NCBI RefSeq assembly: GCF_029952525.1
Contig: NZ_JASAOF010000002.1
Span: 558,001 to 622,000 of the forward strand
DNA length: 64,000 nt
Direction of reading: 5' to 3'
DNA from: Saccharopolyspora ipomoeae
Lineage (GTDB): Bacteria; Actinomycetota; Actinomycetes; Mycobacteriales; Pseudonocardiaceae
Below the pieces are notes generated by a model. It was not told the DNA's origin. It was given only the letters and a program-made list of their open reading frames with translations, and did no database searches. Position numbers and translations under genes: made by a program. Shown here piece after piece: positions 1-64,000 of the stretch. The first letter of the stretch is position 1, and each line of letters begins with the position of its first letter.

Positions 1-1
1 G

Positions 2-1084
2 GTGATCGGACGCCCCTCGCACGACTTCACCCACCCCGACGACCCGCCGCTGGACCACGAGCTCTTCGCCGGGATGATCGCCTCCGGGACGGACACGCGG
101 AACGAGGAGCGGCGCGGCATCCGGGCCGACGGCGCCGTCATCTGGGTCCTGATCAGCTACGCGCTCATCCGCGACGAGGACGGCAAGCCGAGCTTCGTCT
201 TCGCCCAGTACCACGACATCACCGAGCGCCGCACGGCCGAGCGGCGCTGGCGCGGCACCTTCAACAACGCCCCGATCGGCATGGCCACGCTCGACCTCTC
301 CGGGCACTGGATCGAGGTCAACGCGGCGCTGTGCGACATGCTCGGCTACACCGCCGAGGAGATGCGGTCCATGCACGCCTCGGACCTCACCTACCCGAAC
401 GACACCTCCGAGATCGACGTCATCGCGCAGCTGGCGGAAAGCAGCGGCGACGCCGTCAGCGTGGAGAAGCGCTACCGCCACAAGGGCGGCTACCCGATCT
501 GGATCCTCATCCGGTTCAACGTCGTCCGCGGCGCCGACGACCAGCCCGCCTACGTCGTCGCCCAGTACGAGACGATCGGCGACGAGCAGCTCCGCGACAG
601 CCACATCGCGCACATGGCGCTGCACGACCCGCTGACCGGCCTCGCCAACCGGGCGCTGCTGATGGACCGGATCAACCACGAGCTCGCCGCGCTCCCCTTG
701 CACGGCGGCATCGTGATGGTGCTCGTCGCCGACCTCGACCGGCTCAAGCCCGTCAACGACCGATTCGGCCACGCCTCGGGCGACCAGTTGATCGTCACCA
801 CGGCCGACCGCCTCCTGCGCGCCGTCCAGCCCGGGGACACCGTGGCCCGCCTCGGCGGCGACGAGTTCGTGGTGGTCTCCCGCGCCCCGGACCTCGCCAC
901 GGCCAGGACGTTCCGCGACGACCTCTCCGAGCAGCTGCGCACCGACGTCGTCATCTCCGGTGAGGTGGTCGAGCTCAGCGCCAGCGTCGGCCTCGCCAGC
1001 ACGGCCGACACCACGACTCCGGCCGCCGATCTCCTCCACGACGCCGACGTCGACATGTACGCCCGCAAGACCGCCACCCGCTGA
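2..1084 (+). CDS. PAS-GGDEF diguanylate cyclase (5' partial)
   Basis: Makes cyclic di-GMP from GTP, a cytosolic second messenger. The frame is already open at the window edge, so the N-terminus is missing and the GTG at base 2 is probably not the start. Visible residues 1-75 are the end of one PAS/PAC unit (ending QYHDITERR), 80-200 are a second full PAS/PAC unit, and about 205-355 are a GGDEF domain. The active-site loop reads LGGDEF and the metal/substrate stretch ADLDRLKPVND is intact, so catalysis is expected. No EAL domain follows. It stands alone, followed by 256 bases of spacer. Domain call is firm; the signal sensed by the PAS units is unknown. Confidence 0.92.
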   Translation: MIGRPSHDFTHPDDPPLDHELFAGMIASGTDTRNEERRGIRADGAVIWVLISYALIRDEDGKPSFVFAQYHDITERRTAERRWRGTFNNAPIGMATLDLSGHWIEVNAALCDMLGYTAEEMRSMHASDLTYPNDTSEIDVIAQLAESSGDAVSVEKRYRHKGGYPIWILIRFNVVRGADDQPAYVVAQYETIGDEQLRDSHIAHMALHDPLTGLANRALLMDRINHELAALPLHGGIVMVLVADLDRLKPVNDRFGHASGDQLIVTTADRLLRAVQPGDTVARLGGDEFVVVSRAPDLATARTFRDDLSEQLRTDVVISGEVVELSASVGLASTADTTTPAADLLHDADVDMYARKTATR

Positions 1085-1127
1085 CGACCCTCCGCGACCT
1101 GGTTCAGGTGGAGCGCTCGGAGCACCA

Positions 1128-1200
1128 GGGGACGGTTCTTCCCGGAATCGCCCGCGATTCGCTGTGGATCACTCGGATGATTCTGGGAGAAACTGTCCCC
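1128..1200. repeat. Long imperfect inverted repeat in intergenic spacer
   Basis: Arms 1128-1149 and 1179-1200 match at 18 of 22 positions (GGGGAC..GGAATC against GATTC..GTCCCC), with a 29-base loop. It lies after the diguanylate cyclase and before the OsmC gene. It could be a transcription terminator without a U-tract or one copy of a dispersed REP-like element. The rest of the 1085-1340 spacer holds no convincing gene. Confidence 0.5.
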
Positions 1201-1340
1201 AGCCCACGCACGAGCCCCACAGCACCACCAACCCCGGCACCGGGAGACGGCGTGCGGAACGGTGGGCTTGAGCGGATGCTGGGGGACGGTCCCGCGCCCC
1301 AGCAGGCCCGACCGCACCAATTCCACCAGGGAGGACATGA

Positions 1341-1766
1341 ATGAGCACCACGCGCAGCGCACACACCGTTTGGAAGGGCACGCTCATGGAGGGTTCCGGG
1401 ACGGTGTCCCTGGACTCCTCGCAGGTCGGCCAGTACGCGGTGTCCTGGCCGTCGCGCGCGGAGGACCCGAACGGCAAGACCAGCCCCGAGGAGCTCATCG
1501 CCGCGGCCCACTCCAGCTGCTACTCGATGGCGTTGTCGAACGGCCTCACCCAGGCGGGCACGCCGCCTACCGAGCTCAACACGAAGGCCGAGGTGACCTT
1601 CAAGCCGGGTGCGGGCATCACCGGCATCCACCTCACCGTCGAGGCCCAGATCCCGGGGATCGACGAGGACGCCTTCCGCGCCGCGGCCGAGGACGCCAAG
1701 GCCAACTGCCCGGTCAGCCAGGCGCTCACCGGTACCACGATCTCCCTCACCGCCTCGCTCACCTGA
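1341..1766 (+). CDS. OsmC/Ohr family peroxiredoxin
   Basis: Thiol-dependent reduction of organic hydroperoxides in the cytosol. The 141-residue length fits the OsmC branch. Both redox cysteines are present, in AAHSSCYSMAL (about residue 59) and AKANCPVS (about residue 121). The ATG at 1341 follows a GGGAGGA ribosome site at 1329-1335; an ATG at 1337 is too close to it. No redox regulator sits beside it, so it may be constitutive or under a general stress regulator. OsmC rather than Ohr is judged from overall sequence and is less certain than the family. Confidence 0.92.
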   Translation: MSTTRSAHTVWKGTLMEGSGTVSLDSSQVGQYAVSWPSRAEDPNGKTSPEELIAAAHSSCYSMALSNGLTQAGTPPTELNTKAEVTFKPGAGITGIHLTVEAQIPGIDEDAFRAAAEDAKANCPVSQALTGTTISLTASLT

Positions 1767-1901
1767 CGCCCCGGCGCTGAGCACCGTGCACGGGTGGGCC
1801 GGGAATCTGCGCGAAGCGCACGCGGCCGGCGGAGATGTGCCCTAGCATCCCGATCAATTCCTCGACGTGATTCGTCGCCGATGAGAGAAGGACTGGGGAT
1901 C

Positions 1902-2819
1902 ATGAAACGCACGACGCGTTCGGCCATCATCACCGTCGTCGCCGGGATCATCGGCGCGACGCTGACCGGCACCTCCGCCGCGCAACCCGCTGCCGCGGAC
2001 CAGAATCCGGTCTACTTCGTGCACGGCTGGGGCGGTCCGAAGGACTGCGACGAGACCTGGGGCAACGCCGTCGACTACTTCGCCGACGAGCAGGGCATGC
2101 AGCCGAGCAAGCTGTACCTGCTGCGCTACTACGACGGCGACTACGAGTCGAAGAACTGCCGCGACGGCGTCAACTACCCCGACATCAGCAACGACGGCAA
2201 CAACGACGGCACCCGCGACACCCGCATCAAGCACGTCGCCGCAGCGTTCGCCCACCAGCTAGCGAGCCACGACGGCGAGAAGATCGACATCGTCGCGCAC
2301 TCGATGGGCGGTCTCGTCACCCGGGTCGCGCTGCTGGGCACCGCGCAGGGCTGGGACGGCTTCCCGAAGGACGCCGACGGCAGCCCGGCGGACCTCAACG
2401 TCGACGACGTGGTCACCCTCGGAACCCCGCACCAGGGCGTGAGCCACTCAGGTCCCGACGACACGCAATGGAAGTCCATGCTCCCGGACTCGGAATTCAT
2501 GCGCGTGCTGCACCTGCCGGAGAACCGGCTCAGCGAACCGTGGGCCCAGAGCGTCGACTGGAGCTTCGCCGGTTCCAACGAGGACGAGACCGTCAAGGGC
2601 GAATCCGCCATCGACATCGACTACCGCGCCAACCACAAGTACCTCTACCTCGGCGGCAACCAGCTCAAGGTCACCCACGGCACGATCCGCACCGAGACCG
2701 GCGGCGACCACCACTTCAACCTCCGCCACGTCCACAACGGCGGGAACCCCACCGACACGACGGAAGGCCGCTCCCCGGTAGCCCTCGCCTGGCGAGCCAT
2801 CACCGACAAGGACCGGTGA
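1902..2819 (+). CDS. Secreted class 2 lipase (alpha/beta hydrolase)
   Basis: Extracellular triacylglycerol lipase or esterase. The start at 1902 is chosen for the GAGAAGGA site at 1884-1892 and because it begins a Sec signal peptide: MKRTTR, then a hydrophobic stretch, then a TSAAQPAAA cleavage region. The oxyanion segment is VHGWGG (about residue 40) and the nucleophile elbow is AHSMGG, the alanine-for-glycine form typical of class 2 lipases. A C-terminal histidine-rich stretch (DHHFNLRHVH) probably supplies the catalytic His. Two cysteines near the N-terminus could form a disulfide. 305 residues. A strong hairpin follows the stop. Confidence 0.9.
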   Translation: MKRTTRSAIITVVAGIIGATLTGTSAAQPAAADQNPVYFVHGWGGPKDCDETWGNAVDYFADEQGMQPSKLYLLRYYDGDYESKNCRDGVNYPDISNDGNNDGTRDTRIKHVAAAFAHQLASHDGEKIDIVAHSMGGLVTRVALLGTAQGWDGFPKDADGSPADLNVDDVVTLGTPHQGVSHSGPDDTQWKSMLPDSEFMRVLHLPENRLSEPWAQSVDWSFAGSNEDETVKGESAIDIDYRANHKYLYLGGNQLKVTHGTIRTETGGDHHFNLRHVHNGGNPTDTTEGRSPVALAWRAITDKDR

Positions 2820-2827
2820 CGGCCCGG

Positions 2828-2859
2828 CCCGCCGTCCCACTGATCGGTGGGACGGCGGG
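2828..2859. terminator. Bidirectional terminator between convergent genes
   Basis: Perfect 13-bp stem (arms 2828-2840 and 2847-2859, CCCGCCGTCCCAC and its complement) with a 6-base loop. It sits between the lipase (+) and the mechanosensitive channel (-), so it can serve both. No U-tract, as usual in high-GC actinobacteria. Confidence 0.8.
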
Positions 2860-2897
2860 GCCAGGAGGACTTCACCGCCTGCCGTCGAGGTGGATGA

Positions 2898-4307
2898 TCA
2901 CGCGAGCTGGTTGGCGGCTTCGCGGTTCCACTGCTCGATCTGCTGGCCGATCTCGCGGGTGACCGTCGGTTTGTCGCGGACCAGTTCGTCGAGCATGTCG
3001 CACGGGATGGCCAGCAGCGTCAGCTCGGTCGTCGCGGTGATCGTGACGACCGCGGCGGTGCGGGTGACCGCGCCGTGCCCGAGGTAGTCGCCTTCGCGCA
3101 GCGTCCGCATCGACTCCGCGCCCGAAGCGATCGTCGCCGAGGCTTCTCCCTCGACCACGAGCGACAGCACCGACGGGACGCGGCCGGCGCGGAGGACGAT
3201 CTCGCCGGCCGCGTAGCGCTCGACGCGCATCCTGCTCGCGAGCTCGGGCGCCTGCTCCGGCTCGATGTGCAGCCGGGGCGCGAACCGGCGCAGCGCGGCC
3301 GCCGCTTCGTCCACGTCGTCGGCGAGCTGCGCGCGGACCCCGTTGAAGGCCAGGCCCGCGCGGCGAGCCGCGTACCAGGCCCGAGTGCGCAGCTCGGTGC
3401 GCACGCCCCAGTGGTCGGCGAAGTCCTTCATCGGGACCATGACGCAGTAGTTCATCAGCGGCGTGTGCGAGAAGGACGTCGGCGGGGACAGCGGAATGGT
3501 CTTCGGCGCTCCGGCGTGCAGCTCGGGGCTGATGTCCGCGGCCGTCTCGGTGAGGGTCCGGATCACCTTCTGCGGCGGGTCGCTCTCGCTGAACGCCAGG
3601 GTGACCATCAGGTAGAACGAGCCCGGTGGCTGGCTGTGGTTGGCGAAGGAGGCCTTCGACAGCGAGGAGTTCGGGATGATCCGGGTCCCGGTGAACGTCT
3701 GCAGGTGCACCGCCCGCCAGTTCACCTGGACGACCTGTCCGACCTCACCGTCGACCTCGAGCCAGTCGCCGATCGCGAACGGTTGCTCGAACAGCAGCAG
3801 CAGACCCGAGATGACGCCGCCGACCGCGTCCTGCAACGCCAGGCCGAGCACGATCGAGGTGACGCCGAGCGCCGCGAACAGGCCCCCGATGTCGGCGCCC
3901 CAGATCCACGCCAGCAGCACGGCCACCCCGATGGCGACGAGCAGCACCCGACCGAGCTCGATGAAGATGGTCGGCAAGCGCCGTCGCCACGAGCCCTGCG
4001 TGGCGTTGACGAACAACATCGCGTTCAGCGCCGAGAGCACGAACTGCAGGATGAGGACCCCGAGCGCGGTGGCGACGATGCGCACCCAGTTCGAGCCCTC
4101 CGTGACGCTGACCCGCCCGGACGCGAGGCCGAGCAGGATCAGGATCGCGACGCCCGGCACGATGTAGGTGCGCAGCAGCTGCAGCGGTTTCGCCAGCGGG
4201 TTGCCGCGCCGCACCAGCACTCCGTGCAGCTCGGTCAGCGCCACGGTCACCACCGGCAGCGCGATGATCACGACGATGTACCACCCGAACCACGGCTGCC
4301 CGGTCAT
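2898..4307 (-). CDS. MscS-type mechanosensitive channel with cyclic nucleotide-binding domain
   Basis: Membrane channel opened by membrane tension, probably tuned by a cyclic nucleotide. About 469 residues. The N-terminal half has several membrane helices, then the MscS pore and beta domain (ALGVTSIVLGLALQDAVGG and the DWLEVDGEVGQV region). Residues about 340-460 form a CRP-like cyclic nucleotide-binding fold. Its phosphate-binding cassette is partly degenerate: GDYLGHGAVTRTAAV where GE..A.....R.A is usual. The ATG at 4307 overlaps the TGA of the upstream cyclase-like gene as ATGA, so the two are translationally coupled. Mycobacterium tuberculosis has, as I recall, a similar channel/cyclase gene pair (Rv2434c/Rv2435c). 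Confidence 0.88.
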   Translation of the reverse strand: MTGQPWFGWYIVVIIALPVVTVALTELHGVLVRRGNPLAKPLQLLRTYIVPGVAILILLGLASGRVSVTEGSNWVRIVATALGVLILQFVLSALNAMLFVNATQGSWRRRLPTIFIELGRVLLVAIGVAVLLAWIWGADIGGLFAALGVTSIVLGLALQDAVGGVISGLLLLFEQPFAIGDWLEVDGEVGQVVQVNWRAVHLQTFTGTRIIPNSSLSKASFANHSQPPGSFYLMVTLAFSESDPPQKVIRTLTETAADISPELHAGAPKTIPLSPPTSFSHTPLMNYCVMVPMKDFADHWGVRTELRTRAWYAARRAGLAFNGVRAQLADDVDEAAAALRRFAPRLHIEPEQAPELASRMRVERYAAGEIVLRAGRVPSVLSLVVEGEASATIASGAESMRTLREGDYLGHGAVTRTAAVVTITATTELTLLAIPCDMLDELVRDKPTVTREIGQQIEQWNREAANQLA

Positions 4308-6478
4308 CGGCGAGGCCCTTCGTCCAGACGCCACACGGGCTGCCCGTCGACGTCCGCGACGACCTCCGCGAAGTCGAAGCTGTCCCGCACGCGGGCGCGG
4401 ACCGCGCTGCTGACGTAGATCCCCGGTTCCCCCGACGCCCGGGCCACGCGCCGAGCGGAGTCCAGCGCCTCACCCCACACGTCGTAGCCGGTGCGGCGGC
4501 CGACCAGGCCGCCGGCGAGCGAGCCGGTGTCGATGCCTGCCTCGACGACGAGCCGCTGGGCGTACCGCGCGTGGAATCCCGCGATGATGCGGAGGAGTTC
4601 GGTCGCGAAGTCGAGGGTGCGCTGCGCGGTGTCGACGCGCGGGACCACGAGGCCGCAGCTCGCGATGAACCTGAGCTGCGAGACGTGCACGAGTTCCACG
4701 CCCGCCGTCTCGGCCGCGTCCTCGACGCTGCGCACCAGCTCGTTCAACCGCTCTCGCCGCTCGGCGGCCTCACCCGGCCAGTCGGCTTCGTCGGGTCCGG
4801 TGAACGCGGCCACGATGACGCACGCGTCGTCGCTCTCCGTCGTGATGTCGTCCTCGCCCGCGCGGTAGCGCTCGGCCACCGGTTCCGGCATCACGTTCGT
4901 CAGCAACCGGTCGTTCTCCTCGTTGATCTCGTCGAGCTGGTCCTGCTTGGCCCGGAGCCGATCACCCATCGTGTTGAACGCGACCGTGAGATCACCGAAC
5001 TCGTCCCGGCTGCGCACCGGTATTCGCGTGTCGAGGTCGCCGCTGCTGAGCCGTTCCGCCCCGGCGAGCAGTCTCGTGATGGGTCGGGTGAACGCGCGGG
5101 CGATCATCATCGACGCCACGGTCACCAGCACCACGAGCAGCAGGGCGACCAGGCCGATGTTGCGGGTGAACGACCGGACCGGCGCGAGCGCCTCGGACTT
5201 GTGCATCTGGCCGACGACGGCCCAGTTCAGGTCGGGGTCGGCGAGCGGCGCGTAGTTGGTCAGCACCGTGTCACCGAGGTAGTTGTCCTCCTCCGCGATA
5301 CCGGTGCCGCCGTTGAGGCCGTCCCGGATGGAGTCCGAGTCGACCTCCTGGGCCAGGATGGGGTCCCGCTGCGCGACGATCTCGTCGACGATCCCGGGCG
5401 GCATGCCGTGGTTGTTGGCGGCGGTGCGGTAGGCCTCCGGGTCCTGGACCAGAAGCCGGGAGGTGGAGCGGAGGCGTTCGTCATCGCCGACGAGGTAGAC
5501 CTCCCCGGTCTCACCGAGCCCGGTTCCCTCCCAGTTCTCGTCGGCCGTCATCGCCTCGTTGATCCGCTCCACCGAGAGCTGGATGACCATCGCGCCGACC
5601 AGCTTCCCGCCGACGCCGATGGGCGTGATGCCGAAGGCGGCCGGGCGATCCATCTTCGGCATGTACTGCTCGAAGTCGGTCAGCTTCACCTCGTTGACGG
5701 CGTTCGAGCGGAAGACGTCGCGCACGCCCTCGGACAGCTCGGTCTTGTTGAACGCGTCGCCGAACAGGTTGGCGCCCAGTTGGATTCCGCCGTCGGCGCT
5801 GTAGACGACGTTGCCGCCCGGATCGACCAGCATCACGTCCTCGTAGCCGCGCTCGCGCTGCAGCGCCCGGAAGTACTCGCCGTACCGGCGGTGCGCCGCC
5901 GACCACGCGCTGCCGTCGCCCGCGTCGGTGATCGCGGGCTGCCGCGCCTCGTCCTGGTCGCCGGTGGAGAGGTAGTGCGCCTGGAGGTAGATCTGCTGGT
6001 TCGAGCGCGGCAGGAGGTTCTCGGCGGTCACGTTGGTGCCGGAGGTGGCGTGCACGCGGGGGACGAAGTCCTGCCGGTAGTACTGCTCGATCTTCTGGCG
6101 GTCCGCAGGCGATACGGGCGCGTCGGCGAGTTGGCCGAACGCGGCGCCGAACTCGCTCATCGCGGACCGGGTGCTCTCGGCGACGCTGGTGGCCGCGAGC
6201 GATTCGCGCACGTCGCCGAAGAGGGCCTCGGCTTGCCGCGCGCGGGCGTCGCGCGCGGTGATGATGTGGTCGTAGGCCTCCTTGCTGAGCGCGTTGCTGC
6301 CGGACTCGTAGCCGACGAGGCCCGCGACGAGCACCGCGATGATGCTGGCCGACAGCAGCATGACGAGGAGCCGCGATTGAATCGTCAGCCGTCCCCACAC
6401 CCAGGACTTCCGCAACTTCGGCGAATCGGAATTGTTCGCGCCGGGCTTGTCAGCGGACGAGTCGGGCCCCAGATCCAC
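4304..6478 (-). CDS. Membrane receptor with HAMP and degenerate class III cyclase domain
   Basis: Single-pass or two-pass sensor: a membrane helix near residues 35-60, a large extracytoplasmic Cache-like sensor (about 60-420), a second helix, a HAMP domain (RAFTRPITRLL..., about 450-500), a conserved linker (LLTNVMPEPVAERY) and a class III nucleotide cyclase fold to the C-terminus. Key residues are missing. The first metal Asp (FAD-type motif) is Ala in VIVAAF, the second is Leu in VSQLRFIA, and the adenine-specifying Lys is His. The late Arg (DSARR) remains. It may therefore not make cAMP. The GTG at 6478 is preferred over 6520 because AGCAGGAG lies 5 bases upstream. It overlaps the channel gene by ATGA. 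Confidence 0.85.
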   Translation of the reverse strand: MDLGPDSSADKPGANNSDSPKLRKSWVWGRLTIQSRLLVMLLSASIIAVLVAGLVGYESGSNALSKEAYDHIITARDARARQAEALFGDVRESLAATSVAESTRSAMSEFGAAFGQLADAPVSPADRQKIEQYYRQDFVPRVHATSGTNVTAENLLPRSNQQIYLQAHYLSTGDQDEARQPAITDAGDGSAWSAAHRRYGEYFRALQRERGYEDVMLVDPGGNVVYSADGGIQLGANLFGDAFNKTELSEGVRDVFRSNAVNEVKLTDFEQYMPKMDRPAAFGITPIGVGGKLVGAMVIQLSVERINEAMTADENWEGTGLGETGEVYLVGDDERLRSTSRLLVQDPEAYRTAANNHGMPPGIVDEIVAQRDPILAQEVDSDSIRDGLNGGTGIAEEDNYLGDTVLTNYAPLADPDLNWAVVGQMHKSEALAPVRSFTRNIGLVALLLVVLVTVASMMIARAFTRPITRLLAGAERLSSGDLDTRIPVRSRDEFGDLTVAFNTMGDRLRAKQDQLDEINEENDRLLTNVMPEPVAERYRAGEDDITTESDDACVIVAAFTGPDEADWPGEAAERRERLNELVRSVEDAAETAGVELVHVSQLRFIASCGLVVPRVDTAQRTLDFATELLRIIAGFHARYAQRLVVEAGIDTGSLAGGLVGRRTGYDVWGEALDSARRVARASGEPGIYVSSAVRARVRDSFDFAEVVADVDGQPVWRLDEGPRR

Positions 6479-6646
6479 ACCATCTCCTGCTGTTCGATCA
6501 ACGCAGCCGTCCGCTGCCACGGAATCGCCACGCTAGGATCGATCTTCAAGAACAGCAATTCGGGTTTCGCCCGACCGGGTCCGAATTCGCCCCACCGCAG
6601 GAATTCCAACCGAATCCGGGCCTTCCCCCTCAAGGCACGCCCGGGT

Positions 6647-7867
6647 TCATGCCTGGTCTTCCACTCGCCCCAGTCCGAGCAGTCGTGGGGCTGCGAGCAC
6701 CGCGATCGCCCCGACGAGGACGGCGGCACCGATGATGACCGCGCGCAGCGACGTGGCCTCGGCCGCCGGGCCCGCGAGTGCCGCGCCGAGGGGCATCAAT
6801 CCCCACGCCAGCACCCGGTGTGCGCTGGTCACCCGTCCCATCAGCGGACGCGGCGTCAGCCGTTGACGGTTGGCGGACGACAACACGTTCCACGCCCCGG
6901 CACCCAGACCCATCACCAGGTAGGCCGGCCAGGCCACCCAAGGGGAACCTCCGGTACCCAGCACGGCGATGCCCGCCGCCAGGATGAGCAGAGCACCGAC
7001 CATCACCGGTCCGCCGCCCCAGCGCAGCGCCGCCCGGGTGGCCAGTGGCGCCGCGACGAGGGCACCGACCGCGGTGCACACGAGCAGGGTGGCGACCGAT
7101 GCCTCCGGAAGCCGCAGCGACTCGATCGCGTGGAGGAACGCCACGGCGTTGACCCCGCTGGTCACGAACGCGGTCAGTCCGACAACGCCCACCACCGCGC
7201 GCAACGTCGGCTGCCGCACCAGGAACCGGACCCCTTCGAGGACCTCGGTGCGCAACGCCGTGATGTTGCTGCTCACCGGGCGCTCGGCACTCACGGTGAC
7301 CGTGGCCGCCAGCGCGCCGGCGATGATGAACGCCATTCCCACTGCCAGGAAGCACAATTCCGGTCTCCACGCGAAGAGCCCGGCGGCCACGAGCGGGCCC
7401 GCGATCTCCACTCCGACCGTCTCGGTGCTGACCACCCGCCCGTTGGCACGCTCCAGTTCGGACGGACCGGCCAGCGTCACCAGCAGGGTCTGACCGGCCG
7501 AGTCCGCGAACGTCTCGGCACTGCTGAGCAGGAACGCGCACACCGCCAAGGCTGTGACGTCGGGACTTCCCGCCGCGATCAGCGCGCTCAGCGACACCGT
7601 CAGCCCACCGCGGATCACGAGGCTGACGATGAACGCCGTCCGCGGCGACCATCGATCGACCAGAGCCCCGGCGGGCAGGGCCACGAGCAGCCAGGGCAAC
7701 ACCGAGGCGACCGCCACGATCGACACCGACAGCGGATCACGCGTGGTCACCGCGCTGAACAACGGCAACGCCGCCGTGAGCACCCCGTCGCCGACCGACG
7801 CCGCACCCCACGACGCGAGCAATCGCCGGAAGTCGCGGCTCCGAACGCCCACCACCGAAGCCCCCAT
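6647..7867 (-). CDS. MFS exporter of the RiPP cluster
   Basis: 12-helix major facilitator protein of the drug/siderophore exporter type (about 406 residues). MFS landmarks include DRWSPRTAF in the loop after helix 2 and a repeated helix pattern. The start at 7867 is chosen for GGGAGG 9 bases upstream and because MGASVVGVRSRDFRRLL is a typical MFS N-terminus. A GTG at 7912 overlapping the DUF5825 stop (GTGA) is an alternative that adds 15 residues. It is the last gene of a four-gene minus-strand unit with precursor, radical SAM and DUF5825 genes, so export of the modified peptide and self-protection is the natural reading. This role is inferred from position only. Confidence 0.85.
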   Translation of the reverse strand: MGASVVGVRSRDFRRLLASWGAASVGDGVLTAALPLFSAVTTRDPLSVSIVAVASVLPWLLVALPAGALVDRWSPRTAFIVSLVIRGGLTVSLSALIAAGSPDVTALAVCAFLLSSAETFADSAGQTLLVTLAGPSELERANGRVVSTETVGVEIAGPLVAAGLFAWRPELCFLAVGMAFIIAGALAATVTVSAERPVSSNITALRTEVLEGVRFLVRQPTLRAVVGVVGLTAFVTSGVNAVAFLHAIESLRLPEASVATLLVCTAVGALVAAPLATRAALRWGGGPVMVGALLILAAGIAVLGTGGSPWVAWPAYLVMGLGAGAWNVLSSANRQRLTPRPLMGRVTSAHRVLAWGLMPLGAALAGPAAEATSLRAVIIGAAVLVGAIAVLAAPRLLGLGRVEDQA

Positions 7868-7908
7868 GCCGGCCGACCTCCCACACGGCTCACCGAAGTC
7901 CACCGCGA

Positions 7909-8490
7909 TCACACGGCCATCGCCGGTACCGGCCAGCGTCGCAGCCGCGCCGGTGCCCACCACGTGAGGCGTCCGGTCTCCACCAACAGGCCGTTCTCAA
8001 CGAGAAGCGCGACCGCAGCCGGGTCGCACTCATCCGGATCCACTCCACTGGCGAGCTTGTGCACGACTTCTCGCAAGTAGGGCTCGTCAATGGTGTAGCA
8101 GTCGAGCACGCCGGATCGCCGATCACGTATCTGAACGAACCCAGGTCCCTGCCGGAGGACGCATTTGCCCGGGTGGAACGTGCGGCCCCATTCCTCGACC
8201 TCCGCGCTCGTCCCCGTCGGTGGGGGGAGGTGCGCGAACGACCTCCACCCCGGTGGGACCTCGACGACCGTCCACTCGACCCGTACCGCCCAAGCCGCCA
8301 GTTCCCGAAGCAGATCAAGGGTGTGACGCGCCGTGTCGTCGGCCAGCCAGACCGGCTCCGCGACCACTACCCGCCGGATGCCCCTGGTGACCAATGATCG
8401 TGCTTGCTCGGGCGCCGCAGCCGAAATCGGCTGAATCAACACAGGTTCAACGCCAGGACGACCCCGATGGTGCAGGTAGCCTTTGATCAT
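7909..8490 (-). CDS. DUF5825-like RiPP cluster protein
   Basis: 193 residues, no membrane segment and no catalytic motif I can name. It resembles DUF5825 proteins, which occur next to radical SAM C-methyltransferases in actinobacterial RiPP clusters; I make this match from memory of the pattern. The N-terminal half looks like an alpha/beta fold (VLIQPIS, VVVAEPVWL, VEWTVVEVP). The second half has two cysteines (GKCVLRQG and VLDCYTID) and a C-terminal helical segment (DPAAVALLVENGLL) like a small winged helix. It lies 9 bases after the radical SAM gene, so it is co-translated with it. It could be a partner subunit or a peptide-binding chaperone. Confidence 0.7.
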   Translation of the reverse strand: MIKGYLHHRGRPGVEPVLIQPISAAAPEQARSLVTRGIRRVVVAEPVWLADDTARHTLDLLRELAAWAVRVEWTVVEVPPGWRSFAHLPPPTGTSAEVEEWGRTFHPGKCVLRQGPGFVQIRDRRSGVLDCYTIDEPYLREVVHKLASGVDPDECDPAAVALLVENGLLVETGRLTWWAPARLRRWPVPAMAV

Positions 8491-8499
8491 CAGCCGCGG

Positions 8500-10317
8500 T
8501 CACCCGATCCTCAACTGCCGCTGATTGTTGGCTTCGGGGACGACGTGCACGTAGTGTCCGTCCTCAGCGAATAACAGCCCCGCAGCCTGCCAACGCAGGA
8601 GTACGTCCTCAATGCCCGTTCCGAACTCGGCGTGCAGTGTGGACAACGACCTAGGACGGTCGAGCATCTCGAACAGGACCACGTCGCTTCCGGCAATCAC
8701 ATGTTCGCGCTGGCCGAAGGGCGGGCGGTCGTCCAAGATCAGAATCTCGGCTTCCATCCGCACCCACTCCAATTCGCTCACCGCATGATCATGCCGCCAC
8801 GCACGCACGGCCCCCAGCAAGCACCTTTCGACGTCGGCCCCTATCCCTGCGGGTGCGCTGGCGAACAGGTACGCGATTTCAGCCAATTCTTCGGGTGGTA
8901 GGGCGTAGTTGCGTGCGTATTGGGGATCGGGGTTGCGCTTGTCAAAGCCGAGGTCAGGACGGTCGAAGTACGGGCTGAAGCGCTCCAGAGCAATCCGGTC
9001 GGCCCCGTCCATCGGCGGAAGGTGATGCAAGCTGGGCATCTGGTCGATCACCGCGAGGTAGTCCTCGTCGGACTCATCCGGAAATCCGTAGAGGTAGTTC
9101 CACATGACAGTGATCCCCAGCGAACTCGCATCCCGGAGAAAACGCACGTTCTGACACCCACTCACGCCCTTGTCCATGAGCCTGAGGACACGGCTGCTGA
9201 GGTTCTCGATCCCCGGTTGGACCTGGACGATACCTGCGTTCACGAGCCGACGCATCTGGTCGATTCGAAGGTTCGACTTGACCTCACATTGGATCCGCAG
9301 GTCAAATCCGCTTTCCTCGAGGTAAGGCAAGACCGTGTTGAAATAGGCCATGTCGAGAATGTTGTCCACAAGATAGATATCGAGCACCTGGTGCTGAGCG
9401 GCGAGCCCGAGCAACTCGTCGCGGAACCGCTGCGGACTCTTGCTGCGGAACTCCATGAAGGAGCCGTTGAGGCCGCAGAACTTGCAGTGGTGCTTTTCGC
9501 CCCACCAACAGCCGCGGGCTCCTTCAACGACCAATTTGGGTTCTACCTCGGTTGCCGCGGCCGAGGAAGCATGTCTCTCGAAGTAATCTTCAAACTCCGG
9601 CGAAACGATGTCTTCCGGCGGCAGCGGAGCGGCGCTCGGGGAGTTCGCACCGATCTCGGACTTGTCGCGCCAGCACAGTCCCGGAATTCCACGCGGACTC
9701 TCACCCGATGCGAGGCTGTCGAGGAGAGCGGGGAACGCGGCTTCACCTTCGCCACGAACCACGTAGTCGACGAACTCAAAATTCCGATGCCACGCCGAAC
9801 CCTGCGTCCCTTCGCAGTTCGCTCCCCCCAGCACTGTCGTCATTCCAGGGTTGATCCTCTTCAGTTCACGAGCCAACGCCAGCGACGCCGCATTTTGCTG
9901 GAACGTCGTGGTGAACCCCACAACGGCGCCGCAGCACTCCGTGAGACTCCTGGCATACATCGAAACCCAGTCCGGGATCAGCTCGTGCAGACGCACGCAC
10001 AGCCGGAGTGTTTCCTCGTCGACATCACCGCTGTGCGCCGCGCAGAACTCGTCGACACGCCAATATCGGTCGCCGTAGAGAGCCGAGGTGAAGACCCAGT
10101 CGCCGATCCCTTGAAAATAGCTGTCCAGGCTGAAGAAGTCGTATTCACGCAACCCGGTGCCGACTTCACGGTACATCCAATCGAAGAAGTCCAGGTTGGC
10201 ATCCACAACAGTGACCCGGTGCACCCCACCGCGCTCTACGGCTGCTTTGAGGATGCCGCACGCCAGCGACGGGTAGGAAACCGACGCCCACGGCATGTTG
10301 ACCAACGTCACGTCCAC
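8500..10317 (-). CDS. RiPP-maturation radical SAM protein, B12-dependent C-methyltransferase type
   Basis: 605 residues. The N-terminal part (about 1-220) is a cobalamin-binding-like Rossmann region (MPWASVSYPSLACGILKAA; GGANCEGTQG; VVRGEGE) and the middle is the radical SAM barrel. The [4Fe-4S] cysteines are C270-x7-C278-x2-C281 (GCWWGEKHHCKFCG), the extended spacing seen in the bacteriocin-maturation family TIGR03975. The last 80 or so residues look like a small winged-helix peptide-recognition segment. Family knowledge predicts methylation of unactivated carbons on a precursor peptide. The GTG start has GGAGGTGGG 5 bases upstream. The precursor lies 86 bases upstream on the same strand. 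By eye, codon use is less GC-biased than in the neighbours, which suggests transfer. Confidence 0.88.
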   Translation of the reverse strand: MDVTLVNMPWASVSYPSLACGILKAAVERGGVHRVTVVDANLDFFDWMYREVGTGLREYDFFSLDSYFQGIGDWVFTSALYGDRYWRVDEFCAAHSGDVDEETLRLCVRLHELIPDWVSMYARSLTECCGAVVGFTTTFQQNAASLALARELKRINPGMTTVLGGANCEGTQGSAWHRNFEFVDYVVRGEGEAAFPALLDSLASGESPRGIPGLCWRDKSEIGANSPSAAPLPPEDIVSPEFEDYFERHASSAAATEVEPKLVVEGARGCWWGEKHHCKFCGLNGSFMEFRSKSPQRFRDELLGLAAQHQVLDIYLVDNILDMAYFNTVLPYLEESGFDLRIQCEVKSNLRIDQMRRLVNAGIVQVQPGIENLSSRVLRLMDKGVSGCQNVRFLRDASSLGITVMWNYLYGFPDESDEDYLAVIDQMPSLHHLPPMDGADRIALERFSPYFDRPDLGFDKRNPDPQYARNYALPPEELAEIAYLFASAPAGIGADVERCLLGAVRAWRHDHAVSELEWVRMEAEILILDDRPPFGQREHVIAGSDVVLFEMLDRPRSLSTLHAEFGTGIEDVLLRWQAAGLLFAEDGHYVHVVPEANNQRQLRIG

Positions 10318-10403
10318 TCGATCCCACCTCCGACACGATCGACGACGAAACGGGGGTGGAGCGGCGGCGATGCGTGCGTCCCCAGGGCCGCTCCACCTGT
10401 CCG

Positions 10404-10478
10404 TTACTTCGAGATCCGCACGCCGGTGGTGCCGCCGCCGATCGCGTGCGGCGAGTTGTGCACCGTCTTCTTCTTCAT
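10404..10478 (-). CDS. 24-residue RiPP precursor peptide candidate
   Basis: A very small gene with a textbook start: GGAGGTGAGCGC directly before ATG (site 10479-10490). It begins MKKKTVHNSPHA, has a central IGGGTTG segment and ends VRISK, then TAA. The basic N-terminus could be a minimal leader and the Gly/Thr-rich second half the core; it has no Cys or Trp. It lies immediately upstream of the radical SAM gene in the same direction and is the only small ORF in the cluster with a strong ribosome site. A longer reading from 10604 exists but has no ribosome site and crosses the untranslated leader, so I reject it. The product is unproven. Confidence 0.75.
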   Translation of the reverse strand: MKKKTVHNSPHAIGGGTTGVRISK

Positions 10479-10490
10479 GCGCTCACCTCC

Positions 10491-10871
10491 TACATACTTC
10501 GATCTTGGACCGCAGGAATCGTTGGACCTGCGGCCAGGAATCGGACCTGAGAGCGGCACGAGTTGTGCGGTTCGCGACGCTACCAACCAATGGGCCGCTT
10601 CCAAACCCCAAAATGACAGCCTTGCGCAACACGACGCCTCTCAATTTTCACCTATTTACCAAAATTAGGTTCGTTATTACCAAAGAAGGAAGCGCAACGT
10701 CGCCGAAATTCGAGTAGATCACGCAGAAGGAGCACGCCGGTCGATGCGTTAATCGCCCTCGATCAGGGCAGCTGGCGGCGTGAGGACGCGGTACCGCTAC
10801 GCCAGCTCGACGCGGGTGGACGACCGGTCGCGCAGCGGTGGCCGAACGCGATCGAGCGGTGCTCCCGCGCT
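10491..10871. promoter_or_regulatory. AT-rich upstream region of the RiPP cluster with leader hairpin
   Basis: No gene seen. In the mRNA leader of the precursor, CCGCAGG (10510-10516) pairs with CCTGCGG (10527-10533) around a 10-base loop. The segment AGGAATCG occurs twice (10514-10521 and 10536-10543), each followed by GGACCTG. Bases about 10610-10700 are strikingly AT-rich for this genome. A weak minus-strand promoter TTGGAA-N16-TAGCGT is possible near 10575-10602 but is not secure. Confidence 0.45.
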
Positions 10872-11000
10872 GGGTCCTTCGAAGGCATCAACCTCGCCTT
10901 GAACTGATCCGTCGACGCCGTGGTCCCGCTGCTTCGAGACTTAGGTCTCTTCCGCACCGAGTACGAATCCGACGCGCTGCGCGACCTCATCGACGTCTGA
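10872..11000 (+). pseudogene. Decayed C-terminus of an NtaA/SnaA-type FMN monooxygenase
   Basis: Read in one frame this gives GSFEGINLALN, a TGA at 10905-10907, then VVPLLRDLGLFRTEY and a terminal LRDLIDV before TGA at 10998. The second part closely resembles the conserved C-terminus of flavin-dependent nitrilotriacetate/dibenzothiophene-type monooxygenases (family pattern VPELQRRGLFRTEYEG...LR). The internal stop and the lack of a matching upstream body show a remnant. It lies next to the RiPP cluster boundary. Confidence 0.5.
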
Positions 11001-11078
11001 CCCGCGGCACCGGAAGGGCCTGAAGCATGGTCTCCCGACGACTTTCACGCACCCGAGGACGTGCACGCTTAAGGCGCG

Positions 11079-11294
11079 ATGATCGTGGCGCCCGGTCGCG
11101 GCGAATCCCGTGCCACCTGCACCCGATTCGCCCGCCGACTGGCCACCGATGCCAACCTGGTTCAGGTGCTCGCCGCGCCGCGGGTCGAGGACGGCTCCTC
11201 GTCGCTGGAACTCGCCGAGGTGCTCACCACCGCGGCCGACGGCTTCCCCCGACCGGTGGTGATCGTGGGATCCGAAACGAGCGGTAGCACCTAG
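11079..11294 (+). CDS. Small ORF of unknown function, possibly a gene fragment
   Basis: 71 residues starting MIVAPGRGESRATCTRF and ending RPVVIVGSETSGST. Third codon positions are mostly G or C, as in real genes here, but there is no clear ribosome site and no family I recognise. It directly follows the monooxygenase remnant, so it may be another fragment. The bases from 11295 to 11508 hold no gene that I can support. Confidence 0.3.
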   Translation: MIVAPGRGESRATCTRFARRLATDANLVQVLAAPRVEDGSSSLELAEVLTTAADGFPRPVVIVGSETSGST

Positions 11295-11508
11295 TGGTGT
11301 CCGCCGAGGCCCCTAACCTTCCTCGAAAACCTCGGCAACGACCTCAACCCGATCATTGCGGTCGACTCCGACGGGTGGCCGATTCGAAGGAGTACGGCGG
11401 TCACCAACCGGCAGGAGCCAGCAGGGGACCGCATCTCCCCGAATTAACCGGACGAAACGGGCTTTGATCATGGGTGGTTCGAGGAAGAACCGTCGCCTCC
11501 GCGGGGGC

Positions 11509-12753
11509 TCACCAGTCGTGCACGGTTCCGTCGAGGAGGCGGTTCACGGGGAGGTAGGCGGCTGTGTAGGGGTGTTGGGCGGCGAGGGTTTCGTCGAGTT
11601 CGACTCCGAGGCCCGGGGTGTCTCCGGGGTGGAGGAAGCCCCGGTCGAAGGTGTAGGAGGTGCGGAAGGTCTCCAGGGTGAGGTCGCTGTGGGGCATGTA
11701 CTCCTGGATGCCGAAGTTGTGGATCGCCAGGTCCAGGTGCAGTGCCGCGGCCATGCCGATCGGGGAGACGTCGGTGGGGCCGTGCAGGCCGGAGCGGATG
11801 CCGTAGATGCCGGCGAAGTCCAGGAGCTTCTTCATCCCGGTGATGCCGCCGGTGTGCGTCGGCGCCGAGCGGACGTAGTCGATCAGGCGCTCGGTGATCA
11901 ACGCCTGGTAGTCGTGGACGGAGTTGAAGACCTCGCCGGTGGCCAGCGGTGTGGTGCTGTGCTGGCGGATCAGCCGGAACGCTTCCTGGTCCTCGCCCGG
12001 GGTCGCGTCCTCCAGCCACAGCAGGTCGTACGGTTCCAGGGATTTCGCCAGCCGGGCGGCTTCGATCGGCGACATCCGGTGGTGCCCGTCGTGCAGCAGG
12101 CGCAGCTCCGGGCCGAACTCCTCGCGCACCTTCTCGAAGATCGACGGGACGTGGCGGAGGTAGGCCGGGGTGTCCCACTCCTCCTCGTCGGGGCGGGTGG
12201 CGGCGCTGCCGTCGGCCGCGCGGTGCGCGGGCTCGTAGTCGTACTTCTCCCCCGGCTTCGCCGTCGCCGAGACGCCGTAGACGGAGTCGAGTCCGGGCAC
12301 GCCGGTCTGGATGCGGACCGCGGTGTAGCCCTCGTCGACGTAGCCGCGGATCGCCTGCGCCAGGGCCGCGTAGTCGTTGCCGGAGGCGTGGGCGTAGACG
12401 CGGAGCTTGTCGCGGCTCGCGCCGCCGAGCAGCTGGTAGACCGGCACGCCCAGCTTCTTGGCCTTGATGTCCCACAGCGCCATGTCGACCGCGGCGATCG
12501 CGGCCATCGTCACCGGACCGCGACGCCAGTAGGCGCCCCGGTACAGGTACTGCCAGGTGTCCTCGATGCGGTCCTCGTCCCGGCCGATCAAGGTGCTGGC
12601 GACGTGGTCGCGGAGGTAGGCCGCGGCGGCGAGCTCGCGCCCGTTGAGCGTGGCGTCTCCCCAGCCGACGACGCCGTCGGAGGTGACGAGCTTGAGGGTG
12701 ACGAAGTTGCGTCCGGGGCTGGTGACGATGACGTCGGCGGTGGAGATGCTCAC
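11509..12753 (-). CDS. D-mannonate dehydratase family enolase-superfamily enzyme (ManD/RspA type)
   Basis: Dehydrates a sugar acid such as D-mannonate or D-gluconate to 2-keto-3-deoxygluconate, using Mg2+ in the cytosol. 414 residues, the usual length. The capping domain (1-120) is followed by the barrel, with metal ligands in LLHDGHHR (Asp), [10 protein letters not shown] (Glu) and TGEVFNS (Glu), and the catalytic loop from about residue 145 (YAHASGNDY). It is third in a minus-strand cassette after a dehydrogenase and an MHS transporter. RspA/RspB pairs in other bacteria join a ManD-type dehydratase with an L-gulonate/L-idonate dehydrogenase, which fits here. Exact substrate cannot be read from sequence. 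Confidence 0.9.
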
Positions 12754-12805
12754 GGTGCGGGCTTTCCGTTCTCGGGCCGCGTTGGCGCGGCGTGGGTGGT
12801 GGAAT

Positions 12806-12841
12806 CCCGGCGGCGCCCCTGGTGGTCGGGGCGCCGCCGGG
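12806..12841. terminator. Strong intra-operon hairpin between transporter and dehydratase genes
   Basis: Perfect 14-bp stem (12806-12819 with 12828-12841, CCCGGCGGCGCCCC and its complement) with an 8-base loop. It lies between two genes read in the same direction, so it may partly terminate or stabilise the mRNA end and lower dehydratase expression relative to transporter. Confidence 0.65.
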
Positions 12842-12844
12842 CGG

Positions 12845-14245
12845 TCAGACCGCGTTGCGCGGGTCCTTGAGGTCGCGGCCGGCGACCTCGGGCATCAGGA
12901 AGGTGCCGATGAGCGGGCAGATCGTGAACGCCGCGAGCATGATCGCGATCGGGACCCACGAACCGCTCGCGGCGGCGACCCAGGCGGCCACGACGACCGG
13001 GCCGATGCCGGTGGCCACCATCGCGGCGATCTCGCGGATGACGCCGGTGGCGGCGTAGCGGTGCCGGGAGCCGAAGATCTCCGGCAGCGTCAGGTTCTCC
13101 AGCGAGGCCAGGGCCATCACCGACACGTTGTGCATGACGATGTAGCCGAGGAACAGCTGCGGCACCTGCGCGCCGGCGATCGCCATCACGGTCGGCACGA
13201 TGAGCACCAGCGAGATGATGCTCATGACCTGGTACATGCGGCGGCGGCCGAACTTGTCGCCGAGCGCCCCGACGAGCGGCACGGTCAGGAACGCGACCAG
13301 CGAGGACACGATCACGACGCTCGTCCCGACCGAGGCCGACATGGCCAGCGTGACGGTGATGAACGAGACCATGTAGGTCTGCAGCAGGCCGGAGTTGCCC
13401 GCCTGCCCGAAGCGCAGCAGGAACGCCGGGATCATGGCCCGCCACTTGTTCTGCTCCAGCGCTTCGAGCATCCGCTCGTCGTTCTCCTGCTCGGCCTTCT
13501 CCCGGATCTCGGCGGTCGTGAGCGCCACGCCGTCGGTGACGTGGGCGCTCTCCTCGAACACCGGGCTCTCCTTGAGCCGGAACCGGACCCACACCGCGAA
13601 CAGCAGGATCACCGCGCTGCCCAGGAACGGGATGCGCCAGCCCCACGCGAGCAGCTGCTCCTCGGAGAGCACCGCGACGAGAACGCCCCAGATCGCCGAG
13701 GCGCCGAGCGTGCCGCAGTTGGTGCCCAGGGCGACGAGGGAGGCGATGATGCCGCGACGGCCGGACGGCGCGTACTCGGCGAGCATCACGCCCGCACCGG
13801 AGATCTCCGCACCGGCGCCGAAGCCCTGCACCAGGCGCAGCAGCGCGAGCAGGATCGGGGCGAGGATGCCGATCGTGTGCGCCGTGGGCAGCGCGCCGAT
13901 GAGCGTCGTCGCGCCGCCCATCAGGGCGATCGTGATGAACAGGACCTTGGTGCGGCCCACGCGGTCGCCGAGTCGGCCGAAGTACCAGGCGCCGACCGGC
14001 CGGGCCAGGTAGCCGACCGCGTAGGTGGCCATCGCCGAGACGACCGCCAGCGCGGGGCTCTCGCCGACGAAGAACAGCTGGCTGAACACCAGCCCGGCCG
14101 CCAGCGAGTACAGCTGGAAGTCCATGAACTCGAGCGCGGTGCCCAACCATCCCGACATCGCCGCGCGCACGAGATCGCTCGTCTTGCGTTGGGCGGGCAT
14201 GGTTTTCGCTCCGGAGTTCTCCGGGCTCTGGGGTGAAGTGGACAT
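12845..14245 (-). CDS. MHS-family metabolite:H+ symporter (MFS)
   Basis: 466 residues, 12 membrane helices, of the metabolite:H+ symporter family that includes shikimate, proline-betaine and dicarboxylate carriers. Landmarks are [20 protein letters not shown] in helix 1, [13 protein letters not shown] after helix 2 and [11 protein letters not shown] in the second half. The ATG at 14245 follows GAAGGAAC. It lies between the dehydrogenase and dehydratase genes, so it probably imports the sugar acid they degrade. The N-terminal 25 residues before the first helix are polar. Substrate is inferred from context. Confidence 0.88.
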
Positions 14246-14290
14246 CGTTGTTCCTTCAGCAGTGGGTGGAGCCGTCTAGCGCAGGAGGGG

Positions 14291-15295
14291 TCAGAACTCG
14301 ATCAGGACCTTGCCGGAGGCGGCGGAGTCCTTGGCGGTGGTGAACGCGGCGACCGCGTCGCTCGCGGGCAGCACGTGGGTCACGACTCCGGCGATGGAGG
14401 GGTGGGCGGCGAGCATCTCGACGGCCTCGTCGATCTCGGTGGAGAAGCGGAAGGTGCCGCGCAGCTGCACCTCCTTCGACACCAGCGGCGCGAGGTTCAC
14501 GCCGATCGCGGCGTCGGCGAGCATGCCGACCTGCACGACCACTCCGGCGCGACTGGCCGAGACGACCGCCTGGCTCAGCGACGGGGGCGCCGCCGAGCAC
14601 TCGAACACCACCGGGTAGGCGGTGGCCGGGACCTCGTCGGTGCCGACGAGGAACGTCTCGTTCGCGCCGAGCGCGCGGGCCCGGGCCAGCGCCGATTCCT
14701 GGGTGTCGCCGACCGCGACGTGCTCGACGCCCCGGGCGCGCAGCGCCGCGATCACCAGCAGGCCGATGGGCCCGGCGCCGAGGACCAGGGCGCTGGAGCC
14801 CAGCTCGTCACCGGCGACGGTCAGCGCGTGCAGCGCGACGCCGAGGGGCTCGGCCAGCGCGGCGTCCCGCAGCGAGAGCCCGTCGGGCAGGCGGCGCAGC
14901 ATGTGCTCCTCGACCACGACGTAGTCGGCCGCCGCGCCCTGGCGGTGCGGGAAGTCGGCCGCGCTGCCCAGGTAGTCGCCGCCGGGCCACAGGTGCGGTT
15001 TGTCCTCGATCCCGTCGACCGGGGTGCCGAAGCGCGCGGGGTGCGCGGTCACCGGCGTGCCCTGGGCCCATTCCCCGCTCGGGTCGTGCTCGACGGTCGC
15101 GGAGAACTCGTGCCCCGGGGCGAAGGGCTCGCGCACGAGGTTCTCCCCGTTCTTGCCGTGGAAGTAGTAGTGCAGGTCGGAGCCGCAGATGCCCACGTAG
15201 CGGACCCGCAGCAGCACCTCGCCCTCGCCGGGTTCCGGCACGGCGACCTCGTCGAGGCGCATGTCCTCGGCACCGTGGATGAACAGGGCTTTCAT
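14291..15295 (-). CDS. Zinc-dependent L-idonate/L-gulonate 5-dehydrogenase-like enzyme
   Basis: Medium-chain dehydrogenase (334 residues) predicted to oxidise a hexonate at C5 with NAD(P)+. Catalytic zinc ligands are in GICGSDLHYY (Cys) and APGHEFSATVEH (His-Glu). The structural-zinc cysteine cluster is absent, replaced by HPARFGTPVDG, as in idonate dehydrogenases. The Rossmann motif is VLGAGPIGLLV. First gene of the cassette, with AGGAG upstream of its ATG. The divergent LacI gene at 15582 probably controls it through the 286-base spacer. IdnD and RspB-type activities cannot be told apart here. Confidence 0.88.
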   Translation of the reverse strand: MKALFIHGAEDMRLDEVAVPEPGEGEVLLRVRYVGICGSDLHYYFHGKNGENLVREPFAPGHEFSATVEHDPSGEWAQGTPVTAHPARFGTPVDGIEDKPHLWPGGDYLGSAADFPHRQGAAADYVVVEEHMLRRLPDGLSLRDAALAEPLGVALHALTVAGDELGSSALVLGAGPIGLLVIAALRARGVEHVAVGDTQESALARARALGANETFLVGTDEVPATAYPVVFECSAAPPSLSQAVVSASRAGVVVQVGMLADAAIGVNLAPLVSKEVQLRGTFRFSTEIDEAVEMLAAHPSIAGVVTHVLPASDAVAAFTTAKDSAASGKVLIEF

Positions 15296-15393
15296 CGGTG
15301 ATCAGCTCCTGGCGAGTATCGGGCGACGGCGACCGGGGTGGGCGCATCCCCAGTGATGTTGGCGATGAGGCTAAGCGAGGCGGCGAAGCCGCG

Positions 15394-15544
15394 GCAAGAT
15401 GTTTGCCAAATCTTGCACAACTATTTCACACTGGTCGCAGACCGCTCCTCCGGTTCCACCGGGACCGGATCGAGCAGGTCAGCAGGACCGCGCCGAGTCC
15501 AGCAGCGCTGCGGTGATCGGATCGCCCGCGCCGTTCTTGCACAA
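15394..15544. promoter_or_regulatory. Candidate operator region for the divergent LacI regulator
   Basis: GCAAGAT (15394-15400) and ATCTTGC (15410-15416) form an inverted repeat, and the decamer TCTTGCACAA occurs exactly twice, at 15411-15420 and 15535-15544. The two copies flank the divergent promoters of the dehydrogenase cassette (-) and the LacI gene (+). The region is AT-rich for this DNA. These are candidate sites only; the classic central CG of LacI operators is not obvious. Confidence 0.4.
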
Positions 15545-15581
15545 TGGTTCCGCCCGCCGCCGTCGTGATGAAGGAGCGCTC

Positions 15582-16553
15582 GTGCCCGCCACCCTCACCG
15601 ACGTCGCCGCCCGCGCGAAGGTCTCGCTGGCCACGGCGTCGCGGGCGTTCAAGGAGCCGGACCGGCTGGCACCGGGCACGCTGCAGCGCGTGCAGGCCGC
15701 AGCGGCGGAGCTGGGCTACGAGACCCCGGCATTCCCGGCCACCCGCACGCTCGGCGTGGTCCTGCCCGACATGGCCAACGCGGTGTTCGCCTCGCTGCTG
15801 CGGTCGATCCACGACCAGGCGTGGCACGGCAGGCACCAGCTGGTGGTCACCAACACCAACGAGGACGCCGACCGCGAGCGCGAGGCCCTCGACCGCTTCA
15901 CCAACTCCGCCGACGGCATCATCGTCTGCTCGCCCCGCTCCCCCGTCGAGCTGCTCGACGAGGTCGCGGCGAAGAAACCCGTGGTGACCATCAACGGGAC
16001 GACCGCCGAGGCGCCGAGCGTGCTCATCACCGCCGACGACGGCCTCCGCCAAGCCGCGGAGCACCTGCGCGCGCTCGGCCACGAGCACGTCGTCTACGTG
16101 CCCGGCCCGGAGAACTCGTGGGCCGACCGCAACCGGCACGACGCCCTCTCGGAACACTGCTCCGCACAAGGACTTCGGCTCACCGTCGTCTGCCACCAGT
16201 CGGCCTCGGTGGCGGGCGGCCTGGCCGCCGCGGCGTCGGTCGTGGCCAGCGGCGCCACCGCCGTCGTCGCCTACAACGACCTGGTGGCGCTCGGAATCCG
16301 CGCGGGCGCCCGCAAGCTCGGCCGCCGCTGCCCCGCGGACCTCAGCATCATCGGCATCGACGACCTCGACGTCGCCGCCGTCTCCGACCCGGGCCTCACG
16401 TCGGTCCACATCGGCATCACCGAAGGCGGCACCCTCGCCGTGGACCTCCTGCTCAACCAGATCGACGGCCCACCGCGCCACGACGACGTCCGCATGACCT
16501 CCCAGCTCATCGCCCGGGACTCCACCGGGATGCCCGGCCGGAGCCTCGAGTAG
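15582..16553 (+). CDS. LacI-family transcriptional regulator of the sugar-acid cassette
   Basis: Repressor or activator of about 323 residues. The helix-turn-helix is at the N-terminus (TLTDVAARAKVSLATASRAF), with hinge helix about 45-55 and a periplasmic-binding-protein-like effector domain (LGVVLPDMANAVFASLLRSI onward; VVAYNDLVALG; IIGIDDLDVAAVSDPGLTSV). The GTG at 15582 is used because AAGGAG lies 6 bases upstream and it places the HTH at the extreme N-terminus. Divergent from the dehydrogenase-transporter-dehydratase genes, so those are the likely targets, with a sugar acid as effector (inferred). Confidence 0.92.
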   Translation: MPATLTDVAARAKVSLATASRAFKEPDRLAPGTLQRVQAAAAELGYETPAFPATRTLGVVLPDMANAVFASLLRSIHDQAWHGRHQLVVTNTNEDADREREALDRFTNSADGIIVCSPRSPVELLDEVAAKKPVVTINGTTAEAPSVLITADDGLRQAAEHLRALGHEHVVYVPGPENSWADRNRHDALSEHCSAQGLRLTVVCHQSASVAGGLAAAASVVASGATAVVAYNDLVALGIRAGARKLGRRCPADLSIIGIDDLDVAAVSDPGLTSVHIGITEGGTLAVDLLLNQIDGPPRHDDVRMTSQLIARDSTGMPGRSLE

Positions 16554-16587
16554 TGCGGGACGGCCGCCCGTTGCGGCCGCCCCGCAC
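16553..16587. terminator. Bidirectional terminator between LacI and GH3 genes
   Basis: Arms 16553-16567 and 16573-16587 pair over 15 positions with one mismatch (GTGCGGG.CGGCCGC and complement), with a 5-base loop, starting at the last base of the lacI stop codon. Convergent genes on both sides. Confidence 0.8.
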
Positions 16588-16592
16588 CCGCC

Positions 16593-19016
16593 TCAGAGCC
16601 GCACGGACGTGGTCTCGGCGGTGGTGAGGGCGTTCGAGCCGACGTGCAGGGCGTACTCGCCCGGCTCGTGGTGCCAGCCGTCGTTCCAGTGGGCGAGGTC
16701 GCGGGCGCGCACCGGGATGCGCACGTCCGCGGTCTCACCCGGTTCCGCTCGGACGGTGGTGAAGCCGACGAGCCAGCGCACGGGCCGGTCGACGGCGGAA
16801 TCGGGGCGCGAGGCGTAGACCTGCACGACGTGCTTGCCCGCGCGGTCACCGGTGTTGCGCACCGACGCGGTGACGGTGGCGACGCCGTCGGTGAACTCGG
16901 TCGCCGTGATGCCGGAGAGGGTCCAGGTGGTGTAGCCGAGTCCGTGGCCGAACGGGTAGGCCGGGGCGGTCCCGGCGCGCAGCCAGGCGCGGTAGCCGAT
17001 GTGGATGTCCTCGTCGTAGGACAGCGCCCCGTCCACCGGGGTCACGTCGAGCACCGGGACGTCGTCGATCGCTGCCGGCCACGTCGTGGGCAGCCTGCCG
17101 CCGGGCTCGCGGGCGCCGGTGAGCAGATCCCCGACCGCGCGGCCGTACTCCTGACCGGCGAAGTAGTTGACCACGATCGCCGCGGCCTGCTCCCGCCACG
17201 GCAGCAGCACCGGGGAACCCGAGTTGACCAGCACGACCGTGCGCGGGTTGGCCGCCAGCACCGCCCGCACCAGGTCGTCCTGGCGTCCCGGCAGGTTCAG
17301 GTCGGCGCGGTCGTAGCCCTCGGACTCCACGCGGGAGTTCGTGCCCACCACGACCACCGCGACCTCCGCCTCTGCGGCCGCGCGGGCCGCCTCGGCGATG
17401 AGCGCGTCGGCGTCGGCCTCGGCGGGCTCGGTTCCGATGGTGATGCTGAAGGCGCTGCTCAGGCCGCCGTCCATCCGCTGCGGGCGGAACTCCACCCGCA
17501 GCCGCGCGGTGCGCCCGGCCTCGAACTCCACCGGGACCGACATCGCAGGCGGCGACAGGAACGCCGCACCCAGGTCCGCGCCGACGGCTTCGGTGGTGCG
17601 CTCGACCAGCAGCTCCCCGTCGACGAGCACCCGGCCGGTGCCGACCGAGGCGCACCCGAGGCGCTGCGCACCGGATTCGCCCGGCGTGTAGTAGGTTTCG
17701 AACACCAGCGTCGTCATCTCGCCGATGGGCGCATCGCCGCCGAAGTAGACCAGTCCGCTGGCCAGCCGGTCCTCGGTGAACAGCACCGCGCCGTCGGCGT
17801 CGAGCATCTCGACCCGCGCCCCGGGCTCGCCGGTGACGGGGTTGCGCATCGCGTCGCGGTCGAGCTCGGCCAGCCCCTCCTGCACGATCGCGCCCAGCGA
17901 GTACGACACCTCCGCGTCGGGGAACGCCGCCCGAACGCCCTCCAGCGGCGACACGATGCGCTCCGGCAGCACGGTGGCGCTGCCGCCGCCCTGGGTGCGC
18001 GCGTGCAGCGCGTTGTGGCCGATCACCGCGATGCGAGCCGGGTCCGCCAGCGGCAGGAGCCCGTCGTTGGCAAGCAGGACCGACCCCTCGACGGCGGCCT
18101 CGCGGGCGAAAGCGACGCCGTCCTCCCGGTGTTCGGGCTCGGCGGGCTCGAACCCCTCCAGCGCTCCGACGCGGGCGGCCAGGCGCAGCAGGCGGCGCAC
18201 CTTGCGGTCGACGGCGGCCTCGTCGACGGCACCGCTGCGCACCGCCTCGACCAGCGCCGCACCCCACGGCCCGTCCGGGCCGGGCATCACCAGGTCTTGG
18301 GAGTGCTTCGCACTCCCCACGCTGCGCACGGCCGTCCAGTCGCTGATCACCACGCCGTCGAAACCCCACTCGCTGTTGAGCGGGGTCTCCAGCAGCTCGT
18401 TCTCGGTCGCCGTGGCGCCGTTGATGGAGTTGTAGGCGCTCATCACCAACCACGCCCGCTCCCGCACCACCGCGTCCTCGAACGCCCGCAGGTAGACCTC
18501 CCGCAACGCGCGGTCGCTCACCCGCACGTCGACGGTGAACCGGTCGGTCTCGAAGTCGTTGGCCACGTAGTGCTTCGGCGTGGCCCCCACGCCGTTGTCC
18601 TGCACGCCCCGCACGTAGGCCGCCGCCAGGTGCGCGGTCAGCAGCGGATCCTCGCTGAAAGCCTCGAAGTGCCTGCCGCCCAGCGGGGACCGGTGCAGGT
18701 TGATCGTCGGCCCCAGCACCACGTCCACCCCCTTGCGACGGGCCTCCACCGCGGCCACCGCGCCGTAGCGGGCGGCGATGCCGGTGTCCCAGGACGACGA
18801 CAAGGAGCTGGCCGACGGCAGGTTCAGCGACGGCGAGCGCTCGTCCCACACCTCACCGCGCACCCCGCTCGGACCGTCCGAGACCACCATCCGCCGCAAC
18901 CCGATCTCCTCGATCGGCCACGTCGTCCAGAAGTCCCGGCCCGTCAGCAACCGGACCTTGTCCTCCAGCCCGAGCTGGCCGACGAGGTCGTCGAGGTGGT
19001 CGTCGATGGCAGTCAT
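16593..19016 (-). CDS. Glycoside hydrolase family 3 beta-glycosidase
   Basis: Retaining beta-glucosidase-type enzyme, 807 residues, no signal peptide, so it acts on imported oligosaccharide. The GH3 N-terminal barrel carries substrate-binding KHYVANDFE and the nucleophile Asp in GVVISDWTAV (about residue 225). The C-terminal sandwich begins near residue 310 (VLLANDGLLPL) and contains a PA14-like insertion (about 380-500). A fibronectin-like domain closes the protein (YAFPFGHG-type turn, then about 720-800). Last gene of the unit GPH transporter, LacI, sulfatase, GH3; it starts 27 bases after the sulfatase stop. A desulfated beta-glycan fragment is the probable substrate (inferred). Confidence 0.92.
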   Translation of the reverse strand: MTAIDDHLDDLVGQLGLEDKVRLLTGRDFWTTWPIEEIGLRRMVVSDGPSGVRGEVWDERSPSLNLPSASSLSSSWDTGIAARYGAVAAVEARRKGVDVVLGPTINLHRSPLGGRHFEAFSEDPLLTAHLAAAYVRGVQDNGVGATPKHYVANDFETDRFTVDVRVSDRALREVYLRAFEDAVVRERAWLVMSAYNSINGATATENELLETPLNSEWGFDGVVISDWTAVRSVGSAKHSQDLVMPGPDGPWGAALVEAVRSGAVDEAAVDRKVRRLLRLAARVGALEGFEPAEPEHREDGVAFAREAAVEGSVLLANDGLLPLADPARIAVIGHNALHARTQGGGSATVLPERIVSPLEGVRAAFPDAEVSYSLGAIVQEGLAELDRDAMRNPVTGEPGARVEMLDADGAVLFTEDRLASGLVYFGGDAPIGEMTTLVFETYYTPGESGAQRLGCASVGTGRVLVDGELLVERTTEAVGADLGAAFLSPPAMSVPVEFEAGRTARLRVEFRPQRMDGGLSSAFSITIGTEPAEADADALIAEAARAAAEAEVAVVVVGTNSRVESEGYDRADLNLPGRQDDLVRAVLAANPRTVVLVNSGSPVLLPWREQAAAIVVNYFAGQEYGRAVGDLLTGAREPGGRLPTTWPAAIDDVPVLDVTPVDGALSYDEDIHIGYRAWLRAGTAPAYPFGHGLGYTTWTLSGITATEFTDGVATVTASVRNTGDRAGKHVVQVYASRPDSAVDRPVRWLVGFTTVRAEPGETADVRIPVRARDLAHWNDGWHHEPGEYALHVGSNALTTAETTSVRL

Positions 19017-19043
19017 GCGTTGCTCTCTCCCTCTGTTCGAACG

Positions 19044-20552
19044 TCAGCTCGTCGCGCGGATTTCGGCGACGTACTTCTCGACCCTGTCGAGCATGTCGGC
19101 GTCGTGGGGTCCCCACTGCGGCTGCGGCGTGCCCGGCCCGGTGTAGGGCTCGTCGGCGTAGTGCTGCTGGTACCCGGCCAGCTTCGCCTCCAGCTCGCGG
19201 CGGATCTCGGCGTGGGCCGGGTCGTCGGCGAGGTTGGTGAGCTCGGCCGGGTCGGCGCGCAGGTCGTAGAGCTCCCACTCCGGTTCGAAGATCCGCTCCG
19301 AGGCTCCGGGGACGCCGAGCCCCGCCCCGTAGTAGTGGATCAGCTTGTGGTCGGCGGTGCGGATGCCGTAGTGGGCGGGCGCGTTGTGGATCGGGTCGTC
19401 GTGCTCCCAGTACCGGTAGTAGACGGCGTCCGGCCAGTCCGCGACCTGCTCACCGCGCAGCAGCGGCAGGAAGCTGCGGCCCTGCGCGTCCGGCAGCACC
19501 TCGGCGGCGTCGAGTCCGCATGCGTCCAGGAACGTCGGGGCGAAGTCGGCGTTGGTGATGATCTCCTCGCAGCGGCTGCCGGGCGCGATCTGCGCGGGCC
19601 AGCGGATCAGCATCGGCATCTGCAGCGACTGGTCGAACATCAACCGCTTGTCGAACCAGCCGTGGTCGCCCAGGAAGAAGCCCTGGTCGGAGGTGTAGAC
19701 GACGAGGGTGTTCTCGGACAACCCGAGTTCGTCGAGGTGGTCGAGCAGGCGGCCGACGTTGTCGTCGATGGACTGGATGCACTGCAGGTAGTCGCGCATG
19801 TAGAGCTGGTACTTCCAGCGCATCCGCGCCTCGCGGTTCTCCGGCCCGCGCAGGTGCTCGGGCACGTCGGACTTGAGGTCGTCGGCACCGAGGTCGTCGG
19901 CGATGGTCATGTGCACCCCGCGCACCGCCTTGCTGCGGGTGGCGTGGTCGTCGAAGAACGTCTCCGGTTCCGGGATGTCGCCGTCGGCGTAGAGGTGCCG
20001 GTGCTTGTCGTCCGGGACCCACGGCCGGTGCGGTGCCTTGTGGTGCACCATCAGGCAGAACGGCTTGTCCTGGTCGCGGTTGTCGAGCCAGTCGATCGCC
20101 TGGTCGGTGACGATGTCGGTGGCGTACCCCGGCACCGTCGACGAACCGCGCGCGTCGATCATCTCCGGGTCGACGTAGTCGCCCTGCCCGGGGAAGATCT
20201 TCCAGTCGTCGAACCCGCGCGGCAGCGACCGCCCGTGCTCGCCGAGGTGCCACTTGCCGAACAGCGCGGTGGAGAAACCGCTGTCCCGCATCGCCTCGAC
20301 GAACGTCGGCACCCGGTAGTCCATCTCGGTCCAGATCGACGAGACGCCGTTGATGTGGCTGTAGGTCCCGGTGAGGATCGTCGCGCGCGACGGGCTGCAG
20401 ATCGCGTTCGTGCAGTACGTCGCGTCCATCCGCACGCCCTCGTCGGCGAGCCGGTCCAGGTTCGGGGTGGTGTTGACGCGACTGCCGTAGGCCGAGATCG
20501 CGTGCGCCGCGTGGTCGTCGGACATGATGAAGACGATGTTGGTGCGTGTCAC
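19044..20552 (-). CDS. Type I (formylglycine) sulfatase
   Basis: Hydrolyses sulfate esters, 502 residues. The formylglycine motif is C52-S-P-S-R within AICSPSRATILTGT, and Ca2+-binding residues are in FIMSDDH near the start and TSDQGFFLGDHGW. There is no signal peptide, so it is cytosolic or needs another route. The GTG at 20552 is preferred: AGAAGGAA lies upstream and the family begins just before NIVFIMSDD. An ATG at 20588 overlapping the LacI stop (TGATG) would add 12 residues. Maturation needs a formylglycine-generating enzyme, which is not in this window. Substrate is probably a sulfated glycan, given GH3 and the GPH transporter. Confidence 0.92.
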   Translation of the reverse strand: MTRTNIVFIMSDDHAAHAISAYGSRVNTTPNLDRLADEGVRMDATYCTNAICSPSRATILTGTYSHINGVSSIWTEMDYRVPTFVEAMRDSGFSTALFGKWHLGEHGRSLPRGFDDWKIFPGQGDYVDPEMIDARGSSTVPGYATDIVTDQAIDWLDNRDQDKPFCLMVHHKAPHRPWVPDDKHRHLYADGDIPEPETFFDDHATRSKAVRGVHMTIADDLGADDLKSDVPEHLRGPENREARMRWKYQLYMRDYLQCIQSIDDNVGRLLDHLDELGLSENTLVVYTSDQGFFLGDHGWFDKRLMFDQSLQMPMLIRWPAQIAPGSRCEEIITNADFAPTFLDACGLDAAEVLPDAQGRSFLPLLRGEQVADWPDAVYYRYWEHDDPIHNAPAHYGIRTADHKLIHYYGAGLGVPGASERIFEPEWELYDLRADPAELTNLADDPAHAEIRRELEAKLAGYQQHYADEPYTGPGTPQPQWGPHDADMLDRVEKYVAEIRATS

Positions 20553-20587
20553 CGATTCCTTCTCTCTGCGGTCGAACGTCCCCGCCA

Positions 20588-21619
20588 TCAGGGGGCGTCC
20601 AGTTCGGGCTGCAGGACCAGGTGCTCGTGGGCGCCTTCGCGGATCTCCTGCATGAGCAACCGCGCGCTCTCCGCGCCGGCCCGCTCCAGCGGCAGGCGCG
20701 AGTAGGCGAGGCCGGGCCAGATGCGGGGCGACGGTGTCCCCCCGGCCAGCGCGCCCACGAAGATGCGGTTCTCGCGCACCCGCTCGGTGGACATCACGGC
20801 CTCCACGTCCGCACCCCACGAGCACACCACGGCCACCGAGCCCGGGTCCTCGTCCTCGGAGCCGATCGCGGCGCCGACCCGCTCCGCGACCTCGCGGGCG
20901 TAGTCGTCGACGTGCGCCCGGGACCTCTCGAACTCGCGGAGCCGCTCACCGGTCAGGCCGGTCGAGACGACCCGCAGCGACAGCGACGGGTGGTCGGCGA
21001 GCGCGCGCAGCAGCGCCTGCTCGCGCTGCCGGTTGGCGCGCGAGGGCACCTCGGGGTGGACGTGCAGCACGACGCGGAACCCGCGCTCGGCGACGTGCTC
21101 GATCATCTGCCGCGCGCCCGCGGAGTAGTCGAAATCCACCGTCGAGTAAGGGGTTCCGGCCGCGTCGGGCGCTCCGCAGTCGAGCGCGACGAACGGCAGC
21201 CCCTCCCGCGCGGCCTGCCTGAATGCCTCGGGCACCGACTCGTCGTCGTGCCCGACGAACACGATCCCGTCGAGCCTCCCGCTGCGGTAGTCCTCCAGGT
21301 AGGCCCCGCCGGAGGGGTCGGACAGGATCGTCAGGTGCATCCGCTCCTCGGCCAGCGCCACGCTCGCGCCCTGCACGATCGCCGCGAACCGGGGGTTGGT
21401 GAGTGGCTTGGTCACCAGCATCCCGACGATGCGGCTGGAGCGGGAGCGCAGCGAGCGGGCGACGCTGTTGGGGATGTAGCCGAGATCCTTGGCGATGCGC
21501 CGCACGCGCGCCCGGGTCTCGGCCGACAGCACCACCTTCGACGAGTCGTTGAGCACGTAGGACACCGTCGAGACCGACACGCCCGCGCGCTCGGCGACGT
21601 CCTTGAGCGTCGGCCGCAT
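20588..21619 (-). CDS. LacI-family regulator of the sulfatase/GH3 operon
   Basis: 343 residues. The N-terminal HTH is TLKDVAERAGVSVSTVSYVLN, followed by an effector-binding domain. Its ATG overlaps the transporter stop by one base (TGATG) and its own stop can couple to the sulfatase, so it is embedded in the operon it probably regulates. A perfect LacI-type palindrome with central CG and a near copy lie upstream of the first gene (23081-23113), which makes autoregulation of the whole unit likely. The effector is probably a breakdown product of the glycan (inferred). Confidence 0.92.
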   Translation of the reverse strand: MRPTLKDVAERAGVSVSTVSYVLNDSSKVVLSAETRARVRRIAKDLGYIPNSVARSLRSRSSRIVGMLVTKPLTNPRFAAIVQGASVALAEERMHLTILSDPSGGAYLEDYRSGRLDGIVFVGHDDESVPEAFRQAAREGLPFVALDCGAPDAAGTPYSTVDFDYSAGARQMIEHVAERGFRVVLHVHPEVPSRANRQREQALLRALADHPSLSLRVVSTGLTGERLREFERSRAHVDDYAREVAERVGAAIGSEDEDPGSVAVVCSWGADVEAVMSTERVRENRIFVGALAGGTPSPRIWPGLAYSRLPLERAGAESARLLMQEIREGAHEHLVLQPELDAP

Positions 21620-23052
21620 CAGGCCTCCCCGGTCCGCTGGGCGTGCCGATTCTCCAGCTCGGCGACCTGGGCGATCACCCGCGCCCGGTTGAGCGGGAAC
21701 AGCAGCAGCACGCAGGCGGCGACGGCGAACAGGCATCCGGGCACCAGCGTGGCCAGCGCGTAGATCCCGTCGACGGTGGCGTCGCTCTGCACCGGCTTTC
21801 CGCTCTGGAACCCGACGAAGGCCAGGGCGAACCCGCCGACACCGCCGGAGACGGCCTGCCCGACCTTGCGGGCCCAGGTGTTGATCGAGTAGATCGTGCC
21901 GTCGTCGCGCTCCCCGCTGCGCACCTCCTCGGCGTCGATGACGTCGGCGATCACGGCCCACACCAGCAGGTTGTAGAACCCGACGCCGAAGCCCGCGAGC
22001 AGGTTCAGCGCGACGAACACCCACGGGTCGGTGATCCGCAGCGCGAACAGCAGGAGGTAGACCGCCGCCGCTCCGAACAGCGCGGCGATGAGCACCTCCT
22101 TCTTGCCGAACCGGGAGGCGATGCGCGCCGCGACCGGTGCGAGCAGGAGCCCGGGCACGTAGGTCGCCAGCTGCGAGGGACCGGACATCGCACCGTTGTT
22201 GAAGTGGTAGAGCCACAGGTAGGCGGCCATCGTCGACAGGAACAGGCTGCCCAGCATGATCACGATGTTCGAGGCGATCACCACGATCAGCGGCCGGCTC
22301 CCGGCCAGCACGCGCAGCAGGCGGCCGAATCCCCGCCGCTCGGCGGGTTCGGGGGCCTCGACGCGTTCGCGCACCCCGGCGTGGCACAGGAAGTAGAACA
22401 GCGCCGCGCAGGCCGAGAACACCAGCGCCGTGGCGAAGAACCGCATCGGGACGACCTGCGACCGGCCGTCGACCATCCCGTAGATCAGCAGCGGTGGCAC
22501 CAGGGACACGATCAGCCCGGCGCTGTTGGCGCCGAGCCCGCGGAACACCGACAGCGACGAGCGGTGCTTCGGGTCGTCGCTGATGACCGAGACCATCGAC
22601 CCGTAGGAGATGTTGGTGGTGGTGTAGAAGATCGAGCCCCACACCAGGTAGGTCACCGCAGCGTAGCCGAGCTTGACCGGGTAGTCCCAGTCGGCGATGA
22701 ACGGCGCGTACATGAAGGTGCTCGCCACCGCCACGGGGATCGCCATCCGCGCGATCCACGGCCGGAAGCGACCGCCGCGCGACGGCGCGTGCCGGTCGAG
22801 GAACCGGCCCCAGCCGACGTCGGTGAACGCGTCGATCAGCCGGGCGATGAGGAACACCGTCCCCACGTGCGCGGGGTTCAGACCGGCGACGTTGGTGTAG
22901 TACACGGTCAGGTACGCCGAGGCGAAGATGAAGGTGAAGTCGTTGCCGAGGTCGCCGAACAGGTAGCCGACGCGGTCGCGCCACCCGAAGGCGCGCAGCG
23001 CCCGGCGCTGCTGCGCGGCGTGCACATTGGTCATCTGCGGAGCCCTCTCCAT
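21619..23052 (-). CDS. GPH-family glycoside:cation symporter
   Basis: MFS-fold carrier of the glycoside-pentoside-hexuronide family, 477 residues with 12 helices. It has the typical opening FGWRDRVGYLFGDLGNDFTF, DVGWGRFLDR after helix 2, and WAVIADVIDAEEVRSGERDDG in the late loop. First gene of the sulfatase/GH3 unit, so it should import the sulfated oligosaccharide or glycoside. Two starts are possible: ATG 23052 with AGGAG 9 bases upstream, or ATG 23034 with GGAGAGGG upstream. Both leave the first helix intact. Confidence 0.9.
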   Translation of the reverse strand: MERAPQMTNVHAAQQRRALRAFGWRDRVGYLFGDLGNDFTFIFASAYLTVYYTNVAGLNPAHVGTVFLIARLIDAFTDVGWGRFLDRHAPSRGGRFRPWIARMAIPVAVASTFMYAPFIADWDYPVKLGYAAVTYLVWGSIFYTTTNISYGSMVSVISDDPKHRSSLSVFRGLGANSAGLIVSLVPPLLIYGMVDGRSQVVPMRFFATALVFSACAALFYFLCHAGVRERVEAPEPAERRGFGRLLRVLAGSRPLIVVIASNIVIMLGSLFLSTMAAYLWLYHFNNGAMSGPSQLATYVPGLLLAPVAARIASRFGKKEVLIAALFGAAAVYLLLFALRITDPWVFVALNLLAGFGVGFYNLLVWAVIADVIDAEEVRSGERDDGTIYSINTWARKVGQAVSGGVGGFALAFVGFQSGKPVQSDATVDGIYALATLVPGCLFAVAACVLLLFPLNRARVIAQVAELENRHAQRTGEA

Positions 23053-23080
23053 TGAGTCAGCTCCTGCTGAAGGTAGGTAC

Positions 23081-23113
23081 TCAAACGTTTGAGCTCAAAG
23101 CTCAATCGTTTGA
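23081..23113. promoter_or_regulatory. Twin LacI-type operators upstream of the GPH-LacI-sulfatase-GH3 unit
   Basis: TCAAACGTTTGA at 23081-23092 is a perfect 12-bp palindrome with the central CG of LacI operators. TCAATCGTTTGA at 23102-23113 differs by one base. The centres are 21 bp apart, two helical turns, so two dimers could bind the same face. The pair ends 29 bases before the transporter start. Confidence 0.75.
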
Positions 23114-23174
23114 TCCCCGGGATCTCACGCTCCGAGCTCACGTGGTGACCGCCCGCGACTCCAGGCGCAGCAGG

Positions 23175-23230
23175 TTGACAGCCCAACGCCCCCAACCTAT
23201 AACACTTTGCACATATGTGAGTCCGCACAT
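23175..23230 (+). promoter_or_regulatory. Sigma70-type promoter and PadR-type operator before the PadR gene
   Basis: -35 TTGACA (23175-23180), 17-base spacer, -10 TATAAC (23198-23203): close to consensus. CACATATGTG (23210-23219) is a perfect palindrome. ATGT (23215-23218), 8 bases, then ACAT (23227-23230) is the ATGT-N8-ACAT arrangement known for PadR operators, placed over the transcription start. Strong case for autorepression. Confidence 0.75.
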
Positions 23231-23250
23231 AACGGGGCTGCGAGGGTGGC

Positions 23251-23841
23251 ATGAAGTTCGAGCACGTGATCCTGGGCCTGCTGTCGTGGCGGCCGTTCAG
23301 CGGCTACGACCTGGGCAAGCACCTGGAGCGGGAGGGGCGGTTCATCCGCTCCAAGGTCCACTTGAGCCAGATCTACCGGCTGCTGTCGCGCATGGTCGAT
23401 TCCGGCTGGGTCTGCTACGAGGTGCAGGCCAACGACGGACGTCCCGACTCGAAGATCTACCGGCTCACCGAGGCCGGCGAGCAGGTGCTGCGCGAGTGGG
23501 TGGCCAGTCCTTACGTGCCACCGAGCAAGTTCACCGATTCGGAGTTCCTCGTGCGGTTCCGCTACGGGGGCCCGCTCGACCGCTCCGCGTTGCTCCGCCT
23601 GGTGCGCACCGAACTCGAGACCCGCAAGGCGGAGGTCTCGCTGTACCGCGACCGGGACCGGTCCGTCGGACCGCTGCAGCCGATCGACGGCGTGGACACC
23701 GACCTCGCCCAGCGGTTGGGCGACCTCGCCCACGACCACGGCTCGGCGGCCATGGACCACTGGATCGACTGGCTGGAACACGTCCTCGCCGAGCTGGAAT
23801 CCGAGGAGACCGCTCGGCACCCGCAGGGCCGCCAACGCTGA
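23251..23841 (+). CDS. PadR-family transcriptional regulator
   Basis: 196 residues. The N-terminal winged helix is MKFEHVILGLLSWRPFSGYDLGKHLE with recognition region SQIYRLLSRMVDSGW and wing DSKIYRLTEAGEQVL. The C-terminal half (about 95-185) is the helical dimerisation region of the long PadR subgroup. It stands first in a plus-strand group leading to an MFS transporter and two sulfatases, 102 bases before the transporter. Its promoter and an ATGT-N8-ACAT site are directly upstream. It probably represses itself, and perhaps the second sulfatase locus, until a small aromatic or sugar ligand appears (inferred). Confidence 0.9.
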   Translation: MKFEHVILGLLSWRPFSGYDLGKHLEREGRFIRSKVHLSQIYRLLSRMVDSGWVCYEVQANDGRPDSKIYRLTEAGEQVLREWVASPYVPPSKFTDSEFLVRFRYGGPLDRSALLRLVRTELETRKAEVSLYRDRDRSVGPLQPIDGVDTDLAQRLGDLAHDHGSAAMDHWIDWLEHVLAELESEETARHPQGRQR

Positions 23842-23943
23842 ACGCGTCGCATCCCCCGACGTCATCCCAACTCTGAGCACGTCCGCACTCGACGATCCGC
23901 GAGCTGATACATCCGAATCCACTGAGTGGCCCAGGAGGCAACG

Positions 23944-25299
23944 ATGCCCCAGCCGGAAACCCCCACCGAGGACACCCGCCCGCCCGACAGACCCGAGACG
24001 GCGTCCACCCCACCGGTTCGGCACCGCTGGCGCGGTCTCGCGCTGCTGACCGGCACGATGGTGGTGGACAACGACGAGAGCAAGCTCGTCACCACGCTCT
24101 TCCCCGTGCTGCGCAGCGCTCTGGCCATCCCGACCTCCGCGCTCGGCGTGCTCATCGCCGTCGGGCAGTTGATCGGCATGGTGACCAGCCCGCTGTGGAT
24201 GTGGTTGGCGCGCCGGTACAACCGCAAGATCGTCCTGGTGATCTGCAGCGGCCTGTGGGGGACCTGGAGCATCGCCGCCGGTTTCTCGCAGAACTTCACG
24301 CAGCTGCTCGTCCTCTACGCCGTCGCCGCCGCTGGTTTCCAGGGGGCGCAGCCGATCGTCAACGACCTCCTCGGAGACCTCTTCGACGACACGACCCGCG
24401 GGCGGGCCACGGGCTACCTCTACGGAGCACTGCAGCTGTCCAACGTGGTCATGGGTCCGCTGATCGGCATGCTCTCGCTGTTCGAAGATGGCTGGCGCTA
24501 CGGGTTCTTCGCGTCCGGCGCGCTCAACATCGTCGTCGGCGTCCTGACGCTGGCCCTCTTGAAGGATCCGGGAATCGGCGCTTCCGAACCGCAGCTGGCC
24601 GGGCTGGACCGGCAGCAGCGGGCCGCCCGGTCGAAGCTGACCTGGGCACGGCTCAAGGACCTGATGCGGATCCGCACGTTCCAGCTGATGGTCGTTCAAC
24701 GACTGCTGTCCTCGCACCTGCTGATCCTCACCTTCGGCGTCGTCTTCCTCGTCGACGTCCACCACTACGGCAACGCGGTGGCCGCTCTCGTGCTCATGCC
24801 GATGGGCATCGGCTACTTCCTCGGCACCTGGATCGGCGGTGAGGTCACCGACCGCGTGTCGCGGCGCATCCCCCGGTCCGGGCGCGTGCTTCTGCTGCAG
24901 ATCGCACAACTGGCCTTCGCGCTCGTCGCACTCGCCCTGCAGGTCAACTGGGGGAACATAGTCGTGTTCGCGGTGATCTACGCGGCGCTGGGCTTCCTGC
25001 AAGGTGTGAACCCCGGCATCAACCGGCCGATCGTCATGTCGACGACCCCTCCCGAACTGCGCGGCGCCGCGTTCGTCGTGCTGCTCTCGGTCGCCCAGGC
25101 GATCGCGTGGGCGATCTACTCGGCGGGCGCCGGTTTCCTGGCCGAAGCCATCGGCATGAAGGCGACGTTCTTCTGGTTGCTCGGCGTCGTGATGATCGTC
25201 AACGCCGCGTTCATCACGCTCCTCTACAAGCCCTACGACCGTGACCGCAGGTCGGTGCAGAACGCACTCGCCGACGGCGCGCGCACCCAGACCACTTAG
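23944..25299 (+). CDS. MFS transporter of the second sulfatase locus
   Basis: About 451 residues and 12 helices. The first helix pair carries the DNDESKLVTTLFPVL motif (acidic, after helix 1) and the conserved loop is WLARRYNRKIVLV. ATG 23944 is chosen for AGGAGG 6 bases upstream; an upstream start at 23926 has none. The N-terminal 33 residues are proline-rich and polar. Downstream lie a 29-codon ORF with a hairpin and two sulfatases, all on the same strand, so it probably imports their sulfated substrate or exports a product. The family does not settle direction. Confidence 0.87.
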   Translation: MPQPETPTEDTRPPDRPETASTPPVRHRWRGLALLTGTMVVDNDESKLVTTLFPVLRSALAIPTSALGVLIAVGQLIGMVTSPLWMWLARRYNRKIVLVICSGLWGTWSIAAGFSQNFTQLLVLYAVAAAGFQGAQPIVNDLLGDLFDDTTRGRATGYLYGALQLSNVVMGPLIGMLSLFEDGWRYGFFASGALNIVVGVLTLALLKDPGIGASEPQLAGLDRQQRAARSKLTWARLKDLMRIRTFQLMVVQRLLSSHLLILTFGVVFLVDVHHYGNAVAALVLMPMGIGYFLGTWIGGEVTDRVSRRIPRSGRVLLLQIAQLAFALVALALQVNWGNIVVFAVIYAALGFLQGVNPGINRPIVMSTTPPELRGAAFVVLLSVAQAIAWAIYSAGAGFLAEAIGMKATFFWLLGVVMIVNAAFITLLYKPYDRDRRSVQNALADGARTQTT

Positions 25300-25309
25300 G
25301 AGCACACCG

Positions 25310-25399
25310 ATGCGGCACCACCGCGAGCCCGGGCGACTCCGGGCGATCGCACCAGTCGACCGCCGAGTCGCCCGGGCCGTCGAGGGGGCATCGCGATGA
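25310..25399 (+). CDS. 29-codon leader ORF overlapping a sulfatase start
   Basis: ATG 25310 follows AGGAG (25298-25302). The peptide begins MRHHREPGRLRAIAP, is arginine-rich, and stops at a TGA (25397-25399) that overlaps the sulfatase ATG as ATGA. The ORF spans a perfect 13-bp inverted repeat. This looks like a translated leader that couples or gates sulfatase translation rather than a functional protein. It resembles nothing I recognise. Confidence 0.5.
   Translation: MRHHREPGRLRAIAPVDRRVARAVEGASR
25327..25377 (+). promoter_or_regulatory. 13-bp perfect hairpin inside the leader ORF
   Basis: GCCCGGGCGACTC (25327-25339) pairs exactly with GAGTCGCCCGGGC (25365-25377) around a 25-base loop. 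No U-tract follows. It ends 18 bases before the sulfatase ATG, so ribosome passage through the leader ORF would open it. A candidate attenuator or translational gate. Confidence 0.6.
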
Positions 25400-27150
25400 A
25401 GGCGATCATCCTCATGTTCGACAGCCTCAACCGGCACATGCTGGAGCAGTACGCGGACACCTTCGTGGACGCCCCGAACTTCGCCCGGCTCGCCGCGCGC
25501 ACCACGAGGTTCGACAACTTCTACGCCGGTTCCATGCCGTGCATGCCGGCTCGCCGCGAACTGCACACCGGCAGGTACAACTTCCTGCACCGCAGCTGGG
25601 GGCCGCTGGAGCCCTTCGACGACTCGATGCCCCAGATGCTGCGCGACGCCGGCATCCACACCCACCTGGCCTCGGACCACCCCCACTACTGGGAGGACGG
25701 CGGGGCCACCTACCACACGCGCTACACCACCTGGGAGTTCTTCCGCGGTCAGGAAGGCGACCCGTGGAAGGGACACGTCGGCACGCCCTCCGACACCGGC
25801 GGGCAGGTCGCGCGGATTCAGCGGCAGGACCGGATCAACCGGATGCACATGCCCACCGAGGCGGAGCACTCCCAAACCCGCACGGTGGAGGCGGGTATCG
25901 AGTTCATCGACACCAACGCCGCCGCCGACGACTGGTTGCTGCAGATCGAGCTGTTCGACCCGCACGAGCCCTTCTTCACGCACCAGCACTACAAGGACCG
26001 CTACCCGCACGCCTACGACGGGCCCGAGTTCGACTGGCCCGCCTACCGCAAGGTCACCGAATCACCTGAGCAGGTCGACCACGCCCGGCACGAGTACGCC
26101 GCGCTGGTGTCGATGTGCGACCGGTCCCTCGGACGCGTGCTCGACGCGATGGACGAGCACGACCTGTGGGACGACACCCTGCTGATCGTGAACACCGACC
26201 ACGGTTTCCTGCTGGGCGAGCACGGGTGGTGGGCCAAGTCGGTGCAGCCCTGGTTCAACGAGCTGGTCCACCTGCCGATGTTCCTGTGGGACCCGCGCAG
26301 CGGAGACCGCGGCGGGAGCCGCGGCGATCTCGCCCAGACCATCGACATCGCCCCGACGGTGCTCCGGTGGTTCGGGATCGAACCCACCGACGACATGCAG
26401 GGGCGCGACCTCGCGACCGAGACCGGCCACGAGGCAGCGCTGTTCGGGATCCACGGCGGGCACGTCAACGTCACCGACGGGCGCTACGTGTACATGCGCG
26501 CCGCTGCCGACAGGTCCAACCGCCCGCTGGAGGAGCACACCCTGATGCCCACGCACATGCGGGCGCGGTTCTCGGTCGCGGAACTGGCCGAGTGGGAGCC
26601 GAGCGATCCGCTGCCCTTCACCAAGGGCGTCCGCGTCATGCGGATGCCCGCGGCTCCGACGTGGATGAACCCGTGGCAGCACGGCACCCTGCTGTTCGAC
26701 CTGCACGAGGATCCCGAGCAGGAGCACCCGCTGCGCGACGACGCGCTGGAGCTGCGCATGATGCGGCTCCTCGCCCGGCGGATGCACGACTCGCACGCGC
26801 CGCGGAGCCAGTTCGACCGCCTCGGGTTGCCCTACGACAGCGATCCGGACGAGCAACACCTGCTCGTGGCGGCGCAGGCCGAGCGCGCCGCCGCCGTCGG
26901 TGCACCGCTGTCCGGGCTGGGCGTCCTGGAAACCTCCGAGGTGCTTCGGGTTCCGGTTCTCGAACTCCTCGCGATCGGGGGAACCCGGCACGTGTTCGAG
27001 GAGCTCGCTCCCGGGTTGACGACCACGGAGCTCATCGCGGTCCCGCCGGGCACCACGCTGCTCGATCTGGCAGCCGCGGCCATGATCACGGCCACCGACC
27101 TCGAGGAGTTCGCGCAGCGGCTCGACGCGCTGGTGGGGGCCGACCGATGA
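25396..27150 (+). CDS. Type I sulfatase with C-terminal extension
   Basis: 584 residues. The formylglycine motif is C49-M-P-A-R in SMPCMPARRELHTGR, an uncommon filling of the C-x-P-x-R core. Metal residues are in ILMFDSLNRH and NTDHGFLLGEHGWW. The sulfatase fold ends near residue 470; an extra 110 residues (about 475-584) follow, with no family I know. The start overlaps the leader ORF (ATGA) and its end overlaps the next sulfatase (ATGA). No signal peptide. The family includes arylsulfatases, choline sulfatase-like and glycan sulfatases; which applies here is open. Confidence 0.9.
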   Translation: MKAIILMFDSLNRHMLEQYADTFVDAPNFARLAARTTRFDNFYAGSMPCMPARRELHTGRYNFLHRSWGPLEPFDDSMPQMLRDAGIHTHLASDHPHYWEDGGATYHTRYTTWEFFRGQEGDPWKGHVGTPSDTGGQVARIQRQDRINRMHMPTEAEHSQTRTVEAGIEFIDTNAAADDWLLQIELFDPHEPFFTHQHYKDRYPHAYDGPEFDWPAYRKVTESPEQVDHARHEYAALVSMCDRSLGRVLDAMDEHDLWDDTLLIVNTDHGFLLGEHGWWAKSVQPWFNELVHLPMFLWDPRSGDRGGSRGDLAQTIDIAPTVLRWFGIEPTDDMQGRDLATETGHEAALFGIHGGHVNVTDGRYVYMRAAADRSNRPLEEHTLMPTHMRARFSVAELAEWEPSDPLPFTKGVRVMRMPAAPTWMNPWQHGTLLFDLHEDPEQEHPLRDDALELRMMRLLARRMHDSHAPRSQFDRLGLPYDSDPDEQHLLVAAQAERAAAVGAPLSGLGVLETSEVLRVPVLELLAIGGTRHVFEELAPGLTTTELIAVPPGTTLLDLAAAAMITATDLEEFAQRLDALVGADR

Positions 27151-28853
27151 CCGCGGCGCGCCCGAACGTCCTCTGGATCACCACGCACGACATCAACCCG
27201 CACATCGGCGCCTACGCCGGGACGTACCCGGGCGCGGAATACGCGGTGACACCCCATCTCGACCGGCTCGCTTCCGAGGGGGTCCGGTTCGACAACGCCT
27301 TCGCCGCCGCACCGATCTGCGCGCCCTCGCGCTCCGCGATCATGACCGGGTGCCACCCCGCCGCGATCGGCACGATGCACATGCGGACCAAGGCGGTCCC
27401 GCCACCCGGTGTGCGGCTGTTCAGCGAGTACTTCAGGGAAGCCGGCTACTACGTCACCAACAACTCGTTCACCGACTTCCAGGTGCCGGTCCCGGTGAGC
27501 GCCTTCGACGACTGCAGCGACACCGCGCACTGGCGCGACCGGCCGAGTCCCGAGCCACCGTTCTTCGCCGCGTTCCACGGGTTGATCACCCACGAATCGC
27601 AGATCTACCTCGACGACGACGCGTTCGCCGAACGGACCCGGCACGTCCGGGACGAGGACCGGCACGATCCGGCGAAGGCTCCGCTGCCGCCGTACTACCC
27701 GGACACCGAGGTCTTCCGGAAGGCGTGGGCGCGCTACCACGACTTGATCACCGAGATGGACCACTGGGCGGGCACTCTGCTGGCTCAGCTGGAGGAGGAC
27801 GGGCTCGCGGAGAACACCATCGTGGTGTTCTGGAGCGACCACGGTCTCGGCATGCCGCGCGGCAAGCGGTGGGCGAACGACTCGGGCCTGCACGAGCCGT
27901 TGATCATCCGATGGCCCGGTCACCTGGAACCGGGGACCAGCACCGACGCGCTCGTTCACCTGATGGACCTCGCACCGAGCATGCTCGCGGCGTGCGCCCT
28001 CGACGTGCCGGAGCACATGCACGCGGTCCCGTTCCTCGATGCCGACGGCGCGCTGGACGAGAGCACCAACGACTACCTCTTCGCGGGACGCGACCGGATG
28101 GGCGAGCTCGAAGACATGACGCGTTCCGTCCGCGACCGCCGCTACCGCTACATCCGCCACTACCACCCCGATCGCTCGCCCATGCAGCACTGCGACTACC
28201 CGGACCAGCTGTGGACCTGGCGCGAGATGCGGCGCATCGGTTCGATCGAAGCCGGGCAACGGGCCCGCGGACTGCCGCGTTCCGCTCTCACGCCGCTGCA
28301 ACGCAGCCTCATCGCCCCGAACAAGCCCGTCGAAGAGCTCTACGACCTGACCGCGGACCCGCACGAGGAGCACAACCTCGCCGGTACCCCGGGAGCCGCG
28401 GAAACCCTGCGCCGCTTTCGCGAAGCACTGCACGACTGGCAGTCCCGCTACGGCGACCTCGGATTCCTCCCGGAGGACGAGCTGCTCGAGAGGTGGCGCC
28501 CCGGTGGCGTCTGGCAGCGGACCCCGCCGCCAGTGGTCGAACGAGACGCGACCGGCGAGCTCACCGCGCACGCCACCGAGGGCGCGGTGGTCGTCTGGAC
28601 CGACGACCCGCCCTCGGGCAGGCCGGACGGTGCAGGCCCCGGTCTCCCCGACATGGGCTCCTCGGGCGAGGCCATCGGCGCGCCTCCCGCCGATGGCCGG
28701 CACTGGCGGCTCCTCACCCCGGCCCACCCGCCACCGCAGGACCGCCGCACGTGGCTCCGCGCAGTCCGCCTCGGCCACCTCCCCAGCGACGACGTCGAAG
28801 CTCCCGCAGCTCCCAGGCCAAACCCGGAACGACCTCCGCCTCGATGTCGATGA
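27147..28853 (+). CDS. Type I sulfatase, second of a coupled pair
   Basis: 568 residues. The formylglycine motif is C58-A-P-S-R in PICAPSRSAIMTG, with metal residues in WITTHDINPHIGAY and WSDHGLGMPRGKRW. It resembles the heparan N-sulfatase/sulfoglucosamine branch in the early segment, but I cannot assign a substrate. The C-terminal 100 residues are proline-rich and end PERPPPRCR, probably disordered. ATG 27147 overlaps the preceding stop by four bases, so the two sulfatases are made together and may act in sequence on one compound. Convergent with the lyase gene 15 bases away. Confidence 0.88.
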   Translation: MTAARPNVLWITTHDINPHIGAYAGTYPGAEYAVTPHLDRLASEGVRFDNAFAAAPICAPSRSAIMTGCHPAAIGTMHMRTKAVPPPGVRLFSEYFREAGYYVTNNSFTDFQVPVPVSAFDDCSDTAHWRDRPSPEPPFFAAFHGLITHESQIYLDDDAFAERTRHVRDEDRHDPAKAPLPPYYPDTEVFRKAWARYHDLITEMDHWAGTLLAQLEEDGLAENTIVVFWSDHGLGMPRGKRWANDSGLHEPLIIRWPGHLEPGTSTDALVHLMDLAPSMLAACALDVPEHMHAVPFLDADGALDESTNDYLFAGRDRMGELEDMTRSVRDRRYRYIRHYHPDRSPMQHCDYPDQLWTWREMRRIGSIEAGQRARGLPRSALTPLQRSLIAPNKPVEELYDLTADPHEEHNLAGTPGAAETLRRFREALHDWQSRYGDLGFLPEDELLERWRPGGVWQRTPPPVVERDATGELTAHATEGAVVVWTDDPPSGRPDGAGPGLPDMGSSGEAIGAPPADGRHWRLLTPAHPPPQDRRTWLRAVRLGHLPSDDVEAPAAPRPNPERPPPRCR

Positions 28854-28867
28854 GGCCCGGTCGGGGG

Positions 28868-30211
28868 TCAGGCGTTGAGGATTCCAGTGGTCATGCGACG
28901 GGAGCTGCCGAGGTAGTTGGCGGGGTCGCACAGCTCGTCGATCCTGGAATCTCCGAGCTGTTCGACGATCTCGGGATGCCTGCGCAGCTCCTCGGCGAGA
29001 TCGGCTCCGCTGTCGATGGCCGCGCGGCACGCGTCGTAGACAACCTCGTGCGCGCGCTGGCGGCCGAGCACTGGAGCCACCGCCATCATGACCGCCTCGG
29101 CGACGATGAGACCTCCGGTGAGCGTGGTGTTGGCCCGCATCCGTTCGACGTTCACCTCCAGGCCGTTGAGCATGAACTCGGCCTGGTGCAAGGACGAAGC
29201 CACCAGCTGGAAGGCTTCCGGCACGGTCGCCCACTCCAGGTGCCACGGGCCGGTGGCGCGCTCGAAGTCCTGCATCATCGCGTCGAGCATCGACGACGCC
29301 CTGTCCCGCAACAGCTTCGCGGCGGCGACCATCAGTTCGCTGGAGATCGGGTTGCGCTTCTGCGGCATGGTCGAGCTCGCACCGCGCCCCGGCACGAACG
29401 GTTCGGCGAGCTCGCCGAACTCCGACGAGCACATCATCATCACGTCCCAGCCGATCTTGCCCAGCGAACCGCCGATCGCCGCCAGCAGCGCGACGATCTC
29501 GTTGAGCCCGTCGCGGGCGACGTGCCAGGTGATCTCCGGATCGCGGAGGCCGAGTTCGGTCGCCAGAGCCGCGCGCACCGCCAGCCCATCGGGCCCGTCA
29601 CCGAGGGAGGCCAGCGTTCCCGCAGCACCGCCGAATTGAACCATCAAATCGCGCTCGCGCGCCTGGGCGAGGCGTTCGCTGTGCCGGTCCAGAGCCGAAA
29701 CCCACACCGCCGTGCGGAAACCGAACGTCACCGGCAACGCGTGCTGGAGGTGGGTGCGCCCGGCGGTGACGGTGTCAGCGTGCTCGACGGCGAGACGGCG
29801 CAACGCGGCGCGCACCCCGTCGAGGGCATCGGTGACGAGGGCGAGGCCGTCCCGGCACTGCAGCATCGTCGCGGTGTCCATGATGTCCTGGGTCGTGGCG
29901 CCCCAGTGCAGGTATCCGCCCGCGTCACCGCACTGCTCGGCGAGCTGGGTGACCAACGGCAAAACCGGGTAGCCGACGTTCTCGGTGTCCAACCGCAACC
30001 GCTCGTGATCGAGCGCTTCGGCGCTCACCGAGTCGCTGATCACCTGCGCGGCCTCGTGCGGCACGACGCCGACCTTGGCTTCGGCACGCGCCAGCGCCGC
30101 TTCGGTCTCGATCATGCGCTCGATGAACGCGGCGTCGCTGAAGACCTCCCGCATCGCTGCGGTGGAGAACATGTCGCGGTAGAGGGAGGAGTCGAAAACG
30201 GTGCTGCTCAT
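28868..30211 (-). CDS. Fumarase/aspartase-superfamily lyase, PcaB-like
   Basis: 447 residues. The superfamily signature is GASSTMPQKRNP with the catalytic serine loop, and other conserved blocks are TAGRTHLQHALP and GGYLHWGATTQDIMDT. The closest named group is 3-carboxy-cis,cis-muconate cycloisomerase (PcaB), but no other protocatechuate genes are present. The partner gene is a dicarboxylate symporter, overlapping by ATGA. A C-N lyase that releases fumarate from an imported succinyl compound (as in EDDS or adenylosuccinate lyases) is equally plausible. Regulation is probably by the GntR protein at 31700. Confidence 0.85.
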   Translation of the reverse strand: MSSTVFDSSLYRDMFSTAAMREVFSDAAFIERMIETEAALARAEAKVGVVPHEAAQVISDSVSAEALDHERLRLDTENVGYPVLPLVTQLAEQCGDAGGYLHWGATTQDIMDTATMLQCRDGLALVTDALDGVRAALRRLAVEHADTVTAGRTHLQHALPVTFGFRTAVWVSALDRHSERLAQARERDLMVQFGGAAGTLASLGDGPDGLAVRAALATELGLRDPEITWHVARDGLNEIVALLAAIGGSLGKIGWDVMMMCSSEFGELAEPFVPGRGASSTMPQKRNPISSELMVAAAKLLRDRASSMLDAMMQDFERATGPWHLEWATVPEAFQLVASSLHQAEFMLNGLEVNVERMRANTTLTGGLIVAEAVMMAVAPVLGRQRAHEVVYDACRAAIDSGADLAEELRRHPEIVEQLGDSRIDELCDPANYLGSSRRMTTGILNA

Positions 30212-31599
30212 GAGGAACTCCGGGAAGTGGTGGCGGTGTCGGTGCGGGTCGGCGCTGAGGCGTCACCGTCATGCGGGGCGCGGTCCGGCTCGTCGGCGTC
30301 GTCTCCGTCGAGGGCCGAGGGATCGGCGAGCACTTCGCGCAGGCGCGCTCGGTCGAGATCACCGTTCCAGCGCGAGATGACCACGGTGGCCACGACGTTG
30401 CCGAAGGTGTTGCAGGCGGCGATGGCCATCGACATCACCCGGTAGACGCCGAAGAGGATCGCCACGCCTTCGATCGGGAGGTAACCGGTGGCGGTGACCG
30501 TCGAGGCGAACACCACGAACGTTCCGCCGGAGACCGTCGCCGCGCCCTTGGAGGTCAGCAGCATGATGACCAGCAGGCCGAGTTGCTGCTCCAGCCCCAT
30601 CGGAATGCCGTAGGCGTTTGCCAGGAACAGCGTGCACAACGCCATGTAGATCGAGGTGCCGTCGAGGTTGAACGCGTAGCCGGTGGGCATCACCAGACCG
30701 ACGGTCTGGCGGGACAGCCCCATCCGCGGCAGCTTCTTGAGCAGGCCCGGCAGACCGGCCTCCGAGGAGGCGGTGCCCAGCACGAGCGTCAGCTCGGTGC
30801 GCACCGCGCGCAGCAGCCGGAACACGTTGATCCCGGCGGCCAGGCAGATCCCGCCGAGGACGACGACGATGAACAGAGCCACCACGATCCAGTACTGGGC
30901 CACGAGCTCGGCGAGGGCGAACAACATCGCCGACCCGTTCGTGCTCACCGAGTAGGCGATGGCCCCGAAGGTCCCGATGGGAGCCAGCCCCATGATCACG
31001 TTGATCAGGGCGAAGAAGCCCTCCGCAGCCGTCTCCAGCCCCGCGGTGAACCGGGCCTGCACCGTCGGAGCGAGGGTGAGCACGCCGATTCCCAGCAGGA
31101 TCGCGACGACCACGACCTGCAGCAGGTGACCCGAGCTGAACGCGCCGACGAAGTTGTCCGGAACCACCGTGGCGAGGAACCCCCCTTCCTCGGCCTCCGG
31201 CTTCGGCACTCCACTCGCCGCGTGCGCCCCGTTGAGCGCGCCCGCACCGATGCCGACGCCGGATACGTTGCCGGCGAGGAGCCCCAGCAGCAGCGCAACC
31301 GTGGAGACGATCTCGAAGTAGATCAGCGCGATCAGACCGGTCCGACTGGCCTTCTTCAGGTCTCCGGCCGCGGCGATGCCCATCACGACCGTGAGGAACA
31401 CGAGCGGGGCGACACCGATCTTGATCAGGTCGAGGAAGGTGTCCCCGACGACCTTGAGGTGCGCCGAGAACGTGGGGAACAGCGCTCCGACCGCGATCCC
31501 CAGGACGATGGAGATCAGGACCTGGTTGCCGATCCCGGCGTACCAGCGCGATCTGCGCTTGGGGCGGCTGCTCGCGACGAGCTCGTCCGCTGATTTCAT
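30208..31599 (-). CDS. DctA-type dicarboxylate:cation symporter
   Basis: 463 residues of the DAACS family (C4-dicarboxylate, glutamate). Conserved signatures are VLGTASSEAGLPGLLKK (serine-rich hairpin), GYAFNLDGTSIYM and TSKGAATVSGGTFVV. The long charged C-terminus (about 415-463) is rich in Asp and Thr. ATG 31599 is used, with AGAGGTG upstream; a longer reading from 31641 would translate the operator DNA. Its stop overlaps the lyase ATG. Two GTCTAGAC operators lie 13-40 bases upstream, so control by the neighbouring GntR/UTRA protein is very likely. Confidence 0.92.
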   Translation of the reverse strand: MKSADELVASSRPKRRSRWYAGIGNQVLISIVLGIAVGALFPTFSAHLKVVGDTFLDLIKIGVAPLVFLTVVMGIAAAGDLKKASRTGLIALIYFEIVSTVALLLGLLAGNVSGVGIGAGALNGAHAASGVPKPEAEEGGFLATVVPDNFVGAFSSGHLLQVVVVAILLGIGVLTLAPTVQARFTAGLETAAEGFFALINVIMGLAPIGTFGAIAYSVSTNGSAMLFALAELVAQYWIVVALFIVVVLGGICLAAGINVFRLLRAVRTELTLVLGTASSEAGLPGLLKKLPRMGLSRQTVGLVMPTGYAFNLDGTSIYMALCTLFLANAYGIPMGLEQQLGLLVIMLLTSKGAATVSGGTFVVFASTVTATGYLPIEGVAILFGVYRVMSMAIAACNTFGNVVATVVISRWNGDLDRARLREVLADPSALDGDDADEPDRAPHDGDASAPTRTDTATTSRSSS

Positions 31600-31611
31600 G
31601 GAACACCTCTT

Positions 31612-31638
31612 TGTGTCTAGACACATTATGTCTAGACA
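31612..31638. promoter_or_regulatory. Twin GntR/HutC-type operators
   Basis: TGTGTCTAGACACA (31612-31625) is a perfect 14-bp palindrome and TGTCTAGACA (31629-31638) repeats its core, centres 15 bp apart. GT-N-TA-N-AC is the pattern bound by HutC-subfamily GntR proteins, one of which is encoded just upstream. It covers the likely dctA promoter/leader. Confidence 0.78.
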
Positions 31639-31699
31639 CAAAAGTGGCTGAAGGTCGAACGGATGTCAAGGGGGAGCTAGCGCGCCGAAACCGCGCAGG

Positions 31700-32446
31700 T
31701 CAGGAGCGGACGAGCGTTGTCCGGTAGCTGAAGGTCTCGCCGGGGTGCACCCCGACCGTCGTCTCGAACAGGTCGCCGGCCTCGTCGTAGTAGTGCCGGA
31801 CGAACTCCAGCGCGGGACTGCCCGGCGGCAGGCCGAGCGCCTCCGCGGGCTCGGCGGCCAGCGCGACCGCCCGGACCCACTGCACCACGCGGTGCGTCGT
31901 CCGGCCGGTGCGTTCCCGGAGCAGCACGCTGATCAGACGGGTGCTCTTGCCGAGGTCGTCGGCGATGGCGGCGGCATCCTCGCGCAGGAGGTAGACCTGC
32001 GACCAGGACACGGTCGAACCGTCCGGCGCGCGCCTGATGGTGGTCAGGCGGGTGCGGACAACATCGGACGGCAATCCGGTGACCTTCGCCAGCTCCGCCC
32101 CGATCGTGATGTCCTCCGACGCGGTCACCTCGCGCACCGCGTCCCGCCCGTACTGGACCAATTCGTCGATGCTGCCCAGGGACGTGTCGAACCGGGACAC
32201 CGGGGTCAGCCGCTCGACGCGGGTACCGTCACCCTTGCGCCGGGAAACCAGACCCTGCGTCTCCAACTCGCGCAACGCGTTGCGCAACGTCTCGCGAGAT
32301 ACCCGGAACGTTGCCGCCAGCTCGGGCTCCGGAGGCATCCGCTGGCCGACGTCCCAGCGCTGCGCTGCGATCTCCGCCGCCAGGTCATGAGCGATCTGCA
32401 GGTAACGAGGCTCCCTCGCCCCCACCTCATCAACACGAGCCTCCAC
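31700..32446 (-). CDS. GntR-family regulator, HutC subfamily (UTRA domain)
   Basis: 248 residues. The winged helix is at about 12-78 (YLQIAHDLAAEI; FRVSRETLRNALRELETQGLVSRRKGDGTRV), followed by a UTRA effector domain to the C-terminus (SWSQVYLLREDAA, ALEFVRHYYDEAGDLFETTVGVHPG). It lies just upstream of dctA and the lyase on the same strand, with matching operators between. It probably represses transport and lyase until the substrate binds. The GTG start at 32446 has no strong ribosome site; a GTG at 32425 is an alternative. Confidence 0.92.
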   Translation of the reverse strand: MEARVDEVGAREPRYLQIAHDLAAEIAAQRWDVGQRMPPEPELAATFRVSRETLRNALRELETQGLVSRRKGDGTRVERLTPVSRFDTSLGSIDELVQYGRDAVREVTASEDITIGAELAKVTGLPSDVVRTRLTTIRRAPDGSTVSWSQVYLLREDAAAIADDLGKSTRLISVLLRERTGRTTHRVVQWVRAVALAAEPAEALGLPPGSPALEFVRHYYDEAGDLFETTVGVHPGETFSYRTTLVRS

Positions 32447-32543
32447 ACCAACATCGTCTCACGAACCCAACCACCAGGCGGGAGCGCACCACGCGCTCAC
32501 CAGGCCGATCCCGTGGACGGGAACAGGTTGTCGGAGGCTTCAG

Positions 32544-32930
32544 TCAGGCAGCGAGCGTTTCCGTGTTCGGGAGGTCGAACTCGCCGCGGCGGGCACCGTC
32601 GACGAAGGCCGCCCACTCCCCCGCCGTGTACGACAGGACGACACCCTTGCGGGAGTGAAGCGCGGCCGCGCCGGTGGTCTCGACGTGGATCCGGATCGCG
32701 GGGTTCGCCGCCGCGCGGCCGACGACCTCGTCGAGGAACGGCTGCCAGTGCTCGGCTGACACCGTGATCGACGGCCCGGCGCCATGGTCCTTGCTGTCCC
32801 GGACGTGGACCTTGCCGGTGTCGAAGAAGACCTCGACGCACTCGTTGCCGTTCGGATGACTCAGCGAGCTCTTGAACCAGACACCGACCGGCGTCCCGTG
32901 GTGGCCCTTGTTCGAGTTGTTGCTGATCAT
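32544..32930 (-). CDS. DUF397 protein with duplicated domain
   Basis: 128 residues. The first DUF397 unit is WFKSSLSHPNGNECVEVFF...VHVRDSK, then SAEHWQPFLDEV. A second partial unit near residues 95-120 (VVLSYTAGEWAAFVDGARRGEFDLP) repeats the C-terminal half. DUF397 proteins are small actinobacterial partners of XRE regulators in differentiation, but no XRE gene is adjacent here. ATG 32930 follows GAGGGGCGACG. Molecular role is unknown. Confidence 0.85.
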   Translation of the reverse strand: MISNNSNKGHHGTPVGVWFKSSLSHPNGNECVEVFFDTGKVHVRDSKDHGAGPSITVSAEHWQPFLDEVVGRAAANPAIRIHVETTGAAALHSRKGVVLSYTAGEWAAFVDGARRGEFDLPNTETLAA

Positions 32931-33090
32931 CGTCGCCCCTCATGCGTTCCTGCCCGACGGCTAGAACTGTCGAAGTACGTTCCACGGTCGTGGTGTTCGA
33001 GGACGACGGTATTGACCTACGGGCTGGTGACAATCCGGCGGCCGAGTAGTCCTGCCTTGAACGAGGCCTGTTGGCGAGCCGAGCTCGGCA

Positions 33091-33859
33091 TCACACTTCA
33101 AGGATTCTGAGGTGTTCGGCGAAGGATGTGGTCAGGCTGTCGAGAACCGCTCGCCCCTTGGCCGCTGTGGCTTCGGAGGGGCGGCCGATGATCCCGTTGG
33201 TGGTGTAACCGCGCATGCCGGTCACCAGGAGGTGCGGCCTGCTGCTCGCATCATGGTCGGCTTCGGTGTGGCTCTCGCCGACCAACTCGGGGTGAGCGTG
33301 CAGGAGGATCGAGGTTTCGATCTCGCCGCCGTGCATGTCCTCATGGCTGTTTGGTCGCAGCCTCGGCGTGCTCGCGTGCGACGGCCCAGTCGTCTCGCCC
33401 TGGGAACAGCACGACGCTGCGGCTCCGCCCGTTCGCCTCTTGGACGACGTTGGACAGCACGTAGTTGCCGCCGTGCGCGTTGACCAGGACGAGTCCGGTG
33501 ACGCCGGAGCGAGCTAGGGACGCGCGGATGTCGCCAACGATGCTGATCAGCGTCGTCGCGCTGATGCTGACCGTACCCGGCAAGCCCGGGAGCCCCTCGT
33601 GCTCGTGGGAGCAGAAGACCGTGATGGGCGGAAGCAGGAACAGATCGTAAGCCGCGGAGATCCGCTCGGCGATCACGCACGCGATCACCGTGTCGGTGAC
33701 GAGTGGGAGGGGCTGTCCGTGCTGTTCGAAGCTCCCCACCGGCAGAACCGCAACCCGTGCGTTGCGGCGAGCTTCATCGGCCGCGGTAGCGGTGCTCACC
33801 AGATCCACGCGGATACTCCCACGCATAGAGGAGATGCCTGCAAAAGGCCATCTCATCAC
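33091..33859 (-). pseudogene. Creatininase-family amidohydrolase split by a frameshift
   Basis: Two frames join into one creatininase/MftE-like protein. The first (to about 33341) has metal ligands in VGSFEQHGQPLP (Glu/His), TDTVIA (Asp), SHEHEGLPG and NAHGGN. The second (from 33336) begins HEDMHGGEIETS, the next conserved block. At the junction, AAACAG is followed by an extra C before CATGAGGAC; removing it gives TKQHEDMHGG without interruption. So it is a recent one-base insertion, a sequencing error or, less likely, programmed frameshifting. Family members hydrolyse small amides; MftE trims the mycofactocin peptide, but no other mft gene is here. Confidence 0.75.
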
Positions 33860-33884
33860 GCCTCACCGAACGCCGACCAGGCGA

Positions 33885-34080
33885 TCAACCTCCGAACTCG
33901 CCAGAGCCCACGGCTCGAAGGAAGGCGCGGTATGCCTTGCGTTCCACCTTCAGGACTGGTGAGGCCTCTCCTAGCTTGGAGTCCCGGATCACGGGGACTT
34001 TCCAAGTTGAGGGCAACCTCGACACAGTTTCCGCCCTGGTTGCTGCGACTCGACTTCCGCCACTCAGGTCGGGCGTTCAC
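33885..34080 (-). pseudogene. Frameshifted DUF397 gene
   Basis: GTG 34080 follows GAAGGAG. The first part reads PEWRKSSRSNQGGNCVEVALN, the classic DUF397 opening. After a CCCC run near 34009 the frame breaks, and the rest (VIRDSKLGEASPVL...AYRAFLRAVGSGEFGG) continues in another frame to TGA at 33885. One surplus base explains it. With the base removed the product would be about 64 residues, a normal DUF397 length. Second frameshift within 1 kb. Confidence 0.72.
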
Positions 34081-34162
34081 GTCTACTCCTTCATGCGTGC
34101 CGCGTAGTCCCCTCACCCGGGCGGGCAGGCCATGTCCACCGGCGCTCCCGCCGAGGAGGGCT

Positions 34163-34606
34163 ATGAGTCCGATCATCCTCGCCCGGCCGCGGCCCGAGCT
34201 CTTCGCGCAGTCCCGCCAGGTCATCCACGCGTTCCCCGCCGGACAGCACAACACCTGCGACCGCCGTCGCGCGCTCTGCGGCTTCTCCGCTCCCCCAACG
34301 CTTCTCGTCCCGGTCGCGGAGATCTCCGGAACGGGCTGCGAACTGTGCCTCGTAGCCCTCCCCGCCGATCTGCTCCCCGGCGACGCGGCGAACGCAGTCC
34401 TGCCACCAGCGCCTCCCGCGAGCGCCGGAGGCGAGCCGTACGCCATCGGCCTCCGCGGCGAACGCGTGCGGCACCGCCTCGCGCGCAATCCCGTGACGAC
34501 ACGGTTCGACGGCCGCGATGCCGTCCTCTGCGCCTGCGGAGCCATCGGCTGCCTCGCGCGCGGCCAACCACCACCCGGTTACCAGCCCTGCCCGCACTGC
34601 GACTGA
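34163..34606 (+). CDS. Small cysteine-rich actinobacterial protein, function unknown
   Basis: 147 residues from ATG 34163, with GAGGAGGG just upstream. The N-terminal part contains ARPRPELFAQSRQVIHAFPAG; the C-terminal part has paired cysteines (CACGAIGC and a terminal CPHCD) that could bind zinc, plus TGCELC in the middle. I recognise no family. Divergent from the frameshifted DUF397 gene, in a cluster of small regulatory proteins, and convergent with the DUF6292 gene. Confidence 0.65.
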   Translation: MSPIILARPRPELFAQSRQVIHAFPAGQHNTCDRRRALCGFSAPPTLLVPVAEISGTGCELCLVALPADLLPGDAANAVLPPAPPASAGGEPYAIGLRGERVRHRLARNPVTTRFDGRDAVLCACGAIGCLARGQPPPGYQPCPHCD

Positions 34607-34665
34607 AGCACGCCGCCCTGGACCCGCGTGAAAGGGACCAACACAACCATCCGCGATCAGCTGCA

Positions 34666-35079
34666 CTACCGGTGTTCCGCGTCGTGGAAGAGTTCGAGGC
34701 GGCGTTCCAGGTCGTCCTGGGCGTTCGGCCACCGGAAGGCGTGGGGCTCGATCGACCCGGGGCTCTCGCCCCGCACGGCCGCTCGCAGGAACTCCTGCAC
34801 GGCGCTCGGCTCCGGCAGCACGTCCTCGCCGAGGAAGCAGACCGGCGTCGTCCCGCCCTCACCGTCGGTCTCGACCCGCAACGCCCAGCCGCTCACCTCG
34901 TCCCAGGTCAGCAGCAGCGGATACTCCGGCAGCGTCGGGACGCGCGAGTCCAGCAGGATCAGCACGGTCGCCGGAGCCTCCTCGACCTCCAGGTCGACCG
35001 TGGTGAACTCCTCCAACCCGCTGGTCACGCCCCGCACGTAGGTCACCAGGCCGCTCACCGCGGAAGTCCTCATGCCCAT
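34666..35079 (-). CDS. DUF6292 family protein
   Basis: 137 residues from ATG 35079, with GGAGAGGGATCCG upstream. It matches the actinobacterial DUF6292 pattern from memory: LVTYVRGVTSGL, then LLTWDEVSGWALRVETDG and FLGEDVLPEP. Soluble, acidic, no catalytic motif. DUF6292 genes often lie near DUF397/XRE regulators, as here. The role is not known. Confidence 0.75.
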   Translation of the reverse strand: MGMRTSAVSGLVTYVRGVTSGLEEFTTVDLEVEEAPATVLILLDSRVPTLPEYPLLLTWDEVSGWALRVETDGEGGTTPVCFLGEDVLPEPSAVQEFLRAAVRGESPGSIEPHAFRWPNAQDDLERRLELFHDAEHR

Positions 35080-35176
35080 CGGATCCCTCTCCGGAAGTCG
35101 AAAACCCACAAACCCCGGTTACCGACCAGCACGCCTCGTCAAACAGGCGACACCGGTCGTCGTCGCCGCGCCGCCG

Positions 35177-35569
35177 TCACCCCGTCGTGGTGAGCTCGCG
35201 CTCCGCGGCGTAGGTGAACCGGCCGGCGAGGCCCAGCAGCGTCAGCACGCGTTCGACGACGGGCGCCGGGACCAGCAGCAGCTCCTTGTCGCGGGCTTCG
35301 GCCAACCGCTCGGCCTCCAGCAGGGCGCTCACGCCCTCGGAGTTGATGAAGCTGATCTCCGAGAAGTCGAGGACGACCATCCTGGAGGTGCCGACCAGCC
35401 GCTGCCGGAGGAACTCGGTCAGGAAGTGGCTGGCGGACATGTCCAGCTCGCCGGACACCCGCACGACCACCACCCCGTCGCCGGGGCGGAAGACCCGCAC
35501 CCGCAACGCCGCGCACGCCACCTCCGCCGAACGAGGGGACGGAACCGCATCGGTCAGGTCGGCTTTCAT
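35177..35569 (-). CDS. STAS-domain anti-sigma factor antagonist
   Basis: About 130 residues, a single STAS domain: VVRVSGELDMSASHFL in the first strand-helix, then VVLDFSEISFINSEGVSALLEA with the serine that a partner-switching kinase would phosphorylate. It would release a sigma factor by binding its anti-sigma kinase. No kinase gene adjoins. ATG 35569 gives a normal-length protein; the longer frame to 35701 adds a segment unlike any STAS N-terminus. Divergent from the GAF-ANTAR gene. Confidence 0.88.
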   Translation of the reverse strand: MKADLTDAVPSPRSAEVACAALRVRVFRPGDGVVVVRVSGELDMSASHFLTEFLRQRLVGTSRMVVLDFSEISFINSEGVSALLEAERLAEARDKELLLVPAPVVERVLTLLGLAGRFTYAAERELTTTG

Positions 35570-35822
35570 CACGAAGACCACACTCCAAGCCTGTTCCCCG
35601 CGCGACGAGGCGCGCGAACTGCAGAAGGGAAGCAGCCCCACCGGCACCGGCCGACCATGGGCCAGGGCGTCCGGGCGGAACCGCGGCGGCTGTGTGCTCA
35701 ACCGACGATGAACCCGAGCCTACGGAAGGACGGCGAGCTTCGCACGGCTCAGGACATCGGTCTCTCGCGGGCGGTGCAGGTCGCGCGTAGGTTCGGGTGT
35801 TCCGCGACCCGGGAGGTGAGCG

Positions 35823-36527
35823 ATGTTGACCGAGGACGAGGCCGAACGCCTCTTGACATGGCTCGCCGACGCGGTCGGCGGCCTCGGTGCGGCCCGCGAC
35901 CTCCCCCAGACGCTGGAGTCCACCGCCCGGGGCGCGGTCGAAGCCATCCCCGGCACCGAGGCCGCCGGCATCGCCGAGCTGTTCGGGCGCGAGCAGTTCG
36001 TCGAACGCGTCGCCACCGGCGCCCTGCCCGAGATCGTGGACCGGCTCCAGCACGAACTCGCCGAAGGCCCGTGCCCGCTGGCGCTGGCGACGGGACGGAC
36101 GATCCGCGTGCACGATCTGGGCGAGGAGTACGACCGGTGGCCGAAGCTGGCCGAGGCCGCCCGGCGCGAGAACGTCGCCGCCGCGCTCTGCTACCGGCTC
36201 GACACCCGGTCGGACAAGCGGCGCATGAGTCTGAACCTCTACGCCCGCCGGCCGGGCGTGTTCGACGACGAGGCCGTGCTGCTGGGCGAGCTGTTCGCCT
36301 CGCACGCGAGCATCGCCCTAGCCCACGCCCAGAACTCCGAACAGCTCACGACAGCTCTGAGCACCCGCGACCTGATCGGCCAGGCCAAGGGAATCCTCAT
36401 GGAGCGCTTCGGCATCGACGACTACAAGGCGTTCCGCATGCTCGTGGAGAGCTCCCAGAACACCAACCTCAAGCTCGTCGACATCGCGACCTGGCTGACC
36501 TCCGGCGTCACCGGAGCCGAGGACTGA
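35823..36527 (+). CDS. GAF-ANTAR RNA-binding antiterminator
   Basis: 234 residues: a GAF sensor domain (about 10-165) and a C-terminal ANTAR domain (about 175-228, LSTRDLIGQAKGILMERFGIDDYKAFRMLV), which binds paired hairpins in mRNA leaders to prevent termination. ATG 35823 follows GGGAGGTGAGCG. With the STAS gene it makes a divergent stress-signalling pair. The GAF ligand is unknown. Common and often multicopy in actinobacteria. Confidence 0.92.
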   Translation: MLTEDEAERLLTWLADAVGGLGAARDLPQTLESTARGAVEAIPGTEAAGIAELFGREQFVERVATGALPEIVDRLQHELAEGPCPLALATGRTIRVHDLGEEYDRWPKLAEAARRENVAAALCYRLDTRSDKRRMSLNLYARRPGVFDDEAVLLGELFASHASIALAHAQNSEQLTTALSTRDLIGQAKGILMERFGIDDYKAFRMLVESSQNTNLKLVDIATWLTSGVTGAED

Positions 36528-36586
36528 TCCGGAACTGCGGCCCGCGAACTCCGCGTCCACGCCACAACAGCGCGCCGGTGAGCACG

Positions 36587-36642
36587 AGGCCCTTCGCGGT
36601 GCTGTTCCGGCGCTTTCGTGCCTCCAGCACCGCGAAAGGCCT
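36587..36642. terminator. Bidirectional terminator
   Basis: Arms 36587-36604 and 36625-36642 match at 17 of 18 positions (AGGCCCTTCGCGGTGCTG and near complement), with a 20-base loop, between convergent GAF-ANTAR (+) and MFS (-) genes. Confidence 0.7.
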
Positions 36643-36658
36643 GACGGGTCGCGGGTTT

Positions 36659-37936
36659 TCAGCTGTGCGAGTGGTCGCGGGAGGGGTCCACGGTCAGAGC
36701 GAAGATCAGGCCGCTGAGGGCGAGCAGGCCGCCGAACACGAGGAAGGACGCGGTGTAGCCGCTGCCGGGTGCGGCGGCGGTGTCGACCAGCCGCCCGGCG
36801 ACCAGCGGGCTCACGATTCCCGCCGCGGCGGAGGCCGCCGTGATCATGGCCAAGGCACCGGGCCGTCGCGATGCGGAGAACAGCTCGGACACGACGGGGA
36901 ACGTCACCGTGTTGACCGTGACCGAGAAGCCGTAGCCGAGGACGACCGCGGCGACGGCGACCACCGGGGCGTCGATCAACGGGATCGCGGCGAGCACGAG
37001 GCCGGACAGCAGCAGGCAGATGCCGCCGACCCGACCACGGCCGACCTTGGTCGAGGCGCCTCCGCGCATCAGCCGGTCGCCGATCCCGCCGATCAGCACC
37101 AACGCGCCCACGCCCGCCACGCTCGGCAGCGCGAACAGCATCCCGGCGGTGGTCGCCGAGTAGCCGAGCCCGGCCTGGAAGTAGGACGGCAACCAGGTGA
37201 ACACCACCGCCGCGAGCGCGCCCTGGGCGAAGGTGGCGAACAGGCAGGCCAGCATCGTCGGGGTCCGCAAGCCGCGCATCCAACCGCGGTCCGAAGCCTT
37301 CGCGGCGACGTCGTCGGACCCCGCGTGCGGGCCGGGGCGGCCGATGAAGAACCACACCGTCGTCCACACCACGGCGATGGCACCGATCGCGACGAAGCCG
37401 ACGCGCCACCCGAACGCCACCACGAGCAGCGAGATCACCGGCAGCAGGGCGATCTTCGCGAAGGACGCTCCACTGGTGATGATGGCGGCCGGCAGGCCGC
37501 GCCGGCTGGCGGGGAACCACGAGTAAGCCGCGTTGTGGGCCAGCGGCACCGCAGGCCCCTCGGCCGTACCGACCACGATCCGGCTCATCACCAGCATCAT
37601 CGCCCCGGCGGCCAGCGCCGCCGGGATCTGCCCGAGCGCGCACAGGAGCCCGCAGCCGAGCAGGACGACGCGGGTGGAGATGCGTCGTCCGGACAGCCCG
37701 ATCACGAGGCAACTGATCATGGTGAGCAGGTACGTGGCGCTGCTGATCATCCCGTAGGTCGTCGCCGACATGCCGAATTCCGCGCGAATCGGTTTGGCGA
37801 CGATCCCGAGCAGTCCTTTGTCGACGAACACCAGGACGTGGGCTCCGGCCGCCGCTGCGGTGACCGCCCACGGCGTCCACTTCGGGACCGCGCGCGGCAC
37901 GTCATCGGCCGGGGTCGGGCTCAGTTCGGTGGTCAT
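36659..37936 (-). CDS. MFS transporter (anion:cation symporter type)
   Basis: 425 residues, 12 helices. Features fit the ACS branch that carries hexuronates and other organic anions: VFVDKGLLGIVAKPIRAEFGMS in helix 1, GLSGRRISTRVV in the conserved loop, RIVVGTAEGPAVPLAHNAAYSWFP in helix 4-5. Third gene of a minus-strand unit after an isomerase and an SDR, 57 bases from the SDR. Probably imports the polyol or sugar acid those enzymes use. The divergent LysR gene probably regulates it. Confidence 0.87.
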   Translation of the reverse strand: MTTELSPTPADDVPRAVPKWTPWAVTAAAAGAHVLVFVDKGLLGIVAKPIRAEFGMSATTYGMISSATYLLTMISCLVIGLSGRRISTRVVLLGCGLLCALGQIPAALAAGAMMLVMSRIVVGTAEGPAVPLAHNAAYSWFPASRRGLPAAIITSGASFAKIALLPVISLLVVAFGWRVGFVAIGAIAVVWTTVWFFIGRPGPHAGSDDVAAKASDRGWMRGLRTPTMLACLFATFAQGALAAVVFTWLPSYFQAGLGYSATTAGMLFALPSVAGVGALVLIGGIGDRLMRGGASTKVGRGRVGGICLLLSGLVLAAIPLIDAPVVAVAAVVLGYGFSVTVNTVTFPVVSELFSASRRPGALAMITAASAAAGIVSPLVAGRLVDTAAAPGSGYTASFLVFGGLLALSGLIFALTVDPSRDHSHS

Positions 37937-37993
37937 GTGCGTCTCCTCGTTGAGAGCGATCGTCCCGCAGCCGGTGGCGCGGGATCGGGTGGA

Positions 37994-38743
37994 TCAGGGC
38001 GCCGGAGCCAGTTGGGCCCCGCCGCAGACGTGCAGGACCTCGCCGGTGACGAAGCCGGCCGCCTCGGAGGCGAGGTAGCCGACGGCGTGCGCGATGTCCT
38101 CAGGCGTTGCGAAACGCCGCATCGGCGTCATCGCGAGGTGCTTGGCCTCGAAGGCCGCGTACTCCTCCTCGCTGCGATCACCTCGGGTGAAGGGAGTGGC
38201 CACCATGCTGGGCGCGACCGCATTGGCAGTGACACCGAACGGCGCCAGTTCGAGGGCGAGGGAGCGGGTGAGACCGACGACGGCGGCTTTCGAGCTCGTG
38301 TAGGCGATCGGCCCGCCCGACAACCAGGTCCGGGAGGTGATGTTCACGACCCGCCCGCCCGCGCGCGTAGAGCTCCACAGCGGAACGGCCTTGCGGCACA
38401 ACGCCGTCGGGCCCCAGACGTTCACGGCCATCACGCGCTCCCAGTCATCGCGGCGGAGAGCCTCCATGCCGCGAGGTGCGGTGACGGCGGCGTTGTTGAC
38501 GATCACGTCGAGCCGCCCGAATCGCCGTTCCACCGTCTCCACCAGCGCCTGGACCGACTCGTCGTCGGCGACGTCGAGGTAGCACGCCTCGACGCCCCTG
38601 AGGTTCTCGCTGCGCTCGCGGGCGCCGTCGAGGTCCCGGTCCGCGAGCAGCACCACTTCGGCCTGTCCGGTGAGGTGTTCGCCGATCGCGGCCCCGAGGG
38701 CTCCGGCTCCGCCCGTGACGACGGCGACCCGGCCGGCGGTCAC
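37994..38743 (-). CDS. Short-chain dehydrogenase/reductase
   Basis: 249 residues, classical SDR. Cofactor motif TGGAGALGAA (about 11-20), VIVNNAAV, catalytic Ser in VVNITS and Tyr-x3-Lys in YTSSKAAVVG. C-terminal GEVLHVCGG. The GTG at 38743 overlaps the isomerase stop by four bases (GTGA). It probably oxidises a polyol or sugar-derived alcohol in a pathway with the isomerase. Substrate cannot be told from sequence. Confidence 0.9.
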   Translation of the reverse strand: MTAGRVAVVTGGAGALGAAIGEHLTGQAEVVLLADRDLDGARERSENLRGVEACYLDVADDESVQALVETVERRFGRLDVIVNNAAVTAPRGMEALRRDDWERVMAVNVWGPTALCRKAVPLWSSTRAGGRVVNITSRTWLSGGPIAYTSSKAAVVGLTRSLALELAPFGVTANAVAPSMVATPFTRGDRSEEEYAAFEAKHLAMTPMRRFATPEDIAHAVGYLASEAAGFVTGEVLHVCGGAQLAPAP

Positions 38744-39573
38744 GAGGTCACCACCGCGGGCTCGTTGGCGTGCAGGACTTGCAGACCGACCTCCAGCGCG
38801 GCCTCGGGGGCCAGATCGGGCGTGAAGTCCTCGAGGGACAACCAGCCGTCGTAGCCACCGCGGTGGAGCGCGGTCCGGAGGGAACCGACGTCGAGCACGC
38901 CGTCGTCCATCGGAGACCAGTGCAGCTCCCACGGCCCGCCCATCCCGGTGGGGACCCAGCGCGCGTTCTTGACGTGCACGTGGGCCAGGTGCGCGCCGAG
39001 CAGGTCCACGGCGGTGCCGTGGTCCTCGTAGCCTTCGACCAGCAGGTTTCCGGCGTCGTAGATCACGCCGACGAGGGCGGGGTCTGCCTCGGCCACGATC
39101 CGCTGCGTCAGCGACGCGCTGGGGCAGATCGTGCGCTGGTGCAGCTCCAGCAGAGCCCGAACGCCGTGCGCGGAGGCGATCTCCTGCAGCTCGTCGACGA
39201 ACCGGCGCGCGCGGTCCGCGTGCTCGCCCCACGGCGCTCCGTCGCGCCACGGAGCCCGGAACCGGAACCACGGGACCCCCGCTTCGGCGGCCGCCGTCGC
39301 CGCCCGCCGAGCCGCGACCAGATCGCCGCATTCGACGTAGGTGTCCAGTCCCACGAGCTCCACGCCGTTCCGGCGGCACCGGTCGGCGACCCCGGCGACG
39401 TCGGCGAAACCGAGGGTGCACCGGTTGTCGGTGAACACGTCGGTTCCGCGTCCGGGGCCCTCGTCGGACACCCGCCACTCGATGCCGGCCAGCCCCGTCT
39501 CGACCGCGAGCGCGATCGCCTCGTCCGGGGACCGGTCGTAGAACATGATCGAACAGGCGCTGATGGGGTTCAC
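38740..39573 (-). CDS. Sugar phosphate isomerase/epimerase (xylose isomerase-like TIM barrel)
   Basis: 277 residues. TIM-barrel protein of the AP-endonuclease-2/IolE-IolI group. Metal-site residues are in ALLELHQRTICPS (Glu/His), GVIYDAGNLLVEGYED (Asp) and HLAHVHVKN (His), with a final Glu in WLSLEDFTP. The group isomerises or dehydrates inositol, hydroxypyruvate or keto-sugars. First gene of the isomerase-SDR-MFS unit, divergent from a LysR gene with a clear palindrome between. Which sugar is open. Confidence 0.88.
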   Translation of the reverse strand: MNPISACSIMFYDRSPDEAIALAVETGLAGIEWRVSDEGPGRGTDVFTDNRCTLGFADVAGVADRCRRNGVELVGLDTYVECGDLVAARRAATAAAEAGVPWFRFRAPWRDGAPWGEHADRARRFVDELQEIASAHGVRALLELHQRTICPSASLTQRIVAEADPALVGVIYDAGNLLVEGYEDHGTAVDLLGAHLAHVHVKNARWVPTGMGGPWELHWSPMDDGVLDVGSLRTALHRGGYDGWLSLEDFTPDLAPEAALEVGLQVLHANEPAVVTS

Positions 39574-39656
39574 GGTCGCCTCTCTTCGATGTCAACCATG
39601 CCCGAGAGTGAACGCCGCACCACCCGCCCCTGTCCAAGACCAGCTGAGACGCCCCG

Positions 39657-39677
39657 GCCATGCCTCGAAGGCATGGC
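39657..39677. promoter_or_regulatory. LysR-type palindrome between divergent genes
   Basis: GCCATGCCT (39657-39665), CGA, AGGCATGGC (39669-39677): perfect 9-bp arms containing T-N11-A (39661/39673), the LysR recognition pattern. It lies 21 bases before the LysR GTG and 84 bases before the isomerase gene on the other strand. Confidence 0.7.
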
Positions 39678-39697
39678 GCCGGTGCGATACTCCCGGG

Positions 39698-40600
39698 GTG
39701 GAACTGCGTCACATGCGCTACGTCCTGGCGGTGGCCCGCCACGGGTCGTTCAGCCGCGCCGCCGAAGCGCTGCACATCGCACAGCCCGCGCTGAGCCGGC
39801 AGATCCGCGCCATCGAGGCCGAGCTGGGCGTCAAGCTCTTCGACCGCGGTTCCACCGGTGCTTCGGTGACTCCCCCCGGCCGGACGTTCGTCGCCCACGT
39901 CAGGCAGGTCCTGGCGCTGGCCGACTCGACCGGCGAGGTCGTGCGCGCGGAATCGCCGCAGCGCGAACTCGTGCACATCGGCCTGCCGCCGGGACTACCG
40001 CAGACGTGGACCGTCGAGGTCTCCCGCCGGCTGCTGGACGAGGTGCCGAACGCATCGGTGCGGTTCGTCGAGGCCGGCAGCACCGAACAGCTGCGGCTGC
40101 TCACGCAGGGCAGGCTCGACGTGGCCGTGGTGCACCAGCTGCCCCCGGCCGAGACCAGATCGGTCCTGATCGCCAGCGAGCCCCTCGGGGTAGCCATCCG
40201 GCCGGACCACCCGCTCGCCGAAGCGCCGCGGTACCGCTTGGCCGACCTCGGTCGGCTGCGGATCCTCGTGCACTCGCGCGATCAGATCCCCACGCAGCAG
40301 GACGGGGTGCTCGCCGCCGCCGGGTCCGCCGGGATCGAACCGGAATGGATCTTCGCGCGCTTCGTCGAACACGCCCGCGCCTGCGCCGAAGCAGCCGAGG
40401 TCGACGCCGTCCTGGTCGGTTCGCACACGGCGCGCACCCAGCTGGACGGCTGGGTGTGGAAGCCGATCGAAGACCTCGAACTCGCCATGAACACCTGGCT
40501 GGTGCACCGCACCGACGCCCGCGACGTCGTCCCGCCCACCATCGCGGCGATCAAGACCTCCGCCGCACGCCCCGACTTCGACGCCGCTCCCCCGTCGTGA
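39698..40600 (+). CDS. LysR-family transcriptional regulator
   Basis: About 300 residues. The N-terminal HTH is ELRHMRYVLAVARHGSFSRAAEALHIAQPALSRQIRAIEAEL, followed by a type 2 periplasmic-binding effector domain. GTG 39698 is chosen because the family begins at VELRHMRYV; longer frames only add spacer DNA. Divergent from the isomerase-SDR-MFS unit, with a T-N11-A palindrome between, so it should activate that unit when its inducer is present. Confidence 0.93.
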   Translation: MELRHMRYVLAVARHGSFSRAAEALHIAQPALSRQIRAIEAELGVKLFDRGSTGASVTPPGRTFVAHVRQVLALADSTGEVVRAESPQRELVHIGLPPGLPQTWTVEVSRRLLDEVPNASVRFVEAGSTEQLRLLTQGRLDVAVVHQLPPAETRSVLIASEPLGVAIRPDHPLAEAPRYRLADLGRLRILVHSRDQIPTQQDGVLAAAGSAGIEPEWIFARFVEHARACAEAAEVDAVLVGSHTARTQLDGWVWKPIEDLELAMNTWLVHRTDARDVVPPTIAAIKTSAARPDFDAAPPS

Positions 40601-40659
40601 TCAGCGCGGCGGGGCAGAGGCGCCGTGGGCGGATGAGCTGAGCCGCCGAACACCCCGAT

Positions 40660-40707
40660 GTTGACAGCGCTTACTTTCGCGCCTACCGTGATGTAATCAC
40701 TGTAAAC
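40660..40707 (+). promoter_or_regulatory. Promoter with two inverted 15-bp TetR-type sites
   Basis: GTTGACAGCGCTTAC (40660-40674) and, inverted, GTAATCACTGTAAAC (40693-40707) share the pattern GTT-N-ACAG-YG-N-TTAC. A promoter TTGACA (40661-40666)-N17-TACCGT overlaps the first. The same paired arrangement is found before the acetoacetate-decarboxylase-family gene at 42790. Confidence 0.7.
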
Positions 40708-40776
40708 ATCGTGGGTCGGGCGATGCCCTGCCCACCTCGCCGGTGACCGGCGGGCGCACTCGGAAGACGAGGGACG

Positions 40777-41736
40777 ATGCAGACCATCCTGGGAGCGAAC
40801 GGCCAGATCGCGGTCGAGTTGGCTCGGGAGCTGAACCGCCGGTACACGACGGACCTGAGGCTCGTGAGTCGCCGTCCGCGCGCGGTCAACGCCGCGGACA
40901 GCCCGGTCGCCGCCGACCTGCTCGACGCCGAGCAGACGAAGGCCGCGGTCGCGGGCAGCGAGATCGTCTACTTCACCGCCGGACTACCCCCGAAAACCGA
41001 GCTGTGGGAGGCGCAGTTCCCCACGATGCTCCGGAACGCCCTGGACGCGAGCCGGTCCGCAGGCGCGAAGTTCGCGTACTTCGACAACACCTACATGTAC
41101 CCGCAGGACGACCGCGTCCAGACCGAGGACACCCCCTTCGCGCCGGTCGGGCGCAAGGGCGAGGTCCGCGCGAAGATGGCCTCGATGGTGCTCGACGAGA
41201 TGGCGCGGGGCGACATCGACGTGCTCATCGGTCGTGCCCCGGAGTTCTACGGACCCGGTCGCACGCAGAGCTTCACCAACACCCTGATCATCGACAACAT
41301 CAAGAACGGCAGGAAGCCCCGCGTGCCGGTGCGCGACGACCGACTGCGCACGCTCATCTGGACACCTGATGCGAGCCGGGGGTTGGCGGCACTGGGCAAC
41401 GCGCCGAAGGCGTACGGGCAGACCTGGCACCTCCCGGTCGACGACAACCGGCCGACCTACCGGGAGTTCGTGGCCATGGCGGCCGAGACCTTCGGCCGCG
41501 ACGCCGGGTACACCGTCGTTCCCAGGTGGGTGCTGAGCTCGGCCGGCCTCTTCTCCCAACAGGTTCGGGAGATCAAGGAGCTGCTGCCGCGCTACGCGCA
41601 GGACAGCCGCTTCGACTCCTCGAAGTTCAACGCGGCCTTCCCCGACTTCAACGTGACCACGTATCGAACCGGACTCGGCATCATCCGCGCGGAGACCCAC
41701 GACGAGCGGGCCGGACAGGACCAACGCCAACAGTGA
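40777..41736 (+). CDS. NAD-dependent epimerase/dehydratase-family protein
   Basis: 319 residues, extended SDR fold. The Rossmann motif is at the extreme N-terminus (ILGANGQIAVELA) and the substrate region has FAYFDNTYMYPQDD and RAPEFYGPG. A standard Tyr-x3-Lys is not evident, so it may be an atypical reductase. Its promoter has two copies of the operator that also precedes the TetR gene downstream and the ADC-family gene at 42790, so it belongs to one regulon with them. Not recognised beyond the superfamily. Confidence 0.85.
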   Translation: MQTILGANGQIAVELARELNRRYTTDLRLVSRRPRAVNAADSPVAADLLDAEQTKAAVAGSEIVYFTAGLPPKTELWEAQFPTMLRNALDASRSAGAKFAYFDNTYMYPQDDRVQTEDTPFAPVGRKGEVRAKMASMVLDEMARGDIDVLIGRAPEFYGPGRTQSFTNTLIIDNIKNGRKPRVPVRDDRLRTLIWTPDASRGLAALGNAPKAYGQTWHLPVDDNRPTYREFVAMAAETFGRDAGYTVVPRWVLSSAGLFSQQVREIKELLPRYAQDSRFDSSKFNAAFPDFNVTTYRTGLGIIRAETHDERAGQDQRQQ

Positions 41737-41773
41737 TGAGGGGCTGACATCGACCCGCCGGATCGTGCGGTAT

Positions 41774-41788
41774 GTTTACAGCGCTTAC
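41774..41788 (+). promoter_or_regulatory. Single copy of the 15-bp operator before the TetR gene
   Basis: GTTTACAGCGCTTAC, matching the sites at 40660 and 42719. It lies 24 bases before the TetR start codon, so the regulator probably controls its own expression. Confidence 0.65.
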
Positions 41789-41812
41789 GCGGGCTTGAGG
41801 AGTGAACTAGCG

Positions 41813-42412
41813 GTGTCGACATCCGAGAAGAGCGGCTACCACCACGGAGACCTGCGCGCGGCCCTGCTGACCACGGCGATGCAGATGCTGGAGAACGGGG
41901 AGGCCTTCTCGCTGCGCGCCGTCGCCCGCAACGCCGGCGTCTCCCCCACCGCCCCCTACCGCCACTTCCCGGACCGCGACGCCTTGGAGGCCGCTTTGGC
42001 GGTCCAGGGCTTCAGCGACCTCAAGCACGATCTGACCGACGGCCACGACTTGCCCACCTCGATCGCCGACCTCGCGGAATTCGGCGTCACCTACGTCGAC
42101 TTCGCCCTGCGGCGACCGGCGCTGTTCCGGCTGATGTTCGGCAACCCCTGCGACGACTCCGACGACGAGCGGGTGAAGGCGGCCGACGCGCTGCACGAGC
42201 TCCTCGGGCAGGCCCTGGCGCACGTCGCACCCGAGGCGGACACCACCGCGCTGGCCTGCGCCGGGTGGAGCCTGGCCCACGGCCTCGCGTTCCTGCACCT
42301 CGACGGCAAACTCCCGGCCGACTCCCCCGAGGCGGTCGCCGATCGAGTGCGCTCGGCTTTCCTGGCCATCACCACGATCCAGGGCGAGCCCGGAAACCGG
42401 CGTCGCAGCTGA
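41813..42412 (+). CDS. TetR-family regulator
   Basis: About 199 residues. The HTH is at 8-55 (SGYHHGDLRAALLTTAMQML; SLRAVARNAGVSPTAPYRHFPDRDALEAAL), then a C-terminal ligand domain of the WHG type common in small-alcohol or aldehyde-response regulators (FALRRPALFRLMFGNP). GTG 41813 has GAGGAGTG upstream. Sites of the same 15-bp pattern flank it on both sides, before the epimerase and before the ADC-family operon, so it is the likely regulator of 40.7-45.5 kb. The effector is unknown. Confidence 0.9.
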   Translation: MSTSEKSGYHHGDLRAALLTTAMQMLENGEAFSLRAVARNAGVSPTAPYRHFPDRDALEAALAVQGFSDLKHDLTDGHDLPTSIADLAEFGVTYVDFALRRPALFRLMFGNPCDDSDDERVKAADALHELLGQALAHVAPEADTTALACAGWSLAHGLAFLHLDGKLPADSPEAVADRVRSAFLAITTIQGEPGNRRRS

Positions 42413-42718
42413 GCCGAGCGGCACGCCCCCGCCGCGACCTCGTCCTCCCGAACGTCAAAATGGCGATGTCGGGCGCTTTTGCCCGCATGCGCAGGGATAG
42501 CGATCCATTGAGGACTAACCACACCGCGGCGACCGGATCAGAACTTCGGGAATAGCAGCGCCGGATCAATAAGTCCATAATGGACTCAGTGGCGCAGGGC
42601 TGAGCGTGAACGTGACCGTCAGCGTATGCGACCCGGCCCCGGAGCCGTCGAACGCCAGTTCCTGCATCGACCTCGATGTCGCCGCGTTGCACGTGAGAGC
42701 AGATGCGGCGACACTCGT
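42413..42718. other. Gene-free spacer with an isolated palindrome
   Basis: No supportable gene. It contains AGTCCAT-A-ATGGACT (42572-42586), a perfect 7-bp inverted repeat that looks like a binding site for an unidentified regulator. It ends at the promoter of the ADC-family gene. Confidence 0.4.
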
Positions 42719-42765
42719 GTTGACAGTGCTTACATTCGCCTCTAATCTGCGTGAGCACCGTTAAC
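42719..42765 (+). promoter_or_regulatory. Promoter with paired 15-bp operators before the ADC-family operon
   Basis: GTTGACAGTGCTTAC (42719-42733) and the inverted GTGAGCACCGTTAAC (42751-42765), centres 32 bp apart (33 in the copy at 40660). The promoter is TTGACA (42720-42725)-N17-TAATCT (42743-42748), a good match to sigma70 consensus. Confidence 0.75.
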
Positions 42766-42789
42766 ATTGCCCATGAGGGAGTTGCTCCA

Positions 42790-43707
42790 ATGCCCACGAC
42801 GCACCAAGCCACGGTCGAGGTCGACCTCGCCGGCCGCACGGTGGAGGTTCCCCGGGACGGCTTGTTCGACCGGTACCGGATGAACACCGATCTGGACGAG
42901 GTCGCTCGCGATCCGCGTGTCAGCGGCGTGGACTTCTTCCGGAACCTGCCCAAGACCGAGGTCGAGTCGCCGATCGGCCCGACGCTCACGCCGAACTTCT
43001 ACTACCGCATGTCCTCGACCCGGCTGACGGTGCTCGCTCGCTCCCGCGCGATCCGCTCCCGCCTGCCCCGCGAGCTGGCGCCGCTGGAGGTCGCGCCGGG
43101 AATCGGGCTGATGTCGGTGATCTTCTTTCGCTACGACGTGTGCGACATCGACTTCTACACCGAAGCCGCCGTCGGAGTCGCCGTGCGGCCCGCGCGGCAC
43201 GGCAAGCTCGGGTTCGTGGATCTCCTCGCGGCTTTGAAGAACGACCACCTGGACTCCTACGTGCTGTCCTTGCCGGTCAACACCGACATCGCCCAGGTCC
43301 GCGGCCACGACGGTTACGGCTTCCCCAAGTGGGTCACCGAACTCGACGTCGACATCGACGGCAGCCGCACCACCGCGCGCGTGGCCAACGACGCAGGCGA
43401 GACCGATGTGGCGTTCTCCGCACCCACCCCGTCGCAGACCCGGTATCCCAGCGGTGAACGCGTGTCCGGCCTGACCTCGTACACCTCGATCAACGGCGCG
43501 TGGCACTCCACGTTCAGCCAGACCAACGCCCTGTCCGCGGGGAGCACCTCCTTCCCACGCGACGTCGACCTGCAGCTCGGCCGGGGACGCATGTCCGACG
43601 ACGTGCGCTCGCTCAAGCCGATCCGCACCATCCGCCTCGACGTGATCACCGAGGGACAGCTCGCGCTGCACATGCCCGTTCCGCACTCGGTACCGACCAA
43701 GGCGTGA
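42790..43707 (+). CDS. Acetoacetate decarboxylase-family protein
   Basis: About 305 residues. ADC-fold landmarks are MSVIFFRYDVCDIDFYTE and GHDGYGFPKWVTELDVD, the latter with the Lys region expected for Schiff-base chemistry. Many family members are not true acetoacetate decarboxylases but act on larger keto acids or as aldolases/dehydratases. ATG 42790 follows GAGGGAG; the longer frame covers operator DNA. First of an operon with DJ-1/PfpI and esterase genes (44 and 76 bases apart). Function inferred from fold only. Confidence 0.82.
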   Translation: MPTTHQATVEVDLAGRTVEVPRDGLFDRYRMNTDLDEVARDPRVSGVDFFRNLPKTEVESPIGPTLTPNFYYRMSSTRLTVLARSRAIRSRLPRELAPLEVAPGIGLMSVIFFRYDVCDIDFYTEAAVGVAVRPARHGKLGFVDLLAALKNDHLDSYVLSLPVNTDIAQVRGHDGYGFPKWVTELDVDIDGSRTTARVANDAGETDVAFSAPTPSQTRYPSGERVSGLTSYTSINGAWHSTFSQTNALSAGSTSFPRDVDLQLGRGRMSDDVRSLKPIRTIRLDVITEGQLALHMPVPHSVPTKA

Positions 43708-43750
43708 TCCGGAAACTCACGTCCGCGCAACGTCATTGAGGAGTCGACTG

Positions 43751-44458
43751 ATGACCGGAGTTCTGCAGGTTCTCTCGGCCGCCCGCGTGTGGACGCTCAA
43801 GGACGGCACCGAGCACCCGACCGGGTTCTGGGCGGAGGAGTTCGTCGTGCCGCACCAGCTGTTCACCCGAGCCGGTTGGGACGTCACCGTGGCCACCCCC
43901 GGCGGCAAGCAGCCGGTCGTCGACGAACTCAGCCTCGGATTCAGGGGCGGCGTCCTGCCGTCCCGGGCGAAGAAGCTGCGCGCCGAACTCGACCAGCTCG
44001 CTCCGGTGCTGCGCAGCCCGGCCGACCTGTCCGAGATGGATCCCGACGACTTCGACGTCGTGTTCTACTCCGGCGGCCACGGCCCGATGGAGGACCTCGC
44101 CGTCGACGAGGTCTCGGGCGCGCTGCTGACCAAGCGGTTGCACTCCGGTCGTCCGCTCGCGCTGCTGTGCCACGCCCCGGCCGCCTCCCTGGCCGCCGAG
44201 AACCCCGATGGCAGCTGGCCGTTCGCCGGCTACGCGATGACCGGGCTGTCCAACGCCGAAGAGCGGATCAACCCCTTCGCGTGGAAGGCCAAGTGGCTGC
44301 TCGAAGACCGCCTCAAGCAGGCCGGTGCGCACTACACCGCCGGGCTCCCGCTGAAGTCCAAGGTCGTCGTCGACCGCAACGTCTACACCGGGCAGAACCC
44401 CGGCTCCTCAGCCGCACTCGCACGCCGCATCATCGCCGACGTCTCAGGAGAGGAGTAG
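43751..44458 (+). CDS. DJ-1/PfpI (class I glutamine amidotransferase-like) protein
   Basis: About 235 residues. The nucleophile elbow is LALLCHAPAAS with Cys, preceded by the conserved acid region (HPTGFWAEEF) and YSGGHGPMEDL. This architecture is that of the large HSP31/glyoxalase III-type subgroup, which converts methylglyoxal to lactate or repairs glycated groups. ATG 43751 has GAGGAG upstream. It fits a carbonyl-detoxification or keto-acid pathway with its neighbours. Confidence 0.88.
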   Translation: MTGVLQVLSAARVWTLKDGTEHPTGFWAEEFVVPHQLFTRAGWDVTVATPGGKQPVVDELSLGFRGGVLPSRAKKLRAELDQLAPVLRSPADLSEMDPDDFDVVFYSGGHGPMEDLAVDEVSGALLTKRLHSGRPLALLCHAPAASLAAENPDGSWPFAGYAMTGLSNAEERINPFAWKAKWLLEDRLKQAGAHYTAGLPLKSKVVVDRNVYTGQNPGSSAALARRIIADVSGEE

Positions 44459-44534
44459 CCCGGCACCAACAGGTCTCCATGCGCAGGACCTGACTGGTCG
44501 GACACCGAACACCATCACGGAGTTGGAGAGAGCA

Positions 44535-45503
44535 ATGCCTGAAATCCCGCCTCCCATCACCCCAGTCCTCGAACCGGAAGCCGCGGAGCTGGCCAAGGCG
44601 ACCGATCCGCATCCGCGCATCTACGAGCTGCCCCCGGATCAGGGCCGGCAGATCCTGCTCGACCTGCAAAGCGGCGAAGGCGTGCCGCGCCCGGAGGTCG
44701 ACGAGACCTGGGTCGAGGTCGACGCCGGGGAATGGGGCACCGTTCCCACCCGCATCATCCGCCCCGAGGGCGCGTCGGGCCCGCTGCCGGTGGTGTTCTA
44801 CATCCACGGCGCCGGGTGGGTCTTCGGCGACGACAAGACCCACGACCGCCTCTTCCGCGAACTCACCGTCGGCGCCGGCGCCGCGGGCGTCTTCCCGGTC
44901 TACGACCGCGCACCGGAGAAGGGTTACCCGACCCAGGTCGAGCAGAACTACGCGGTGGGCCGGTGGGTGCTGCAGCACGGCGCCGAGCACGGCCTGGACA
45001 CCTCCCGCGTCGCGGTCACCGGTGAGTCCGTCGGCGGCTGCATGTCCGCGGTGTTCGCGCTGATGAACAAGGAACGCGGCGGCATCGACCTCAAGGCCCA
45101 GGTGCTGCTGTACCCGGTGACCAACGCCGACTTCGACACGCCGTCCTACGTTCAGTTCGCCGAGGGCTACTACCTCACCCGCGACGGCATGAAGTGGTTC
45201 TGGGACCAGTACACCACCGACCCCGCCCAGCGCGCGGAGAAGTACGCCTCCCCGCTGCAGGCGTCCCTGGACGAGCTCAAGGGCCTGCCCACCACCCTCG
45301 TCATCACCGACGAGGCCGACGTGCTGCGCGACGAAGGCGAGCAGTACGCCAACAAGCTGCGCGAGGCCGGTGTCGACGTGACCTCGGTCCGCGTCGCCGG
45401 GATGGTCCACGACTTCCTGCTCCTGGACAGCCTCCGCGACACCCGCGCGGCCAACGTCGCCCGCCACCTCGCCATCGACGCCCTGAAAACCGCGCTGCAG
45501 TAG
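44535..45503 (+). CDS. Alpha/beta hydrolase of the hormone-sensitive lipase family
   Basis: About 322 residues. The oxyanion motif is HGAGW (a variant of HGGG) in VVFYIHGAGWVFGDD, the nucleophile is GESVGG, and Asp and His lie in TDEADVLRDEGE and AGMVHDFLL. Carboxylesterase acting on short acyl esters, cytosolic. Third gene after the TetR-controlled promoter; the 16-bp hairpin downstream probably ends this transcript. Confidence 0.9.
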   Translation: MPEIPPPITPVLEPEAAELAKATDPHPRIYELPPDQGRQILLDLQSGEGVPRPEVDETWVEVDAGEWGTVPTRIIRPEGASGPLPVVFYIHGAGWVFGDDKTHDRLFRELTVGAGAAGVFPVYDRAPEKGYPTQVEQNYAVGRWVLQHGAEHGLDTSRVAVTGESVGGCMSAVFALMNKERGGIDLKAQVLLYPVTNADFDTPSYVQFAEGYYLTRDGMKWFWDQYTTDPAQRAEKYASPLQASLDELKGLPTTLVITDEADVLRDEGEQYANKLREAGVDVTSVRVAGMVHDFLLLDSLRDTRAANVARHLAIDALKTALQ

Positions 45504-45516
45504 CGAGGACCCGACG

Positions 45517-45553
45517 GGTTCGGCGTGGCCGCGCGCAGCGGCCACGCCGAACC
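45517..45553. terminator. Strong hairpin after the esterase gene
   Basis: Perfect 16-bp stem, arms 45517-45532 and 45538-45553 (GGTTCGGCGTGGCCGC and complement), 5-base loop. It separates the ADC-DJ1-esterase unit from the aldehyde dehydrogenase gene. Confidence 0.8.
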
Positions 45554-45637
45554 GAACCACCGTGGTGCCCGATCGGCCCACTTACCCACCTCCAGCACAC
45601 CTCTACCCGGTACCCCTTTCGCGCACGGAGCCAGACC

Positions 45638-47242
45638 ATGAACCCCGTACCCGCCAGCACCGCCACCACCGCTTCGACCACTGCGGGAGCGCTGCCTCCG
45701 TCGATCACACCGGCGGTGCTGCAGCGCTTGTCCGCCCGGGTCGCGGCTCCGGCCGAGGCCCCGACGGTCACCACCCGCGCCCCCTACACCGGTGCCCCGC
45801 TCGCCGACCTCCCGATCTCCACACCGGAGGACCTCGAGCGCGCGTTCGCGCGGGCCCGCCGCGCGCAGGCGGCCTGGGCCGCCACACCCATCGGCGAGCG
45901 CAAGAAGATCCTGCTGCGCTTCCACGACCTCGTCCTCCAACGGCATAACGAGGCCCTGGACCTCATGCAAGCCGAGAGCGGCAAGACCCGCCGGGACGCG
46001 TTCCTGGAAGTCACCGACATCGCCATCACCGCGCGCTACTACGCGCGCAGCGCCGAGCGATACCTGGCGCCCCAGCGCCGCCGCGGCGCCATCCCACTGC
46101 TGACCCACACCACCGAACTGCGCCACCCCAAGGGCGTCGTCACCGTCATCTCACCGTGGAACTACCCCCTGAGCATGGCCGCAGGCGACGCCATCCCCGC
46201 GCTGATGGCCGGAAACGCCGTGGTCCAAAAACCCGACACCCAAACCTCGCTCACCGCGCTCTGGGCCCTGGACCTCATGCACCAGGCCGGACTGCCCGCC
46301 GACGTCTGGCAGATGGCCATCGGGCGCGGCAGCTCCATCGGTGATGCGCTCATGGCAGACGCCGACTACGTGATGTTCACCGGATCCACCGCCAGCGGAC
46401 GCAAGATCGCCCGCGACGCCGGTGAACGCCTCATCGGCTCCTCGCTCGAACTCGGCGGCAAGAACGCCATGCTCGTGCTCGACGACGCCGACATCGACCG
46501 CGCCGCCGACGGCGCCATCACCGCCAGCTTCCCCTCGACCGGTCAGCTCTGCGTGTCGATGGAGCGCATCTACGTCGCCGAGGAGATCTTCGACGAGTTC
46601 GTCGCCGAGTTCGCAGCCCGAACCGAAAAACTCCGGCTCGGCGCCGCCTACGACTACAGCATCGACGTGGGATGCCTGACCAACCCCTCCCAGCTCGACA
46701 CCGTCACCGCGCACGTCGAAGACGCCAGAACCAAGGGCGCCACCATCCGTGCCGGCGGCCGAGCGCGGCCCGACCTCGGGCCGTTGTTCTACGAACCCAC
46801 CATCCTCACCGGCGTCACCCCCGACATGCTGGCCCACCACCAGGAGACCTTCGGCCCAGTCGTCTCGATCTACCCCTACCGCGACCTCGACGACGCCGTC
46901 GCGCAGGCCAACGCCACCCCCTACGGGCTCAACGCCAGCGTCTGGACCCGCAACGGCGCCAGAGGACGCGCGGTCGCGGCACGCCTGCACGCCGGAACCG
47001 TCAACGTCAACGACGCCTTCGCCGCCGCGTGGGGAAGCATCGACGCCCCCATGGGCGGCATGGGCGATTCCGGCCTCGGCCGTCGTCACGGCATCGACGG
47101 CATCCTCAAGTACACCGAGGCCCAAACCATCGCCCACCAACGCGTCCAGGGCTTCTCCCCGCCCTCCGGCCTCTCGCACGAGACCTGGTCCACCCTCCTG
47201 ACCAGTGCGCTGAAGCTCCTGAAGGGCATCGGCTCCCGCTAG
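45638..47242 (+). CDS. Aldehyde dehydrogenase (succinate-semialdehyde dehydrogenase-like)
   Basis: 534 residues. Oxidises an aldehyde to the acid with NAD(P)+. Conserved blocks: TVISPWNYPLSM, TGSTASGRKIA, catalytic Glu in SLELGGKNAML and catalytic Cys in STGQLCVSMERIYV. The first 40 residues are an extra Thr/Ala/Pro-rich N-terminus. Start 45638 is the first ATG of the aldehyde dehydrogenase frame after the hairpin, with ACGGAG upstream. The substrate may be an aldehyde formed by the neighbouring carbonyl enzymes; the family is broad. Confidence 0.9.
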   Translation: MNPVPASTATTASTTAGALPPSITPAVLQRLSARVAAPAEAPTVTTRAPYTGAPLADLPISTPEDLERAFARARRAQAAWAATPIGERKKILLRFHDLVLQRHNEALDLMQAESGKTRRDAFLEVTDIAITARYYARSAERYLAPQRRRGAIPLLTHTTELRHPKGVVTVISPWNYPLSMAAGDAIPALMAGNAVVQKPDTQTSLTALWALDLMHQAGLPADVWQMAIGRGSSIGDALMADADYVMFTGSTASGRKIARDAGERLIGSSLELGGKNAMLVLDDADIDRAADGAITASFPSTGQLCVSMERIYVAEEIFDEFVAEFAARTEKLRLGAAYDYSIDVGCLTNPSQLDTVTAHVEDARTKGATIRAGGRARPDLGPLFYEPTILTGVTPDMLAHHQETFGPVVSIYPYRDLDDAVAQANATPYGLNASVWTRNGARGRAVAARLHAGTVNVNDAFAAAWGSIDAPMGGMGDSGLGRRHGIDGILKYTEAQTIAHQRVQGFSPPSGLSHETWSTLLTSALKLLKGIGSR

Positions 47243-47510
47243 GGCCGCGGTTCTCCCGGGTCTGCTCGCTGAACTGCACGTGGGGAACGCCGCTCACGTC
47301 GTGGCCGACGGGTCGGCGCTGAAGCGTCATCAGAAGTGGTTTCGCGCTGCCCGTCCGCTGCGGTTGCGGGGTGTCGTCGCGAGTCCAATCCTGGGCTGGT
47401 CGCCAACTGCCGACCCGGGCGGTTCCCTTGCGATCTTCGATGCCGGCTCGTGCCTGGCTGCGTGCTGAAGAAGGTTCAGCGACCGCCGAAAACCTGAGGA
47501 GATGACGTCT

Positions 47511-48749
47511 ATGCCCGGCAACAAGGCCGTTGCCTACATCGAGCCGCATCGCGTCGAAGTTCAAACGATCGACTACCCGAAGCTCGAACTGCAGGACGGC
47601 CCTGGGGTCAACCCGGCGAACGTGGGCCGCCAGTGCCACCACGGGGTCATCCTGCGGTGCGTCGCCACCAACATCTGCGGCTCGGACCAGCACATGGTGC
47701 GCGGCCGCACGACCGCTCCGGCGGGACTGGTGCTCGGCCACGAGATCACCGGCGAAGTCGTCGAGGTCGGCCGCGATGTGGAATTCATCAAGCAGGGTGA
47801 TCTGTGCTCGGTTCCGTTCAACATCGCCTGCGGCCGGTGCCGGAACTGCAAGGAGGGCCGCACCGACGTGTGCCTCAACGTCAACCCGGACCGGCCCGGG
47901 TCGGCCTACGGCTACGTCGACATGGGCGGCTGGGTCGGCGGCCAGGCCGAGTACGTGATGGTCCCCTACGCCGACTGGAACCTGCTGCCGTTCCCGGACA
48001 AGGACCAGGCCATGGAGAAGATCCTGGACCTGACGATGCTCTCGGACATCTTCCCGACCGGGTACCACGGTTGCGTGTCGGCGGGCGTCACCACCGGCTC
48101 GCAGGTCTACATCGCCGGCGCGGGACCGGTGGGACTGGCCGCTGCGCACTCCGCTCAGCTGCTCGGGGCATCGGTGGTCATCGTGGGCGACATGAACGCC
48201 CAGCGCCTCGACCAAGCGCGCAGCTTCGGCTGCGAAACCGTCGACCTGACCAAGGACGCCTCCCTCGGGGAGCAGATCGAGCAGATCCTCGGCGTTCCCG
48301 AAGTCGACGCCGCCGTCGACGCGGTGGGCTTCGAAGCTCGCGGGCACGGGGACCAGGCGGGCCAGGAGAAGCCCGCCACCGTGCTCAACTCGATCATGCA
48401 GGTCACCAGGGCGGCCGGGAAGCTCGGCATTCCGGGGCTCTACGTCACCGGCGATCCCGGCGGGGTCGACGCAGCCGCTCAGGAAGGGAGCCTGTCGATC
48501 CGGATCGGTCTGGGCTGGGCGAAATCGCACACCTTCACCACCGGGCAGTGCCCGGTCATGCGGTACCACCGCGGACTGATGAAGGCCATCCTGCAGGAGC
48601 GGTGCACGATCGCCAAGGCGGTCAACGCCACGGTGATCGGCCTGGACGACGCGCCTCGCGGCTACCAGGACTTCGACAGCGGGGTCTCCAAGAAGTTCGT
48701 GCTCGACCCGCACAACAACCTAGCCGACAAGAGAGCCATCGCGGCCTGA
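47511..48749 (+). CDS. fdhA: Glutathione-independent formaldehyde dehydrogenase
   Basis: About 412 residues, a zinc medium-chain dehydrogenase with the long insert of the Pseudomonas putida-type enzyme that dismutates or oxidises formaldehyde with bound NAD+. Zinc ligands: NICGSDQHM (Cys), GHEITGEV (His), and the structural set CGRCRNCKEGRTDVC. Rossmann motif IAGAGPVGLAAAHSAQ. The C-terminal KKFVLDPHN is typical. ATG 47511 follows GAGGAG by 8 bases. The 268-base gap before it holds no other gene. It suggests C1 units arise in this region, for example from demethylation. Confidence 0.9.
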   Translation: MPGNKAVAYIEPHRVEVQTIDYPKLELQDGPGVNPANVGRQCHHGVILRCVATNICGSDQHMVRGRTTAPAGLVLGHEITGEVVEVGRDVEFIKQGDLCSVPFNIACGRCRNCKEGRTDVCLNVNPDRPGSAYGYVDMGGWVGGQAEYVMVPYADWNLLPFPDKDQAMEKILDLTMLSDIFPTGYHGCVSAGVTTGSQVYIAGAGPVGLAAAHSAQLLGASVVIVGDMNAQRLDQARSFGCETVDLTKDASLGEQIEQILGVPEVDAAVDAVGFEARGHGDQAGQEKPATVLNSIMQVTRAAGKLGIPGLYVTGDPGGVDAAAQEGSLSIRIGLGWAKSHTFTTGQCPVMRYHRGLMKAILQERCTIAKAVNATVIGLDDAPRGYQDFDSGVSKKFVLDPHNNLADKRAIAA

Positions 48750-48788
48750 TCGACGCACCTGCGCGACCCCGTCGCGTGACCAGGCGGT

Positions 48789-49031
48789 TCAGCGCGGGGT
48801 GCTCAGGCTCAGGGCGACGAGGACCGCCTCGAGGTGGCTGCGGCAGACGGTCCGGGCGCTGTCCGGACCCGGCCGGGCGCGAGTGCCTTCCACGTCGCAT
48901 ATCCACGTACCGGTGCACGCGTTGCGGTACACGTGGGGTGCCTGGTGGTGCGAGGGCTGCTGGGAGATCTGCGACGGGTACATGATCGGACCGTTCTGGG
49001 TGGCGCGATGCGCGAAGCTGACACCACCCAA
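48789..49031 (-). CDS. Small hypothetical protein
   Basis: 80 residues as read from a TTG, or 64 from ATG 48983. Codon third positions are strongly G/C, which supports a real gene. The C-terminal part has three cysteines (NACTGTWICD...TVCRSHLEAVL). Convergent with the formaldehyde dehydrogenase. No family recognised, and the start is uncertain because neither candidate has a convincing ribosome site. Confidence 0.45.
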   Translation of the reverse strand: MGGVSFAHRATQNGPIMYPSQISQQPSHHQAPHVYRNACTGTWICDVEGTRARPGPDSARTVCRSHLEAVLVALSLSTPR

Positions 49032-49113
49032 CGTCCTCCGCCGCAGCAGCCCCGAACAGGGGATTAATTACCAACAACCCTGCGTAGTCGGCCAGCCGCG
49101 TCGAGGCGGTGAG

Positions 49114-49239
49114 CTAGGCCCCGACGACGAACAGCGACAGCATGACCGTGGCCAGCACCAACGCCATGACGAGCGCGATGCTCAGCGTCGTCCCGTCGAT
49201 CGTGATCCTGGTTCCTGCGCCGTGGTGCGGTGTGGTCAT
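49114..49239 (-). CDS. 41-residue single-pass membrane protein
   Basis: Starts at ATG 49239 after AAGGGGGGA, 7 bases upstream. The N-terminus is polar (MTTPHHGAGTRITIDG); residues about 18-40 are a continuous hydrophobic helix (LSIALVMALVLATVML), ending FVVGA. Ribosome site, codon use and a perfect membrane helix support a genuine small protein. It stands alone between two larger genes. Possible regulator of a membrane complex, but nothing shows which. Confidence 0.6.
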   Translation of the reverse strand: MTTPHHGAGTRITIDGTTLSIALVMALVLATVMLSLFVVGA

Positions 49240-49374
49240 GCCACGTCCCCCCTTGCCCCCGAGTCGTCGGTGAGACCCCGGCCGGACCGACCGGGCTTCC
49301 GTCAGAAGTGAACCGAGCGGACGCGCAGGTCACCAGGTCCGAAAGTCCCGCTTCCCCGGCGATCACCGCGAGAC

Positions 49375-50064
49375 TCAGGCTCGGCCGTAGACGGGCACCA
49401 CCCCTCCGGTGGTGACCTCGTTGTCCGGCGCGGCCAGGAAACCGACCGTTGCCGCGATCTCCGCTGGAGACGGCCAGCGCCGGTGGTCGGCACGCGGCAT
49501 GGCCGCCCGGTTGGCCGGGGTGTCGATGATCGCGGGCGCGACCGCGTTGACCAGGACGTGCTGTTGCACCACCTCGGCGGCGAGCGCCTGGGTGAGAGCC
49601 GATACACCGGCCTTGCTGACGGTGTACGCCGTCGTGCCCGCGCCCTGCCGGGGCTCCAGCGCGGCACGGGCGGCGACGTTGACGATGCGGCCGCCGCTCG
49701 GACCGAACGCGGCGAGCGCCCGGCGGCAGCACAGGTAGCAGCTGACGAGGTTCGTGTTCAGCATGCGCATGAGGCTGCCCTTGTCGGTGTCGGCCAGATC
49801 TCCCATGCCGAACCCGCCCGCGAGATGGATCGATGCCCACAGGTCGGAGACGCCGTCGTAGAGGCGATCGACGTCCGACTCGTCGGTCAGGTCGCATCGG
49901 GGAACGAGGGTGACCCGATCGCGATGCGGAAATGAATCGGCTTCGGCATCGGTGAGGTACGGGACGCGGCACTGCGCGCCCGCGTCGAGCAACGCGGCCA
50001 CGACGGCGACGCCGAGCGCCCCGGTGCCGCCGGTGACGATCACGGTTCGATTCGCGAAGTCCAT
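49375..50064 (-). CDS. Short-chain dehydrogenase/reductase
   Basis: 229 residues. TGGTGALGVAV cofactor motif, IHLAGG in place of NNAG, YTVSKAG active site, C-terminal TGGVVPVYG. The ATG at 50064 follows GGGGGAGCAC. Divergent from the MFS-CoA-transferase-acyl-CoA dehydrogenase unit, with a 222-base spacer (50065-50286) in which I see no further gene. May oxidise an alcohol in the same pathway. Confidence 0.85.
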   Translation of the reverse strand: MDFANRTVIVTGGTGALGVAVVAALLDAGAQCRVPYLTDAEADSFPHRDRVTLVPRCDLTDESDVDRLYDGVSDLWASIHLAGGFGMGDLADTDKGSLMRMLNTNLVSCYLCCRRALAAFGPSGGRIVNVAARAALEPRQGAGTTAYTVSKAGVSALTQALAAEVVQQHVLVNAVAPAIIDTPANRAAMPRADHRRWPSPAEIAATVGFLAAPDNEVTTGGVVPVYGRA

Positions 50065-50286
50065 GTGCTCCCCCACTCGTCTCCTGGCCAGTGTCCGAAC
50101 GGACCGAGGATCGCGCGACAGGAGGCGGGGCTGCGGGCATTCACGCGGCACGCACGTCACGCGGATTATCGGCTCTGGCTATCACCCTGACTCGAATTCC
50201 GGCCTTGTCGACGCCCTCGATCAACGGTGGAGTTGTCCCAGCGCAGCGCCAGGTCAACCAGATCCACAGCCGTGACGGAGGCTCAC

Positions 50287-51612
50287 ATGGCATCAGCCGA
50301 AATCGGGGCACCGGTGGTGTCACCACCCCTGCCCCGTCGGGACCGCAAGGCCTGGGGCGTCGTCGTCCTGCTCTTCGCCTTCTTCACCCTGAACTTCGCG
50401 GACAAGGCCGCGGTGGGGTTGGCGTCGCAGCAGATCCGCCACGACCTCGGGCTCAGCGCAGCCGACTTCGGGCTGGTCGGCAGCGCGTTCTTCTGGTTGT
50501 TCGCGGTCGGCGCCGTGGGCTTGTCGGCAGCCATGCGCTGGATCTCCGCGAAGTGGGCGGCGGCGATCCTGATGTTCACCTGGGTGGCGAGCATGCTCCC
50601 GCTCGCGGTGCCGACCACGTTCGGGGTGCTGCTGGTGTCGCGGATCGTGCTGGGCTTCTTCGAAGGCCCTGCGCACGCGCTGTGCCAGAGCGTGGTCGCC
50701 GACCGGTTCCCGAAGGAGAAGCGCGCCTTCGCCGGGTCGATCGTCAACGCCGGGTCCTCGGTCGGTCCGCTGATCTCCGCACCCGCCTTGACCTGGGTGA
50801 TCGTCTCGCACTCCTGGCACGCCGCGTTCCTCGTGCTGATCGCGGTCGGCATCGTCTGGCTGGTCGTCTGGCTCTGCTACGTCGAGCGGCAGCCGCTGCG
50901 CAAGCGCCCCTCGGCCGAGGATGCGGAAGCCGACCCCAACGGCCGCATCGACGTGCCGTTCCTGCGGTTGCTGCGGCTGCCGAGCTTCTGGGGGCTGAGC
51001 CTGATGTCGTTCGCGGGCTACCTCATCACGTCGCTGAAGGTCGCCTGGCTGCCCGCGTTCCTCGGCGAGGGGCTCGGCTACTCGCCGACCACCGTGGGGT
51101 GGCTGGTGACCCTGCCCTACGCGACCGCGATCGTGGTCCTCATCGCCAGCGGTTACCTCTCCGGCCGGCTCCTCGCGCGGGGCTGGAGCTCGCGGGCCGC
51201 TCGCGGGTACTTCAGCGGCGCGCTGATCATCTTCGCGGGCCTGAGCATGATCGCGTTCACCCTGGTCGGTCCGGGGAAGCTCCAGCTGGCGCTGGTGATC
51301 TGCACCTTCTCCATCAACAGCGTCGCGTTCTCGGTCGCCTTCGCGGGCGCGTCCGACTTCCTCCCGCAACGCCAGCGCGCCGCGTTCTTCGGCTGCGTGA
51401 TCGGCTTCTACAGCCTCGCGGGGATCATCGCCCCCTACGCGCTGGGGCTCATCGTCCAAGCCGGACCGACGGCCTCCGCGGGCTACGCGAACGGGTTCCT
51501 CGTCGTCGGCATCGCCATCTGCGCGTGCGCCGCGGTCGGTGCGCGGCTGCTGAACCCGGAGGCCGCCCGCCAGGCGCTGGAGGCCGAGACCGCGATGAGG
51601 AGGGCGTCGTGA
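50287..51612 (+). CDS. MFS transporter of the CoA-ligation catabolic unit
   Basis: About 441 residues, 12 helices, ACS-like carrier of organic anions (LNFADKAAVGLASQQIRHDLGLS in helix 1; RIVLGFFEGPAHALCQSVVADRFP). ATG 50287 has GGAGG upstream; the longer frame has no site. Overlaps the CoA transferase gene by GTGA. It probably imports an acid that the transferase activates. Confidence 0.87.
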   Translation: MASAEIGAPVVSPPLPRRDRKAWGVVVLLFAFFTLNFADKAAVGLASQQIRHDLGLSAADFGLVGSAFFWLFAVGAVGLSAAMRWISAKWAAAILMFTWVASMLPLAVPTTFGVLLVSRIVLGFFEGPAHALCQSVVADRFPKEKRAFAGSIVNAGSSVGPLISAPALTWVIVSHSWHAAFLVLIAVGIVWLVVWLCYVERQPLRKRPSAEDAEADPNGRIDVPFLRLLRLPSFWGLSLMSFAGYLITSLKVAWLPAFLGEGLGYSPTTVGWLVTLPYATAIVVLIASGYLSGRLLARGWSSRAARGYFSGALIIFAGLSMIAFTLVGPGKLQLALVICTFSINSVAFSVAFAGASDFLPQRQRAAFFGCVIGFYSLAGIIAPYALGLIVQAGPTASAGYANGFLVVGIAICACAAVGARLLNPEAARQALEAETAMRRAS

Positions 51613-52811
51613 CGCAGCTACCGCTGACCGGGATCCGGGTCGTGGACCTGGGCCAGTACATCGCCGCTCCCGGGGCCGGGCAGCAGCTGGCCGACCTGGG
51701 AGCCGAGGTGATCAAGGTGGAGAGCCTCACCGGCGACCAAGCGCGCTCCGTCGGTTCGTTCGGCGAGGCGATGCTGCACGCCAACAACCGCGGCAAGCGC
51801 AGCATCGCGGTCGACCTCCGCCGCCCGGATGGCTTCCAGATCGTCGACGAGCTGTGCGCGGAGTCGGACGTGCTGCTGCACAACTTCCGGCACGGATCGG
51901 CCGATCGCCTCGGCATCGGTCCGGAGCAGGCGCGCTCACGCCACCCGCACCTGGTCTACGGGTTCGTCACCGGCTTCGGCACCCGCGGCCCCTCCGCGGG
52001 ACGAGCGGGCCTGGACATCGCCGCGCAGGCCGAGTTCGGGGTCATGCACACCACCGGCGACGCCGACGGAGAACCGCAGCGCGTCGGCTTCACCATCGCC
52101 GACGTGCTCGCCGCCAACGCCCTCGCCACCGGGGTGCTCGCGGCCCTGGTCCGCCGCGGCCGCACCGGCGACGGCGCGCTCGTCGAGACGTCGCTGATGG
52201 AGGCGGTGGTGGCGGCTCAGGCGGCGCAATGGACGAACTACCGGCTCACCGGCGAAGCGCCACGGCGGACCGGAAACGGCCAGCCCGCGGTCGCACCCGC
52301 CGCGGACCTCGTGCGGACCGTCGACGGCGCCGTCGTGGTGTCGGCCTACACCGAAACCAAGTGGGCGGCGCTGTGCTCGGCGATCGGCAGGCCCGAACTC
52401 GCCGCCGACCCGCGCTTCGCGGACAACCGATCGAGGGTCGCCCACCGCGCGGAGCTCAAGGAGGTCCTGAGCTCCGCCCTCGGCCACCTCACCCGCGCCG
52501 AGGCCATCGCGCTGCTGGCTTCGCGGGGGATCGTGTGCGGCTCGGTGCGCTCGTTCGACGAGCTGGTGAAGGACCCGGACCTCTCCGCGTCGGGCCTGGT
52601 CGTCGAGCTGGAGGAGCTCGGCATCGACGCCCCCGCCGCGCCCTTCCGGGTCGACGCGGCGGCGCGCGGCCGGACCTCGGCCGCGCCCCGGCTGGGCCAG
52701 CACACCCGCGACGTGCTGCGCGAACTCGGGCGCGGCGACGACGAGATCGACCGGCTCGCCGACGACGGCGTCATCGGCGAGCCGCAACACCCACGAGGGA
52801 TGGAGACATGA
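51609..52811 (+). CDS. Class III CoA transferase (CaiB/BaiF family)
   Basis: 400 residues. Moves CoA from a donor thioester to a carboxylic acid without ATP. Typical opening TGIRVVDLGQYIAAPGAGQQLADLGAEVIKVE; NRGKRSIAVDL; catalytic Asp in RAGLDIAAQAEFG. The GTG start overlaps the transporter stop and the end overlaps the acyl-CoA dehydrogenase start (ATGA). It should activate the imported acid for dehydrogenation by the next enzyme. Confidence 0.92.
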   Translation: MTQLPLTGIRVVDLGQYIAAPGAGQQLADLGAEVIKVESLTGDQARSVGSFGEAMLHANNRGKRSIAVDLRRPDGFQIVDELCAESDVLLHNFRHGSADRLGIGPEQARSRHPHLVYGFVTGFGTRGPSAGRAGLDIAAQAEFGVMHTTGDADGEPQRVGFTIADVLAANALATGVLAALVRRGRTGDGALVETSLMEAVVAAQAAQWTNYRLTGEAPRRTGNGQPAVAPAADLVRTVDGAVVVSAYTETKWAALCSAIGRPELAADPRFADNRSRVAHRAELKEVLSSALGHLTRAEAIALLASRGIVCGSVRSFDELVKDPDLSASGLVVELEELGIDAPAAPFRVDAAARGRTSAAPRLGQHTRDVLRELGRGDDEIDRLADDGVIGEPQHPRGMET

Positions 52812-53983
52812 TGACCCGCGGCACGCCGGACTTCGACGCGTACCTGCGCACGATCGCCCAGTTCACCGACGACGAGCTGATCCCGGCCGAACCCGAGATG
52901 GTCGCCGCCGGGCAGGTCCCGGACGGGCTCGTGCAGCGCATGGCCGAGCTCGGGCTGTTCGGCATCTCGATCCCGCCCGCCTACGGCGGTCTCGGCTGGA
53001 GCATGGAGCAGCAGGTGCTGCTGACGTTGGAGTTCACCAGGGCCTCGTGCGTCTACCGCTCGCGCTTCTCGACCGTGATCGGGCTCTGCTCGCAGGCGAT
53101 CCTCGACCACGGCACCGAGCAGCAACGCCGCGAGCTGCTGCCGGAGATGGCGAGCGGCCGGCGGGTCACCTCGTTCGCGCTGACCGAGCCGGAGGCCGGT
53201 TCGGACGCCACCAACGTGCGGACCACGGCCGAGCGCGCCGGTGACGGGTGGGTCCTGGACGGTTCCAAGCGCTACATCACCAACGCGCACTGGGCCGACA
53301 CGCTGCTGGTCTTCGCGCGCACCGACGACGCCGAGGTGTCGGCCTTCCTCGTGGACCGGACCGCGCCCGGCGTGTCGACCCGGGTCCCCGAGCTCATGAA
53401 CGGCCACGCCGAAGGGCCCGTCGGCGAGATCGACCTGAAGTCGGTGCCCGTCGCCGAGAACGGGCTGCTCGGCGGGGTGCCGGGCACCGGGCTCGCCGCC
53501 GCGATGCGCGGCATCAACCACGCCCGGCTGCACGTGGCGGCCACCTGCGTCGGCCAGGCGACCCGGATGCTGGAGGAGACCACGCGCCACGTCCTGAACA
53601 GGCACCAGTTCGGCGCGCCGCTCGCCGAGCTCGGGGTCGTGCAGGCCCAGCTGGGCCGCTGCTACTCGGAGATGGAGGCCGGGCGCGCGCTGGCCCTCGA
53701 CGCAGCGCGCTCCTTCGACGCCGGAACCGTTCCCCGGCACCGGATTTCGGCTGCGAAGCTGTACTGCTCGGAGATGGTCGGCAGGGTCGCCGACCAGTGC
53801 GTGCAGCTGCTGGGCGGGGAGGGCATCGTCGGACCGCACCCGGTGCCCCGGATGTGGCGCGACGTCCGCACCCTGCGGATCTACGAGGGTGCCTCCGCCA
53901 TCCACGAGCGCAACCTCGGCCGCGCGATGACCAGGTCCGTCGCGGCGGAAGGAGTGCTGCCGGACAGCTACCGCGTACGTTAG
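52808..53983 (+). CDS. Acyl-CoA dehydrogenase
   Basis: 391 residues. FAD enzyme; ALTEPEAGSDATNVRT and RYITNAHWAD are the conserved cofactor loops, and the catalytic Glu is in LRIYEGASAIHERNLGR. Introduces a double bond in the CoA ester formed by the transferase. Start at 52808 overlaps the preceding stop. Followed by a LysR gene 31 bases downstream. Confidence 0.92.
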   Translation: MMTRGTPDFDAYLRTIAQFTDDELIPAEPEMVAAGQVPDGLVQRMAELGLFGISIPPAYGGLGWSMEQQVLLTLEFTRASCVYRSRFSTVIGLCSQAILDHGTEQQRRELLPEMASGRRVTSFALTEPEAGSDATNVRTTAERAGDGWVLDGSKRYITNAHWADTLLVFARTDDAEVSAFLVDRTAPGVSTRVPELMNGHAEGPVGEIDLKSVPVAENGLLGGVPGTGLAAAMRGINHARLHVAATCVGQATRMLEETTRHVLNRHQFGAPLAELGVVQAQLGRCYSEMEAGRALALDAARSFDAGTVPRHRISAAKLYCSEMVGRVADQCVQLLGGEGIVGPHPVPRMWRDVRTLRIYEGASAIHERNLGRAMTRSVAAEGVLPDSYRVR

Positions 53984-54014
53984 TGCTGGTCCGCGGGAGA
54001 CCGGAGGAGACACG

Positions 54015-54995
54015 ATGGAGCTGCGCCAGATCGAGTACTTCCTGGCCGTGGTCGAGCACGAGGGGCTCAACCGCGCCGCCCAGCACCTCTACGTCTCCCA
54101 ACCGGCGTTGTCCCAGGCGATCCAGGCGCTCGAACGCGAGCTCGGCGTGGAGCTGTTCCAGCGCGTCGCGCGCCGCAGCCTCGCCCTCACCCCGGCGGGG
54201 ACGCTGCTGGTGCCCAAAGCGCGAGCGATCCTCGACGACGTGGTGGCCGCCCGCGACGCGCTGAGCTCGGCCCGGGACCTCGAAGCGGGTTCGGTGTCGA
54301 TCGCCACGATGCCCGAGATGTCCAGCGACGCGGTCGCTTCCTGGATCACCTCGTTCCGGGCCCAGTACCCGGACGTGCGGCTGGACATCTCGGAGGTCGC
54401 CGGCGTGCGGGACCTGTGCGGCGAGGTGACCGCCGGGCACTACGAGCTCGGGTTCACCACCCGGCCGGTGCCCGCCAAGAGCCTCGAATTCGTCGAGCTC
54501 GGCGTGCAGCGGCTGCTGCTGGTGATGCCGCCGGGATCACCGGCACCGTCGACCGGCCGACTCCCGCTCGACGCCCTCCGGGAGCTGCCGCTGACGATCT
54601 GCTCGCTCGCGCAGCGCGAGAACGACCGCGTGGCCACGGCCCTGCGCGACGTCGGGGTGGAACCGCGCCTGCTCGCCAGCATGCCCAACCGCCACGCGCA
54701 GCTGACCCTCGTCCTCGGTGGCGGGGTGCACGCCTTCCTGCCGCTGCGGATGGCCGTGCAGGCACGACGACTCGGTGCCGTCGTGATCGAAACCGAGCCG
54801 CTGGTATCGGTTTCCTTCGGCGTGACCCACCGGCGAGCGGCGTTGAGCCCGGCTGCCCGGGAGCTGGTCCGGCACTGCAAGGCCACCCTCGACGCCTGGT
54901 ACGCGGCCATCGCCGACGCCCGGACCGGAGGGACGAGCCTGATCGACGCGGCCGACGCCGCCTACGACGACGTGCACCTCCCGATGAGCCCGTGA
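54015..54995 (+). CDS. LysR-family transcriptional regulator
   Basis: 326 residues. HTH in MELRQIEYFLAVVEHEGLNRAAQHLYVSQPALSQAIQALE, followed by the effector domain. ATG 54015 has GGAGGAG upstream. It closes the MFS-CoA transferase-acyl-CoA dehydrogenase set, probably as its regulator. Its TGA (54993-54995) directly abuts the stop of the next gene on the other strand (54996-54998), so there is no spacer. Confidence 0.92.
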   Translation: MELRQIEYFLAVVEHEGLNRAAQHLYVSQPALSQAIQALERELGVELFQRVARRSLALTPAGTLLVPKARAILDDVVAARDALSSARDLEAGSVSIATMPEMSSDAVASWITSFRAQYPDVRLDISEVAGVRDLCGEVTAGHYELGFTTRPVPAKSLEFVELGVQRLLLVMPPGSPAPSTGRLPLDALRELPLTICSLAQRENDRVATALRDVGVEPRLLASMPNRHAQLTLVLGGGVHAFLPLRMAVQARRLGAVVIETEPLVSVSFGVTHRRAALSPAARELVRHCKATLDAWYAAIADARTGGTSLIDAADAAYDDVHLPMSP

Positions 54996-55517
54996 TCACC
55001 CGGCAGGTCGTCGCAGGGAGGCCGCGAGCGACCTCGTCAGGGGCGCGGCCGGGTCGGTGTCGCCGCGGCTTCCCCGCACCCACGTCGGCGGGCTCGCCGC
55101 CGCGGGCAGCGGTGGAGCGTCGTGCTCCCAGTCGAGGATCACGGTCCGCTCGGCGATGAGCCACCGGCCGGCGCGTCGTTCGAAGATGTCGAAGTAGCGA
55201 AGCCCTTGGAACACCGCACCGCCCTCGACCGGCTGCCGCCGGTACAGGCAGTAGGTCTCCACCTCCGCGCGCTCGCCGTCCAGCGCGATGGTGGGCGGGC
55301 TCATGAAGTGGAACGTGCTCTCCAGCGTGGCGCCGTAGGTCTCGAAGAACTCGAAGAGCTCGTCGACGGTTCCGCTGAATCGCCCGTGGTCGTCCGTGGC
55401 GTCGGGGTGGTAGCAGGTTCTGGCGAGTTCGCGGTCTCCCCGGTCGATCGCGTGGGCGTAGCGCGCGAGGACATCACCGATCTCGGCGCGCGCGAGCAGC
55501 TCGTCAACAGTGGGCAC
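54996..55517 (-). CDS. NTF2/SnoaL-like polyketide cyclase-fold protein
   Basis: About 173 residues. SnoaL-like cone fold: PTVDELLARAEIGDVLARYAHAIDRGD, then HPDATDDHGRFSG and SPPTIALDGERAEVETYC. These catalyse isomerisation, dehydration or hydrolysis in catabolic clusters. The GTG at 55517 has AAGGAGACGAC upstream; a GTG at 55544 overlapping the SDR stop is the alternative. Last gene of the MHS-SDR-SDR-SnoaL unit. Confidence 0.85.
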   Translation of the reverse strand: MPTVDELLARAEIGDVLARYAHAIDRGDRELARTCYHPDATDDHGRFSGTVDELFEFFETYGATLESTFHFMSPPTIALDGERAEVETYCLYRRQPVEGGAVFQGLRYFDIFERRAGRWLIAERTVILDWEHDAPPLPAAASPPTWVRGSRGDTDPAAPLTRSLAASLRRPAG

Positions 55518-55540
55518 GTCGTCTCCTTGCAGCAGGACCT

Positions 55541-56284
55541 TCACACCGCCGTGTAGCCGCCGTCGATGACCAGCTCGGCTCCGGTGACGTACTTCGACTC
55601 GTCCGAGGCCAGGAACAGCACCCCGTGGGCGACGTCGGCCGGTTCTCCTCGGGCGCCCAGCGGTATCGCGGCGAGCGTGCGCGCGTTGTACTCGCGCGCC
55701 GTCGGCGACTCGTCCTGGCGCACCGAGCCGGGCGAGCCCGTGTCGATCGAGCCGGGGTGGACCGAGTTCACCCGGATCGCGTGCTCGGCGTAGGTGGCCG
55801 CGTCGGCTTTCGTCATCAATCGCACGGCCCCTTTCGTCGCGTGGTAGAGCGGCAGCATCGCATTGCCGACCAGCCCGTACATCGAGGACATGTTGACGAT
55901 GCTGCCGCCGCCTGCGGCGATCATCCGCGGCACCACGTGCTTGGTGCACAGCCACGTACCGCGCACGTTGACGGCGAAGAGCTCGTCGAACTCCGCCACC
56001 TCGACCTCGTGAGCCGGTCTTCGCGGTCCGCCGACGCCGGCGTTGTTGACCAGCACGTCGATCCCGCCGTGCGCCTCCGCGATGCGCTGCATCGCGGAGG
56101 CCACCGAGCGCTCGTCCCGGATGTCGACCTGCAGCAGGTCGGAACCCGGCGGGCGCACCAGGTCCAGTCCGATCGCCGCACCGCCCTCGCGGCAGATGGC
56201 TCGGCAGATCTCCGCACCGAGCCCACCGGCCGCACCCGTGACCACGCACGTCTTCCCGGCGAGGCGACCGCCGCCCGAGGTCAT
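55541..56284 (-). CDS. Short-chain dehydrogenase/reductase
   Basis: 247 residues. TGAAGGLGAEI, LVNNAGVG, catalytic Ser in VNMSSMYG and YHATKGAV. C-terminal TGAELVIDGGYTA, the standard ending. The ATG overlaps the upstream SDR stop by four bases. Two SDRs in a row suggest successive alcohol/ketone steps on one ring or chain. Confidence 0.9.
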   Translation of the reverse strand: MTSGGGRLAGKTCVVTGAAGGLGAEICRAICREGGAAIGLDLVRPPGSDLLQVDIRDERSVASAMQRIAEAHGGIDVLVNNAGVGGPRRPAHEVEVAEFDELFAVNVRGTWLCTKHVVPRMIAAGGGSIVNMSSMYGLVGNAMLPLYHATKGAVRLMTKADAATYAEHAIRVNSVHPGSIDTGSPGSVRQDESPTAREYNARTLAAIPLGARGEPADVAHGVLFLASDESKYVTGAELVIDGGYTAV

Positions 56285-57033
56285 GTCGGGCGCCCCGAGA
56301 TCGCGGACCTGCCGCCGTCGACGCGGATCGCTTGGCCGGTGACGTAGCCGGCCCCGGGTGAGGCCAGGAAGGACGCCACGGCGGCGACCTCCTCCGGCCG
56401 GCCCGTCCGCCCCAGCGGGATGGTGCGTTCCCACCGGGCTCTGGCCTCGTCGTCGCGCCACGCGTCGTCGTTGATGGCGGTGCGGATGAATCCCGGGTTG
56501 ATCGCGTTCACCGTCACCCCTTCCGGTGCGAGTTCCGCGGCGAGCTGGCGGGTCAGCGCGACGATCCCGCCCTTGGAGGCCGTGTAGGCCGGGTAGGCGT
56601 AGCCGCGGTCGGCGGCGCCGGAACCGATGTTGATCACGCGCTTGGCCCCGTTCCCGGCCGTGAGGTGCGGTATCGCGGCCTGCACGACGCGGAAGGTGCC
56701 GACGAGGTTGATGTCGAGCACCGACCGCCAGATCTCGGGAGTCGTGTCGCGCGCGTCGGCGCGCACCAGCACCCCGGCCGCGTTGACCACGACGTCGATG
56801 CGGGACCGCCACCCGGCGACCTCGCCGATGGCCGCTGCGACCTGCGCGTCCTCGCGCACGTCGCAGGGCACGGCCAGGCGGTCCCGGTCATCGCGCGCGG
56901 CGGCCAGTCCGGTCTCGTCGCGGTCGAGGGCGGCGACGTGGAGCCCGTCCCGGCGCAGCTGGTCGGCGATCGCCGCACCGATCCCCGACGCCGCCCCGGT
57001 GACGACCGCGACCCTCGGTGCCGGTCCGGTCAT
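56281..57033 (-). CDS. Short-chain dehydrogenase/reductase
   Basis: 250 residues. TGAASGIGAAI, VVNAAGVL (Ala for Asn in NNAG), YTASKGGIVAL active site, VTGQAIRVDGG ending. Overlaps both neighbours by ATGA (MHS transporter upstream, SDR downstream), so the four genes from 58340 to 54996 form one tightly coupled operon. Confidence 0.9.
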   Translation of the reverse strand: MTGPAPRVAVVTGAASGIGAAIADQLRRDGLHVAALDRDETGLAAARDDRDRLAVPCDVREDAQVAAAIGEVAGWRSRIDVVVNAAGVLVRADARDTTPEIWRSVLDINLVGTFRVVQAAIPHLTAGNGAKRVINIGSGAADRGYAYPAYTASKGGIVALTRQLAAELAPEGVTVNAINPGFIRTAINDDAWRDDEARARWERTIPLGRTGRPEEVAAVASFLASPGAGYVTGQAIRVDGGRSAISGRPT

Positions 57034-58340
57034 GACGCCGCCGCCGCGGCTCCGGTGCCGACCTCCGCCTCGTCGTCGGCGGCGCCCCTGTTGCGGATCC
57101 GGATGACCGCGATCGTCGAGACCAGCGAGATCAGGCTCATCGCCAGCAGGTACCAGCCCAGCGAGTTGATGCCGAACGTGGCCACGAGGCTGGCCGCCAC
57201 CATCGGGGCGATCGCGCTGCCGCCGATCATGCCGATGGTGTAGCCGATCGACAGGCCCGAGTAGCGCACGTTGACCGGGAACGCCTCCGCGTAGAACACC
57301 CCGGCCACGCCTTGGCCCGCGGCGTGCGGGATGCACATCAGCACGTAGCCGAGGAAGATCAGCCACACGTCCCCGCTGCTGACCAGCCAGATCCACGGGA
57401 AGGCCAGGATCGCCTTGCCGAACACCCCGGCCAGGATCATCCGGCCGCGGCCGACCCGGTCCGACAGCGTGCCGGAGGCGACCACGAACGCGCAGTCCAA
57501 GATCATCGCCACCAGGACGATCAGCAGGATGGTGCCGCGGCTGATGCCCAGCGAGGTCGTGGCGTAGGACAGCCCGAACACCGACATCAGGTAGAACACC
57601 ACGCCGCCGCTGAGCGTGGTACCGGCCACCAGCAACGTCCGCACCGGGTAGGTGCGCAGGATCGTCAGCGCCGGAGCCCGGTCGGTGGCGCCGCGCTGCT
57701 TGATCTTCTCGAAGGTCGGGCTCTCGTCGATGGTCCGCCGCAGCACGTAACCCAGCACGATGAGGATCGCGCTGAGCAAGAACGGCACGCGCCAACCCCA
57801 GCTCAAGAACGCCTCCTGCGGCAACGCGTTGAGCGGCAGGAAGACCAGGGTGGCCAGCACCAGACCGAGCGGACCGCCGATCTGCACGAAACTGCCGAAG
57901 TAGCCCTGCTTCTCAGGTCGGCTGTGCTCCATCGTCAGCAGCACCGCGCCGCCCAGCTCGCCGCCCATCGCGAACCCCTGCACGATCCGCAGCAGGATCA
58001 GCAGCACCGGGGCGGCCACGCCCAGGGTGGTGAAGCCCGGCAGGAGTCCGATGAGCAGCGTCGCGCCGCCCATGAGGGTCAGGGTCAGCACGAGCATCGG
58101 GCGCCGACCGATCTTGTCGCCGAGGTGACCGATCACCACTCCGCCGATGGGGCGGACGAGGAAGGCGACCGCGAAGGTCGACAGCGACACCAGCGTGCCC
58201 GCCAAGCCCTGCAGCGCGGGGAAGAACACCTTGTTGAACACCAGCGCCGCGGCGGTCGCGTAGATGAAGAAGTCGTAGTACTCGATGGTCGTTCCGATCA
58301 CGCTCGCCGCAGCGGCGCGTCTGGACTGCAATGTGGCCAT
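57030..58340 (-). CDS. MHS-family metabolite:H+ symporter
   Basis: 436 residues. Opening ASVIGTTIEYYDFFIYATAAALVF is diagnostic of the MHS family; GHLGDKIGRRPMLVL loop; RIVQGFAMGGELGGAV. ATG 58340 follows AAGAGAG; a longer frame extends into spacer with no site. First gene of the SDR operon; 151 bases separate it from the flavin reductase upstream, enough for its own promoter. Imports the compound degraded by the following enzymes (inferred). Confidence 0.9.
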   Translation of the reverse strand: MATLQSRRAAAASVIGTTIEYYDFFIYATAAALVFNKVFFPALQGLAGTLVSLSTFAVAFLVRPIGGVVIGHLGDKIGRRPMLVLTLTLMGGATLLIGLLPGFTTLGVAAPVLLILLRIVQGFAMGGELGGAVLLTMEHSRPEKQGYFGSFVQIGGPLGLVLATLVFLPLNALPQEAFLSWGWRVPFLLSAILIVLGYVLRRTIDESPTFEKIKQRGATDRAPALTILRTYPVRTLLVAGTTLSGGVVFYLMSVFGLSYATTSLGISRGTILLIVLVAMILDCAFVVASGTLSDRVGRGRMILAGVFGKAILAFPWIWLVSSGDVWLIFLGYVLMCIPHAAGQGVAGVFYAEAFPVNVRYSGLSIGYTIGMIGGSAIAPMVAASLVATFGINSLGWYLLAMSLISLVSTIAVIRIRNRGAADDEAEVGTGAAAAAS

Positions 58341-58491
58341 GATGTCTCTCTTCGTTGAGAGCGAGTGGTTTTCGATTCGCCGATGTTCCGGCGATCGCGA
58401 ATGGCATCGAAATGCGGCCGCGTTCGGCCCGTGCCGCAATCGCGCGACAACGCGTGCGGCATTGGAGCGTTGAATTCCCGGAGGGATCAGA

Positions 58492-59013
58492 TCACGCGGT
58501 CGTGCCCGGTATATCCAGGTAGTCGCCGCGGTGGAACAGCAGCGGACGGCGCTCGCCGGTGCCGGCCAGGTCGTGCACCTCGCCGATGACGATGGTGTGA
58601 TCGCCACCGTCGTACTCGTGCCGCAGCTCGCAGTCGATCCACGCGACCACCCCGTCCAGGACGGGTGCGCCCAGCGGGCTCGGCGACCACTCCACCCCGG
58701 CGAACTTGTCCGCTCCGGAGCGGGAGAACTGCTGGCTGAGCTCGCGCTGATCGGCCGCGAGGATGTTGACGCAGAAGGAACCGACGTCGCGGATCCGCGG
58801 CCAGGTCCGCGACGTCCGGGCGACCGCGAAGGTCACCAGCGGTGGCTCCAGCGACAGCGAGGCGAACGACTGGCAGGTCAGCCCGATCGGCCCGTCGGAG
58901 CCCACCGCCGAGACCACGACGACGCCGGAGCAGAAGGACCCCACCACCTCGCGCAAGCGCTGCGGGGAGATCGGACCGCGGAATTCGCTCCTCGCCCTTT
59001 CGCTCGTTTCCAT
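58492..59013 (-). CDS. Flavin reductase
   Basis: 173 residues of the FMN-binding split-barrel (HpaC-like) type: FCSGVVVVSAVGSDGPIGLTCQSFASLSLEPPLVTFAV, SFCVNILAADQ, DCELRHEYDGGDHTIVIGEV. It supplies reduced FMN to a partner monooxygenase, here most likely the luciferase-like protein at 62032, in the same strand group. ATG 59013 has AAAGGTGG upstream. Confidence 0.9.
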   Translation of the reverse strand: METSERARSEFRGPISPQRLREVVGSFCSGVVVVSAVGSDGPIGLTCQSFASLSLEPPLVTFAVARTSRTWPRIRDVGSFCVNILAADQRELSQQFSRSGADKFAGVEWSPSPLGAPVLDGVVAWIDCELRHEYDGGDHTIVIGEVHDLAGTGERRPLLFHRGDYLDIPGTTA

Positions 59014-59044
59014 GTCTCACCACCTTTCGGGATGACGGAGGAAT

Positions 59045-59995
59045 TCAGAGCAACGCCACCGCGTTGCCGGGTGAGCCCAGCCCGCCGACCAGCGCCAGGG
59101 GCACCGACACGAACAGGAACTCGGAGCGGCCGAGGTCCCGGAGCCGCACCGCGAGCTCGTCGAAGTCGAACAGCTCCCCGAGCGGGATGCCGAGCAGCCC
59201 GAGCAACCGGCGGTGCAGGCTGCCCACGGCCGGGTCACCGGGCGTCACCTCGACCGCCGGGTTGTCCGCGCCGATCGCTGCGATGTGCCAGTCCCACAGC
59301 AGTTCCGCCGTCGCCTCGTCGGCACCCAGCCCGGCCGATTCCAATCCGCTCTTGCGGGCCGAGATCTCCTCCCGCGCCGAGGGTTCCAGCGCCCGGTACG
59401 CCTCCAGCCAACCGGTTCGCACGCACAGCACGTCACCGGGGCGGATCGTGACGTCCTGCGCCCGAGCGACGGCGCGCAGGTCGTCGGCGGAGATGCTGCG
59501 CTCGGCGAGCGGGTCGTAGCCGCTGCCGCTGAGATGCGCGGCGACGTCGAGCAGGACTCCGCGCCCGATGATGCCGGCGCGGGCCCATTGGTGGATGCTC
59601 AGCCGCGGGTTCCCGGTGGCCGGGTCGTCCACGACTCCGCCGTAGAAGCCGTGCTCGCGCACCCGGTGGTGCCGGAACCCGTCCCACTGGGTCGATCCCT
59701 GCGGGAAGAAGGAGTCCAGCCGGTCGTCCCACATGCTGCCGATCCGCTTGATCGTGTGCTGGAACGGTTCTCGCCGGAACAGCGGCGGATCCGGTTGGTC
59801 CAGCGGCAGGCTCAGCCCGATCCGTTCGCCGGTGCGCACCGATGCGGTGGCGGCGCGCACTGCTTCGGCGTCCAGCAGGTTGAGGGTGCCGAGCTCGTCA
59901 TCGGGCCCGAACACGCCCCACGAGCAGTTCGCGCCGATGTCCTCCAGCCGCGGCAGCTCCGCGTACTCGGGCAGCGATGTCGCGTCGATGTCCAC
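59045..59995 (-). CDS. Cyclase-family protein (kynurenine formamidase-like metal hydrolase)
   Basis: 316 residues, the longer branch of the cyclase family. The metal region reads GSTQWDGFRHHRVREHG instead of HSGTHxD, typical for this branch; also GVLLDVAAH, PGDVLCVRTGWLEAY and the C-terminal FLFVSVPL. Family members hydrolyse formamides, lactones or cyclic esters. GTG start with AGAGGTGAGCA. It lies between the flavin reductase and an acyl-CoA dehydrogenase, so a ring-opening hydrolysis step after oxygenation is plausible. Confidence 0.85.
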   Translation of the reverse strand: MDIDATSLPEYAELPRLEDIGANCSWGVFGPDDELGTLNLLDAEAVRAATASVRTGERIGLSLPLDQPDPPLFRREPFQHTIKRIGSMWDDRLDSFFPQGSTQWDGFRHHRVREHGFYGGVVDDPATGNPRLSIHQWARAGIIGRGVLLDVAAHLSGSGYDPLAERSISADDLRAVARAQDVTIRPGDVLCVRTGWLEAYRALEPSAREEISARKSGLESAGLGADEATAELLWDWHIAAIGADNPAVEVTPGDPAVGSLHRRLLGLLGIPLGELFDFDELAVRLRDLGRSEFLFVSVPLALVGGLGSPGNAVALL

Positions 59996-60017
59996 TGCTC
60001 ACCTCTCCGGTTCGCGA

Positions 60018-61250
60018 CTAGAGCTCGTGGTCGCCGGCGAGCAGGCGCCCGGCGATGGTGCGGCGCTGGATCTCCGAGGTCCCGTCGGGGATCCGCAGCG
60101 TGCGCGCGTGCCGCCACGCCTCCTGCAGCCGCAGCTCGTTGGTCAGGCCCATCGCGCCGTGCACCTGCATGGCCGAATCGCTGACCCGTCCCAGCATCTC
60201 GGTGCACAGGGCCTTGGTCATCGAGGTCTCCTTGACGGCCCGTTCGCGCTGCTCGACCAGCCACGCGGTGCGCGCCACCACCGATTTGGCGGCGTAGACG
60301 TCCATCGCCATCTCCGCCAGCTTGATCTGGATCGCCTGGTGATCACCGATGGCGGAGTCGAAGGTCTCGCGCTGCTGGGCGTAGTCCAGCGACATCTCCA
60401 GCGCCCAGCGGGCCAGGCCGACGCACATCGCCGACATCGACAGCCGGCCCTTGCTGATCCCCAGCAGCGCCAGCGCCAGCCCCTTGTGCAGCGTTCCGAT
60501 GATGTGGTCGTCGGGAACCCGCAGGTCCTCGACGGTCACGATCCCGATGTGCGATCCGGCGTGGCCAAGGATCGGGATGACGCTGGTGCACTCGAAGCCC
60601 TCGGACCGGGTGTCGACGAAGAACGCGGTGATGCCGCCGCGCCGGTCCTTGTTCGCCTCGGGATCGGTGACGGCGAACAGGATGCAGTAGTCCGCGTAGG
60701 GCGCGTTGGTGATCCACTGCTTGGAGCCGTTGATGACCCACTCGTCACCGTCGCGGACCGCACGGGTGCGGATGCGCTGGACGTCGGAACCGGCGCCGGG
60801 TTCGGAGAGCCCGAAGCACAGCGTCTTCTCGCCCGAAGCGATGCCCTCCAGGTACCGCACCCGCACGTCGGGCTTGAGCTCGCACAGGATCGGGCTCAGC
60901 CCGTTGGTGAACACCGACGGGATCACGTTCTCGTGGATCAGGGGTCGGGCGGGCCCGCAGATCCGGTTGAGCTCCTCCTGGATGTGCACCAGCGCGATCT
61001 CGCCGAGCCCGCCCCCGCCGAGCGCCTCATCGCCGAACATGGTGTAGAAACCGGCCTCTGCCGAGGCCATCCTGACCTGCTTCTTCAGGTCCTGAACGGC
61101 CGGCACCAGCAGTCCGTCGTCGTCGTAGCGCTTGCGCTCGTCGTCGAGCAGCGCGGCGTGCTCGCGTTCGATCGGTTCGACGTGGCGCTCGATGAAGCTG
61201 AGCACCGCCTCGGCCGTCGCCGCGGCCTCGTCCGGAACGGTGAATTCCAT
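60018..61250 (-). CDS. Acyl-CoA dehydrogenase with Asp at the usual catalytic-Glu position
   Basis: 410 residues. GLSEPGAGSDVQRIRT and KQWITNAPYAD confirm the family. At the usual catalytic site the sequence is IPDGTSEIQ rather than IYEGTSEIQ, so Asp replaces Glu, as in ACAD10/11-like branches. ATG 61250 lies 5 bases after the TetR stop, so the two are co-translated. Acts on a larger or modified acyl-CoA in the pathway (inferred). Confidence 0.9.
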   Translation of the reverse strand: MEFTVPDEAAATAEAVLSFIERHVEPIEREHAALLDDERKRYDDDGLLVPAVQDLKKQVRMASAEAGFYTMFGDEALGGGGLGEIALVHIQEELNRICGPARPLIHENVIPSVFTNGLSPILCELKPDVRVRYLEGIASGEKTLCFGLSEPGAGSDVQRIRTRAVRDGDEWVINGSKQWITNAPYADYCILFAVTDPEANKDRRGGITAFFVDTRSEGFECTSVIPILGHAGSHIGIVTVEDLRVPDDHIIGTLHKGLALALLGISKGRLSMSAMCVGLARWALEMSLDYAQQRETFDSAIGDHQAIQIKLAEMAMDVYAAKSVVARTAWLVEQRERAVKETSMTKALCTEMLGRVSDSAMQVHGAMGLTNELRLQEAWRHARTLRIPDGTSEIQRRTIAGRLLAGDHEL

Positions 61251-61255
61251 GCGCG

Positions 61256-61975
61256 TCAGGTCTTTCTGCTCCGGGGCGCTTCCCTGAGGTCGTTGGCCTC
61301 CGCCTTCTCGACGTCCAGCGCCAAGGCGCGCGCCCAAATGTTGGTGAGGGTCTGAACCACTTCTTCGATGTCGAGGTCTTCTCGCTCACCGATGACCAGG
61401 TTGATGTAGGCGAAGTTGTTGATCATCGACACGACGGCCTCCGCCGTGAGCTCGGCGGAGATGTCGGGGTCTGCCGCACCTTGCCGTTGCAGCCGTTCGA
61501 TGCCGTGCTGCACGCGCCGCCGGAAGTCGCGCCGGATCTGCATGCGGTTCTCCCGCATGTGCTCGTCGAACGTGGCGACCTGCTCGACGATGCGGCTGAA
61601 CCGCCGGGAGTGCTCCATCTCGGCGAAGTACTGCCGCAACGTGTAGGCGAACCTGTCGGCGACCGTGCCGGTGAAGTCGTCCGGGACCGCCGTCAGGAGA
61701 TAGCGATCGGCGATGACCGAGTCGACCAGGTTGTAGAAGACGTCTTCCTTGGACTGGAAGTAGATGTAGAAGGTGCCCTGCGCCAGCCCGGCCTCGTCGC
61801 AGATGTCGCCGACGCGGGTGTCCAGGAAACCCCGGGTCTCGAACACCACCCGCGCAGCCGCGAGCAGTCGGTCGCGCGTGCGGCGGCCTCGCGCGGTGCG
61901 CGGTTCCGGGCTCTGCTGCGAAACCTTCGGCGGACCCTTCCGCTGTTCCTCGCCGGAGCTGCCCTTCGCCATCAT
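61256..61975 (-). CDS. TetR-family regulator of the oxygenase/acyl-CoA unit
   Basis: 239 residues. HTH at about 30-80 (RTRDRLLAAARVVFETRGFLDTRVGDICDEAGLAQGTFYIYFQSKEDVFYNLV), long helical ligand domain, and polar N-terminal and C-terminal tails. Embedded between the luciferase-like gene (56 bases upstream) and the acyl-CoA dehydrogenase. The near-palindrome at 63193-63208 before the first gene is its likely operator. Ligand probably an acyl-CoA (inferred). Confidence 0.9.
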   Translation of the reverse strand: MMAKGSSGEEQRKGPPKVSQQSPEPRTARGRRTRDRLLAAARVVFETRGFLDTRVGDICDEAGLAQGTFYIYFQSKEDVFYNLVDSVIADRYLLTAVPDDFTGTVADRFAYTLRQYFAEMEHSRRFSRIVEQVATFDEHMRENRMQIRRDFRRRVQHGIERLQRQGAADPDISAELTAEAVVSMINNFAYINLVIGEREDLDIEEVVQTLTNIWARALALDVEKAEANDLREAPRSRKT

Positions 61976-62031
61976 GTCTCCCGTTCCTCGGACGTGCGGC
62001 GCACCGGCGTCTGCTCAGCTCGCCGCCGCGC

Positions 62032-63084
62032 TCACAGTTGCGGACGCACCTTCTCCGCGAACATTGTCATCGATCGCAACACCCGGTCCTGCGGTTGACT
62101 GCCCGCGTCGAACCAGGCGACCAAGCCGCCCAGGCCGGTGTGGCTGTGGAAGGAGGCCAGCTCCTCGGCGACGTCGTCGGGCGAACCGAGCACGAGCGTC
62201 TTGCGCTCGATGTACTCGTCGTAGCTGAGCTCCTCGATGCCGAGCCCGACCTTCGCGCGATTGGTCAGGACCCCGACGTACCACATGTAGCCCTCGCGGT
62301 ACTCCTCCTTGGCCTGCTCCCGGCTCTCCGCGACGTGCACGGCCTTGAGCTGGGAGGCGCGGGCGATGTTCTCGTCGATCGCGTCGAAGGAGTGCCCGGC
62401 CGCGCGCGCTTCCTCCCGGTACACGCCGACCAGGTGCTTGACGTCGTCGCGAGTGGGTCGTTGACCGAGGACGAACGAGAAGCCCCGCCGGGCCGCCGAC
62501 CGCAGCGACTCCTCGCTGGAGGAGACCATCACGAACACCGGTGGCGTCGGCTTCTGGACCACCTCGGGGAAGAGCTCGACCTCGTCGACCACCTCGCCCT
62601 CGGCGGGCACCTGGTAGTGCTCGCCCCGGTAGTTCACCTTCCCGTCGCGCCAGGCCTGCATGACGATGTCGAAGACCTCTTCGTAGCGGGCGTCGCGCTC
62701 GGCCTCGGGAATCCCGTAGGCCTGGAACTCCAAGCGGTCGTAGGCCTTTCCGATCCCGAAGTTCAACCGCCCGTTGCTGAGCTGGTCGACGTAGGCGTAG
62801 TCCTCGGCCAGCCGCAGCGGGTGGTGCATCGGCAGCCGCGAGACCCCGGATCCGAGGCGGATCCGCTCGGTGGCCGCCGCGGCCGCGGCCAGCAGGATCT
62901 GCGCCGAGGCCACGATCCCGTACCGGCGGCCGTTGTGCTCGGCCACCCAGGCTTCCTCGAAGCCGAGGCGGTCGGCGTGCTTGATCTGCTCGACCGCCTT
63001 GTGCACGACCTCGTTGTGGGTGTTCCACGGGGGCACGTTCGAGAGGCTGAAGATCCCGTAATGCGGGGTGGCGACGTTGCTCAT
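62032..63084 (-). CDS. Luciferase-like (LLM) flavin-dependent monooxygenase
   Basis: About 350 residues. TIM-barrel luciferase family: HYGIFSLSNVPPWNTHNEVV, EEAWVAEHNGRRYG, RIRLGSGVSRLPMHHPLRLAEDYAYVDQLSNGRLNFGIGKAY. Uses FMNH2 from a separate reductase, probably the one at 58492, to oxygenate or cleave a C-N, C-S or ring ketone bond. ATG 63084 with GAGGAG just upstream is chosen over an ATG 12 bases earlier. First gene of the minus-strand group reaching to 58492. Confidence 0.9.
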   Translation of the reverse strand: MSNVATPHYGIFSLSNVPPWNTHNEVVHKAVEQIKHADRLGFEEAWVAEHNGRRYGIVASAQILLAAAAAATERIRLGSGVSRLPMHHPLRLAEDYAYVDQLSNGRLNFGIGKAYDRLEFQAYGIPEAERDARYEEVFDIVMQAWRDGKVNYRGEHYQVPAEGEVVDEVELFPEVVQKPTPPVFVMVSSSEESLRSAARRGFSFVLGQRPTRDDVKHLVGVYREEARAAGHSFDAIDENIARASQLKAVHVAESREQAKEEYREGYMWYVGVLTNRAKVGLGIEELSYDEYIERKTLVLGSPDDVAEELASFHSHTGLGGLVAWFDAGSQPQDRVLRSMTMFAEKVRPQL

Positions 63085-63182
63085 TGCTCTCCTCAAAGAC
63101 CCATGACGGGGTGGTCCGGCAGCCCGCCTCGACCGCGGCGCCGCCGGGCGAAATCGCTGCTCAACCCGGGGTGAAGACGGGC

Positions 63183-63214
63183 TTGACTAAACATGACACG
63201 CGCGTCATTGTCAA
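63183..63214. promoter_or_regulatory. Divergent promoter region with TetR-type near-palindrome
   Basis: ATGACACGCGCGTCAT (63193-63208) is palindromic except for one symmetric pair. TTGACT (63183-63188) on the plus strand and TTGACA (63214-63209) on the minus strand flank it, so one site could control both the LLM operon and the phosphotriesterase gene. The whole spacer 63085-63318 has no gene. Confidence 0.6.
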
Positions 63215-63318
63215 CAGCCAGAGACGCCTTCCGCAGTCACCTCCACTCCCCGCCCGCACTTCCACCGCAGGCGAAAACGCTTGTCCCCACCCCTGTTTCC
63301 GAGGGAGATGCGCACCCC

Positions 63319-64000
63319 ATGACTTCGGTCCAGACCATCACCGGCGACATCGACAGCGCCCAGCTCGGCCGCGTGCTGATGCACGAGCACGTGTTCGTGT
63401 TCAACCACGAGTACGCCGCCAACTACCCCGAGACCTGGGACGACGCCGAGCGCACCGACGACGCGGTCGCCAAGCTCGTCGAGCTCAAGGCCAACGGCAT
63501 CGACACGATCGTCGACCTCACCGTGCTCGGGCTCGGCAGGGACATCCGCAGGGTGCGCGCCGTCGCGGAGCGCTCACCGGTCACCATCATCGCCGCGACC
63601 GGCTACTACACCTTCAACGAACTGCCCACCTACCTGCGCCTCCGCGGGCCCGGACGGCTCATCGGCGGCGAGGAGCCGATGGTGGACATGTTCGTGCGCG
63701 ACATCTGCGAGGGCATCGCCGGAACCGGCATCCGCGCCGGGATCCTCAAGTGCGCGACCGACGTCCCGGGCGTCACCCCCGACGTCGAGCGGGTGCTGCG
63801 CTCGGTGGCCCGCGCCCACCTGCGCACCGGCGTGCCGATCTCCACGCACACCGACGTCGCCACCGAGCGCGGTCTGGAGCAGCAGAAGATCTTCGCCGAG
63901 GAAGGCGTCGACCTCGGCAACGTGATCATCGGGCACAGCGGCGACTCCGAGGACCTCGACTACCTCCAGCGGCTGCTCGACAACGGGTCCTACCTGGGCA
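63319..64000 (+). CDS. Phosphotriesterase-family metal hydrolase (3' partial)
   Basis: Runs off the window end with 227 codons visible and no stop. It begins MTSVQTITGDI; the binuclear metal site is shown by HEH in VLMHEHVFVF, the probable carboxylated Lys in GILKCATD, and His residues in STHTDVATERG and IIGHSGD. Members hydrolyse lactones or phosphotriesters; in a catabolic setting a lactonase is most likely. ATG 63319 follows GAGGGAG. Divergent from the LLM operon and sharing its control region. Confidence 0.88.
   Translation, partial: MTSVQTITGDIDSAQLGRVLMHEHVFVFNHEYAANYPETWDDAERTDDAVAKLVELKANGIDTIVDLTVLGLGRDIRRVRAVAERSPVTIIAATGYYTFNELPTYLRLRGPGRLIGGEEPMVDMFVRDICEGIAGTGIRAGILKCATDVPGVTPDVERVLRSVARAHLRTGVPISTHTDVATERGLEQQKIFAEEGVDLGNVIIGHSGDSEDLDYLQRLLDNGSYLG

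Follow-up and report, generated by a model that had tools for sequence, protein, structure and literature searches.

The 64,000-nucleotide stretch of Saccharopolyspora ipomoeae DNA analysed here (the window) carries on its minus strand a four-gene operon which, with a probability of about 0.8, is a RiPP operon related to that of the clavusporins and belongs to a separate clade without a cluster peptidase. The genes run in one direction in the order precursor, B12-dependent radical SAM maturase, DUF5825 protein and MFS transporter. In all 12 loci of the clade the core peptide carries an invariant V-R-[IV]-S motif near its C-terminus, and the DUF5825 protein and the maturase apparently share a domain.

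Operon layout and the maturase

The predicted B12-dependent radical SAM peptide C-methyltransferase comprises 605 amino acids (8500..10317, minus strand; TIGR03975, PF02310, PF04055) and is followed by the DUF5825 partner protein of 193 amino acids (7909..8490, minus strand; PF19142, E 3.7e-51) and the MFS transporter (6647..7912, minus strand; PF07690 (MFS_1), E 2.2e-26). The precursor gene and the maturase gene are separated by 86 bases and the maturase and DUF5825 genes by 9; the transporter gene lies 41 bases further on when its start is ATG 7867 and overlaps by 4 bases when it is GTG 7912. Alignments of the transporter to its homologues in loci L009-L012 cover 403-409 residues, fitting ATG 7867, and the alignment to L025 covers 441. 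Positions, direction and spacing of the four genes agree exactly with the original prediction, and its reading of them as a compact RiPP operon with a TIGR03975-type B12/radical SAM enzyme, a DUF5825 partner and an exporter-like MFS protein is borne out. No consensus promoter was found in the sequence, and the two terminators compare with 3.3 expected by shuffling, so that neither gives a usable signal. The source genome (6.63 Mb, 47 contigs, 98.7% complete) contains a single DUF5825 match at E ≤ 0.001 and a single TIGR03975 match above cut-off.

The maturase scores 589.7 bits against TIGR03975 (RiPP maturation radical SAM C-methyltransferase; cut-off 281.85, E 6.5e-177), covering positions 1-604 of the 606 of the profile, and PF04055 (radical SAM) is also above its Pfam cut-off. 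Part of a B12-binding domain is recognized at residues 132-199 (9721..9924, minus strand; PF02310, 33.6 bits, cut-off 32.1). The [4Fe-4S] motif CWWGEKHHCKFC (9475..9510, minus strand), of the form C-x7-C-x2-C, is present in every one of the 97 homologues whose alignment exceeds 480 residues; both the cysteine motif and the N-terminal cobalamin-like region attributed to the enzyme from its letters were thus confirmed. TokK (PDB 7kdx) is the only solved structure matched by sequence at E ≤ 0.001 (E 1.3e-6), the similarity extending over maturase residues 146-321. TokK differs in its substrate, a carbapenem precursor rather than a ribosomal peptide. The same genome encodes a second, partial TIGR03975-like protein (L104, G000:C44:205377-205664; 81 bits, below cut-off), whose open frame of 308 amino acids is 34% identical to the window maturase across 264 amino acids. 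In two family genomes (G115 and G190) broken maturase/DUF5825 remains were found (L139 and L140), with stop codons within the DUF5825 match, and the operon is therefore decaying in some lineages.

A larger cluster around the four genes was considered and rejected, since the five neighbouring genes of the window that were compared recur (E ≤ 1e-20) in none of the 11 other clade loci; the comparison gave a single weak match, to a locus that does not belong to the clade (L026). Adjacent to the four genes are those for a HAMP/cache-type protein that includes a nucleotide cyclase domain (4304-6520, minus strand; PF00672 and PF00211 above cut-off, dCache_1 below) and for a channel-like membrane protein (2898-4334, minus strand) whose C-terminus resembles, by eye, a cyclic-nucleotide-binding domain; the two are a possible cyclic-nucleotide signalling pair.

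The precursor peptide and its relatives

The precursor is a peptide of 24 amino acids (10404..10478, minus strand), consisting of the leader MKKKTVHNSP and the core HAIGGGTTGVRISK. Its start codon, ATG 10478, stands behind the Shine-Dalgarno sequence AGGAGG (10486..10491, minus strand). A TTG-initiated frame of 66 amino acids in the list of open reading frames is a mechanical extension of this 24-residue frame. An identical peptide is encoded in Saccharopolyspora endophytica (L009), with four silent codon differences including one in the stop codon. Changes among close relatives are mostly silent, the ratio of silent to replacement codons (stop codon included) being 4:0 against L009, 6:1 against L010 and 5:2 against L025.

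Relatives were sought in 89 loci, namely the window, the best 80 of 513 maturase relatives and eight loci from family genomes (L135-L138, L150-L153). In 84 of the 89, a loose leader pattern identified a small ORF that has a leader ending in N-[DNS]-P and a purine-rich ribosome site and lies no more than 650 bases ahead of the maturase gene; this count is partly fitted, as the leader pattern and the upstream search come from the same data, and scarcity of the pattern elsewhere serves as the control. Because a small ORF with a like leader precedes the maturase in so many loci, the precursor is considered real. The original prediction had named conservation of this ORF beside homologous radical SAM/DUF5825 genes as the check on its claim, and the claim survived it. 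As the control, the strict pattern M-x-[KRQ]-x-x-[VI]-x-[NSHG]-[NDS]-P was scanned against 12,849 starts of small ORFs, taken from both strands of these loci; it matched 87 of the 88 assigned precursors and only two other starts, one of them a further precursor of L083. The conservation and this control together rule out a chance ORF. The leader is 10 residues long in all 88 peptides, partly as a result of the start chosen among several.

By the loose pattern no precursor was found upstream of the maturase in L023, L052, L069, L072 and L150. In L023 a large TPR-repeat protein (L023:3544-5826) is encoded directly upstream of the maturase; in L069 a divergent small ORF, MKKTIVHGDPKKQGSESSKVVYPYRPHQD, at offset 8729 of the minus strand and thus not where a precursor is expected, fits the strict leader pattern. 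Four Streptomyces loci (L036, L047, L060 and L083) have two precursor genes each, and in the two that were scanned, L036 and L083, a SAM-dependent methyltransferase-like gene lies downstream, constituting another variant. A leader of this kind was not seen in eight more distant DUF5825-type loci outside the 89 (L141-L144, L146-L149), six of which gave no candidate and two of which (L143, L144) gave unlike candidates; also outside the 89 are L145, which is without a maturase match, and the decayed L139 and L140.

A peptidase-free clade beside the clavusporins

Clavusporins reportedly have surface activity and an effect on development, in work of 2025 attributed to Zhang, Li, Overton and Seyedsayamdost. 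Locus L155 on the Streptomyces clavuligerus plasmid pSCL4, which we infer from its name and gene content to be the clavusporin locus, carries the genes in the order MFS, S9 peptidase, unannotated precursor, 'RiPP maturation radical SAM C-methyltransferase' and DUF5825. It resembles the window operon in its B12/radical SAM enzyme (49% identity), its DUF5825 protein, its MFS protein and its unannotated small precursor ORF, MQKDVIHNDPLAGDEENRKPSVGITITVPFRNAEDADED, with a like leader of 10 residues (MQKDVIHNDP versus MKKKTVHNSP in the window). It differs in that the MFS and S9 peptidase genes stand ahead of the precursor, whereas the window operon has no peptidase and places the MFS gene last, and in its core of 29 residues with an SVGITITVPF block and an acidic tail, as against 14 residues with GVRIS.

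According to PMC12257519 (citing Zhang et al., Nat Chem Biol 2025), a B12-radical SAM/DUF5825 pair homologous to that of the window C-methylates clavusporins, and MpcP, a prolyl oligopeptidase, is described in PMC12951456 as taking off the clavusporin leader. Among clavusporin-type features the window operon thus has the B12-radical SAM gene adjacent to the DUF5825 gene and the small precursor with a like leader; absent from it are the cluster prolyl oligopeptidase and the hydrophobic core block, and because these two are missing the operon is filed as a sister variant and not as a clavusporin locus. Two other known systems are comparable. The YHxYxY biphenomycin-like clusters likewise have a pair of a (second) B12-radical SAM enzyme and a DUF5825 protein adjoining RiPP genes; they also carry an MNIO, an MNIO partner and a first B12-radical SAM enzyme (PMC12257519), none of which is among the four genes of the operon. 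B12/radical SAM methylation of peptide carbons is also known from PoyC (C-beta methylation) and from the bottromycin enzyme BotRMT2, which methylates valines (PMC11285071), but these systems have other precursor families, and the available text of that source mentions no DUF5825. The exact arrangement of the window operon (without S9 peptidase, with MFS last and with a VR[IV]S core) was not found in a limited search of the open-access literature. The statement that no product of this exact arrangement is described therefore stands as far as that literature goes; it needs amending for the enzyme pair, which, according to PMC12257519, is already associated with a described product type. What is new is a distinct clade that has a VR[IV]S core and lacks a cluster peptidase, together with the domain apparently shared by DUF5825 and the maturase.

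Among the best 80 of 513 maturase relatives, an S9 peptidase homologue was found in the fetched flanks of 61 loci, and an MFS homologue lies upstream in 53; the usual order of this type is therefore MFS, peptidase, precursor, maturase and DUF5825. The window and 11 further loci (L009-L013, L025, L067, L135-L138) have instead the order precursor, maturase, DUF5825 and MFS, the MFS gene being downstream of the DUF5825 gene in all 12. No S9 peptidase match (E ≤ 1e-4 or 1e-5) was obtained in the fetched flanks of any of the 12, which extended upstream for approximately 6 kb in most and 1.2 kb in L012, so that the predicted absence of a peptidase from the cluster holds across the clade. When all ORFs of 120 amino acids or more were compared with one another, only the maturase, the DUF5825 protein and the MFS protein, besides antisense shadows, proved common to the 12 loci; with the precursor, the shared cassette therefore consists of four genes. 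Thirteen of the 89 loci have neither a peptidase nor the architecture of the clade. In a quick maturase tree of 97 rows, built without bootstraps and with long branches flagged by the program, the 12 loci (Saccharopolyspora, Actinopolyspora and kin) form one clade (SH-aLRT 100). All 64 peptidase-bearing rows fall within a branch of 72 rows (SH-aLRT 95), and both this clade and a clade of five Streptomyces loci lacking the peptidase stand outside that branch. Because the clade branches outside the peptidase-bearing loci, the absence of the peptidase may be ancestral and the peptidase a later gain, a reading that is favoured rather than proven.

The window leader (10449..10478, minus strand) ends in Pro10, and T5, V6, N8 and P10 are invariant in the 12 clade peptides; the peptidase-bearing loci show a similar leader pattern. 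Near the C-terminus V-R-[IV]-S is likewise invariant, with Ile in the third place in nine peptides and Val in three, while the preceding nine or ten residues vary; in the window the motif forms part of GVRIS (10410..10424, minus strand), which contains the proposed methylation sites Val20 and Ile22. Clade cores are 14-16 residues long (14 in the window), with a median of 14.5 versus 29 in the peptidase type, and contain 2-4 Val and Ile versus 4-8. The best 8-mer of each core contains 3-4 beta-branched residues in the clade (median 4) and 3-7 in the peptidase type (median 6), with median hydropathies of 0.71 and 1.9. By these counts the V/I/T-rich hydrophobic block of the peptidase-bearing loci is absent from the clade cores. 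Loci with neither feature have cores of intermediate length (median 19.5) with 2-7 Val and Ile, most of them with a hydrophobic block. Whole-core hydropathy was discarded as a mark of surfactant loss, for it does not separate the types as expected and only the best-8-mer measure does: the median GRAVY is -0.01 in the clade, higher than the -0.88 of the peptidase type, where acidic flanks lower it. The net charge of the core lies between 0 and +3 in the clade, and its median in the peptidase type is -5.

It is rather unlikely that the operon is an ordinary clavusporin pathway minus its peptidase gene, making the same hydrophobic type of surfactant with a genomic S9 peptidase standing in. The similar leader and enzyme pair, the whole-core hydropathy just given and the retention of Pro10 in all 12 clade peptides in spite of the missing cluster peptidase are consistent with such a pathway, and a candidate stand-in exists: the best match in the genome to the cluster peptidase of Streptomyces lydicus is encoded at C21, an S9 protein that is 35% identical to it across residues 9-597 of 616. 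The C21 protein, however, is found at full length in 20 of 22 genomes of the genus and split into two pieces in one more, whereas 6 of the 22 have DUF5825. It looks like a housekeeping enzyme, which may have a general role in leader removal; being near-universal in the genus, this best S9 match was rejected as a dedicated peptidase encoded elsewhere in the genome. The position of the clade outside the branch of the peptidase-bearing loci moreover requires no loss of the gene, and the clade cores lack the alternating V/I/T block. Retention of the leader, with the modified 24-mer as the active form, is unlikely. The peptide is already short and the genes common to the clade loci include no peptidase, but conservation falls after Pro10 (positions 11-19 are each variable), as at a border between leader and core, and RiPP peptidases are often encoded outside the cluster (PMC10885120).

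DUF5825 and the proposed pathway

The DUF5825 gene adjoins the maturase gene in 79 of the 80 loci of the best maturase relatives (80 of 513), the exception (L057) being cut by a contig end. A confident AlphaFold2 model (mean pLDDT 93.1, pTM 0.89), for which 65 sequences were used, has an N-terminal half of alpha/beta type; its C-terminal half comprises three strands followed by two helices and a hairpin, an order that we read as winged-helix-like. Modelled alone, the C-terminal half reached pLDDT 87.1 and pTM 0.76. No solved fold was matched at E ≤ 0.001 by Foldseek or at E ≤ 1 by profile, and no Pfam family other than DUF5825 was found in more than two of the 65 members. TbiB1 with its leader peptide (5v1u_A, 5v1v_A) was returned by Foldseek at a probability of 0.54-0.60 with E 0.8-1; unrelated chains were better by E, and an unrelated ribosomal chain, 8rxh, had a probability of 0.63. 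The modelled resemblance to TbiB1 and its RRE (PqqD-like) fold is therefore a hint only, and, as Foldseek gave no solved fold at E ≤ 0.001, leader binding by DUF5825 is a guess.

The C-terminal half of DUF5825 is similar to the C-terminal region of the maturase (residues 481-605; 8503..8877, minus strand). With hhalign, maturase residues 481-568 gave Prob 77 (E 2e-5) and the overlapping last segment, 518-605, Prob 39, versus at most 2.9 for the 12 other segments. Full-length DUF5825 against maturase residues 441-605 gave Prob 73.6 over 93 columns with a score of 38.6, for which the controls were 20.3 (best of 30 column shuffles) and 16.1 (reversed). The result depends on the alignment mode, the C-terminal half giving Prob 1.8 in global mode and the local modes 41, 77, 39 and 73.6. 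On these profile comparisons the two regions are apparently a shared domain, which is possibly the leader-binding one.

From the gene content the following pathway is proposed. The 24-residue precursor would be made from its own strong ribosome site, as its sequence and conservation suggest. The leader of 10 residues, centred on KTVHN(S/D/N)P, would then be recognized by the pair of maturase and DUF5825, possibly via their related C-terminal domains. The B12/radical SAM enzyme probably decorates the peptide with methyl groups, to judge from its sequence family, and would methylate unactivated carbons, likeliest the branched beta carbons of Val20 and Ile22; these two are proposed because of the enzyme family and because V and I/V are the residues kept. 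Ile13, Thr17 and Thr18 of the window peptide, or the Val that directly precedes GVR in six clade members, could be alternative targets, and V-R-[IV]-S may be conserved for another reason, e.g. transport or a receptor. That the enzyme instead forms another bond or a rearrangement, as do the B12/radical SAM enzymes PbsB and BipD of biphenomycin-type clusters, which crosslink aromatic residues (PMC12257519, PMC12707348), is improbable in view of clade cores devoid of Phe, Tyr, Trp and Cys, a TIGR03975 methyltransferase score far above the cut-off and a DUF5825 pairing that is the one of the methylating clavusporin pair (PMC12257519). After methylation the MFS protein would export the product, and the leader would be removed after Pro10 by a peptidase encoded elsewhere, before or after export, or be kept.

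A wider scenario is offered tentatively and at well under even odds. The clavusporin superfamily would have in this clade a second and older branch, with products other than surfactants. These would be short and mostly basic peptides, spaced by Gly and Ser, in which a single conserved V-R-[IV]-S tail is beta-methylated twice, and they would serve as a signal or an antibiotic. Leader removal would at first have occurred in trans, the S9 peptidase being recruited later in the Streptomyces-type branch, and DUF5825, or at least its C-terminal half, would derive from the C-terminal domain of the maturase as a split substrate-binding unit.

The operon is a very small candidate C-methylation system, with a substrate of 24 residues and a single methylase, partner and exporter. 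Variation across the 12 loci singles out two residues, so that experiments can ask directly how sites are selected, what DUF5825 does and whether the leader is needed. The clade keeps the enzymes and the leader but not the hydrophobic block, and thereby raises the question of whether the surfactant role named for clavusporins extends to the superfamily as a whole.
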